Of a stretch of DNA of 64,000 nt, positions 1 to 64,000 are shown one piece after another. Below the pieces are notes generated by a model that had not been told where the DNA came from, did not search any database, and was given only the letters and a program-made list of their open reading frames with translations. Within the stretch, counting starts at the first letter, position 1. Each line of letters begins with the position of its first letter. The DNA lies in NCBI RefSeq assembly GCF_964204645.1, contig NC_134033.1, forward strand, positions 5,304,231 through 5,368,230. The letters run 5' to 3'. Both the position numbers and the translations under genes were made by a program. Origin of the DNA: Tubulanus polymorphus. Its lineage: Eukaryota; Nemertea; Palaeonemertea; Tubulaniformes; Tubulanidae.

Positions 1-1480
1 TTGATAGTTCTAGTAGGCCTAGGGGGGGAGGGGGTTCCGTGCGGGTCGATGTGCGCTTCGTCATCAAAATAACAATTATACAATGTGAATTTTGGAGTTT
101 GTTTTGCAATCATAATTCTTATTCTATAACAGGCCTATTTCATGAATTTGGATAATTAATTTCAAGGTCGAGTCCAAGTAAGCTACGGTACAGGGCCAAT
201 ATTTGGCATCTAGGGCAACAGAATGAGAGAGAGCGAGTGAAATTTCATGGAAGAGCAGTTTTTTACTAAACTCCTCGACGGATCCAGATGTTAACTTCTT
301 CCCCCAAAATTTTTGAATGGGTATAGGCCTATAGGCCTATACCCTACGTCAAAGGGCTTGTCATAATTAAATTCATTTGTCAATAATATTCAAAATCATT
401 ATTTTTTTAGAAATTGTTAAATTTCTAGGGATTTTAGGTGGAGAGTTCAGGTAGGGCCACGAATACAACCAACGAGTTTACGGTCCACCACCCACATCCA
501 TTCGGCATTGCCATCGTATTAGACTAGTGTGAAAAACCTGTGCAAAATATACGGTTGTTTCTAAAAAAAGGTAAAAATGGCCCGGCGTATCTCCAAACTT
601 TTCTGCAGCAAAGAAAGTTGGGAAATCGTCAACGATGAAAGGGTTAAAATGTACATTTTTGCGGAGAAATTCGTTATTACGGTGGCGCCACCGTCCGGAG
701 GACTTCCGCAAATCGTAAATCTTTTCGAATTTGAAGCCTTGTAGTTGCGCTGAAAACGTAATCAAATACTCGATCGTTTCTTGAAATAGAAGCTCCGTCG
801 AAGCCGGTTAGGACAAGATGGAAAAATCTACGTTCCACTATCGTAATTTACCTTTTATCACGAAAATCCCGTAGAATTTAGAGAAAATAGCGAATCTCGG
901 CCGCCATATTGTTTTAGTACCGAAAAGAGAAATACGCACGAGGAACAACAAAGTTTTGAAAAGCTGAACGGAATATGTTGCTGATTACCCTCTCAAATAA
1001 AGATAACCAAAAATACGATGTCAGAATACGTGTAATCCAAATTAAATTGATTTTCTTGCGTTTTCGTCCATTGCTATATGCCAACCAAAAACGACAAAAT
1101 TTTTAAGTGATCCAATTCAATAGTTTATTTATTTGATGCTTTGTTATAAGCCTACTCATGATTTGTGAAGCTGAATGATAGAAAATGGGTTAAATTATCG
1201 AATATCTATTAGAATTTTCGTTGTGATAGTGTTCAACTTGAAGAGTGTTTAGTTTACACTTCATGATAAAATGATGGGAAAATAGTTAGTGCCCTGCTTG
1301 ACATAAGCTGTAGCATTAAAATTGAACAATTTATCGGAAGGCATCGTATTAGCTTTGGAATTTAATTTTTCTGAATGCGTTTGTTAGCTTAATAGACCGG
1401 TTGCCGGAATTTGACCAACAATCAGTCTACAATCCGATCCCGGATTAGGCGAGCGCTATTTCAACGTCTCCAATTTGGCG
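1..1480. other. 5' flank of AMMECR1, no gene seen
   Basis: No convincing coding region is visible. Positions 300-345 and surroundings are rich in TAGGCCTA palindromes, a dispersed word seen throughout the window. An open frame on the minus strand (478-765) has no recognisable motif. The stretch around 640-960 is richer in CpG than its surroundings and contains GCCGCCATATTG near 900, which resembles a YY1 site; together with its position this makes it a reasonable promoter/5' leader region for the gene that starts at 1482-1545. No TATA box is evident. Confidence 0.4.
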
Positions 1481-1481
1481 C

Positions 1482-11610
<10,129 letters not shown>

Positions 11611-11664
11611 TATTACGTTACATCTAGTACAGTCGTCGCCACCAACACCACGCGTTAGGTCGAT

Positions 11665-11670
11665 AATAAA
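11665..11670 (+). terminator. AMMECR1 polyadenylation signal candidate
   Basis: AATAAA lies 55 bases after the AMMECR1 stop codon. It is the first canonical hexamer downstream, so the 3' UTR may be very short. Only the hexamer and its position support the call. Confidence 0.45.
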
Positions 11671-11851
11671 ATCAACGACATCGCCGATTCATCGTATTTC
11701 GGGGGCGTTCCGACGTGGCGCGTACCACGTCGGGACGATCGGATCCGTAGTCTCGTGCGTCGAAATTCGATTTGTTTTCCCCTTTTCGGCGCCGACTAAT
11801 TTATATCCGAAAGCGCTGGAGACAATTTGAAAACATTTCTAAACGTTTCGC

Positions 11852-12035
11852 GGTGCGGTGTATCCTTAGTTGCTAATATTTCACTATCTTTGAAATATGC
11901 TGCCATCTCTCAGTAGAAAGGCCTATACATGTAAAAACTAATTATTTATTACATCAATACACTGCAATGCGGTGTTCTAGCAGAGTCCGTCACTGATTTT
12001 TACACCGCACTGCGGTGTAGGAAATGCTGGAAGGG
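11852..12035. mobile_element. Truncated piggyBac-type MITE
   Basis: The right end (GGAAGGG followed by TTAA at 12036-12039) and internal ACACCGCACTGCGGTGT palindromes match the 8604-8878 element, but the CCCTTTCA left end is missing. It lies 3' of AMMECR1. Confidence 0.55.
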
Positions 12036-12570
12036 TTAAGCATGTCGATACACCGCACTGTGCGAAGACAATATAGTGGTCATACACCGTACCGGGGTGG
12101 AATTTTCCCAAAATATCCAAATCATCTCCGGCGCTTAAGCGTCCAAATCGGTCGGTTCCGAGAAGAGTAAACAGTCGTTTATTCAATGACTCGATTTCAA
12201 AGTCGATCAAGTATGCGCGCGACTACGAAGTCGACTCCCCGATCATCAAAATCATCTGCTAAGTTTACACTCAACGTAGCACTTTGAAAAATGATTGGCC
12301 TAATGAATTTTAGCGTTAAAACAACGAAAACAGCAAAAGCAAATTTGCGCGCACTGTTTCGATCGTGAAAAGTGTGTGTGACCTGTCGATTTCTATTGAA
12401 ACGATGCATTGTAGTATGATAACCAAATTCCGACGTGAGCGACAGTGTCTGAAAGTATATTGAACCCCTTCCCCTTATTTCGAAAAAATTCAGTTTTACG
12501 TTTTATGGAGTTATTGGATAATGATGTCCGCTACGTTTATTGTGAACTTGGTTCTTCGACCATCGTCGTC

Positions 12571-12698
<128 letters not shown>

Positions 12699-12839
12699 TG
12701 AGCTGTGATTGGCCGAGTCGGTATGCTCTGTTCTACGATTGGCCGCTCACTTAGTACGTTAGGCTTTCGTTATGTGTATGTACTTACTTTGATCTCCTTG
12801 AATTAGTGAAACGAAAACTGTTTTGACTTGGATTCATTT

Positions 12840-13060
12840 CTACCGTTGCCGGGGTTTGAATTTACTCTAAAATCAGTTCCACAGTCGCGGGGGTATTATT
12901 CGAGTCTCGACCCAGTTCTACAGTTGTGTGGGTTTAATTCATCTCTGGATCCAGTTCCACAGTTGTGTGGGTTTAATTTCACTCTGGACATGGTTCCACA
13001 GTTCGTGTACGTTTAATTCCACTGTGGATCCAGTTCGACAGTTTTGTTGTTTACAATTTG
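12840..13060. repeat. Minisatellite, inverted relative of 5000-5230
   Basis: Four to five units of about 45 bp containing TCTGGATCCAGTTCCACAGTT, the reverse complement of the array in AMMECR1 intron 1. Confidence 0.7.
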
Positions 13061-13869
13061 ACTCGAGCCGATCACAGCGCAAACGAACATATCAAAACAC
13101 CATCATTTTCATCCACGCTATAGACCCATCTGGAAAAAATGGCCGCCTTCGTAAGCACAACTACGACATCGTCAAATTTCATTCAACCGCAATTCAAAAT
13201 AGAAAGCCAAATGTTGATGTTGCGGTGTGTAATAGTTAGATGATGTCATAGGGGGATTTCATGCAGGCAGACATTATGTTCTCGAGAAGTTTTTATATAG
13301 CGATATACAATTAGGGTTTGAATCGAGAATGAATTTCAATATTTTTCTTTTTGTGTCGTTTTTAATGGATGCTTCGATGACTGTTGTCGTGCGATCTTAC
13401 GAAACAAACAATCGAGTTTTCGCGCTAGTCGTTAATTCGTCCTGCCGGGGATTGGGGCGCGAGCACAAAATCCTTAATTTCAAATGAACGCCGAATTTAA
13501 CCGACTTAAAAATGAATTATTTCAATCAATAATTATCCCTCGTATGCGTGTACGTATGTTTTTTTTTTTAACCAGAGATTTTTTAACCGGATTAGACAGC
13601 GAATTTGAAAAAAAAAGGTGAATACTAGCACCCTATCCTCACTTGCGTAGGCACGGTTATGAACCATAAATCATAACCTAATTGCCAATAATTGAATCGA
13701 CTGTAAAGAATAATTTGCACGGTCGTAGATTTTAGTTGCGTTGTAGAAGATCAGAATCTCCCTTTTAGAGTGCGTTTCATTATCGGTACGTCAATGTTTA
13801 GGGTCGTTTCTTACTAAAAAAAAAAAAACGGAATATCGAAAACCATCTATGCACTGTTAATAATTTCTA

Positions 13870-14095
13870 CTGGGACAAGTGTTTCACCGATTTGATCAGT
13901 ACCGAGTAGGAAGCAGTTTGCTGTTGACAGAATTATTCTACCTAGACAAGTTAGTTACTGTCTTGATCGGTACCGTGTAGGACGCAGATTACTGTAAACA
14001 GAATATTTCTAACCAGACAGATTAATTGCTGTCTTGATCGGTACCTAGTATGAAGCAGTTTACTGTAAACAGATTATATCTACCTAGACAAGTAA
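13870..14095. repeat. Tandem repeat of about 61 bp (GATCGGTACC family)
   Basis: Four diverged units with CTTGATCGGTACC, AGGA(A/C)GCAG, ACTGTAAACAGA and CTACCTAGACAAG. It directly abuts the MITE at 14098. The same family in the opposite orientation is at 56915-57160. Confidence 0.75.
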
Positions 14096-14097
14096 TT

Positions 14098-14555
14098 TAG
14101 TCCTTTCAGGGCAGTATTAATTGATGAGCTCTGCTTGTCGGTACGTGGCATCGGGTGTACACCACAGTGCAGTGTATGAATTGATAAGCTCTGCTTGTCA
14201 GTACATCGTATCGGGTGTTCGCCACAGTGCGGTGTATAAAATTGATGAGCTCCGCTTTTCGGTACATCACATCGGGTGTTCACCGCAGTGCGGTGTATAA
14301 AATTGATGAGCTCGGCTTGTCGGTACGTCGCATCGGGTGTATTGATATAGTTAGTTATTGTATTGTATGTCTCTAAAAAAAATATGGCAGCACATGTCAA
14401 ACACTGTGAACTATAAGTAACTAACGATACACGGCACCACGGTGTAAACGCTTTTCAGTGGTATGGCCGTTTTACCGTATCCTTGGGTGGAATTTTTTAA
14501 AAGAATCAAATTATCCTTAGCATAGAGTAATAACAAGTCGGCAATGGAAGGGTTA
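14098..14555. mobile_element. piggyBac-type MITE with internal minisatellite
   Basis: The left end CCTTTCAGGGCAG and right end GGAAGGGTTA resemble the other TTAA elements. Inside are four units of about 65 bp (ATTGATGAGCTC...GCGGTGTATAAA), each carrying the family palindrome, which explains why this copy is longer than its relatives. Confidence 0.55.
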
Positions 14556-15270
14556 TTATCGTTTTCAGTAGCCAGTAGTTCACTGTAGGCTATGGTCCAA
14601 TTTTGTTTAAAACGATCTCTAGTATTGTTTTATTAGATTTTAATACGAGAACGTACGGAGTTTTTAATTAACGAAATATTACGCTACGTAATTAGCACAC
14701 GAACATTAACGAAGCACTTGCATAAAGATATATATATATAAACATATTAATATTGATATTACTACGGGTGTTGAAAGACTATAGCCGCGATCACACGAGC
14801 ATTTTTGGCCCGGGCCAAATCTTCTCCGTGTGATCGCGGCTTATGTGTCGTATGTTTGTTAACATTATCATTTACACTAATTAAAAAAGCGATATATCTA
14901 TTCAAACAAAGTATATTGATTAGCGATTCGATATTTCGGAGGTGAGATTGATGGTGCATTCGAAATTCTAACATTCTGAGGTGAAGGAAAAGAACGAAAT
15001 TTATGGAATTTTTTTTTTTTTTCGCGAAAAAAAACGAGTTCTCCCGAATAAGCATCACCAGCCTGTAAGCGGTACATTTTTGTCCACCTCTTTCTTCATT
15101 TAGACGCGTTTTTTTTTTTTAAACTTATAGTCGAAACAGATCCCTATGCCTTTGGTCGTATAATGAGAATATATAATGATCATAATATTTTGAGAACGTA
15201 AATCGAGTTCCACTGGTTCTAATGGGCGGATTTAGGGGGTTGTCTCTGGGGTGCTGGGAACCATGTCTTT
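14556..15270. other. Intergenic, one strong hairpin
   Basis: No gene recognised. At 14781-14841 AGCCGCGATCACACG and its inverse CGTGTGATCGCGGCT flank about 30 bases, a probable miniature transposon; a related GTGTGATCG word occurs at 47813. The rest is AT-rich with poly-T and TATA tracts. Confidence 0.5.
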
Positions 15271-15274
15271 TCTA

Positions 15275-15485
15275 GCGACAGCTGGTGGATCCTCACTTGC
15301 CGCAAGTAAAATTGTCTATTGCCGCAGTAGTTGATGTCCTACTGCACTCTAGGGACACCTGGTTGATCCTCACTTGCCACAAGTGGAATCCTCTATCGCC
15401 GGAGTAGTTGATGTCCTACTGCACACTAGCGACACCTGGTTGATCCTCACTTGCCACAAGCGGAATCCTGTATTGCCTGCCTTTC
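15275..15485. repeat. 77-bp tandem repeat (GACACCTGGTGGATCCTCACTT family)
   Basis: Three units with ACACCTGG(T)TGATCCTCACTTGCC, AAGTGGAATCCTCTATTGCC and GTAGTTGATGTCCTACTGC. The family recurs as an array at 23110-23345 and as single units near 52395, 53045 and 56540. Confidence 0.75.
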
Positions 15486-15539
15486 ATTAAGGTTGCCCTT
15501 TTCGTCCAGGCGGAGATCTTTTTGCGGTTAATTTCTTTA

Positions 15540-18210
15540 AAAGAATATCAAATACTGATGGCAGGGATTAACTGCAGGCTATCGACGTGGTTGCTTTACC
15601 AGAGATACGCCTTTTCTTCTGGAACCCGGCCTTCCGATTTTTCCTAGATCCACCTCTGAATCATCGTTCGTTTTGTTTGTCACCTTTTATTCTGTCTAAT
15701 CAAAATTTCGGTAATAATTATCTGTGTCTAACCTCCTACGAATATATATATATAAATATATATATATATTTATATATATGTATGCTTGTACGAAAAATAG
15801 TTATAAAATAAGTTAAGTTTTTTCTTCCGTTTTTGAGATGTATGTGAACTGTGTTTTTACGGATATCCGTGTATTTTTAAGTTTATACGTGTACAAGCTC
15901 GTATCACCGTCGAGATCAGAAAAACAGCTTTGTGAAATTTGTCGATTATCATCTTACCGCGACCAAGAAAATGTTGTGCCATCTGGTCAACCTAAACTAA
16001 AAGTTCAACGTCACAAAGAAGTAGAAATTTATATTTTGGCTTTTCAAATTGGTCATCAGAATTCGGAATTAGATCAGATTTCACTGAATTTTTAGGAATT
16101 GTTAAAAATGGACTCTGAAGCAAGACAAATTTTTTTTTGGGACTTGAACTGTGTGCGTTTTAGTTTACTCGGTCAACTATAATGTCGCGGTAAATTGAAA
16201 CCAAGTTGCACGACCTAAATTCCAAAGTGGTCTTAAAGGTTGAAACCGGTCTTAAGTTGTTAGATCGACTTCAGACTTAAGATGGTCTCGTATCTAAGCC
16301 ATATCCATATAACTGGGCAACTTTGACCGTCGTCTGTCGAGACTGACCACCACCCGGATGAACTTCAGTTCTCGTAATTAGTCGACAGGTGGTCGGGACT
16401 AATGACCGAGCGCGCAATAGGTCGGTCGAAACGCATTTCCAAGCATCGGACATCTTGGAATTTGGGCCGAACTACAGAGACCAGGTTCAATAGCATGGTT
16501 CGCTATATCCGGACTCTATTCCGAAAAACTGTCCTGCAGTTTAGCTTATCTCGTGACTCGTCGACGCGATTACCGAAGCTCGCCGAGGTCGGCAACTCGA
16601 CGGTGATATCGACAGGGTCTCTAACAACTCCTTGATTCGAATTCATTGAAAACTCCTTCTAGGGCTTAAACCAAAAATGTAATATCAAGGTGCTCGAATG
16701 TCCTTGAATTTAATCAAATTGTCCAACAAAAGTCTTGAAAACTCCTTGAATTTTGAGATATTGGCCCAATTACAAAATAGATTATGCAATATTGAGATTT
16801 GGCTATTACAAAATGTTCAGGTCTTGGGCCTACCAGCAGTTATTAAACGTATTGATTCCTCTGAATTAAATGGTTTACCGAGAGGTGTCTATGAAACTTA
16901 CGCATACACTCCTCGAAATTTGAAATTTTCCGATTGAAAACTGCTTGAAAAAGCACCTTGAATTCCGTAATCACCGATCTTTAGGGACCCTGATTGAGAT
17001 TTATTGTACACACGCGTAGATGTCATTTTTAACATGTATGTTTATACGTATGATACGATATTTGAAATATTTTGGGGCCAACATCCATCCTATGATAACG
17101 TGTGTGTGCGCGCGCGGTGCTAAAATTAAACTATGTCGTCGTAGCGATGTTACATCGACCGGGAGAAGTCAGAAGGCGTTTTCGTGAGATGATTTGATTT
17201 CGCGCCGTCGATGAAGTACGTGCAGGGCCGCGTTGGGGACGGCAGATAAAACCCGAAAAGGGGCAATTACCTAAAATCAAAAATTGATGTACCGATTCTT
17301 TTTTATGCCCTAACAAAAACTCTGTTAGGCCTATAACAAAATGCTCGGTGAATTTCTATTGGATATGATTGTTATATTCGAAAAACAGAGCGTTTTTCCC
17401 GCGGTTGGGGGCTGGTCCAAATTTGCCCGTGGCAAACTTATTATCGCGGCAAATCAAGTCGTCTCGCGAAAGCGCCTCGCATGTTCCGACGTATGACTGC
17501 AGCAAAACCCGAGCATCCATCTGTATGACTTGAGTGATTGAGTACCGAACAACGAACTTACGATCATATCATAGTCGTCCATTATTCGTCGTACGCCTGC
17601 CTGACGGCCGTCTTTGATAAATCGCGCGTCATCATCGCCACCGACATTGATCATCGTTTCATACGCCGAAAAAAAAACACATCTCTCATCGCAATCGTTT
17701 TCGAAAGCGTCGACTGTACTAGATGACGGTTTTTAAATCTAGAATTATTATACCATTTCTCCGCGAGACGTGTACCACACACGTGCGCCCTCTAGTGGCC
17801 GTGTCCGAACCTTGGTAGTGCCGGGATGGACGCCGTTTTCTTATTCGAATTGTAAAACCCGATTTATAACACACGAAAGTCATCCGTCAACATCGTATCT
17901 CGGTTATTGAGGAATATTTTCAGTTTTAGGGCGCTGCGACATCCTTGAGCGCGTTTTTTCCGAGATCGAACGAGAAATTCGGGTCGGATTTGGAACTGTT
18001 TTTCCGAGGAGGCGCCGGATCCGGTTTGATCCGGATACCGGATGTCGATCTAGCCGGGATATTATTTCTAATCGTTTTATCGTCGTCGTTAGTTCGGGTC
18101 GAGGTCGGCGGTTTACGACGCGGGCTGACAGTTCAAAATCCTCGAATCTAATCAATGTTTCATGAACGAATTCGCGCGCGGTCAAACTGGCTTGATCGCG
18201 ATATAGTCGA
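15540..18210. other. Intergenic, no gene recognised
   Basis: Contains short TA-rich microsatellite at 15741-15780. The stretch 17430-18240 is CpG-richer than its surroundings but its open frames on both strands lack recognisable domains, signal peptides or splice partners. I see no gene here. Confidence 0.4.
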
Positions 18211-18214
18211 TTAC

Positions 18215-18830
18215 AGTGGAATCTCGTTATAACGACCATTCATCAGTTATCAAAAATCAATATTTTCGTTCCGAATTCTTATAATTTGATACTGGATATG
18301 TAACAAACTCAGTTTTTAACGAAAAGATTTTCTGATCCCCTGAAGTTCGTTGTAACCAGGTTCTACTGAATGTAGAACTGTAGAACTATCAGTTACAACG
18401 AACAGATTTTCTGAACTCTTTCGTTGTGACAAGGTTTCACTTAATACAGAACGACCGGTTATAACAAACAGATATTCAGGTGCCCTGTAGTTCGTTGTAA
18501 CATTTTCCGGGGCATGAAGATCGTTGTAACGAGGTTCTGCTATTAGAACTATCGGTTTTAACGAACGGATTTTCTGATGCCCTGAAGTTCACTGTAACGA
18601 GGTTCCACTGTATATAGAACTATCAGTTAAAACAAATGGGTTTTCTGGACTCTTGAAGTTCGTTGTAACGAGGTTCCGCTGTATGAAGAACTATCAGTTA
18701 TAACGAACAGATTTTCTAGTGCCCTGAAGTTCGCTGTAACAATTTCTGGGGCCTGAAGTTCGTTGTAACGAGGTTCTGCTATATGTAGAACCATCAGTTG
18801 TAACGAACAGATTTTCTGGTGCCTTGATGA
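18215..18830. repeat. Tandem array of a pogo-like terminal sequence
   Basis: About eight to ten irregular units built from GTTATAACGAACAGATTTTCTG, CCTGAAGTTCGTTGTAACGAGGTTC and TGTAGAACTATCAG. CAGTGGAATCTCGTTATAACGA at the left border resembles the terminal inverted repeats of pogo/Tigger-type elements, here tandemly repeated in both orientations. Confidence 0.65.
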
Positions 18831-19730
18831 GGGTCGACTGTGTTTTTTGGACCACGTATACGTCAATGAGCATAAAATACAATGTTTTGATTCAGATTTC
18901 TGATGATCCGGTCCCGACTGATCTGGATCAAGCCGGTTTGACTGTCGAACGCGGAGAGCGAAGTAAATATTTTTCTGGTAATCGCTCATCCCGGGTACTG
19001 TTTCTGGGGTACCGGCATATTATCACTATCATTATTACTATTACTATTATTATGAAATATATGTATATAATCGAATATGAATATTTAGATATAATGTAAT
19101 GAATTTTTAACGAGCTGTTTTACTTCGAATGAAAGGTTTCCATTCGTTTGTTCGTATGTCGTGCGTAGAATAAAAACTAAAACTATGAAAAAAATATTTC
19201 AAAAAAACAAACGATTTCTTATAATCGTGAACAAAACAAAAAAAACGAAATAAATAATTATGTACGTATATGTTTTGAATTCGAAAAAAATGATGAAATA
19301 AAATGCACACATGACGCATTGCATCGATTTGTTTGTTTCTAAAAACTGGTGGTGGTGAAAAGAATCTTTGATTTGCCAACTTTTTGAATCGATTGTTAGT
19401 GAGTTCGCTGAACCTTATGTTGTACACAGTAAACCTTGCCCGACTCTGGACCGTGGCAAAATTGGTAAAAGGTGAAGTCCGAGTTGATGTTGCGTCCTCG
19501 CTTGCCAGGGTTTTATTGCCTGCTGTCAAAACTCGCGCTGACACAAACCCATCTGTTACACTGCCCAAGATTTTTGGGCAAACGGGTTCCCGCTAGGCGG
19601 CCGGCGGTCTATTTCTCTCTTGCTTATCAGATGCGTAGCAATCTGCAAGTAGGTAGGAAACAACCCATCCAATTGGCTTAATACAGACTGGTGGCCGCCG
19701 AGTGGAAACCTGTCTGGAAATCTCGGGCAA
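18831..19730. other. Intergenic, no gene recognised
   Basis: Includes short ATT microsatellites at 19021-19055 and TA-rich sequence. The Phe-rich minus-strand open frame at 19107-19568 has no recognisable domain and looks like a chance frame. Confidence 0.4.
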
Positions 19731-19734
19731 CACA

Positions 19735-20045
19735 GTGGATTTAGGGGGTGGACCGGGTGGAATGCTCCACCCCCTACAAAATTCGAATGTGCCCATCGAA
19801 AAATATTTTTTGGAAAGAAAATTTTAAAAGACTATAAAATAAATCCAAATAGATCTTGATAAGGACAAGAGAAGCCCCTCTGATTGCCCCAAATGTTCTG
19901 TGGGAAGGGCCACCAGAACCCTACCAATGCGTACCAATGTTTCGCTTGCAGCCCTCGCATTACCAAATCTGCCCTTTCAAATTAAGTGTCCATTCGAATT
20001 TCAAGGTCCACCCCTTTCAAAGAATCCCAGATCCGCCCTTGGGCA
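19735..20045. mobile_element. Possible MITE related to GGATTTAGGGGG / GATCCGCCC ends
   Basis: Begins GTGGATTTAGGGGGTGG and ends CAGATCCGCCCTTGG; further CCAAATCCGCCCTTCC occurs at 20420. Such ends resemble the GGGGCGGATCC elements at 3413 and 63577 but the inverted match is poor. Confidence 0.35.
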
Positions 20046-20639
20046 AAGTAATAGACCAATGAAGAATTTAACGGTCAGGGTTTGTTTCATGGCGTACTCC
20101 TTGTGCCCCTGTCTGGATCCACTATCCGTAACATTTGGTCCTGCTCGATGAACCCACAATTGATGGTCTTTTAAAAAGCTTTTATTCTAAACGTTTTAAA
20201 GTTTTAGCTAAACCTTTTCAACAGAAATGAAAATACCTTAAAATCTTAGAATAAAAATTCTTTTTGAACATCAGTTGTAGGTGGATTTATGGGTTCGACT
20301 GTGTGGACTAGAATAGTTTGATTGTGCTCTCCAAAAATTATGGAAATTTTTTCTAGAAGGACAAAAACCAAATTGTCAGTGGTGAGAATTTTGTCCTAAA
20401 CCAGAAGCCCACACCAATTGCCAAATCCGCCCTTCCAAATTAAGTGCGCCATTCCAAATTAAGTGCGTCATAACAACTGTTTTCTTTGTTGTTTACAAAT
20501 TTTCAGTCTTCAATATTTGACAATCTGCCAGTGACCTTCGAAAATTCTAGATAAACATCATGTTTGATAGATATTGAGCTCTTGAGGATTAACCGTGGGT
20601 TGAACTTACAGAGTTTACTGTAAAGTACATGTACCATCG

Positions 20640-20765
20640 ATATACCTCCCATATACCGCCAGGTTTTCTCAAATAGATAGTAAAAAACCCCGATATACCG
20701 CCATACTCTCTATACTGCCAAAATCGTTCCGCACCGATGTGGGCGGTATATCGGGGGCTGACTGT
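20640..20765. mobile_element. Miniature element with GATATACCGCC inverted repeats
   Basis: CCCCGATATACCGCC at about 20690 and GGCGGTATATCGGGG at about 20745 are inverted copies, followed by GCTGACTGTA. A second copy in the opposite orientation is at 31935-32003, upstream of the GPCR. Confidence 0.55.
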
Positions 20766-20769
20766 ACTA

Positions 20770-21525
20770 CCTTTTCAGATTTGGTCTCTCGTTGGGGCCA
20801 GATTTTCAAATAAGGAATATATTAAGAATAAATATCAAGAAAATAATCATTTTTGCAAGTTTTAACCTTAGCCGAAATGACAAACACAAGGTATCAATTT
20901 TTCAGCCTAAACTACATGTACTACATTTGATGTCATACTACTCTTAATTTCTTCATGAAAACTACAAATTTACGGACATCGGGTGGTTTGGTCTGACACA
21001 TGACGATAGACCGTCAAATCGTAACTCGGAAGTTATGCGTGGAATAGCCGCATACCTATGCCGGATGGATAAGTATCAATGCTTGGTTATCTAATGGGGA
21101 TGAAAGGGGCGCACTGGACTTTAAAAAAAAAAGATAATCGCGTAATTTACGAACATGGAAGGTCTGTTTACATAGATCACTTATTGCGTTACTGTTCGGC
21201 GACCAATATGGCATAGTCAAGTCGAAAAGGCACGTGTCTACGAGACATCTCAAAACTGATTGAAAACCGCGATACGAATATTGATTAATTCAAATTTATT
21301 CAATATATTTTCAATGCAGTGTATAATAATGAAGCAAGTACCGATAATAATATTTCCAAAAACAGCGCGCGCATACAAAATATACAAAGTTCTATACGAT
21401 GATCGATGACATGATTGTTCGATAATGATAATCTACTAATTAAGTTTGTCCAGTTTGATACGTATAATCAAGAACTCCGCTCAAGTCCGATTGAAACATC
21501 TCGGCAGGTAAAAACAAAACCGTTT
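20770..21525. other. Intergenic, nothing recognised
   Basis: AT-rich sequence without a supported gene, RNA or clear repeat. Confidence 0.4.
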
Positions 21526-21527
21526 AG

Positions 21528-21764
21528 CTCGGATATCCATAGAAGCAAAAACAGTAAATTTTCATATCATACTGGTATTTATATGAAATAAGATGAAGCT
21601 AATTGCAAACAGAGCCGTTATTTATTCTATATAAATACCGGTATATGAAAATTTAATCACTTGCGCTATGCCAGAAGAGAGAAAAATGTAACTCCCGAAA
21701 ACGTTAATAGCTAGGATAAATATATATACTTATTGGGAAATGAGGTACTGTTTTTGCTTCGATG
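21528..21764. mobile_element. Short inverted-repeat element (AAGCAAAAACAGTA ends)
   Basis: About 237 bp. The left end CCATAGAAGCAAAAACAGTA is inverted at the right (TACTGTTTTTGCTTCGATGG), and inner arms AAATTTTCATAT...ATACTGGTATTTATAT also pair with the right half. No coding capacity. The open frame beginning at 21762 starts at its right end. Confidence 0.6.
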
Positions 21765-22204
21765 GATTTTCAACTATTTGAACTTGATTACCAAAGATCT
21801 AACTCTGATATCGCCTTCAAGTCAAAAGATCTGGACTTAAGTGAAGTTTACCGTACTATCAAACTCTCGGATATCGCTGTCAATGCGGGCGTCTTTAATG
21901 AATTTTGTAAATACTTCGCTGAGTTGAGTAATACGGAGGAGTGTCACTTTAAACTATTCGGTAGGAAACATTTTTGGACACGAATATTGCCGGACGCCAA
22001 TCACAAGGCGGGGCCTCGATACTACGTTCTTAAAAAAGTATCAATTTTGGTATGAAGTAAAATTCAAAAACGAGTACTCCGTGGGCCTCGAACCCCGAAT
22101 TTTGATGTTCGTTATATATTTTATTGTAATAACAATTATTTCGTTGGTATCATGATCCGATTCATTTTGAAAACACCAATCTACACGAGAGATGAAATCC
22201 TGCG

Positions 22205-22437
22205 TTAAGGCCTTTCTCAACGCTTTCAATGAATCTACACTGCAGTGCGACGTATTAGTCGGTAATGGACTTCGCTTATACACCGCACTGCAGTGCCATT
22301 TCTTATATTAAGATTAAATTAGTAACTAATGATACACCGCACCATGACGCACTTAATGATATGCGACTGGGTTTGAATTTTCAAAATTTTCATCCAATCA
22401 TCTCCAGCATCTTATGGTAAACACTGAAAGAGTTAAG
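22205..22437. mobile_element. Diverged piggyBac-type MITE
   Basis: The right end CACTGAAAGAG plus TTAA and internal ACACCGCACTGCAGTG words match the 8604-8878 family; the left end near 22208 is degenerate. It lies 3' of the ferritin gene. Confidence 0.5.
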
Positions 22438-22662
22438 CCGATGTTGAGTTTCACATGTGAGGAGACCCCGATACAGCCAGCTTTAAATAGCAGAGTGATG
22501 ACTGTGACTATGAGTGTAAAGTAAATTAATTGCGTAGACGCAAGACTTTAAACAGACCCGCAGACAGCCGGTCGGAAACGAAGGCGGCTTTTTCATGCTC
22601 TCGCGTAGATTGGCCTCGACGGAGATGATTTCCCTGAGATCGATGTCGCATCTGCAAACGAG

Positions 22663-24518
22663 TTACGAAGACTTCTCCAACAGTTCTTTGTTGAACATGT
22701 ACTCTCCTAATCCGACACCGGCTAGTTTCGCTCGTGTCGTCAAATCGACGATCTCTTTCATCGACTCTACTTGCGGCTTCAGAAATTCACCTGCAGAATA
22801 ATACACAAACAACGACGACTTTATTTCAACCTTGATAGCTTGATCGACAGGGAGCCTTACAAATCCAGTTAGGTGCCGATTAAGGGGTTAGTCATCTAGC
22901 GGCAGAACTAGACGTTAAAAACTCTAGTGACATGACCTCGAAGATGACCTCATAACTGAGGAACGGGGTCGAAATTAAAAAGTTGTCGCGTCGAAATTTA
23001 GCTATCGGCTCTATAGACAGAACATTTTTAAAATCATGTAATCGATTTCTGAACTCTGGCAAGACGGTCCCAGTTCGTCCAAGTTAGGCGAAGTTTACTG
23101 TAGCGAGCGACTCTCACAAGTGGAAACCTCTAATGCCGTAGTAATTAGTGTCCTAGCGACACCTGGTAGATCCTCAACTGACATAAGTGAAATCCTCTAT
23201 TGCCGTAGTTGATATCCTACTGCTCACTAGCGACACCTGGCGGATCCTCACTTGCCAAAAGTGGAATCCTATATTGCCGCAGTAGTTGATACCCTACTGC
23301 TCACTAGAGACACCTGGTGGATTCTCACTCGCCACGAGTAGAACGGAGACATAAAGCGATGCTTACCTTCGAGATAATCCGTCAGATTAGCGTCGGAATG
23401 TTTCGAAGCGATCGCATGAAGTTCCAGCAGCGATTCGTTGACTTTTTTCTCCAACGCCAGCGCCATCTCGAGCGAGGCCACACCGGACGCCCACTCGCTC
23501 TGAGCTGGGGCTTTGATGTCTTGCAGGACAATGCGACCTCCGCGCATGTTCTGATATTTCATCAACTGTAACAAATCGTTGAGATGTTTGAGTCATTATG
23601 TAGATTATTGAAATTAAAATACAAGTTTTCTACGGATCAATCATTCCGGGATAGACCCTATAAGGAGTTCGAAAAGAGAGAAAATTTCAAATTTCGAGGA
23701 AGCGTCTACATGACCTTCATATTCCAATTACAGTCGACTCTTCTTAAATCGATATTGTTTATCTCGATACATGTGTAATCCAAAATAACTGGATTCCGTC
23801 TACGGACAGACGGACGAACGAAAAGTGAACGCGATAGCCCGCTAGGACTTAAGTTCCAAGTGGGCTAATAATCCATGTCCAACTTTTATAATATCGATTA
23901 ACCTTTTATCCAACTACAAACCAGACAAAAAATTTTAATCGCTTAAACCCTCAAAATTGGAGTTTAAAAGGAGACAGTCGTAGGGACCCTGTCTTAGGCC
24001 TAGGTCTTTAAGGATGAACCAAACAACATATAGGCTCGACACACAATCCAGTTACTGACAAGAAGACAAAGTCTAGTTTTACTGATTGAACCATAGCCCG
24101 GTTACTGACTAAACCACAATCTTGAATGATACTGATTAAACAATAGTCCGGTTACTGACTAAACTGCAGTTCAGTTATTGACTAAAACCTACAGACCAGT
24201 TACTGACTAACCCACCTAACCACAATCTAGTTACTAACTAAACAGTAGTCACTAGACCGGATTCCAGTTACTGACTAAAACAGAGTCCGGTTACTGACTA
24301 ATTAGTAATTAGTATAATCTTACCATATCGGCGTGGCCGCGCTCCTCGTCGGAGTTCTCTTTGTAGAACTTGTGGAAACCGCTCAACGCGACGTCGTCCC
24401 GATTGAAATAATGAGCCATCGACAAATAAACGTAGCTCGCGTAGAGCTCCAGGTTGATCTGTTTATTGATCGCTGCTTCGCATTCCGCATGGTAATTCTG
24501 TCTGACGACCGACGACAT
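22663..24518 (-). CDS. Ferritin, H-type (cytosolic/soma-like), three coding exons
   Basis: Iron-storage subunit that forms a 24-mer shell and oxidises Fe(II). Exons on the minus strand: 24518-24324, 23565-23367, 22790-22663; 173 residues, the usual length, with GT-AG junctions and matching phases. The start [10 protein letters not shown] fits the family. Ferroxidase-centre residues are present: E24, Y31, E58/E59, H62, E104 and Q138 (three less than human H-chain numbering). There is no N-terminal signal peptide, so a cytosolic form is expected. Just upstream of the ATG (24519-24550) sits an AG acceptor (TTTCAG), so a non-coding 5' exon lies further upstream and was not located. I found no iron-responsive-element hairpin with a CAGUGN loop in the 5' sequence up to about 28.6 kb. 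A LINE insertion occupies 25.2-27.3 kb of that upstream region. Confidence 0.96.
23110..23345. repeat. 77-bp tandem repeat in ferritin intron 2
   Basis: Three to four units of the GACACCTGG(T)GGATCCTCACTTGCC family, same as 15275-15485, ending 20 bases before the exon 2 donor. Confidence 0.75.
23800..23880. repeat. Dispersed repeat fragment (GCGATAGCCCGCT / AAGTGGGCTA)
   Basis: GACGGACGAACG, GTGAACGCGATAGC and CCAAGTGGGCTA occur here and, inverted, at 57660-57765 (GGTCCGTCCGTCCG, AGCCCACTTG). It is probably the end of an unidentified transposon and lies in ferritin intron 1. Confidence 0.5.
24045..24305. repeat. Degenerate short tandem repeat (GGTTACTGACTAAA)
   Basis: About nine copies of (C/A)(C/A)(G/A)GTTACTGACTAAA with irregular 12-25-bp spacers, ending next to the exon 1 donor of the ferritin gene. 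Confidence 0.7.
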
Positions 24519-25199
24519 TACGATAGATCACAATTCGAGACTCTGAGCCGCGAGATCTGAAATTCAATTCGATAACTTTAAAACTGGAGCGACTTAAGAA
24601 TAGGGGAATATAGCAATTAAATATTTAGTAGGCCTAGCCTAGTAATTAAATAGATTAGGGAACTAATCCTAACGACCTAGTCCCCTATTCTTGAATCTTA
24701 CCCAACAGTAGTGTTTTGGCCCTTGTCTGTTGTCGTCCCTGGTAAGCCTACAGGGCTCAGTTTCACAAAGAAATTAAACTCAAATTTTTGGTGTAGGCCT
24801 AATTGCCATTATATTGGTTAGGCCTACTTCAGTCTTCATGTTTTCAATGAGGACAACAATTCAAACTAAACAGTTTTAGGCTTAAACTTTTTCGTGAAAC
24901 TGGGCCCATATCTAGGTCGATTATAAAAGCTTCCCACCACCACCAACACCAATGCAATGGCAACGATTTAATGATTAGGTAACAACTCAGTCAGTCAGGT
25001 TGCAAGTAGGCTACTTGTCTTTTTTAGTTTTAGGCTTATAATTTCTTATTTGCAAGAAAAAATTGTTACATAATTTACAAAATAATGCCTGGACGTCATT
25101 TAAAATCGTCCAGGCTGTTCTAAGTAAAGAGATAAAATGCTTACTTCAAGCGTTGTGGTGACGAGTGTTTGTCACTTCTTCTCGAAGTCCTCTAGTCCT

Positions 25200-27340
25200 T
25201 GGCTTTATACTATTTCCGGGTTAGTGTACCATTCGGCCGCTGCGAAAAATATAGCAGCACCTGAGGGTGTTGGTACACTCAAAAACAATAAGGCCCCAGG
25301 CATTGATGGAATCACGAATGAGCTGTTGGGAGTTAGTCAGTATCCGTTTTTAGTTGATATATTACAAAAATTATTCAATTTAGTTCTTAAAACAGGATAT
25401 GTTCCAGAGATGTGGTCTATAGGCGTCATCAAACCCATTTTCAAAAAGAATGGCGATCCCTCTAATCCTGATAATTAGAGGTATTACCTTAGTTAGCTGT
25501 CAAAGATTGTCAACATTTCTAGATACGAATCACATTATAAGTGAAGCCCAGGCTGGCTTTAGATCGAAATATTCCACCATTGATCATATTTACACGCTTA
25601 AAACAATCGTAGAGCTGTATCTTTGTCAGGGAAGAAGTCTTTTTTGCGCCTTTGTTGATTTTAAGAAAGCTTTCGACTCGATTTGTAGGGTAAAGTTAGC
25701 CTATGGCGAAAATTAATTGCTAACAATGTTAATGGAAACTTTTTCAATGTGGTCAAAAATATGTATAACTCCATAAAATCATGTGTTGAATTAAATGGTT
25801 GCACCTCACAATACTTTGCAGCTGATAGAGGCTTAAGACAAGGCGAAAATCTCTTATCTATCCTCTTTTCGTTATTCTTAAACGACATTGAAGAATTTTT
25901 CATTGATCGTGGAAAACCGACTTTGTCATTTATAGAAAAACTAAATTTGAATCGTGATCAGGATATTGATACTTTACTGAATTTATTCATAATACTATAC
26001 GCAGATGATACAGTTATTCTTGCTGAGGATGAGAAATCTCTTCAGCTACACTTAGATACCTTATTTGAATATTGCGCGGCTAATGGTCTCACTGTTAACT
26101 CAGAGAAAACTAAAGTACTAGTATTTGCGCGAAGTAAATCCCGGATAAAAACGATTTCGAAATTTATGTTTGGTGATCAAGAGTTAGAGGTATGAAGATT
26201 ATGTTTATCTCGGAGTAAAATTCAATTGGAATGGTAACTTTGCTAAGGCAAAAAAGTATCTTTACGATAAAGCTATCAGAGCTATGTTTTCGATCGTTCA
26301 AAAAGGCAGACGTTTGAAATTGCCCATAGATGTTATGTTTAAATTATTTGATACGTGTGTTGCTCCAATAGCCATGTATGGGTGTGAGATCTGGGGATAC
26401 GAAAATCTTGATTTATTAGAAAATATTCATTGCTTCTTCTGTAAAATCTTAATGAAAGTGACGAAATATTCTCGCAACTTACAAGTTTTATCAGAGCTAG
26501 GACGTTACCCTTTGAATATAGATGTTAGACGCAGGATGATTAACTTTTGGGTTAAAACAGTATCTGGAAAGCAAACCAAACTTAATTCAATTCTCTATAA
26601 AATATCTTTCAATTTATTTTTAAGGGATAAATTTAAGAGCCCTTGGTTATCATATATAAAGAAAACGTTTGATGACTGTGGTTTGTCCTGCATTTGGACG
26701 CAGCAATTCATGACTAACAGTAAATCTTTTTCAAAACGAATAAACAGATACTCCGTGACCAGCACCTTCAAGAAACTTTATCTGCCATAAATACTAATCC
26801 GATATACACTAACTTTAGGCAATATAAAAATGATATTAGGTTAGAGAAGTATATAATAGAACTTGGTGATGACTTAGGAACTATTTTATTTGAATTTAGG
26901 GTCGGGTCCTATATTTTACCTGTGAACAAATTTTCAAACCTTCATTTAGACAGAGCCGATAGAATATGCCCCACTTGTAATACTTTAGGTGACGAATCCC
27001 ATTTTCTGTTAGACTGTACCTTACTTAACGAACAACGCAAAAACTTTTTGAATTTGAATACCTTAAATACCCTTGATATTCTGAAAAACCCAACGGTCAA
27101 CTTAGCTAAATTCAATAAGACCGGCTTAGATGTATATAGATCCCTCCAATAGTATATATATAGTATTGTAAATAGTTGATGTATATATATATTTCGTTAC
27201 GTTTTCATTCTCTAAATTTCTAATCACTTCAGTGTTGTTTTGTAAATATTTGTATATACATGTGTAATAGTTTTCCTCCATATACCATGGAAATGGTTGG
27301 AGTGTAAATAAATCGTAATCGTAATCGTAATCGTAATCGG
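25200..27340 (+). mobile_element. 5'-truncated non-LTR retrotransposon (LINE)
   Basis: Reverse-transcriptase motifs appear in order across several broken frames: KAPGIDGI (about 25290), QAGFRSKYSTIDHI (25545), the FVDFKKAFDS block with a catalytic Asp (25655), RGLRQGENLL (25835) and the YADD catalytic box (about 26000), then a C-terminal CPTC...H...C zinc-knuckle-like segment (26960-27020). At least four frame breaks make it non-functional. No endonuclease domain is visible, so the 5' end is missing. The 3' end is a short tandem tail of ATCGTA repeats (about 27311-27340), typical of LINEs that end in simple repeats. The clade (CR1/L2/Jockey-like) is uncertain. Confidence 0.85.
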
Positions 27341-27824
27341 TACAAATGTTTCTGAGATATTTAAACGACCAAGCTCTTAGAATAGATTTCAATTTTACGT
27401 ACCAACATGAATAAACATACCCTTTGTCATGGATATCTATGCATATTATAGTCCAAGTTAGTTACTTTGTTATTTCTGTTTGTTCATTTAAACAAGTTTA
27501 TTTTGTCATCGAATTTGTAAATTTTCTACAGTGTCATAAAATTAGTAATTTTTTGTGTTGTCCAATACCTGTAATGGGTTTGAGTGTTAAATAAATGAAT
27601 GAAAGCGATTTTTTCACGGTGTTGGTCACGGTCTCTCCAAAACTGAGTACATTAATTACTTTTGGAACGAACTGCATCATGATAAAAGGTGTTGCTTTCA
27701 TAAACTCGCCAAAATAAATTTTGGTTTGAAACGTACGTATCTAAACTTGCCAGCCGATTTAGCTCTTACTAAGTAGCTGGTACATAACAACTTCATTTGT
27801 CTGTGTATCAACATATTCTGTGTA

Positions 27825-28050
27825 CCATCCTCGCTTGCCAGGGGTCCTGTATCACTCCCAAACTCGCTGGAACAGCTTTAGCGTAGTGGGTTCGAATCCC
27901 TTGACGGGTGAAGATGTCTGTGTACCGGTGCAGGTGTTGTGTTCCTTTGTCTCGGTCAAATTTTATTGCTTATTCTATATTTTACGTTATGTTTTACAAA
28001 TGTAAATACATACCTCTCGTAGAGGTGATGAGTGTAAATCAATTTCATTT
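27825..28050 (+). mobile_element. SINE-like element with pol III B box
   Basis: GTGGGTTCGAATCCC at 27887-27901 is a good tRNA B box, preceded by AGCTTTAGCGTA, and the unit ends in an AT-rich GTGTAAATCAATTTC tail. The tRNA body does not fold fully, so a tRNA-derived SINE is more likely than a tRNA gene. Confidence 0.4.
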
Positions 28051-29160
28051 CAATCACGCTTTTATATGAAAATCTGCCCGTTCATCGAAATCGAATATAT
28101 GTCGTTTTTTCGTGGATAGGCCCTAATGCCATTTTTATAAGTAAGATACGCCCATACTTAAGGTCCTGGTTGCAGGAATTTGATAAAAAAAACAGGTAAA
28201 ATATCAAAATGTTCTCTTCCCTGCAGCGATCGCACAGTCCAGCCCACCGCCATAACCATCTTGGGTAGGCCTACCTTTTTTGTGACATTGCCCTTTTTAC
28301 CCCAAGTAGAACCCCCTAGTAAAAAGAATCCTGTGTACGGGCCTGGAACCTACGAGCTATTGCCGGTATCAATTATTGAGATAATTGCTCGTAGGTCGAA
28401 CTTATCTTAGTAAAACCTGTAGTGAACAGGTCTGGAAGCTATCGTACTGTGTCACTGGTCATTCTACATCGTCGCGCTCTTGCGTTTGGAAATTCGGCGG
28501 CTACTTTTCCCAATTAGTCGCAGATTCCGCAGTTTTAACTTTATCTTACGCTAATTGTCTTTTAAATTCGTTTTGCCTCGCACTGACTCTCTGCACTGCA
28601 TCAATTTATACACTGATGCCCGTTTTAAAGTTTGTTCTCTTGCATCCAAAAGTCGGTCCTTATCACGATGAATTCACCTGATCACTTGTCAAATCTATGA
28701 ATTTTTAATGGCGCTTGCCGTCATATTTCTTGGTTAATAGTACTTAACGATATCTCTACAACGTGCGGCAGTTAGTTGTGCTCGTCCCATTCACATCTAG
28801 TTTGATATGTACACCGAGATTCTCTAGATATGCTAATATTGATAATTATAGTGAATGTAATGTTTCTCTCACACCTGTTTTGTCGATGTATACATTTTTC
28901 TGACCGGTTTTTCGGATGTTACTTCATAGAATTATCCGATCAAATAACATATTAAAACCATAGTTGTCTTTTACATCCACGGTAATGCCATTACCTTTGA
29001 TTGGAACATCAAATTCTGTAGAAGTTCAGTTATCCAATAGGTTCAAAGATGGTTTCGTCTTAAAACCACAAAATGCTCGCAGTTGCAATGATTATTTAAC
29101 TTCCATCTACTAATTACCGTACTGCATTTTTGCCAGTCTCACCGGAACAAACAGATGATG
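28051..29160. other. Intergenic, no gene recognised
   Basis: AT-rich unique-looking sequence. The open frame 28385-28681 has no recognisable domain. Confidence 0.35.
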
Positions 29161-29765
29161 ATTTTGTAGGCCTACTTGGACGAAAATTCGAGAATCCTTA
29201 TTGATATCCTCATGTACAAGGAAGGATACTGGGAAATCGATGTAAATGTTCTGTTATGTTTTTGATTAAGTTTAGTCGAGTGTCTGCTGAATCACTAGCT
29301 GAAAAGCTCAATCGTGCCATACTTTCCGACATGAAGTTATGTTTGAAAATAAAGTGTTTTATTCTGGTTCGTCACGATTATTTGTTTGTTAAACAGTAGA
29401 AATGAAGCTGGTCCTATCGATATTCATTCAATAGAGGCGCTGACTGGTTCACTGACAACAAGGGCCGGGCTGGAATCAAAATGACTTGACCGAATCGAGA
29501 GTTATTGGTATAGTTTTCATGCTAATGAAATTTCCTATCCATCTATACGAAAATTGAAAGTCTGTAATAAGTGGAAGTATGAGGTAGCATTTTCTCCACC
29601 AATCTGTATAACTGTTCTCATTTGTTGATGCAATACCGGGAATTTTAAGGCATAATTGCTGCTATGATATTTAATACTAATTGGATTGATTTTGTAGAAG
29701 TGCTAACTAACTGGTTACCTTAGTAGATTTAAAAAAGGAATCCCGTACGTGATCATTAAGCTTAC
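29161..29765 (+). pseudogene. Duplicated 5' flank of the GPCR locus, coding part lost
   Basis: This stretch aligns by eye with 32120-32690, the region immediately upstream of the GPCR, over about 570 bp: shared words include GTCACGATTATTTGTTTGTTAAACAGTA-like sequence, GAGGCGCTGACTGGTTCAC, GGAATCAAAATGACT, TTTGTTGATGCAATACCG and GGTAACCTTAGTAGATTT. The copy ends at the TIR of the element at 29766, just before the point where the receptor start codon would lie. No receptor coding sequence follows. I infer a tandem duplication whose first copy lost its gene when, or after, the element inserted. Confidence 0.65.
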
Positions 29766-31686
29766 GTAAGTAATAGGGAATAAGTTGTTTCATACCAAAG
29801 GTCGAAGGGTCGAGCTCATAAAAAATAAAAATAAATTCTCGCACGCTCGAATTTATTTTTTTATTTTTTACTCACTCGCCCCTTCAACCTTTGCTATGAA
29901 ACAACTTATTCCCCATTACTCTAATATTTTTATAAATTAAAAGAGTGAGTAAAGTGTGAGTAAATCATTTTCTGAATTAACTTTTTTATTCTTTATATTT
30001 CTGTGATTGTTTCCATTAAATTTTTTTCAATTTCTTATTCAATTTCGTATTTTCATTAATCAAATCCTTACTAATATTCTCGTAATAATAGTATAATGCA
30101 GCCAATATTAGCCCTCCAGCAACTAAATAATGCTTCAAATCACTTTTTCCAATAGGAATGCTATTAAAAGTAATTTGAAATATCTTATTTTGAATTACTC
30201 ATACAGCTTAATCTTATTTCAATATAGAATTATTATTCTTTCCATATTTGATATGTTTAATTGTCTGATAATGCTTTGATTTATGTGATTTTAAATATTT
30301 GCCGCCGCAATAACAATACACTTTTTCATTAGGATTGAATTTTCTAAATTCATCATCTAAATTACATAGAATTCCAATATCTTTATTAGAATTATTATTA
30401 ATTGATTCACATAGAATACCAATATTTGATGAATTATTATTATCTAAATCACATTGAATTCCAATATTTGATGAATTTTCATTATAGATAATTTGTTTAT
30501 TATCAAAAATAAAATAATATAATTGTCGTTTTTCAATTCTTAAGTTAATCTAATCGTTGTAACTTTTAGAAAGTATTAAATCACTATCTCTTTCATTAAA
30601 AGGAGTTTGAAGAATATCTATTATGTTTTCTACTAAAGTTCCTTTATAATTTAAAACTGTATCAAATATTTTAGGATTTTAACACCATTATCAAAAGTAT
30701 CTACTAGTTCAGTAATTAAATATGTTTCTTTTGATAATATTTGATTAATCATTGTAAGATTATCAATTTTATATGTCTGGGATATAATGTTTAATGTAAA
30801 ACTGTGAAAATAATTTATTGGTTTCTTTTATTTCGATTTTAAATTTGGTTTCTTCTTCTTCTTTCTTCATTTTTATAACAAGATTTTTATTGAAATAAAT
30901 CTAACTCATTCAAATATAAATATTCAATGTTAAAATATGAATTATTTCAATCACACTTTACTCACACTTTTATGTTTAAAAATCTAACTCATACAAATTT
31001 AAATATTAAAATATGTTTAAAATATAAAATTGATTCGATCACACTTTACTCACACTTTTTATGTAAAAAAAATTAAGAATCTAACGCATATAAATATAAA
31101 TATTCAATGTTTTAAATATGAATTATTTCAATCACACTTTACTCACACTTAAAAGTTGAAAAAAGAGTTAGAGTTTGCTGAAACCTTTCGCTCTAGAATA
31201 TTTTTTACCCCTTATTGGTTACTGAATGATTGATTACATGTATCACATTTATATGTTTCTTTTTCATTTAATTCTTCATAGTAATACATAAATATATCAT
31301 CTTTATATTCTAATTTCAATTTATTCTCTAAGTGAGATTTAATTTCATTATGTCTTGCTTTTTGAGATCTATCTATATTGATTTTACATGTTGGACAGTA
31401 GTACTTCTTATTTGCTTCAATTTTAATATCAAATTTTTTTATTATAATTGATTTTAGAAGTTATTCATATATAAATTATTCATTTATATATGTTATTCGT
31501 TTATATGTTATTCATACATATGGAATTATTAGAGTAATAGGGAATAAGTTGTTTCATATCAAAGGTTGAAGGGGTGAGTGAATAAAAAATAAAAAATAAA
31601 TTCGAGCGTGCGAGAATTTATTTTTCATTTTTTATGAGCTCGACCCTTCGACCTTTGGTATGAAACAACTTATTCCCTATTACTTC
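29766..31686. mobile_element. Small relative of the Polinton-like element, hairpin TIRs
   Basis: About 1.9 kb bounded by inverted AGTAATAGGGAATAAGTTGT sequences. Each end (29768-29930 and 31533-31686) is itself an imperfect hairpin of about 160 bp: the terminal word is followed by CTCGCACG(C)TCGAATTTATTTTT and then by its own inverted copy. The interior is very AT-rich. It holds a minus-strand zinc-finger segment near 30240-30350 and, at 31437-31205, a copy of the zinc-finger ORF found at 39282-39590, here beginning with ATT instead of ATG. About three copies of an 80-bp repeat with CAATCACACTTTACTCACACTT lie at 30900-31150. It lacks a polymerase and is presumably a deletion derivative. Confidence 0.65.
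31205..31437 (-). pseudogene. Zinc-finger ORF relic, paralogue of 39282-39590
   Basis: The minus strand encodes a CPTCKINID-type finger and a second CDTCNQSF finger closely similar to the ORF at 39282-39590. The start codon position carries ATT and the frame ends early, so this copy is likely dead. It belongs to the element at 29766-31686. Confidence 0.55.
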
Positions 31687-32119
31687 TAATAATGATGAAA
31701 CTTTCCGAATACATTTTTGACTTTTTTCCCCATAGAAATGAGATTTTTGTGGAAATTTACCCTCTTTTCTAGTAAACTGTATAATTTGTCCACATAACAG
31801 ATGAAGTAAACGAATCAAAGATTTTGACCTCCCATATCCCTGACTAGAGAGAATGATAGTTGGTATTGTTAGCGAACAGAGTCGCCGCACGACTGACTGG
31901 TCATCACAGTTTTGTTTTTGTATTGAGATGTACATTGAGAAAACCTGGCGGTATACGGGGGTGGCGATACATGGGAGGGCGGTATATCGGGGGTTGGCTG
32001 TAATTGTCATCATCTTGTCTCTGGTCTAACACGCTTTTGACGCATGTCATTTGGAATGTCCTGGCATGGAGTAAAGATGACAAGGCTTCCAGTACTCCAT
32101 CAAACGAGAACATTCATGG
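31687..32119. other. Intergenic, contains inverted-repeat element copy
   Basis: 31935-32003 carries GGCGGTATA(C/T)(A/C)GGGGG-type sequence shared with 20640-20765. No gene is supported in the remainder. Confidence 0.4.
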
Positions 32120-32720
32120 TCCTTGCCTACAAACGATCAGAGAACCCTTATTGATGATACTACACATGTACAAGGACACTGGGACATGGACGTATATGTT
32201 CTGCTAAGTTTTCGATTAAGTTTTGTTGAGTACCTGCTGAATCAGCAACTGAAGCAAAGCTAAATTGTGCCATGCCATACTTTCCTACATAATGTTGAGT
32301 TTGAAAATAAATTGTATCTTTTCGTTCGGTCACGATTATCTGTTTGTTAAACAGTATAAATGGAGCTGGTTCTATCGCTATTGGTCATCCAATGGAGGCG
32401 CTGACTGGTTCACAACAATGACCCTGGAATCAAAATGACTAAATCGAATCGAGACTTATTGGTGTAGTTTTCCTTCTAACGTAATTTTCTATCCATCTGT
32501 ATGAAAATTGAAGGCCTGTGGTAAGTGGAAATATGAGTTTGCGTTATTTTTCGACCACGCTGTTTAACAGCTTATAAATTTGTTGATGCAATACCGAAAA
32601 TTTAAATACACAATTCTATGATTTTACTAATTGGATTGGTTACTAAGTGGTAACCTTAGTAGATTTGAAAAGATCCTGTACGTGATAATTACGTACACTG
32701 GATTAGTAGATCTCTGGAAG

Positions 32721-33713
32721 ATGGCAGTCACTGATGCAAACTCGACAAACTCGACAGACGACACCGTTACAATTAGTCACATGCTTCTATCCGGTACGTG
32801 GCAGAACGCTGTTTGGTACACGTTCAATATTTACATATATTTCTGGATGGTGACCGGTGTTACCGGGGGTTTACTGTCTGCAGTCGTCATGTTCCGTCTG
32901 CGTCGCACGTTAGACGCGTGCACCTTCCAGTATTTGGTACCGCTAGCTTTCTCTGATTCGATTTATGTCGTCACTTTTTCGTTGAAGTCTCTTGAACGAA
33001 TTCACATCGTGGTCGGCACCGCGCACGGTGTGTACGTTTTCTACACCGTGAACGATTTCACCTGTAAATTTGGAATGGTGCTCAACAATTTCGGAATCAA
33101 AACCTCTACACGGATTCTGTCGTGTTTTGCCGTCGAACGCAGCATAGCCGTTTTGGTTACATTGCGAGTTGGGAGACTTATGACCCAGGCTCGCCGCCGG
33201 AATGTTATCGTATCGGTTTTTCTTTATCACGCCGTTACGGAAAGCGCCCAAGGAGTCACTTACCGCATCAAAACCATCGGGCTTGGTTTAAAAAACTGTC
33301 AAATGGACACCGTTTCAGAAGTCGTAGCACAAATCAACGTTATCTATTCTTACACGACGGTGACTATCATTCCTTGGGTTGGTTTGATATTTTCGACGGT
33401 TTTGATCGCTACTCAGTTCGCCAGACGAGATGTCAAGTTCAAAAACAAGAACACTTCCGAACAGGAACGCAGATGCGTGCGCAATCTGATTTGCATAATC
33501 ATAGCCTTTTTCGTATTCAACGCACCAATTACCGTATTGAACTTAGTTTACTTTACGTGTGACAAACTGAGGCATTTACCAAATCCAATACAGCATTTAT
33601 TCTACCTTATCGGCGGCGTTTTTATGATCACAAATAGTGCGGTTAATTTTTTCATATATATCGCGAATTTGAAGTCATTTCGAGACGAACTGGTGCGCAT
33701 AGTGAAACACTGA
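32721..33713 (+). CDS. Rhodopsin-like (class A) GPCR, probable peptide receptor, intronless
   Basis: Plasma-membrane receptor of 330 residues in one exon. I start at the ATG at 32721 (context GAAGATGG): the upstream part of the frame has no ATG, and the new N-terminus carries N-glycosylation sequons (NSTNST) as expected outside the cell. Seven hydrophobic segments are visible. Cys in FTCKFG (start of TM3) and Cys in KNCQMD (second extracellular loop) can form the conserved disulfide. The TM3 end reads VERSIAV instead of DRY, TM6 has FFVFNAPI with the class Pro but no Trp, and TM7 ends NSAVNFFIY (an NPxxY variant with no Pro). These deviations are common among invertebrate peptide-receptor-like families, but the ligand and G protein cannot be told. 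Its 5' flank is duplicated at 29161-29765 and a Polinton-like element begins 39 bases after the stop. Confidence 0.85.
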   Translation: MAVTDANSTNSTDDTVTISHMLLSGTWQNAVWYTFNIYIYFWMVTGVTGGLLSAVVMFRLRRTLDACTFQYLVPLAFSDSIYVVTFSLKSLERIHIVVGTAHGVYVFYTVNDFTCKFGMVLNNFGIKTSTRILSCFAVERSIAVLVTLRVGRLMTQARRRNVIVSVFLYHAVTESAQGVTYRIKTIGLGLKNCQMDTVSEVVAQINVIYSYTTVTIIPWVGLIFSTVLIATQFARRDVKFKNKNTSEQERRCVRNLICIIIAFFVFNAPITVLNLVYFTCDKLRHLPNPIQHLFYLIGGVFMITNSAVNFFIYIANLKSFRDELVRIVKH

Positions 33714-33751
33714 GAACGGAGGCTCGAAAAGATCACATTTCCATATCATAA

Positions 33752-34245
33752 GTAATAGGGTATTAGTTGTTCTATACTAAAGGTCGAAAGGTAGAAAAAT
33801 AAATTCTCGCACACTCGAATTTATTTTTCGACCGTTCAACCTACCCTATTACTTCTATATAATTACAAGTCTCATAAATTTACAAGCCTCGACACGCTGA
33901 GTATTGCGTAATACATGTAGTTTTCTAGAATCATCCATTTAGAAAACTACATTAGCCAATCACAGTTGAGTATTACTCTAGCCAATCATAGTTGAGTATT
34001 CCCTATTACTCTATCCAATCACAGTTGAGTATTAATCTATCCAATCACAGTTGAGTATTCCCTATTACTCTAGCCATTCACAAGCCTCATAATTTACAAG
34101 CCTCAAAACGCAGCTGGGGATTCCCCACTGTTGAGTAGTATAAATAGGCGGGACTCACACGTGGCGGCGGTACGCGTTGAGAGGTAAGTGTCGAGAGGTA
34201 AGTGTTATGTTCAATTTTAATAAAAAAATTCGATATTAAAATGGA
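33752..34245 (+). repeat. Left terminal inverted repeat of Polinton-like element
   Basis: Reads GTAATAGGGTATTAGTTGTT at its tip, then a roughly 100-bp hairpin, then repeated (C/G)CCAATCACAGTTGAGTATT words, the TATA box and leader, and ends in the second codon of the rightward ORF. By eye it is over 90% identical to the right TIR near the TATA box. A 14-bp GAGAGGTAAGTGTC segment is tandemly doubled only on this side. Confidence 0.8.
34139..34146 (+). promoter_or_regulatory. TATA box in left TIR
   Basis: TATAAATA, 102 bases upstream of the ATG at 34241. It is followed by a G/C-rich segment with CACGTG and then AGGTAAGTG, which looks like a 5' splice site. The same arrangement is mirrored at 39670-39677. 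Confidence 0.6.
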
Positions 34246-34697
34246 GAGTAAACAAGTACACAGTGAGAACAACAAATCATTTCTAGATAGATACTATTAT
34301 AGGATCGGCAATTGTTAACGCTTTGGCATTTACTGGTGGTGGATATTTATTTAAACATATTGATAAAAATAGTTCATTAGGAGAACAAAGAAGACATAAC
34401 TTAGCATTAGAGAAATATAATAAAGCTGCAGAAGAATATAGAGAAAAAAGACAAAACTATATGGATTACATCAATAAAGAATTATATAATCAGAAAATTA
34501 CACATAGAGATTTTCAATCAGTCGATGAAGCTATGAGTTTATATAACGCAGTAACAAATAAAGAAAAATTACATTTGTACAAACCTAAATTATCAAATTA
34601 TTATACCCCAAGTAAAGAACAACAAAAATATGAAATAATTTGGATTTTAGGTGGAACAGTTATTGTCATATTTGTTGCAAATAGATTTACTAATTAG
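34241..34697 (+). pseudogene. Element ORF 1, coiled-coil plus C-terminal membrane helix, frameshifted
   Basis: Starts MESKQVHSENN, then shifts frame once near 34288-34295 before continuing to the stop at 34697. The product would have a hydrophobic stretch, a charged coiled-coil-like middle (RRHNLALEKYNKAAEEYREK) and a C-terminal transmembrane helix (about 18 residues before NRFTN). From memory this resembles a hypothetical protein in Polinton-like elements of cnidarians; I cannot check that. Function unknown. The leader and start codon are part of the TIR. Confidence 0.6.
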
Positions 34698-34718
34698 TAA
34701 TTTCTTTTCTAAATAAAT

Positions 34719-35093
34719 GGCTGATGAAGTTGATAATATTGATATTATTCCTCATGATATAAATAAAACTAAATTAAAATTATATTTGGAAAAACAAATA
34801 TTAGAATTTGAAAGTGACTTAAAGATAGAAAAAAAATATTTAAAATCTAAAATCAAATATTAGTGGTTCAGTTACAATTAGTTCTGTTATAACATTTTTA
34901 GCAATATTAACACCTTTATCTATATCAATTGGCGTGTTAGGATAAAGTTCAAGTGTTTTAACCGGAATAAGTTCAAAATTGAATATAAAAAAGTAATAAA
35001 GAAAAAATAAAATCTAATATAAAAGAAATTAATGAATCAAAAAATACATTAGATTATATAATAAGTTTAAATGGTAATATAACAGTTGAATAA
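34719..35093 (+). pseudogene. Element ORF 2, coiled coil plus hydrophobic region, broken
   Basis: Begins MADEVDNID, with a charged helix (KLKLYLEKQILEFE), then a Ser/Ile-rich hydrophobic segment (34865-34950) interrupted by a frame break near 34860 and an in-frame stop near 34944. The layout, a short coiled coil followed by membrane segments, suggests a small membrane protein. No family name can be given. Confidence 0.5.
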
Positions 35094-35143
35094 CAGGATA
35101 AATTATTAAAAGAATTAATAAATTATTAATTTTTTTATTATAT

Positions 35144-35642
35144 AAATGGTAGATAGTTTTCCAAAAGCTTTCCAATATAATAAATAAATTAAATATAATA
35201 TTCCTGCAATAGATTTTAATAAAGATATTTCATATAGGAATGAAGTTTTAAATTCATTAATTAATTTAGATATTTATGTTACTGAAACTAATAATTTCAA
35301 TGCAAAGATGGAAAATATAGTTCATGTATATTTAATTAATTTAAAAAAAATGAAAGATGAAAAACAATGGTTATTAAAATCTAATATGAAGTATTGGCAG
35401 AACAAATTAAATTTGCTGTTTATTGTGCTAAAACAGGATGTGGAATAAGTTGGAATGATCATTTGAATAATTCTAAATATAAATTAATTCAAAGTTTATT
35501 TAGATTCCATACTTATTTTCAAATAAGATTAATATTAAATGAATTAGTGACTCCTTTGCCAGAATCTAGATATTTTAAAGAATTAGATAATAATATTAAT
35601 TTAACAAATCTAACTAAAAAAAATCCATTTTTATATCTGTAA
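35144..35642 (+). pseudogene. Element ORF 3, GCGISWNDHL protein, broken
   Basis: Begins with ATGGTAGATAG, has an early TAA near 35184 and a frameshift near 35385, then encodes a conserved-looking block with two Cys (FAVYCAKTGCGISWNDHL) and an aromatic/basic FRFHTYFQIR helix. I recall similar proteins in animal Polinton-like elements but cannot verify. It runs tail-to-tail into the polymerase remnant, with the junction at about 35640. Confidence 0.5.
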
Positions 35643-36403
35643 ATTTTAATCCACAATCCCAAGTTAAACCTGACACTAGAATAACAATGGCAAGGATCAA
35701 TATTAAAATATTTTAGATTTACGTCTCTAAACCTTTCAAATATATCAGTTAATAATATTACATCTGATTTTAGATATAAATCTACTAATTGTCCATGATT
35801 TTTTATTCCAAAATGATTCCAAATATTCAATGTTCTATTATATACTTCATCTTGAACATATTCATTTTTTAATTCATCATAGAATTGTTCTTTTAATAAT
35901 TCAGTGATATTGAAATCATTATGTGATTTATAAAATGAATATGGAATTGCGCCTCTATATCTCATTAATTGAAAATCATCATTATTTGGATAGTGTTGCT
36001 TTAATATTTTCAATTCATCATTATCTAATGAACTACCTAAAAATCTATATGAATCTATAAATCTTAGGCATCCAAATTGGAAAGATATATAATTCTCAGA
36101 TGTTTTATTAGCTAACTTTTTAAATTTATATGTTGGTATTTTATCTTTTGATCTATATGAATTTACTCTTTCCATTTCATTATTTTTGATGAATCTTTTT
36201 AATAGTATTTGAGGATCTGAATAATCAATTATATCATTTTCATAACAATTTAATATTTTTCTTTTATGATATATTCCTTTTCTATCTTGATCAGTTAGTT
36301 CTTTATTTAATGATTCAAAATCTCCATATATTACAAATGTTACTTTATTTTCGTAATTATATTTTTTGAATTCTAATACTTTATCCTTTTCATTTGGTAA
36401 AAC
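35640..36403 (-). pseudogene. Protein-primed DNA polymerase B remnant, exonuclease and linker part
   Basis: Family-B polymerase of the protein-primed type (DNA_pol_B_2), the replication enzyme of Polintons and related viruses. Visible are the exonuclease motif with YGDFE, a FIDSYRFLGSSL block, a YRGAIPYSFY block and YLKSDVILLTDIFE, followed by DPCHCYSS. After that the frame shifts and ends: the palm motifs that carry polymerase activity are absent, so this cannot be an active enzyme. The upstream part lies at 38052-39165, beyond the nested insert 36404-38043. Confidence 0.8.
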
Positions 36404-36610
36404 GGCCGAAGTCCGATATACGACATTATAGTGCAACGTGTAGAGATACTTTTGGAGTAAATCGGGGAATTAATGCGCAAGCTGAAATATAAAAGCGTAG
36501 TAATATGGAACTAAAAGAAGTTCCATGAAAATAGATCCTTGATTGGGGATCCATATTCTACAGCTGATGACCCGCAACACCTTACATACTAGGGTGATGA
36601 CTCTAAATGA

Positions 36611-37020
36611 CGGTTGACAGATGACACCCAACACACCAGTTAGGTGACGACTCGACAGGACGGTTGACAGATGACACCCTACACACCAGTTAGGTGACGA
36701 CTCGACAGGACGGTTGACAGATGACACCATACACACCAGTTAGGTGACGAATCCACAGGACGGTTGACAGATGACACCCAACACACCAGTTAGGTGACGA
36801 CTCCACAGGACGGTTGACAGATGACACCCTACACACCAGTTAGGTGACGACTCCACAGGACGGTTGACAGGTGACACCATACACACCAGTTAGGTGACGA
36901 CTCCACAGGACGGTTGACAGATGACACCCTACACACCAGTTAGGTGACGACTCCACAGGACGGTTGACAGGTGGACACCCTGCACACCAGTTAGGTGACG
37001 ACTCCACAGGACGTTTGACA
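36611..37020. repeat. 50-bp tandem repeat, eight to nine copies
   Basis: CGGTTGACAG recurs at 36611, 36661, 36711 and so on to 36961, exactly 50 bases apart, with ATGACACCC(T/A)ACACACCAG and TTAGGTGACGACTC. Copies are nearly identical, so expansion is recent. It sits in the nested transposon. Confidence 0.9.
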
Positions 37021-37204
37021 TGTGACACCCTACACATCCTCCCTATGATAACCCAAGATGAACGACACGTCTGGATGCATTAGAAGAGAAAAAATTTCAT
37101 TAAAAAGTAAACGTCGTGGCCATCTGCAATTCGATCGAATTGAAACCCCACCGATACGATTACGAGCGCAGCGTCATACCACTAGACCAACGAGCTCGCT
37201 GACA

Positions 37205-37865
37205 TCTAACGTGAAGGATAAACCCATAACGTGAAGTATAATGTTGTAACGTGAAGGATAAACTCATAACTTGAAGGATAATGTCATGACGTGAAGGATC
37301 AACTCACGTCATCAAGGATAAACCTATTATGTCACCAGATGGCGTGCCGGTCGGAAATAGACCGGCAACCAGTCTAAAATAATTTCGGTTAAAATGCAAA
37401 TTCATTTTATTCATCATACGATTCAAATTCAATTCAATTCAAAATAACTCTTTACGGTTAAGAAGCGTCGTAAGTTTTACGGCGGACGAGTGGAGGTTAA
37501 AAAAAGTTTATCTCGAAAAGTTTTGTATAGTATAATGTGCTCGAGTACTATTGTCTATTATGTATGGGGTACTTCTGCAATTCAGTAGGCTTAATAAAGT
37601 AATTAATGATTCTCTGTTAGTGTTGTTGGCCGACATATTTTGCGTGTAATTTTCCGCACCGGAAATCAAAATTACCTCCACTCCACCTTAGAAAAATACG
37701 CATTTTAATCGCAATTATTTTAGACTGGTTGCCGGTCTATATCCTTCACGTCAGATTAAGGTTGATCCTTCACGTCATGACATTATCCTTCACGTTATGA
37801 GTTTATCCTTCACGTTACTACATTATACTTCACGTTATGGGTTTATCTTTCACGTGATGACTTTA
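37205..37865. repeat. Inverted pair of TTCACGTTATG arrays around a smaller inverted element
   Basis: AACGTGAAGGATAAACTCAT-type units at 37205-37335 are inverted at 37740-37860 (TTATCCTTCACGTTATGAG). Between them lies a nested pair AGACCGGCAACCAGTCTAAA (37361) and its inverse TTTAGACTGGTTGCCGGTC (37720), about 390 bp apart. The GACTGGTTGCCGG word also occurs at 1396, 43330 and 61160. Confidence 0.7.
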
Positions 37866-38051
37866 GCGTCTGTTTGGCGGGGATGGCCGCCCATAAAAGC
37901 CACACTGTAGTCATGGTTGACAGGTTGCCTCTCGTCGTTTACTCTAACTGTCAACTGTCAACTGTCAAACGCTGTTAACACTGACCGAAGAACGCAGTGT
38001 AACTCTACACACGCACTATAATGTCGTATACTGGACTAGCGCCGGTAAAAC

Positions 38052-39165
38052 TATTTTACAATAATCATGATTTTTCACATAATTGTTTATGATTCAATAA
38101 TGCACTTTCAGTTCTGAATTTAGTTATACATTTTCTACATAGATATATTTTATTATCAAAATCATTTTCTGATTTAAAACTAAATCAATGCGTTTTATCC
38201 ACATATAATGATTCTCATAATATAATATATCTATAACATCATTTGAATCATAATCTTTTGATAGGTATAGAGGTTTTAATGTAAAATGTTTAATATTGTT
38301 ACCTTTTGTTTTTGGTAATTTGACTAAATCAAACACATTTATCTTTATATTATTATCTCTTTCTATTTTTGGAATATTTTTAATTCTAACAGGATAATAA
38401 TCTATCTTATAATTATTTTCAAATGGTTTATAATTTGTTAATCTAAAACTATGAGTAATATCTTCTGTTGGATGTAAACAACTAGTAATTGACCATAGAA
38501 AACATTTATTATCTTCATTTTGAACATTTATTACTGCTTTCGTTGTGAATGGTAATTAGCTTGTTGCATTTATATTATCATCTTTATAATATGATGAATT
38601 ATTTTCATCAATTGGTTTTGATTTAGTTAGCTTATTATATTTTGTGTTATAAACATGATAAGTCATAAATATTATTTCATCGAATATTAAACCTGATCCT
38701 TCAAAGTATTTCTCTTCTATTTTACTTTTTATTTCATTATAACATTTATCTAATTTATCTATATGTTGTTTAGATATAATATGTTGTGAATGAGAATTTA
38801 TATTATATATTGGTTTATCTTCAGATTTTATAAATTAAACTTTAGAAGATATACTAATTTTAGGGTATTCAACATCTGTAATTATTTTAATAATATTTTT
38901 CATATTTTCTAAATGTTTTTTATTTTCTTCTTATGTTTTTCCTTTATGAAATTTAAACTCGATAGCTTTTGGACCAATATCACTTTTAAATGCTTCAGTT
39001 ATTTCTATTTCTTTTTTATTATCTAATGAATGAATATAATTTCTTACATCTTCCATGTATGGCGTTTTATTGTTTATTTTATTTTTTATTCTTTTAATTG
39101 TCTTCTGTTTCTTATCATTATCATTATCAAAATAATCTTCACCTAAAATATCATGATTAATAGAA
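38052..39165 (-). pseudogene. N-terminal part of the protein-primed polymerase, degenerate
   Basis: Minus-strand frames, repeatedly broken, encode a YENHYMWIK-like block and, next to the nested insert, a zinc-finger-like C-x2-C...H...C segment as found upstream of the exonuclease domain in Polinton polymerases. Several frame breaks and internal stops are visible, so the gene was dying independently of the insertion. Confidence 0.6.
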
Positions 39166-39171
39166 CGATAA

Positions 39172-39245
39172 CCACACTCAAACGTGGTGAACGGATAATA
39201 AGATCGTCACGACGATGATCTCTAGGGTGAGATCGTCGTGTCTTT
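39172..39245. promoter_or_regulatory. Hairpin between polymerase remnant and zinc-finger ORF
   Basis: CACGACGATGATCTC and GAGATCGTCGTG pair as an imperfect stem around TAGGGT. It is G/C-rich within very AT-rich DNA and sits between two co-oriented genes. Role unknown: it could be an RNA 3' end signal or a regulatory site. Confidence 0.35.
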
Positions 39246-39281
39246 TATATATTTTAGATTGAATAAATAAATTTCTGGTTT

Positions 39282-39590
39282 TTAAATTCTTTTAATCTGT
39301 AAATAGTGGGATTTTATCTTATTATCATTATTAATATTTCTAATATGACTTTTAGATTTTAAATGTTCTTTATAATATCTTTTATCACTGAATGATTGAT
39401 TACATGTATCACATTTGTATGTTTCTTTTTCATTCTTCAATTCATCTAATTTAGTTTCTAATATATCATCTTTATATTCTAAGTTTAATTTATTCTCTAA
39501 ATGTGATTTGGTTTTATTATATCTTGCTTTTTGAGATTTATCTATATTGATTTTACATGTTGGGCAGTAGTACTTCTTATTTGCTTCCAT
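39282..39590 (-). CDS. Element zinc-finger protein
   Basis: Small protein, about 102 residues from the ATG at 39590-39588 (an in-frame ATG at 39623 would add 11). It has two C2H2 units with long His spacing: CPTC followed by H about 18 residues later, and CDTCNQSFSDKRYYKEHLKSKSH (C-x2-C-x12-H-x5-H), the matrin/U1-like variant. The linker is Lys/Glu-rich. This is the only intact ORF of the element. Its leader and first codon are shared with the opposite TIR, so it should be co-expressed with ORF 1. A paralogue is at 31205-31437. Nucleic-acid binding is likely; the target is unknown. Confidence 0.7.
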   Translation of the reverse strand: MEANKKYYCPTCKINIDKSQKARYNKTKSHLENKLNLEYKDDILETKLDELKNEKETYKCDTCNQSFSDKRYYKEHLKSKSHIRNINNDNKIKSHYLQIKRI

Positions 39591-40102
39591 TTTAATATCA
39601 AATTTTTTATTAAAATTGAACATAACACTTACCTTTCAACGCGTCCCGCCGCCACGTGTGAGTCCCGCCTATTTATACTACTCAACCATGGGGAATCCCC
39701 AGCTGCGTGTTGAGGCTTGTAAATTATGAGGCTTGTGATTGGCTGGAGTAATAGGGAATACTCAACTGTGATTGGATAGATTAATACTCAACTGTGATTA
39801 GATAGAGTAATAGGGAATACTCAACTGTGATTGGCTGGAAATACTCAACTGTGATTGGCTATAGTAATACTCAACTGTGATTGGCTAATGTAGTTTTCTA
39901 GATGGATGGTTCTAGAAAACTACAGGTATTACGCAATACTCAGCGTGTTGAGGCTTGTAGATTATGAGACTTGTAATTATATAGAAGTAATAGGGTATTA
40001 GTTGTTTTGTATCAAAAGTTGAATAGTCGAAAAATAAATTCGAGTGTGCGAGAATTTATTTTTTGACCTTTCGATCTTTGGTATAGAACAACTAATACCC
40101 TC
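39586..40102 (-). repeat. Right terminal inverted repeat of Polinton-like element
   Basis: Inverted copy of 33752-34245. It contains CAACTGTGATTGG repeats, a TATA box and leader, and ends two codons into the zinc-finger ORF. The outer part forms the same type of hairpin (39987-40100). Confidence 0.8.
39670..39677 (-). promoter_or_regulatory. TATA box in right TIR
   Basis: TATAAATA on the minus strand, 80 bases from the ATG at 39590, mirrored by 34139-34146. AAAGGTAAGTG follows it downstream. Confidence 0.6.
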
Positions 40103-40110
40103 TATCATAA

Positions 40111-41495
40111 TCCATAAAACGTAAATAGTTCTTGAAACTACTAATTTATTAGGTTATATTTTACCTAATGAAGATCCTTTACATTACTAGCAAGTGTCTT
40201 AACCTATCTCTACTGATTTAACACTAGGTTAAGGCGGCTCCTCTACGAAAATAGATAATCATGATGATTTTTTTATTCAATTTCAAAACCTTAATATTGC
40301 AGTATCTGGTAAACTGTTCCACGAGGATGGTGCAGCAAAAATGATACATCGATTGCTATAAAAAAACCCGTTCCGGAATTAACTTGAAAAAATGTGACAT
40401 TACATCGCAATATAAGTGGACGACCCGCTTCATAAGGACTAGGAAATTCAGTTTTACCTCACGAGGTCATCTTTGTTCAAGTAATTGATTCGGCCCAAAA
40501 TAAGTTTCTTGGTATTCGTATCGACGACGAGCGAAAATGGGATGTTCATATAGATTATGTTCGACTGGCTTCAGTGTCGAATACAGGGAAATATTGCAAG
40601 GGTGATGGAACATATTCTATACGTGGATTCGGTTCTTCATTTTGACGTCATTCGAATACCAATGGCATCTGAAAAGGTATACTGGATGTCCGGATGACTG
40701 GTTGACTGGACGACAGGTCGACTGGTTGACTGGACGACTGGATGACATTACTATCATCACCACGTCCACCTTCTCCATCAACTCCACAATCACCTCCTCC
40801 AGCACCACAATCATCTCTATCACCGGCATCAACATTACCTTCAACATCACTACCGTAGCACGATTACAGTCTCCATCATCCCCACCATCTCTGTAATCAT
40901 CACCATCATCGTCTCCATCACCATCACCACCATCGCACATTGAACCATTCATCCAGACGACCAGTCGTCTAGTCACCCAATCACTCAGTCATCCAGTCGT
41001 CCAGTTGCTTAGTCACCTAGTCATCAAGTATCCAGTCGCCTAGTCATCCAGTCGGCCAGTCATACAGTCGTACAGTAATCTAGCCGCTCGGTCATCCAGT
41101 CATACTGCCAACCAGTCAGGTGTGCATATTCGTGATCATTCCTTGTTTCATTGGCGTGAATGTTCTAAAAATTCATGAATTCAACAATTTACAGCTGGGT
41201 CGTTTTATGTTTAATGATGTAAGTCCAAATACACCGGCTAGTTTCAGAACTATTTCCAATTCATTTTTCAGGTCCATGGTCGTCAGACGCAAAGTGTAAA
41301 TAATCTACACATTACACCGAAATCAAACACGAATCTTATTTCCAATATTCTTTCATAGTAATACCTTATCCAAACATAAGTTGAATCACCGGTCCGAATT
41401 GTTTATACTAAGGAACAGGTTTACTTTAAAACAGAATTTCCCTGAACTAACCCAGTTCATAATTCAGCATAAAGCTTGAAATGATTCTGGATATC
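40111..41495. other. Intergenic, inverted simple-repeat arrays, no gene
   Basis: 40680-40745 carries GACTGGTTGACTGGACGAC-type repeats and 40955-41110 their inverse (AGTCATCCAGTCGTCCAGT), flanking an ATC-rich stretch (40746-40935). The two arms could fold into a large imperfect hairpin. No coding region is supported. Confidence 0.6.
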
Positions 41496-41501
41496 GTAAA
41501 T

Positions 41502-41700
<199 letters not shown>

Positions 41701-42574
41701 GAGAATTCGTACAAATTATTCGGCGTATTAGCTATGCCAGTGTGACCCGATCACAAAAACTACTGCCATCTTTTTAGATGTGAGCCCAGACGAGTATATG
41801 TACATTTATGTGCATGCATGTACGTTTTGACATGGTCTAAATACGAATCTAATTTTTGAATGTAATTATACGTGGTCTGGTGCGATACCTGGTGCTGCAG
41901 CTTCCGGCCAACCAAAGATCAACGTGTTTTGAAAAATGTGGTTGTAGGTAAAAACCCCACATCTTCTAAATAGGTATAAAAATCCCCACTTTTCCAAGAA
42001 CATTTCAAAGCAAGATATATCTCCAATTCTATTCATTTGCCCAAAAACTATAATTCCATTGAAATGTGCTACGAATTCTTTCTGTCTTAAGAGTTATTTC
42101 AGTGGCAGTTTCTTTTTTTAAATTTAGTCGGATTTAGTTCCCTAGTATTTGAGTAAATCCTGGACTGCGCAGCCTGGCCCGTGGATTTGATAACTGACTG
42201 ACACCAACAAACCGTTCCTAATTTAAAAATATGAATTTTGCAATAAATTCTAAAATTGTGGGTTTTGCACAACAGAACTGCGATGACCCGCTGTTTAAAC
42301 CAATTGTCCGCCCCGGGGCTTGTGAGGGAGTCGAACAATCCCGCGCGTACTAATCCCATTGAACGATATACAAATTAGATTCGCTAAAATTCGTAATCCC
42401 GTCTGTTTACAGATTAATCATTGTAATCTCCCTTTCAACCCCTTTCAACAGTCGAAAACCATCTTTTCATGTTTTATTCTCTGAAATGTCACGGAAATTC
42501 GCAGACGATACTTCTGTCTTAAATTTATCGGATTAAGGTATCAATGATCAGAAGGCAGCATCTTTTAGGAAGCG

Positions 42575-42700
42575 CCATATATAAATAAGAGCGGGTTATC
42601 AGATATTCTCTGCTGCATTTACGTATTTGCGCAATCCGGGTCCTGAACGACAGTCGAGTTACGGATATCGATTAACTACAATTATAAGGTACGATTTTAA
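42575..42700 (+). promoter_or_regulatory. Candidate TATA promoter and leader exon
   Basis: ATATAAATAAG at about 42577 is followed about 30 bases on by TTATCAGATATTC and then, near 42690, by AAG|GTACGA, a possible splice donor. The next plus-strand gene with an unexplained 5' splice acceptor is the peptide gene at 48476. The link is inference. Confidence 0.25.
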
Positions 42701-42739
42701 GGTTTACTCATACTTTTTGTTGCCCGTGAGAACCACGCG

Positions 42740-43140
42740 TCTCACCTACGAGCAATCCTCTCAAGAGATGATTGCTCGTAGGTCTCACGAAAGCACTTAA
42801 GATTTACTGGTGGTGGCAGCCTTGTCATTGCTGTCGGGTGTGAGGACCCATGGGCGCAGGGTTTTGGTACACTGTCCATCTTGGACGGCTGCGGCGGGGA
42901 TGAGTGACTAAAACAAGCACATGGGTTCCCGATGAACCCCCTCACAGCTGTGGTGAAAGTGAGTGATTACAATAGACACGTGGAGTCTTGGTGAACCTCC
43001 CTCAAAGCTGTGGTGGGAGTGAGTGATAAGAACAGACCGTGCGTGGAGTCTTGGTGAATCTCCCTCACAGCTGCGGCGGGATTGAATGACTAGAGCAGGC
43101 ACATCGGTTCTTGCTGACCTACCCTCACTATTTTCTGCGA
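42740..43140. repeat. Tandem repeat of about 60 bp (CTCACAGCTGTGGTGGGAGTGAGTG)
   Basis: Four to five units with CCCTCACAGCTGTGG, GTGAGTGA(C/T)T(A/C)(A/G)(A/G)A and TCTTGGTGAACCTC. The inverse of the same family lies at 55195-55495 in the SLC51A-like gene. Confidence 0.75.
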
Positions 43141-44467
43141 CCGGATTCTCTAGATGGCAATTTGACGTTCCGAAATAACAATCATAATTGTCTTGTTTAG
43201 CGTTCAATCTTTAACGATTCAATTTCATTTAATAACGAATTTTCACGTATATTCACTAATGAACTTCAATCCCAATTATTGTTAGCGTGTGAGTGGATGA
43301 GTAATATGTCGTAATATCAGGGCCATGCTAGACTGGTTGCCGGCAATTGAATTAAATTGAATTGCTGTTTGCCATCGAAACACAGGCACCGAGTTAGCCA
43401 GATGTCATTATCGACACTTATGATCAATGGGGAACCTCCAAGCAAGCAGGGATCCACCAGGTTCGCAAGGAGTTGCGCAGATCTTCTTGCGTTGAATCTC
43501 TTTACGAAAGACAAGTGGTTTGATTTTGAAATCGGAAATCGAACTACATGTGATCGGCGGTCGAAAATAATGTCACGGTTTTTACCATCTGACCTTGCGA
43601 GGTTTTTCACGAATTTGCAAAATTCGGCCTCTTTGTCGGTGGAAAGAACGCGTCGCATCGTTCCAATAATGCGCCTACGGCATTTTGTGCACTTAAATGA
43701 AACACGAGATCACTGGTGGATATGGTAAAACTGCCTGCATATCTAAATATAATCATAGACCTATGGACGTATACCCTCCTATTCGAGACGCTCGTAAATT
43801 CATCAAATTCAAACTTTATTCAGCATAAAACACAGAAGTACAGATCTTGCACGGAATCGAGAAATACAAAAATAGAAACGCATTGTACAAAATATATCAA
43901 AAATTTAACACGAATAATACAAAAATAATATGCAGGTATGGGAAATTATGATAATAACATGCAATAGCATTGTAGAAAATAAAATGATTATATCGATGAA
44001 TTTTACCCGTATAATATTTGTATTATTAGCTGTCTTCTAAACTATGAAGTGTGCTCTACGGTATAAAGAAAATATAGATATAATATCTCTCAATTGAATC
44101 TCAACTGGTCAAAGCATATCAAAGTTTCGATACGAGGTGTAAAAATGGTCGGACTATAACGTTCATTCTTGGGACGGGATTCAAATGGAATAGGACAAGT
44201 GAGGCTAAAAGCTAAATAATCCAGACGATGGCAAGCCGAATCTAATGGACTTAACAAACTGTTCACTCCTCTATCTCTTAGAGTCCGTGATTTACCGGGG
44301 ATAAACACTGTGGCATATTCCTGGCAGATGATCCAGTTAAGTTGAAGTTAGTAAGGATGAGAATTATTCGATTTCGCAAAGCGGAACATTTTCGTGGGAC
44401 ATTTTATCCTATAATTATCATCGCTATCAACTTTGCATTGTTGATGTATATATTGCCACGCTGGCAT
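43141..44467. other. Intergenic, dispersed-repeat fragments
   Basis: 43317-43660 shares GATTTTGAAATCGGAAATCGAA and GTGATCGGCGGTCGA with 62980-63045, so it is a dispersed repeat. TAGACTGGTTGCCGG at 43328 belongs to the word noted at 37361. Open frames here have no recognisable domain. Confidence 0.45.
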
Positions 44468-45535
44468 TTATTGCTTATTTATATTTCTTTTCATCCTTTT
44501 CTTGTTTACCTTTGGTTTATTTTTTGATCGAGGTTTTCTCTTTTTCATACGTTTTGAAACCTTTTTCGGCGGGGGGCAGGTCTTACCGGCCAGTTTTTCT
44601 CGCCATATTCCTAGCATATTTTCAGGTTTTAACTCGTGCGTCGTGATATAAGGCTTTACTTCGCACCAGTTTTTCAACGAAGGCGTAAAATGTATGCGTT
44701 CATCGTTGATTTGTTTAACACCCTTTATTTTCATGCCTACGATAGCCGTCCACCAGACATCTTCAAATTTCATTAGATTAGTTTTTAGAGCCGTATCCCA
44801 CATGTCGGGAATTATGTTCGTTTAAAACCGTATCCGCTGCCGCAACAGTGCTTCGGGAAAGTAGACAACGGCCACGATTCTCGGCCGACAAAAAATTTAC
44901 TTTTTGGATCTCGATTGACGTTTGGGCGTTAAAATACTTTACACACAAATTACGCGTTCTGATCTGCGTGCGCATCTAACGCAGACGTGAACTGTGCCGC
45001 GTCCAAATACATGTTATCGTCGATTTTGATGACGTATTTCGCGTGTCGGCAATAATCGTAAACCCATTTAACCATACCACCAGTTTTTATTGTCAGTCTG
45101 TCATACGTATCTTCAACACCCAGCTGTATAATATCGCCGTACGTGGCCATTTCGGCGGACAGAAACCAATCCCAGAGGTGATCGGTCGCATCCGGCAATC
45201 CGATCAAGAAAGCAAATTGATTATCGCTAGTTGGTTTGGCCCAAGTTGCGCGAATCACCCGACGCTGTTGGTAGTTATGTACGCGTGTTATGATGAAAAC
45301 AATAGTTTTGGGATTTCCCCAGCATATTGTGGTATTGTTGATAACGAATGCGATATCTCGTAAATTCCCAGTCAAAGGAGTTAGCAGTGGTATCTCGGCG
45401 ATTTCGAGTGGCGACTCATCAGCTCTATCCATATTTTGTACCTCGGGTGATTTAAGTAGTGGCTCGATTTTTCTGTCTAGGTCGATGAATAGTAGTAGAA
45501 TAACACATAATGCGGCTAGAAATATCCATTTGTAT
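44468..45535 (-). pseudogene. GT31 (beta-1,3-galactosyltransferase-like) gene, lesioned
   Basis: Golgi type II glycosyltransferase of the Galactosyl_T family. The exon starts at 45535 after a TTTTCAG acceptor, so the initiator Met is in an unseen upstream exon. In order: signal anchor (WIFLAALCVILLLF), stem, RRVIRATW, YGDIIQLGVEDTYDRLTIKT, the DxD region as KIDDNMYLD (the third Asp of the usual DDD is Asn), FPKHCCGSGYGF, and FEDVWWTAIVG with a C-terminal part ending in a Lys/Arg-rich tail unusual for the family. Two TAA codons in frame, eight codons apart near 44948 and 44927, and one frameshift near 44820 interrupt it. Flanking sequence stays in family register, which argues for recent inactivation or assembly error rather than a missed intron. 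Confidence 0.75.
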
Positions 45536-45889
45536 CTGAAAATAGATTAAAAGTTTTCAGGCTATGGAAGAAAATAGTTTGAGCAGGTCGATGCGGTTTG
45601 ATATCATCATCTGTCCGGTATGGTGGCCGATTCGACAGTGTACCAAAACCATGAACTTTTTTAAAATTTCGCATTTATCGTTTTACCGACACGTTAAAAC
45701 CAGCCTTTAGTTTTGACGCGGTTTTTTGTTCGTTTTTAACGCTACGCCGAGGTTTCGTTGGGATTTATACTCCGAAAACGACAAGACGAATCCCCATGCA
45801 GAGTTTTGGTTCCACTGTTGCGCATATAGCAGAAGGTTCACGCATTTAGCAGAAGCTGTTTTACCACTGGCCAAGTGGACTAGTTCTGT

Positions 45890-45960
45890 TGGTATACTGG
45901 TTAGCATGCTTGTATTCTACGCGCACGAGACCCAGGTTCGATCCCGGTGAGTGCACGTAA
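45890..45960 (+). other. tRNA-like segment (A and B boxes)
   Basis: TGGTATACTGGTTAGCATG resembles a D-arm/A box and GGTTCGATCCC is a perfect B box. The anticodon stem does not pair well, so a tRNA pseudogene or SINE head is likelier than a functional tRNA. It lies directly upstream of the reverse-transcriptase fragment. Confidence 0.4.
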
Positions 45961-46004
45961 TTTCACTGTCACTTCTCTAAATGATGTTATCGTAAAGCAT
46001 GGTC

Positions 46005-46545
46005 TGGATCATATGATGTTTGCTGACGATACGATTATACATCGTTTGTAAAAAGCCCAATTCTATTAAGATACGATTGGATCTCATCGCGAAGTTTAGA
46101 CCGAATTCTCAAAACAGTTTCAGCGAGATCCATGTTGGAAACTCCTTTATATCTCTATCAGATAATGTACGAAATCTAGGTGTATTTTTTTATACCTACG
46201 TGACGATGGATAAGTATGTTAACCACGTACAGTAAAGCTGCATCGTTTGCTTTGTACAGAATTAGTAAAATCAGGAAGCTACTTGACCAAGCCCTGACAG
46301 AGAGACTGGTGCATTGCTTTATTACTTCCAGGCTCGACTATTGTAACAGTTTACTACTTGGGGTTACGAAATGTCAACTTGGTCGTTTTCTCATCGCGAA
46401 GTTTAAACCGAATTCTCAAAACAGTTTCGGCGAGATCCAAGTCGGAAACTCCTCTATATCTCTATCAGATAATGTACGAAATCTGGGTGTATTTTTATAT
46501 CTACACGACGATGGATAAGTATGTTAACCACGTAATGTAAAACTG
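46005..46545 (+). mobile_element. LINE reverse-transcriptase fragment with internal duplication
   Basis: MMFADDTI (about 46015) is the RT catalytic box. Further on, in shifted frames, come LSDNVRNLGVF and SFALYRISKIRKLLDQALTE with RLDYCNSLL, typical of the region after the RT palm in Jockey/CR1-like elements. The stretch 46090-46230 is repeated at 46395-46540 with few differences. It is not functional. Confidence 0.75.
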
Positions 46546-46979
46546 CCGCGCAAAAATTACCGAAAATATGGTAAGGACTTACTGGAAGAAGTTTTGTGTA
46601 GTAAGCTATATAGCGTATGTGACTGTCTGTTTGTTGGCTGAATAGAAATTTGCCGGCACTTGTTGTTTAAAAAGAAAAGAAACACGTTCGAATAGGTTAC
46701 GTGTAGAAGATCATCTATCGAAATAGGGCTCAAAACAGATTTTCTAAATGCGGAATTTTTTTTTGAAATAAAATGGTATCATAATGGATCGTACGAAGGC
46801 AAAGTCACGATGAACGTATCGACAACGTATCAACTCTTTAATATTAGATTATAGTAGAGTAAATTGCCCCGTTACTTTCTAATCCCTACCAACCAATTTC
46901 GTAATGTATCTCTATCTACCGTTTAGATTTGTGTGATTCCTACGGTACCCCTTTTAAGTTTTTATGTATTACCGATGCA

Positions 46980-47195
46980 TAGGTCCTGCTAATGATGGTG
47001 GTTAGCGGTAAAAATCCCAATGGTAAACCCCTCTAGGTAAAATTCCCCCGGGTAAAAATCCCTAGGTAAAATCCCCATGGTAAACCCCCTGGTAGGTAAA
47101 ATCCCCCGGTAAAAAATCCCCATGGTAAATCCCCGAGGTAAAATTCCCAAGGGTAAAAATCCCTAGGTATAATCCCCATGGTAAACCCCCTTTTT
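46980..47195. repeat. Degenerate repeat (GGTAAAATCCCC)n
   Basis: About 14 copies of GGTAAA(A)(A)(A)TCCCC/CCCC with TAGG or ATGG spacers, 11-18 bp each. Poly-C/poly-A alternation; no coding potential. Confidence 0.8.
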
Positions 47196-47399
47196 CGCAA
47201 CTTTTTGGAACTTTTTCGCGAAAACGCCCTCTATCGATTGAAATGTGAAATTTAGATATTAGTGCCTAGTTTTCATCTTAAAGCTATCAAACTGCAGTGC
47301 CTCTGTTGTCTCATCCGAGTTTCGGCGCTGTTTTCTTCTTATTCGCTCTGATTATAATAATCACGAGGATTAACAGTTGTAGGACTTAAGATTAAGCCC

Positions 47400-48060
47400 G
47401 ACCAAAAAAGTCGGTCCAGGCTCGAGCCAATTTAGCACGGGACAAAATGATTGCGTAAAAATTGCAACTGTTTCCGAAAATAACCTACTTTTTAACCTTT
47501 TTTTTTTAAAATACCCCAACCCACTGAGCGCCACACAGGCCATTATTAGCGGGTTCGATGTGTCTTTTTCCCAATTAGGGAGAGACCAGAGAAGAATCTT
47601 CGACCAAGAAACTCTGTCACCACCAGGGTTCGAACCCGTAAACCCTGGATTGACATGGACGCGCCCTCTAATTATGCGCGTACTGGCGAGATGAGTCACT
47701 TCCGGAACCAGTTCGCAATTCGCTCGCAATGATTTGACCCGCGCTAAAATTTGGATCCGGTTCTTGTTCGGGTTCGTGCTCCGGTTACACTCGATCCAGG
47801 GCAAATCGTCCGCGTGTGATCGTGACTTTCGACTCAACGTCCTTTTCTTCTAAATAAATCGGTAGTAATCATTCGGGGCGGATCCAGGGCCATTCCATGA
47901 CTGCAGCTCAGTGGAATATAAAGGGCAGCAACATTTAGATTTTTTTTTGTTGTTGTTGAAATTCACGTTATTCTGAAGCATTTTCCAAGCACTTGGGCAG
48001 CAAAGAAGAAATAGGTTAACAAGGCAGATTCCAAGTGAATCCAAATGATCTTAATCTTCC
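47400..48060. other. Dispersed-repeat-like sequence with tRNA-type B box
   Basis: GGGTTCGAACCC at 47628-47639 (palindromic, B-box-like), and GGGGCGGATCCAGGGCC at 47876 like the ends of the MITEs at 3413 and 63577. The minus-strand open frame at 47370-47837 is not recognisable and is probably derived from repeat sequence. Confidence 0.35.
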
Positions 48061-48475
48061 TTTTTATGAGATTTGCTCAAAATGTGTGTGCCATTTATTG
48101 ATGTATGATGCCATTAGATTTGCGAAGACCTACGCAATTTCTTCACATTCAATTTGCTTGTACCTTTTTTAAAGTTTTTTTGGGCAAAATTTGCCTAATT
48201 TCCAATTACACGCGATCACATGTCTTTTTAGAGTAGTGCATGCCTCATATTGCCTTTTTCGATTTTGGGTGGTTCATTATCAATCACATTACGGATTTAG
48301 GCCTAGCAGGGAGGCAATTATTCTTCTAATGGCTCACAGATTGAGTGCGCATTTTATCTTTCCACCGCAACCAAACCTTTTCGTGGGCACTTGAAAAATG
48401 CTGCGTGTGCGACGGAGTCAGGATCCGCGCCTGCTAGTTCATCTGTAACATTTTTCTTGCAATTCCTATTTTCAG

Positions 48476-49925
48476 ATGGCGCGTTTTCTATGCTTGCTAA
48501 TTGTGTCGTGTTGGTTACTATTGAATGTCGACTCGCTGCCTCACGAACATCGTGAAGCAGCGAATAGCTGGATGAAACGCGCAGCCACTCCAGCGGCGGC
48601 CGCTACTCCAGCCAGTCCGCTCGATTACGCTTTGGGATATGGCGAATTACCGTACGATCTTCGTGGATTCATATGGACGAGTAAGTGCTGCGTTTGGGTA
48701 AAGGTTTTTACTTTTGACCCTAGAATCTGTTGTTCATTTCATCCAACACTTTAGGAAATTGTTCCTCGCTGATTTAACCTAGGATGCAGGTATCTACCAA
48801 ATCTGCTGCTTTATGGCATTCATGTATAGTTCATTTTCAATTGAAATGTCTCGAGGTGACGTCCTGAATGGACGTGAAGTGTATGATCAGTTTTTGAAAA
48901 TGTGCTGGTAAAATGTCTAATATCTGGCGTTTGTGCAATTTAGGTAATGTTGAAACCATCCACAAAACGGTAGTGATATTGAAAAGAGACAAAAAGGTCG
49001 CTTTTTGAATCGCAGAAGGGGTAGGGTTTAGGGTCTAGGGTTTAGGGTCTAGAGGGTCCAGAGGGTTAGGGTTAGGGTCAAGAGGGTCCAGATGGTTAGG
49101 GTTAGGGTTAGGGTTAGGGCTACGGGAAGGATTAGGGTTAGGGTTAGGTTCCATTACATATTATAACATTGTAGGGTTAGGATGAGGCTATAAGTAGTTA
49201 AAAAGTTACGACTGAACGAAGCAACCGTCATAGCGCTTTGGGGTAACGTTAGGCTTCCACTCGTATGCTTGCGTGTTCGAATCCCAATTTTCGTGAATCT
49301 TTCTCAGAATTTTCTAAGTCCAGCGCATTCGCGCATGCGCATTGGATTGATTTGTGGATGGCTTCAACATTACACAAATTGCGGCGTTTGTAGTTCATTT
49401 TCGATTAAAAATGTCTCCAGTGAAGCCCTGAACATATGTGAAGTGTGGACGATCAGTTTTTTGAAAGAACACTGATAAAATGTCTAATGTCTGATGTTTG
49501 TAGTTCATTTTCAATTTGAAATGTCTCAGATGAAGTTCTGAACAGATACGAAGTGTGGATGATCAGTTTTTGAAAGTTTGCAGATAAAATATCCATTCCG
49601 ATATCTAGTGTTTGTAGTTCATTTTCAATTAGAAGTCTCAGGTGAAGTTCTAAACACATGTGAAGTTGTGCCTTAAGTATCGAATGTTTGAAGGATTCTG
49701 TAGATCGATACTGAAAGAAGGTTGACGGCCAACTAACACAATCACAATTCAATAAGCCCAGTTTTTCCCCCGTACTGTTTTTAAACATCGGTTATGCTTC
49801 CATTTTCAGCGACATCGGACAGTAAACGCCCGATGTACCGAATTATCGACGAAAAGAAAAGATCGCCCGGAATCGATGGTAACAGGCAGACGAAAAATAA
49901 TTTCCGATTTGTGGCAGGAATTTAA
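48476..49925 (+). CDS. Secreted peptide / neuropeptide-like precursor, two coding exons
   Basis: 106 residues from exons 48476-48680 and 49810-49925 (GT-AG, phases agree). The ATG follows a TTTTCAG acceptor directly, so a 5' non-coding exon exists upstream. Residues 1-20 form a clear signal peptide. Dibasic sites at 34-35 (KR), 74-75 (KR) and 84-86 (KKR) would release an Ala/Pro-rich peptide with an acidic-aromatic end (residues 36-73), the octapeptide-like PMYRIIDE segment with one extra residue of context (76-83), and a C-terminal SPGIDGNR...FRFVAGI peptide (87-106). There is no Gly before the cleavage sites, so no amidation is predicted, and only one Cys pair (6, 12) lies in the signal peptide. 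I do not recognise the family. The intron carries telomere-like repeats. Confidence 0.65.
48815..49680. repeat. Tandem repeat of about 110 bp (TAGTTCATTTTCAATT family)
   Basis: Four units, near 48825, 49390, 49500 and 49613, share TAGTTCATTTTC(A/G)ATT, AAATGTCTC, GTGAAG(T)(C/T)CTGAAC and GATCAGTTTTTGAAA. The first is separated from the rest by the telomere-like tract. They lie in the intron of the peptide gene. Confidence 0.7.
49024..49175. repeat. Interstitial telomeric repeat tract
   Basis: About 12 TTAGGG units plus degenerate forms (TCTAGGG, CCAGAGGG) over 150 bp, G-rich strand on plus. This is the animal telomere motif, here inside the peptide-gene intron. Confidence 0.85.
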
Positions 49926-51345
49926 ACAATCGGCTTCGTATATGAACAACCGTTTACACGGGACCTTTCAATCGCAACCAACCTCTTCACGAACTAAGTC
50001 AAGTATCACGCCTGCAATTCTGTTTCCCTAGTACCAGTCCGCTAATTCCAACGTTTGTCTGAGAATGTAGATTTGCCAAATCCAATGAAACTATTGACTT
50101 GCATCGCATTCTTTATATCACGAAATCCTATCATTTTAGTAGTTCTAAACACTGGCGTTATATAGCGGACTTTTAATCTCCGACTGTTTCTGTTGATATA
50201 TTTTTTTCGTGGAGATAAAATGTTGAAAAGGCGCAGCTGTATGTAACGTACGTACATTCCGAAATCAAACTAGAACTATAAAAATTTTAACCGAAGTTTA
50301 ACTTATCTTCGCTTAAAGGCCCGGTGGTCCTTCGTGAGGTATCTAGTCTAACCGAATTTTCATGAAATTTGCGTATGTCTTGGGATTATGTAAGGAAAAA
50401 AGTATGGACAATAAAATGTTATCAAGCAAATATATTCTATAGCCTACTGGCAAGTTTCGTTAAGTAGATACGTCGTGCTCCCAGCCTTCATTCGACGTGG
50501 CCAAATATTCATTATTTATATTCATTTCGACAGACTACCGTAAGGACGATACGTTTCACGCTATGGCAGAAGAAATTATGCCAGATTTTCCAACGGCAGC
50601 ACCATTGACAGCACCAGGCATGTCGATAAGTTAACGACGAAAAAGCAAACGACGAAATGCTTTGATCCGCGGCTCGATTCGAGGAACTTGTTCTGCGATT
50701 TGAATATAGTTCGGTCGACGCGACGTGGTGCCTACGAGTCACCTGCGAGTATGGGTAAATTCTGAAATAAAGGAATCATGACAAATAATCATCGAGAAAT
50801 ATCTTTTTAAGAATATTCGCATTGGACGTCATGTAGTTCGTTTGCAAACCAGTGCAGTTGAAGACCAGTTTGAAAAACGCAAGCGAAGAGACGTTAATCG
50901 GGGGCCGGTTTTATAGACTGGTACTAGAGTGGAATCTGGTTGTAATCCATAACACTTTCCATAAAAGTCTCCATTTTTTCCTGACTTTTTGACCCGTGCA
51001 GTAAGCTCAGTAGGAAATTCAAGGTAATTGATTGCGGTCACGCGCCGTTAGTCATTGGAGTTTCCCATCGCAATACATCGTTACGCCCGAATGTGACGTC
51101 ACCAATGAATGGGTTTTTTAAACTTAAAGAAATCTTGAATCTATAAAAAATCTTAATTTCAGTTAGCGTTGTTACACGGGGAGTGACGATGTTATCCGAT
51201 GTCTTGGCTAGGTAACGGGTGACTGACCTACTGACTTAATTTTCCCATAGATGGCGAACTAGTCAAACCTGGCCGCCCTAACTGCACAGGCACGCACGAG
51301 ATTTAGTCTTACAGTCGTTTAAATGCCAAAACACAGATATGTGTC
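49926..51345. other. 3' flank and intergenic, no further gene
   Basis: No recognisable coding sequence. The spacer separates the convergent ends of the peptide gene and the SLC51A-like gene. Confidence 0.35.
50410..50415 (+). terminator. Candidate polyadenylation signal of peptide gene
   Basis: AATAAA about 485 bases after the stop codon at 49925, the first clear hexamer downstream on this strand. Confidence 0.3.
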
Positions 51346-51347
51346 GG

Positions 51348-51358
51348 TTTATTTATTT
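51348..51358 (-). terminator. Polyadenylation signal of SLC51A-like gene
   Basis: Overlapping AATAAATAAA on the minus strand, about 210 bases after the stop codon (51570-51568). Confidence 0.5.
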
Positions 51359-51567
51359 GTTTTAATTGGCGTTACGTCGCCTGGGTCTTGGTTTCCCTAG
51401 ACTTACCCTATTGGCATTTAACCTCACGACGGGACGGCATTTGAAGTGTTGCCCGCACACTGTACGCAGCCAACAGGACTCGAACCCACTTGTAGTTAGA
51501 ATTAAAGCCCAAAGTCTCTCAGGTTTTTTAAATCCCCAAACGAAAGCGTGTTATTCAAGTTTCATTT

Positions 51568-54500
51568 CTATTTTACCTCGTCCGCAGAAGTGGCGCTCGA
51601 TTCTAAATGGTCCTCGCACGATTTGTCGATGATTAAATTTTGACTGCTGTCGATTTTCAGCGACGGTTCGACGATTCTGGCCGGATCGCCGGGATCCCTG
51701 GCCCAGTCGTGAGTCGAGCCGTAGATACAGTGCGGGTAGGCGACGTCTTCGCGTAACACCGGCCGGAAGAAACAAACACGCGCGTAAATACCCACCAGAA
51801 CCATCTCCGCAATCAACATCACACTTTGAATATCTGAATCAAGAAATTATAGGAGTTCGTTAATTATTCAATTTCCACCATAATTTTTGTGAGGCGTACG
51901 AATAGGACCCGCACTCAATATACGGCTCAGACACTAATCCAAAACTGAACAAGAATCAGGTGGATTCGGGGTGTCCGACCCTGCTTCTTTTACCCCAGAA
52001 AATTCCATCCTCAAATATTCCGGGCTGAATATTTTCTGCTGAAGAGAGATCAAAATCAATGGCGAACGACCTAGAAATATCAAAATCTTGTCACGGCAAG
52101 TTGTTTTACAATTCTAAGAAGAACTAAACAATAGGGTACCCGCAAAACCAGCTATCCCACCAGATGGCACGACGAGCAGTTGGTTTGTCAGAATTAATTC
52201 ATTTTCAATGAGATTTGAACTGAATTTTTAGAGTCACGAATCCATATACTATCATAGCACCCCGCAAAATACAAAACTTTCATTCTTCTACTCGGATATC
52301 GGTAAAGTTATCTTAAATAATTGATTCATTTAAGAGAAATGTTCATTTAGATTTTATTGAAATGTAGAAGAATTCAAATGACCAACTATCTACTAACGAC
52401 ACCTGGCGGATCCTCGCCTGGCATACGTGGAATCCTCGATTGCCACAGTGGCGATTCGGGTCCCCCATTACTACGTATAGTACGTGGACAACAAAATTGC
52501 GGCAACACTTTGGAAAAGTCCCTTAACTTCTTAAGGGGAAACCATTTTCTCTTGACCTTGGATGTGCCCTTGACAACGCGTTACGATTTGTCACGAACGG
52601 CCATGTTTCCTCTAACGGCAGATGGCTTTTAAGTGATCGATACAGCGTTGACAACGGGTCGTCTACACTCAACAGATGGTGCAACAAATCAAAATACCGC
52701 ATTTATTTATTAGTTTGCTGTGTTCTAAAATGTTTTATGTTCTGTTATTGTAATCAATTGTAAATAACATCATCTCCTCTTTATATCGTTGTGATGGTTG
52801 GTGTTTTAATTCGATTTCGTATTCGTTACTCGTATTGAAAATTTGTTCATTTTCAACAAAATTTGAACTTGATCTCCAAATCCGAATGTTATCAAACGAG
52901 TCTCAAAAAGATGTGTAAGATTCGTTTTTTCATTATGATTGAGATTTCGATGAAAAGTTCGTTTACTAATCCGAACAATCTATTCGAATTTCATTAAAAT
53001 GTAGAAGAAATTGTCGCGCGGTGACTCAGTAACCACTAGCGCGAACCTGGCGGATCCCCGCTTGCCACAGTAGCGTCGCCGCTACCCTATTCATTCCACG
53101 CTTAGATGCTGAGTGTTAGTCAACAGCCGAAAGATTATCATATCAGTTCCATTTTGACATCTTTCATCGCATACATATTCCAGTGAGGGATTTCTTCTCC
53201 AATATTTACGGGATTATTCAGTAGTATTCCCACCAAATTCCCTTCGTATATTAGATGATATACGATTTTCTGCCTGCTAATGTATAGTAGCTTCATCAGG
53301 TAGCGAAAGCTCGTGCGTCAAACTATTACATTCGACGCACGAGTTTTCGCTACTAATGTAACGTCTGTGGAGATAGTGCTATAGATGAACGATATATCCG
53401 CACGAAATGGAAGCTAGCGAGCCGAGACAAATCTTCTCGATGAAGACTACGGAGGGTTTACTAACTTGCTTCCGTGCCAAATATAAGCTTCCGTAGAACT
53501 GCGATTGAATGCTAAAGAAATAAATACAACGTTCTATATCCCATTAGCATTCAAGATGCCCGTATCCGACCTGCCTATTTCTCCTAAAGCGGCCCGAATC
53601 GGCCCTGACGCATTTTTCATACGCGGCACAAAAACGGATATAGTGGGATTCGAACCCAATAGATTATGATAAACTAGACACCCAAGTCCTCGAAATACCG
53701 AAAAGAAATCAACATCCTTTTTCAATTTTTCGAGTATTTGGAGTATGAACATGACTGATCTCGGCAAATCCAAGTAACTTTGGATGAATTTCGGGGACCA
53801 AAAGGACCCGATTTTGTGGCCCACCTCATCAAATCTTATATCATATTAAAGCCTTGACTAGTTACTACAAAATAACACAAATAATTTGTAATGTGTGGAA
53901 ATAAACAGCAAATCAGTATCGTGATGAACTTGGATTTTCCCATGAATTTTCTGAGGAGTAATTGACACTACATAGTGAAATTCCTGAGTGCTAACGGGAT
54001 ATGTAGACTTACTCTGCGACCTTGAGTCGGTGTGCATGAACCCTTTACCGGAACAGGGTATCCACCCGAACGACTGGATCGCCGTCAGGATAGGACCCTG
54101 TACGTTTTGGAAAAGTATCACCAGTTGCATGCAGATGAATTTTCCCGATATGCTCTGCGGTTGCAGGTGCTTCCTGAGAGTTCGGTATATCATCAACAAG
54201 CCCCACATGGCTAACAGCGTCGACACCATACTGATATAGGACAAAATATTATACGTCCTTTCTGCGTCTTCGTACTGAAAAATAGCATAAAAGTACTAGG
54301 TTATTATTATTATTATTATCAATCATTATTTGTTATCATTCTTCTTATTCTTGTTAATTATAATCTAGTATTACTACTATTGCCATCAGTATTATCATTA
54401 TTCTCATTTACTATTATTATTATCATTCATCAGTATTATTACTACAATATTAGTATCATGATTCTATTCATATTCTATGGATATCATAATATTATTGATA

Positions 54501-57353
54501 TGCATTATTACATATATTATATAGCAAGATATGATCTTTTTGTATTGCACCTTGCACATTATAATTATCATTATCATTATTATTATTATTATCATCATTA
54601 TCATTATCATTATCATTATTAAAATGCTTTGGAATGAATTGAACTGTGCCTGAACAACCTTAGGCAATCGAGGATTTTACCGACGATCCCCGAGCAATCC
54701 AGCCTCGATGTCCTATCGTATATGGACTTCGAATGTTGGATTGGCAGAGATTTGTCAACAATAATCTTTAATTCAATAAACGACGAATAAGAATAATCAT
54801 AAAATAATGATAATAATAATGAATATTTTTGTGTAACGGATGAAATTCTCCATAAAAAGCATCTAATTGTCGGAACTAAATTCTGATCAATCACGTTCTT
54901 TATGCGCATTCCACGCAGTGCCGATTACGATTTTTCTCCAAATTCAAACGAAATATTTTGATATGTTTTCAAATCGATAAAAGGGTTTAATAGCTTTTCC
55001 CGAACCAGACAAATTATACTCAACCAGATCCAAATTCATTCTGTCGTCCGCCATCATTAAACCAGCCGCGTACAACAGTATAGGTCTCAATACGACCATC
55101 TGATTCACCATTCCATAAATAATCATTAAGTTCTTTCTGTTAAAAAGAAAATAGCCGGCATCAAAATTTGAGACAGTTCTCTGTTCTTTTCTCTTTCACC
55201 GAGCACAGCTGTGAGGGGAGTTCAACAAGAACCAATGTGTCAGTGCTAGTTTCTTGCTCCCTCCACAGATGTGAGGGGAGTTCAACAAGAACCTATGTGT
55301 CTGTTCTAGTCTCTCACGACCACCACAGCTGTGTTTGTGTGTGTATGTGTGGTGGGGGGTCACCACGAACCCATGGTGTCTGTTCTTATTTATTGCTCAC
55401 ACCACAGCTGTGAGGGGAGTTCAACAAGACTAAATGTGTCTGTTCTAGTGACTCATTTTCACCGACATGTTCACCTAGAGTCCCCAAGCTGTGAGTTAAG
55501 TTTTTTCCCCATACGCACCTTGTCAAATCGACCTCGGGGCAACATGGACAGATACAACAGACAGGGGGACTCTTCAGCGAGATCTTCTCGTGCGATAACG
55601 TCTCTATGCACTTTTCCCGGCCGCCCAGATAGTCGACCATCAAATCGACGAATTTGATGACGGATATCGATAGGTATAGCGCCGCGACGAGTTTGTTCAG
55701 TTCCAAGGAGCGAGGTATACACAACGTCATAAGAGCCGTTATACTAACTACCTGAAAAAACAACGATATCAGACATCAGAGAGTGACAGCTGTATAAAAC
55801 GCACTCAACACAGGGAAATTCTCGGAAACATGCCAGAAATTAATTCAATCCATAAACAACAGTGTTGCTTCGTAACGGTTAAAAATAAGGAATGATTTGC
55901 ACAACTCGGGTATCGAACCCGGGTCTTCTTCATTAATTTACCAATTGAACTAGTCTACATGGCCAGCCAGGGCGAATTTCTATTTACGAACTACGTAAGT
56001 AAACCCGAATGTCAGTTTAGTCGGAACTATAGAGTCCAAAAAGTGAACCACCCGATTGAGCAGGGTCGCTTTTCGGTCGCCTCTTCCAACTACTTGAAGC
56101 GCGTATGACCGAACTAAGTGCGTTCGATTGACTAGCTCCGACGACTACTCGACTAACTACGAAAACCATAGTTTGATTAATCTAATTTTCTACGCTTTGT
56201 ATTTGGCGAGCTTGGTCTGGGACACCGATTGGTAAAAAAGTATCATACGAAATCTGGCAATGGGTTACCAGCAAAACCAGCTATCCCGCCAGATAGTGTG
56301 ACGAGCAGTAGGTCGTCCGTTGTAAAAATGAGTACATTTTCAATGAACTTTGAACTGGATTTTTAGACTCCCGAATCCATGTATTATCAAAGCACCCGCC
56401 AAATATACAAAACTATCATTCTTCTACTCTGATATCGGTAAAGGGGTTCTTAAATAATTGATTCATTTAAGAAAAAAGTTAATTTAGATTTAATTGAAAT
56501 GTAGACGAGAAATCGAATGCGGACGACCAACTATCTACTAGCGACACCTGGCGGATCCTCACCAGCCATACGTGGAATCCTCGATTACCCCAGTAGCACT
56601 GCGGGTACCCCATTGAATAAACAACAGGATCAAATCCTTTTAAAAACAAATATACCAACCGGATGTAACGCTAGCAGCCATATTGGATGCGACCCTTCGA
56701 CGCGCGTCAAACTCAAGGGACGTTTGTGCAACCGATAGACTTCTTCGAGAAATAGTATCAGGTTGAATAAAGCCATAGCCATACATATACACAATCCTAT
56801 CAGCTCCGACTCGGGAATTTCTATAAATTCGAAAGAGAATTGCAAGAGTTTTTTTCGAATTTGAATTCATTAAGTTGACCGCGGATTAGAAAGAATGTTA
56901 TTTTAGGTTAAACACAGATACTTGGTACCGATCAGGACAGTAATACATTTTTCTGGATAGAAATATTCTGTTTACAGTAAACTGATCAATACTCGGTACC
57001 GATCAAGACGGTTATTAATCTGTCTAGGTAGAAATATTCTGTTTACAGTAAACTGCTCAATACTCGGTTCCGATCAAGGCAGAAATTAATTTGTCCGGGT
57101 AGAAATATCTTGTTTACAATACCGTATCAACTTCTTTGGACTCGGTACCGATAAGATAGCAAACAGTCGTGGTCTCACAGCAAACCGGTATCATGAAATT
57201 TACATTAAACTAACTAAAAGTATGCATATTGTCTACAGTCTTCTTTAACTGACGGATCACGTGCGTTATCCTACCCCACAAATCCCAAATCCCCCAAACT
57301 TTACCACTAAAGAACTTCCTCGTCGTCGGCAGGGTATCGCTGCAATTCTCCAT
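51568..57353 (-). CDS. SLC51A: SLC51A (organic solute transporter alpha)-like membrane protein, six exons
   Basis: Member of the OST-alpha/TMEM184 family (Solute_trans_a); OST-alpha works with a beta subunit to export bile acids and steroids across the plasma membrane, but the substrate here is unknown. Exons on the minus strand: 57353-57305, 56820-56660, 55751-55519, 55136-55025, 54274-54049, 51833-51568; 348 residues, close to the human length (340). All phases agree, including the tiny first exon (MENCSDTLP...). Hydrophobic segments are spread over exons 2-6. Hallmarks: FLEEVY after TM1, a Cys-rich PPVCCICPCCPE loop, QMVVLRPILLY, GKFICMQLVILFQNVQG and FGWIPC. The C-terminal tail is acidic and hydrophilic. 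Exon 4's donor could instead be some bases further on. Introns 2 and 5 carry copies of one MITE. Distinguishing OST-alpha from TMEM184 needs a tree; length and the IPC motif favour OST-alpha. Confidence 0.85.
52128..52480. mobile_element. MITE with CAATRGGGTACCCGC ends, copy in intron 5
   Basis: About 350 bp beginning CAATAGGGTACCCGCAAAACC and sharing the entire length with 56255-56615. The right part contains one GACACCTGGCGGATCCTC unit of the 77-bp repeat family. A shorter relative follows at 52850-53100. Confidence 0.65.
53295..53355. repeat. Strong hairpin next to a CTGATGA motif
   Basis: GTAGCGAAAGCTCGTGCGTC and GACGCACGAGTTTTCGCTAC are 20-bp near-perfect inverted arms with a 14-base loop. 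On the minus strand TACCTGATGAAGC follows the stem, and CATTAGC...GAAAA lies beyond, a layout like the termini of Penelope-like retroelements with degenerate hammerhead motifs. Confidence 0.5.
54297..54630. repeat. ATT/ATC-rich microsatellite region
   Basis: Runs of TTATTATTA at 54301-54325 and of ATTATCATT at 54560-54620 with interrupted repeats between, all within intron 4 of the SLC51A-like gene. Confidence 0.85.
55195..55495. repeat. Tandem repeat of about 60 bp, inverted relative of 42740-43140
   Basis: Four units with CCACAGCTGTGAGGGGAGTTCAACAAGA and TGTGTCTGTTCTAGTCTCTCA. It lies in intron 3 of the SLC51A-like gene and ends within 30 bases of the exon 3 donor. Confidence 0.75.
55895..55970 (-). 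other. tRNA-like segment (SINE head or pseudogene)
   Basis: On the minus strand ACTAGTTCAATTGGTAAA resembles an A box and CCCGGGTTCGATACCCG a B box with T-arm. The acceptor stem is not closed. It lies in intron 2 of the SLC51A-like gene. Confidence 0.45.
56255..56615. mobile_element. MITE with GGGTACC ends, copy in intron 2
   Basis: Second copy of 52128-52480, ending GCGGGTACCCCATTG, the inverted form of the left terminus. By eye the two copies agree at most positions, with small indels. Confidence 0.65.
56915..57165. repeat. Tandem repeat of about 61 bp, inverted relative of 13870-14095
   Basis: Four units with ACTCGGTACCGATCAAGAC, TAGGTAGAAATATTCTG and TTTACAGTAAACTG in intron 1 of the SLC51A-like gene. 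Confidence 0.75.
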
Positions 57354-57359
57354 TTCATA

Positions 57360-59020
57360 TACCGGTTTAAACGTTCCGCATAGACCGGTATTCGATCACT
57401 TCTTTAAGCGGTTTCGTCATCGACGTATAATAACGCATCCACCGCGGCTCATAACATCGAGTTATACACATAGCGTGTTTGAATACGAGGACAACACGGC
57501 AATATCGCTATCATACCGGTAATGATCAGATGACACATATTTCGACCCCGGTTGTTTCGATTAGAATCGTGACTTGATTTCCGCGTTACAGATTAGACAG
57601 GTATACAGGTTTAAATAGGTCTAGACTATAGTATATGGCTGGAAAACAAACGCGATAGTCAATTGCGCCTTTTTGAGTATTACTTTATAGCCCACTTGTG
57701 ACTTGAGTCCCAGCGAGCTATTGCGTTCACGTTCCGTCGTCCGCAGGTCCGTCCGTCCGTCCGTTGACGGTATCCAGTAATGTTGGGAAGTTTTAAAGGC
57801 GCTTCCATGGATTGTCTTGATCTTTGACTTCTTCATGTACGTATCTACCCTAGATCGTCTGCCCAAAAACTGGCACGATTAGAATCAAGATAACCGACCG
57901 GCAACCTTTGTAACAGGTTTTTACACATTTTTACACAAGTTTTCAAGGGGAATTATGAGAACGCTTCGATCAATAATCTTGTTGTTTGCATATGTTTGTA
58001 TCTCCCCATCGTACATCAGCATAACAAACATTGGGTCGATCAGACGCAAGATGGCTGCTGTCATTAGACCATTTTTGTGCCCAAAAACGTCGTCATTTTT
58101 GCCCTCGATTCCGAGACCGATAGCTCCTAAATGGTTGGCCACTTTTCATTGAAATTTGCGATGGTTATACTTTGAGGAGAAAGCTCCTAAACATATCAGA
58201 CATATTTTTAATCAATCGAGCCGCCATCTTAGTGCCATCAGTCCTCATTATAGAAAAAAGTTTTTTTAAGGAAAATATCCAAAGGTTTTAATTTATAGTC
58301 TTGCTATTTGATAAACTTTATCACTATTGTAGTATTCATTTCCCTCGCGTGGAATTCGGGGTTTTCCAGATTTTTGTTCACGCCACCAGGCGGAGCTGAA
58401 TATTGAATCATATACGATTTGCCTATTTATGTTGATACCTGTGGACATTTTGTAACCACAATCAATTGCAACGTGTGACATGTTGTATATGGTGTTTGAG
58501 TTTTAAGGTCATTTTTTTTGTTTATGGTCACCAGGGGGCACTGAATAGCAAAATAACATAGTATTTTCATATTGTATTGGTCTCTAGGCATATTTCGTAA
58601 CCCCAATGAGTTGCAAAAATGTAGCTTGTGACATGATCTATGATTGTGGTGATTTTCAAGCTCAAATTTGAATATGGTCCACAGGGGGGCATTGAATAGC
58701 TGAATAACTTAGTATTTTCATATTGTATTGGTCTCTAGGCATATTTTGTAACCACAATCATTGCAAAATTGTAGCTAGTGACATTTTCTATAATTGTAGT
58801 GAGTTTTGGGGTCAAAGCTATCTTAGTATGTTTACCCGTGGCGTTGAATATTGTAATTTTCTGTTTGTTGAGCAATTCAAACCACTTTCCAAGAAGGAAT
58901 CGTGTCCTTGGGCCCTTAAAGCTGCGTGGTAAACTAGATATATACGCTCATAAAGGCGCGTGTCGATTTTTGGGATACTGAAGAGAATAGACAAACATAT
59001 GCTGCACTTTCTTTTGTTTT
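57360..59020. other. Intergenic, repeat fragments, no gene
   Basis: 57660-57765 is an inverted copy of the dispersed repeat at 23800-23880. 58290-58800 contains two or three related segments sharing TTTCATATTGTATTGGTCTCTAGGCATATTT and GTCACCAGGGGGCA-like words. No coding sequence is supported. Confidence 0.45.
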
Positions 59021-59680
59021 AGTACTTTTAGTTCCGGAATGAATTGCTTCGGTGATTCGTTTGCGGTGAAATGAATTTTTTGTGCACCGAGCTACCAGGA
59101 GCTGCGGTCTAGAACCCGTATCCGAATTGACGTTTGGTAATTCAAATTGAGGAACTATCATTGATAAGTTTTGCCGGTAATCCGACGGAGGGGATCTAAG
59201 TCGAAAAATTCAAAGAAGAAATTTACTCATCGGGGTCGCGGTTTAGAACTCGAATCCGAGATGACGCATTCAAAGTGCTCAACTGGTATTGGCTTTGCAC
59301 CTTAGTCGAATCGATATGGATGTGCGCGTGAATATACACATTCATTACTTGATGTTCGTTTTTTGTTAACACGCACCTCGTCAACGTCATCGATTTCAAT
59401 GAATAGAACAGACAAGCATCTGTCGCAATGACTTTTCTTTTCGAATTTTGTCCCCAACAGCGCGACTGTCACAATCGTGCCGCCTATAGTTTCGGAATGA
59501 AGCTTCGGTGATTCGATTGAAAATCGCGAATGTCTTCAGCGTACCGAGCTTCTTTGAGTTGCCGCGGCTTAGAACGGCAGAATCGACATTAACTTCGAAT
59601 TGAGGAATTATCGAAGTTTTATAGAAATTTGCCGAGAGAGTTTTTAGTCGAAAAATTAAAATAACGTATTCGCTCATTTT
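59020..59680. repeat. Diverged tandem duplication upstream of the GT14 gene
   Basis: 59030-59215 and 59490-59665 share the order CTTCGGTGATTCG, CACCGAGCT/GTACCGAGCT, GCGG(C/T)(C/T)TAGAAC, AATTGAGGAA(C/T)TATC, GCCG and AGTCGAAAAATT. Spacing is about 450 bp. It could be a duplicated regulatory region or an old repeat. Confidence 0.5.
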
Positions 59681-59921
59681 CATGAATCGATTTCGATTTC
59701 TTGCATAGAAGAACTGAATTATGCGTTAACGAAGTTAAGGCACTTTGATAAAGCGACAAGCTGAACAGAGAAATACCTGCCGGTTGGTTGGAGAAGGGAG
59801 GTGGCCACCTCCCTTGTTGGAGGAATCACTAAACTTGGAAGACGCTTTGCTTGAGGTTTTCATTGGTTTTCGATAAAGAAGTTACGAGCATCGAAGCATA
59901 AACGTCAAAACCTCCTTGAAA

Positions 59922-61988
59922 ATGGCAATCTGGTGCACGGTCACACGGTTCCGATCGCAGAGAATAATTTTAGTTCTGGTGTTTGTAATTATCATGATCA
60001 GTTTCTCCTTCAATCGCCAGGAACGATTCGCTAGAAACCGCGAAGCTGAACGATGTTGTTCTGGCGACTGTATCGCGATCGACAGTAGTCCGTACCGACC
60101 CCGTCGCGTTAGCCAGTTCGCCAGACGGCATCTATGCGAAGGACTTTTCAAGGGCGATAGCGAAACGTTGGTAAAAGCGCGGCGCTACATGCGACGCTAC
60201 CCGGTCGAATCGATACCCGACTGGGAATACTTTCAAATACTGTCGAATTCAACCTGCGCCGAATTCGTCGCGTCGAACGGTTATTTCAAGTCGCCGACGT
60301 CACGAGAAGAGATCGATTTTCCGCTGGCGTACGGGATACTCGTCTACAGGGATTTCGAGCAGTTCGAGCGCTTGTTCAGAGCGGTATACGCGCCTCAGAA
60401 TTACTACTGCGTCCACGTCGATAGTAAAAGCGCCGCGTCGTTCTACGGCGCCGTTGTCAAGTTAACCGATTGTTTCGAAAACGCTTACGTCGTTGAAACG
60501 CGCGTCGACGTACGGCGCGGCGATTTTAGTTTGCTGGAAGCGGAAGTCACGTGCGCCAGATATTTGTTGAAGTACAAACGTTGGAAATACTACATAAATC
60601 TTACCGGACACGAGTTCCCGTTTCTGAGCAATCGTCAACTCGTCCGCGTGTTCAAAGCGTACAACGGATCAAACGATATAAATGTACAGTTGACCCTTCA
60701 AGATAAATGGTAAACACATATGGAAATCATCACATATAACAAAACCTTTTACCTAGACACATTTTAAATGTATGCCCTTCTTTGCCCTAATTGCTAATTA
60801 AATCGCGTTACCTGAGGGGCACTGCAGTGTGGAGTCGATGTGCGCTACGCCATCAATATCGGCGATTGGAGAATTACACATTTTGTGTATATCAGCATAT
60901 ATATAATATCTTTTAATTCATACAACCTTTTTAAAGGAAATGAAATGCAGAATTTGCGAATAAGATTAGGGTGTCCACGACGTCATCGATATTGGTGCTT
61001 AAAAAGTAACAATTTCACTTTAGTATATATTGGCGTTTAGAATATCTTTTAATCGATTGATTCTAATCAGGTTCATATTTTTTGCTTACTGAATTTACAA
61101 GTCCTATTATGAATATCAATGGCGTGAGTTGACGAGTACTACGTCATTGACATCGGGGCTAGACTGGTTGCCGGTCAGATTGTAAGTATATGTTTATATG
61201 TTCGATAGGAAATCACGATGGAAGATTCCAGTCAACAAAATCAATGAACGAAAAAAACCGGCTCCACGTAATATCACGACGAGGAAGGGCGAGGTTCACG
61301 TGACCGCTAGTCGAGAGTTCATGGAGTTCGCGTTGACTGACGATAAAGCGCGAGAGTTCTACTATTGGCTGCGCGATACGATGATGCCGGAAGAGCTGTT
61401 CTATACGACCTTGAACTTCGATAGCGCAATTTGCGCACCGGGTAGTTCCGCAGGTAGGCGCGCCGGGGATGGCAGTGGGACGAACTGGCAATGACATCGC
61501 TATATTGAGGTTTCGAAGAGGCGTTTAAGAGAAAAGTCGGTTTTAATTTGAAGGGTTAAAACGAATTCTCGAGTAACATAGCAAAGAAATTGGTTAAGGT
61601 ATCATATTTTGTTCGTTAATATGGTTGAAAAGTCTTGAAAAATCATTTTTCAGGAAGTGTGAACGAATTGACTGATCATTACCAGGCCAGGTACAAGAAC
61701 TGGGGACACGTGCAGCCTGAATATATGGGCGGCAAGGCCATTCGATGTCAAGGTCGATTCAGGAACGACATCTGCATTCCGGGAGTCGGCGACCTGTCGA
61801 AGTTGGCGCCGTCGACGAACAAGAAACTTTTTCTGAATAAACTCTATCAGGATTTCGAGTATTTGACTTACGATTGTTTGGAAGATGTTCAGCGGAATCT
61901 GACGATCCGGTCGAGTTCAGCCGACTTCGCGTTCGACGATTCTTTCTATCGCAATTTGATATTCGCGAAGAAGAAACGCGATTGTTAA
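59922..61988 (+). CDS. GT14 core-2/I-branching beta-1,6-GlcNAc-transferase (GCNT-like), three exons
   Basis: Golgi enzyme that adds beta-1,6-linked GlcNAc to branch mucin-type O-glycans or poly-LacNAc. Exons 59922-60709, 61209-61453 and 61654-61988, GT-AG with agreeing phases, give 455 residues, close to the 428-440 of vertebrate GCNTs. The ATG at 59922 is followed by a short cytosolic part and a signal anchor at about residues 16-30 (IILVLVFVIIMISFSF), then a stem. Catalytic-domain hallmarks: FPLAYGILVYRDFEQFERLFRAVYAPQNYYCVHVDSK (start), VRRGDFSLLEAE, WKYYINLTGHEFPF, HVTASREFMEFAL, PEELFYTTL and CVYG-like CIPGVGDLSKL. Cys residues are spaced as in the family. Exact acceptor (core 1, core 3 or poly-LacNAc) cannot be told. 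No lesion is seen. Confidence 0.92.
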
Positions 61989-62157
61989 ACATCGATGAAA
62001 CATTAGATCCGTGTTGTGACGATATCATATAGAATCCTGATACACTGTAATGATTTCATCAATTATTTATAAATTTTTCTTCAATGTATAGTTAAACTCA
62101 ACACTTAATCTTAAGATACACAATATCCGTGTTCGATGAATATGTAAGACACTACGC

Positions 62158-62186
62158 CTGATGATGTATCAGTTTATAGCCGAAAC
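62158..62186 (+). other. Degenerate hammerhead-like motif (Penelope-type tail)
   Basis: CTGATGA (62158-62164) and CGAAAC (62181-62186) lie in the order and spacing of a hammerhead core, followed by ATTGCTCGAAATATAAA. Stem II between them does not pair well, so it is probably an inactive relic of a Penelope-like element end. Confidence 0.35.
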
Positions 62187-62507
62187 ATTGCTCGAAATAT
62201 AAACTCATTTAAACTCAGGACCTTTCCTTCGTTGGCTGAAATTATTGTGGGATTTCATACACTAAACATGTCCTTCGAACCATTGTCTCCTTCATATTCA
62301 CCTTGTTTAACCCCCTTCTCCTAGTCCTAGTTCGCTTTGCTTTAACCAGTTTCCGAACTACGGACACCCTGAGTGCGCCATCTGATCTGAACATCTGGCG
62401 ACAATTTGCATGAATAGTTGAATGAATAGCTAACCATTTTAAATATCAGGATTATAATCGATTAAAACCGAGAATATTCGAACCGTTTATTCGAACCAGT
62501 TGTCAGA

Positions 62508-62579
62508 GGGGATATAGCTCAGTGGTAGAGCATTCGACTGCAGATCGAGAGGTCCCTGGTTCAAATCCGGGTGTCCCCT
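62508..62579 (+). tRNA. tRNA-Cys (GCA)
   Basis: 72 bases that fold fully. The acceptor stem GGGGATA pairs with TGTCCCC (one T-G wobble), with discriminator T as usual for Cys. The D arm contains TAGCTCAGTGGTAGAGC (A box), the anticodon loop is CTGCAGA with anticodon GCA between TTCGA and TCGAG-type strands, and the T arm carries GGTTCAAATCC (B box). There is no intron. CCA is not encoded, as normal for eukaryotes. Confidence 0.95.
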
Positions 62580-62589
62580 GAATTTTTTT

Positions 62590-63560
62590 GATACATTTCT
62601 TTATTTTAGCCGATGTTTCGCTAGGGCTGCTTCATCTAGAACTAGGTTTAGGTCAACAACACTTGAAGCCATTACTTGTGTGCCTTACACTCCCACTTCC
62701 CTGCTATGACCAAGAAACGAATCTTTGCGCACTTGAAGGAGTACTTAATCTAGTTCTTAAATTTAAGATTTAGATTTAGAAACGACCAAGCTGTTTTATT
62801 TCGAAAAGGACATATGATTAATTAAATACAAATCTTTATCTGCATGAAAGCAATGAGAGTTTTTAAAAATCTATTAACAGGGATTGACCCTGTTTTCTAT
62901 TTGATTGCTAGATTTCGTTTGAACGTTCTGATTTGGTGTCCCTTACAAACCCACCGCACCTGCCGGAAACGAAACAGGGGTTCGATTTTGAAATCAGAAA
63001 TCGAAGTTATACGGATTTAGTTGTGTGATCGGCGGTCGAGTTGACAGAATTTCTTGTTTTAATCGAAGAACATAATTCGGTTCCGGTTCATTCAAAAGAA
63101 TGTTGGGAGTTCTAATGAAGGTACTACACACCAGTAACAAAATGTAGCTTTGTAGCACAACTTATAAAAAGGGCATTTTGAAACAAAAAGGGCATTTTGA
63201 ATCAAAGGGCATTTTGAAATAAAAAGGGCATTTTGGTGCAAAAAGGGAATTTTGAAACAAAAAGGACATCTGAAATTTGGAGAATCTGCATTTTGCTGTT
63301 ATTTCCAAGCAATTAAAGTCCTGCCGTGAAGTGCTTTCTAGCAAATTAACATTAATTTGCATTGAGATGTAGTTTCCAGGCAATAAAGACAAAATCTAGT
63401 GTTTTTTTGTTATAAAATCATCTACCTCGTTTTGTAAAAATGTTCCTTTTTCTACTTTGGGCATGAAAAGAAAAAAATTTAAAAAGCCACGAGATACTCA
63501 CGACGTTTACCGTTGCTACGTTTGATAAGGTACACATAACACATGCTACGAGATAGAATG
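62590..63560. other. Intergenic with short repeats, no gene
   Basis: 62980-63045 shares a dispersed repeat with 43515-43570. 63168-63265 contains five units of about 19-20 bp (AAAAGGGCATTTTGAAA). No supported coding region. Confidence 0.5.
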
Positions 63561-63576
63561 GTGTGAACATCCTCAG

Positions 63577-63787
63577 GGGCGGATCCAAGCTTTATTCCAC
63601 TGTATTGCAGAATATAGTCGGGAAAATATGGATAACATATTTTCCAGAAGTACCTCATCTAATAGGTCCAGAATGCCTTTAAATATAAGGGAAAAGGGTC
63701 AAATTTCTCTAATGAGCTTCGCAGCTGGCGTATCATTGAGCAATAATTTATAAGAATATAGTCAATTTTACTGGCTGGATCCGCCCC
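63577..63787. mobile_element. MITE with GGGGCGGATCC-type inverted ends
   Basis: The left end GGGGCGGATCCAAGC is inverted at the right (GCTGGATCCGCCCC). About 211 bp, non-coding. Related to the element at 3413-3707, and its end word is the same as at 47876. Confidence 0.65.
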
Positions 63788-64000
63788 AGATCCTTGTTGA
63801 CTGGGTTGGCACGAGGCAGGGAAACACTCGCAAACAGGAGACAGAAACATCCGTACGTTTCCCTGTGTTGTGTGCGTTTAGATCAAACGGTTCGTCGAGA
63901 TCAAACATGTCCGTGTTTCCCTGCGTCGTATATGCGTTTGCGAGAAACAATCTACAACTCTGGCTACCAATGGCTATTTTGACGGGCAGTATGAGCGACG
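63788..64000. other. Window end, short direct and inverted words
   Basis: CAGGGAAACACTCGCAAAC and its inverted relatives GTTTCCCTG(T/C)G and GCGTTTGCGAG recur at 63818-63945. No gene is recognised. Confidence 0.35.

What the first reader, a model, noticed from the sequence alone, without database searches (positions are those of the whole stretch)
33752..40102. TIRs of a Polinton-like element each carry promoter, leader and start codon for two different inward genes
Left (33752-34245) and right (39586-40102) TIRs both contain TATAAATA, the same leader with a splice-donor-like AGGTAAGTG, and the shared context GATATTAAAATGGA. The inverted repeat ends inside the second codon of ORF 1 on the left and of the zinc-finger ORF on the right. 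Two unrelated proteins would therefore be driven by one regulatory cassette, kept identical by repeat homogenisation. With only a polymerase, a zinc finger and three small ORFs, the set is much smaller than a classical Polinton, so this may represent a compact, little-described lineage.
Basis: partly seen in the sequence, partly recalled or inferred. Interest (0 to 1): 0.85.

Follow-up and report, generated by a model that had tools for sequence, protein, structure and literature searches.

The report
Polinton ends with exchangeable first genes
The window holds a decayed, internally deleted copy of an ordinary virus-like transposon (a Polinton), but its relatives in the same genome show that both ends carry the same promoter-like cassette and start codon, behind which any of three genes can sit, apparently because one end is copied onto the other.

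Summary
Both ~500-bp TIRs (33751-34245, 39586-40103) carry CCAAT boxes, TATAAATA, leader and ATGGA; TSD ATCATA. The 'zinc-finger ORF' is the N-terminus of PolB; ORF 1 is the first ~17 codons of a small gene ('MES', my label) joined by a deletion to another gene. Larger relatives carry integrase, A32-like ATPase, PolB and about 14 more genes, so this copy is a deletion derivative with a nested 1.64-kb transposon. The shared start context is nevertheless general: in 33 long-TIR ends (chosen as best TIR matches) the leader is followed by PolB (19), MES (7), a PolB stub (5) or an endonuclease-VII-like gene (2). Genome-wide, a short-TIR leader motif joins PolB 695 times, the endonuclease 157, MES 23; controls 0. 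Repeat boundaries range from codon 2 to, in one element, apparently the whole polymerase gene. Paired TIRs are sisters in 6 of 7 elements tested. Best explanation: end-to-end copying keeps the cassette alike and moves first genes between ends. No transcript evidence.

The parts
33745..33750 (.). 6-bp target site duplication ATCATA, left copy (right copy 40104-40109)
33751..34245 (+). left TIR: terminal palindrome, CCAAT boxes (4), TATAAATA at 34139, leader, ATGGA
34241..34291 (+). remnant (first ~17 codons) of the small terminal gene 'MES'
   Evidence: BLASTN to MES of L036, 94%
34293..34694 (+). gene g140 lacking its first 6 codons; deletion joint at 34291/34293
   Evidence: 94.5% to L050:2354-2773; joint not found elsewhere
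34717..35126 (+). gene g143, decayed
   Evidence: 86.6%
35158..35603 (+). gene g284, first half; second deletion joint at ~35603/35618
   Evidence: 92.8%; joint not found elsewhere
35618..36403 (-). PolB pseudogene, middle part (last ~36% of the gene deleted, a further ~0.4 kb missing at 36185)
36404..38043 (.). nested transposon with short TIRs, 8-bp TSD GGTAAAAC (36396-36403 / 38044-38051)
38044..39592 (-). PolB pseudogene, N-terminal part incl. the C2H2 zinc finger (39282-39590)
39586..40103 (-). right TIR: same cassette, CCAAT boxes (5), TATAAATA at 39670-39677, ATGGA start of PolB at 39590-39586

Best explanation
A decayed Polinton copy. Its parent had PolB at one end (TIR-PolB-endonuclease-integrase-ATPase side) and the small gene MES at the other (TIR-MES side); deletions removed MES beyond codon 17, the two genes after it, the whole middle and the end of PolB. 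The general working is this. Each TIR is a promoter cassette that ends in a leader and start codon. PolB, MES and the endonuclease each carry a version of that leader, so the TIR-leader-ATG joint can lead into any of them. During replication or repair of the linear form one end is copied onto the other: the TIRs stay alike, and copying that runs past the ATG takes the first gene along; later deletion leaves the gene at the new end or a stub at the old one. Shown: anatomy, joints, the range of repeat boundaries, sisterhood of paired TIRs. Inferred: promoter activity, the linear intermediate, the copying mechanism and its direction.
For: An 18-kb relative (L049+L050) with integrase, ATPase and PolB; window genes collinear with the MES-side arm (L038, L039, L047) and PolB-side arm (L032, L034, L048) of relatives, and the same two ends in L034/L035. 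33 long-TIR ends: PolB 19, MES 7, PolB stub 5, endonuclease 2. Short-TIR leader motif joined to PolB 695, endonuclease 157, MES 23, reversed-pattern controls 0. 18 elements with the PolB start at both ends, against 7 pairs in the other orientations; a PolB-MES joint lies behind one end in 11 of 18, behind neither in 7, behind both in 0. Element C1:16632735-16654786: TSD AATACG, ends 99.86% identical over all 2102 bp compared, PolB-MES joint in the left arm, and in the right arm a PolB end fused to a PolB stub followed by the endonuclease. Paired TIRs sister in 6 of 7.
Against: No transcripts, so promoter and leader use are untested. By gapped identity the window's right TIR is closer to the TIRs of L032 and L035 (90%) than to its own left TIR (84.6%), although the tree pairs the two. 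The leader may belong to the genes rather than to the TIR (rival 2). The ~4.7-kb repeat of the C1 element is inferred from 2.1 kb at each end, 0.8 kb in the right arm and one pattern match in the left arm, not read through. One of 7 TIR pairs (L016/L020) is unresolved in the tree, two others have support below 95/80, and the eighth pair (L029/L030) was not put in. One PolB end (L034, also seen as L008) has ATA in place of the ATG.
Confidence: 0.7

Rival explanations
1. A compact, separate Polinton lineage whose full gene set is polymerase, zinc finger and three small ORFs.
For: TIRs and a TSD survive around only about 4.7 kb of its own DNA.
Against: Zinc finger and polymerase are one gene; the pieces are 86-95% identical to genes of larger relatives; both deletion joints were found only here; the PolB frame is broken.
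Confidence: 0.03
2. The leader and ATG belong to each gene as a common upstream motif of one expression class; the TIR proper stops just before it, so the shared start is similarity between genes, not a repeat that carries the start.
For: The leader also precedes MES behind PolB, the endonuclease behind PolB, and g341; mean alignment score of the four leaders 22.9 against at most 15.4 in 500 shuffles; two TIR classes join the same leader.
Against: In 5 of 8 pairs the repeat runs on at 95.0-99.9% identity into PolB, in one of them through at least 1.5 kb of it, so there the start codon lies inside the repeat. The leader score is not unique: one pair outside the four (capsid candidate and g284) scores 24.
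Confidence: 0.4
3. First genes are exchanged by ordinary recombination between different copies at the ~35-nt leader, with no end-to-end copying inside one element.
For: PolB has leader-like stretches on both sides; hundreds of copies are present.
Against: Paired TIRs are sisters in 6 of 7 elements; the C1 element has a 99.86% identical end of at least 2.1 kb, which exchange at a 35-nt motif does not give.
Confidence: 0.2
4. The mosaic ends are assembly errors in a repeat-rich genome.
For: Hundreds of similar copies.
Against: Matching 6-bp TSDs at 7 of 8 pairs examined, incl. the window and the C1 element (read by eye; the true ends of the eighth, L029/L030, were not located); the joints recur at many sites with 0 controls.
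Confidence: 0.07

Closest known systems
Polinton/Maverick transposons (vertebrate Mavericks, PMC8097293; passages seen)
   Same: Integrase, ATPase, PolB and 6-bp TSDs; TIRs of a few hundred bases (the paper gives 46-1,447 bp). 5'-AG ends as a Polinton mark are recalled.
   Different: [quoted passage not shown] here the polymerase occurs at either end, and TIRs take in start codons, a gene stub or apparently a whole gene.
Endogenous mavirus-like elements, EMALEs (PMC8547959; passages seen)
   Same: TIRs of 0.2-2.3 kb; [quoted passage not shown]
   Different: No shared start codon or switching of first genes in the passages seen.
Poxvirus ITR expansion and contraction (PMC9973261; passages seen)
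   Same: The repeat boundary moves, can end inside an ORF, and duplicates terminal genes.
   Different: A different virus group; only a mechanistic parallel.

Membership tests
Polinton/Maverick | family B DNA polymerase | tested here: met
   C-terminal 700 aa of the L050 protein: DNA_pol_B_2 E 3.3e-15, 56.4 bits against cutoff 25.8. The whole protein did not list it at 0.001, and the window fragment is below cutoff (17.2 bits).
Polinton/Maverick | retroviral-type integrase | tested here: met
   rve E 8.1e-9 above cutoff, chromodomain below cutoff, in L049; absent from the window copy
Polinton/Maverick | A32-type packaging ATPase | tested here: met
   Pox_A32 E 3.2e-12 in L049; absent from the window copy
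Polinton/Maverick | TIRs and 6-bp target site duplication | tested here: met
   window ATCATA, and 6 further pairs
Polinton/Maverick | jelly-roll major capsid protein | tested here: inconclusive
   candidate L049:6524-7768 (chosen by size and place) has no Pfam or PHROG family and no PDB sequence match; model pLDDT 35
Polinton/Maverick | cysteine protease | not tested
   no specific search; none of the 17 proteins scanned against Pfam listed a protease family at the thresholds used
Compact Polinton lineage (reader) | recurrent small gene set in several copies | tested here: not met
   both deletion joints found only in the window copy

The most novel reading that the evidence does not exclude
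The TIR-leader-ATG joint is a true exchange site: end-to-end copying across it lets a Polinton switch which gene its terminal promoters drive (polymerase, endonuclease VII or a small OB-like protein) and how many copies it has, so the polymerase has moved from one end to the other within a single host genome.
Probability: 0.4. Interest if true: 0.72.

Novelty: new variant of a known kind. Interest (0 to 1): 0.55.

Why it matters
How Polintons replicate and keep their TIRs alike is, as far as I recall, largely inferred. A family with hundreds of copies, two TIR classes, three interchangeable first genes and repeat boundaries from codon 2 to apparently a whole polymerase gene is a natural record of end repair that can be read directly. 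It also suggests how such elements rearrange: genes near an end can be duplicated, moved to the other end, or cut down to stubs. In the searches (no hits; PMC papers under CC licences only) no listed title or abstract opening describes this for Polintons; I read no full paper.

Tried and rejected
Compact lineage: rejected. I first read the window copy as an inversion or as a double right end; one search showed relatives with MES at one end and PolB at the other, so no inversion is needed. Splice donor: AGGTAAGTG is exact in 22 of 24 long TIRs but I made no test for an acceptor, and the four short-TIR copies printed lack it; left open. Capsid fold: model useless, no PDB sequence match. MES function: model pLDDT 65 with an OB-like strand order; the best Foldseek hits are ssDNA-binding proteins (PrgE 0.027, RPA 0.08), none at 0.001. 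PolB in viral contigs: no match to the six peptide patterns used. A PolB protein search of the own genome did not complete. The host was not identified: an animal by its 7TM receptor gene beside the element (inference), 268 Mb in 77 contigs.

Limits of the counts; ends seen through two overlapping loci were counted once (33 distinct sites; L027 and L028 are two sites with like sequence); L015/L041 and L046 have no recognisable leader and are outside the 33; sites were picked as best TIR matches. Pattern counts are of short motifs; that each match lies in a whole TIR or element was not checked; 19 convergent pairs were reduced to 18 elements because two sites share a partner. Searches use only listed places: 100 of 695 PolB joints, and of the 305 PolB-MES and 157 endonuclease joints only those listed on C1 and C2 over the same stretch (40 and 30). 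In one search one of 100 g253 coordinates (C10:7833015) was typed from its end instead of its start; no count here rests on it.
Full report
What was claimed and what is there. The window holds an element at 33751-40103 with inverted repeats of about 500 bases. Both repeats carry CCAAT boxes (4 and 5), TATAAATA, the AGGTAAGTG leader and ATGGA, and the repeat ends in the second codon on both sides. A 6-bp duplication, ATCATA, flanks it. The arms match with E 2e-180, so chance is not an issue.

What the genes are. The right-hand 'zinc-finger ORF' is the first ~90 residues of a family B DNA polymerase: all 150 scored places (of 1947 candidates in the own genome) match, with open frames of up to 1356 aa. 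A relative of about 18 kb (L049+L050, read as two pieces) has 17 gene stretches, among them integrase (rve, 8.1e-9, with a weak chromodomain), A32-like ATPase (3.2e-12), PolB (DNA_pol_B_2, 3.3e-15 on its C-terminal 700 aa) and an endonuclease-VII-like gene (PHROG 1035, 2.2e-13). Its MES stretch gave no open frame of 80 aa, so even this copy is not wholly intact. A candidate capsid gene could not be confirmed. Gene labels (MES, HNH, g140 and so on) are mine.

What the window copy is. By BLASTN against these genes it reads: TIR - MES 1-54 - g140 - g143 - g284 (first half) - PolB (reversed, last ~36% gone, with a further gap) - TIR. This is collinear with relatives whose one arm is TIR-MES-g253-g113-g140-g143-g284-g175-g161-g402-capsid candidate-g341 (L047; L038 and L039 with gaps) and whose other arm is TIR-PolB-HNH-g200-g131-integrase-ATPase (L048, L032; L034 in part). 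L034/L035 has the same two ends in one 11-kb element with TSD CATACT. The joints at 34291/34293 and 35603/35618 were found in no other copy. A 1.64-kb transposon with TSD GGTAAAAC sits in PolB at 36404-38043.

The shared start is general. In 33 distinct long-TIR ends with a recognisable leader, all taken from the best TIR matches, the next gene begins at nearly the same distance from the leader and is PolB (19), MES (7), a 116-134-nt PolB stub (5) or the endonuclease (2); in one PolB end (L008/L034) the ATG reads ATA. A second, short TIR class joins the same leader. Exact patterns give 695 joints of its leader motif to PolB, 157 to the endonuclease and 23 to MES, reversed-pattern controls 0. 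PolB followed by MES occurs 305 times, MES followed by PolB 13 times, MES followed by g253 606 times (up to 3 mismatches), controls 0. In two places MES seems to lie at both ends of one element, C6:16295932-16318377 and C10:5470672-5496497, with PolB next at one end and g253 next at the other; their TSDs were not checked.

The repeat boundary moves. In eight pairs of ends the shared stretch ends inside codon 2 (window), a few codons further (L034/L035), about at the start codon (L018/L017, endonuclease at one end and PolB at the other), 116-134 nt into PolB (L049/L050, L016/L020, L027/L026, L029/L030), or runs through all 2102 bp compared at 99.86% (L012/L010). In this last element, C1:16632735-16654786 with TSD AATACG, a PolB-MES joint lies 4.6 kb inside the left end, and in the right arm a PolB end is fused to a PolB stub (from nt 50) that is followed by the endonuclease. 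The simple reading is that the left end, with the whole polymerase gene, was copied over the right end. Among 100 listed TIR-PolB joints, 19 convergent pairs at 14-20 kb (18 elements) stand against 2 divergent and 5 same-strand pairs; a PolB-MES joint lies behind one end in 11 of 18, behind neither in 7 and behind both in 0. Among 30 listed TIR-endonuclease sites, 8 have a convergent TIR-PolB at 12-22 kb, against 1 divergent and 6 same-strand; the last figure shows that chance neighbours are not rare in these repeat-rich stretches.

Homogenisation. In a tree of 24 long TIRs the two ends of one element are sisters in 6 of 7 elements: window 99/93, L049/L050 100/99, L012/L010 99/94, L027/L026 100/100, L034/L035 89/75, L018/L017 80/71; L016/L020 is unresolved, and L029/L030 was not included. 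Within-element identities range from 84% (window) to 99.9%. Against this, the window's right TIR has a higher gapped identity to L032 and L035 (90%) than to its own partner, partly because of indels in the repeated CCAAT part.

Leaders. The stretches before the endonuclease, MES, PolB and g341 resemble each other (mean score 22.9, lowest 16; shuffles of the four at most 15.4), while those before the capsid candidate, g284, g161, g143 and g140 look like another AT-rich type (pair scores 12-24). Two expression classes are an inference. It also means that the leader could be gene-borne (rival 2), so in the window copy itself one cannot say how much of the leader identity is due to repeat copying.

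Mechanism and limits. I infer that the linear form replicates from its ends and that one end can be repaired from, or primed on, the other; EMALEs with regenerated TIRs (PMC8547959) and poxvirus ITR expansion (PMC9973261) are the parallels in print, of which I saw passages. Promoter function, splicing and the direction of change are not shown. MES may be a single-strand DNA-binding protein (weak fold hits).

Noticed in passing
window ~29769-31684: A second, 1.9-kb member of the same family with the short TIR class; its right end leads straight into a PolB stub (85% to PolB 1-203). No matching TSD was seen.
   Followed up: partly
window 33781-33842 and 39992-40101: Each TIR starts with a long imperfect palindrome (right: 50-nt arms, 82% complementary; left: about 77% over 62 nt), so both ends could fold into hairpins; many relatives show the same self-match.
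   Followed up: no
window 36543-37036 and 37207-37865: The nested transposon holds a 50-bp tandem array and an inverted pair of 20-bp repeats.
   Followed up: no
window 39159-39322: About 160 extra bases interrupt the PolB N-terminal part, with ~10 nt of PolB doubled at the edges: perhaps a small insertion.
   Followed up: no
L020, L027, L028, L030, L049: PolB zinc-finger stubs (about 38-44 codons) at the endonuclease end; in L020 the stub runs in frame into what looks like the C-terminus of the endonuclease gene.
   Followed up: partly
window 32721-33713: Uninterrupted 7TM receptor gene (PF00001, E 1e-15) ending 37 bases before the element.
   Followed up: no
L041 (C5:13187500-13197499): TIR cut short inside its promoter part and joined directly to g113, another end deletion.
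   Followed up: no
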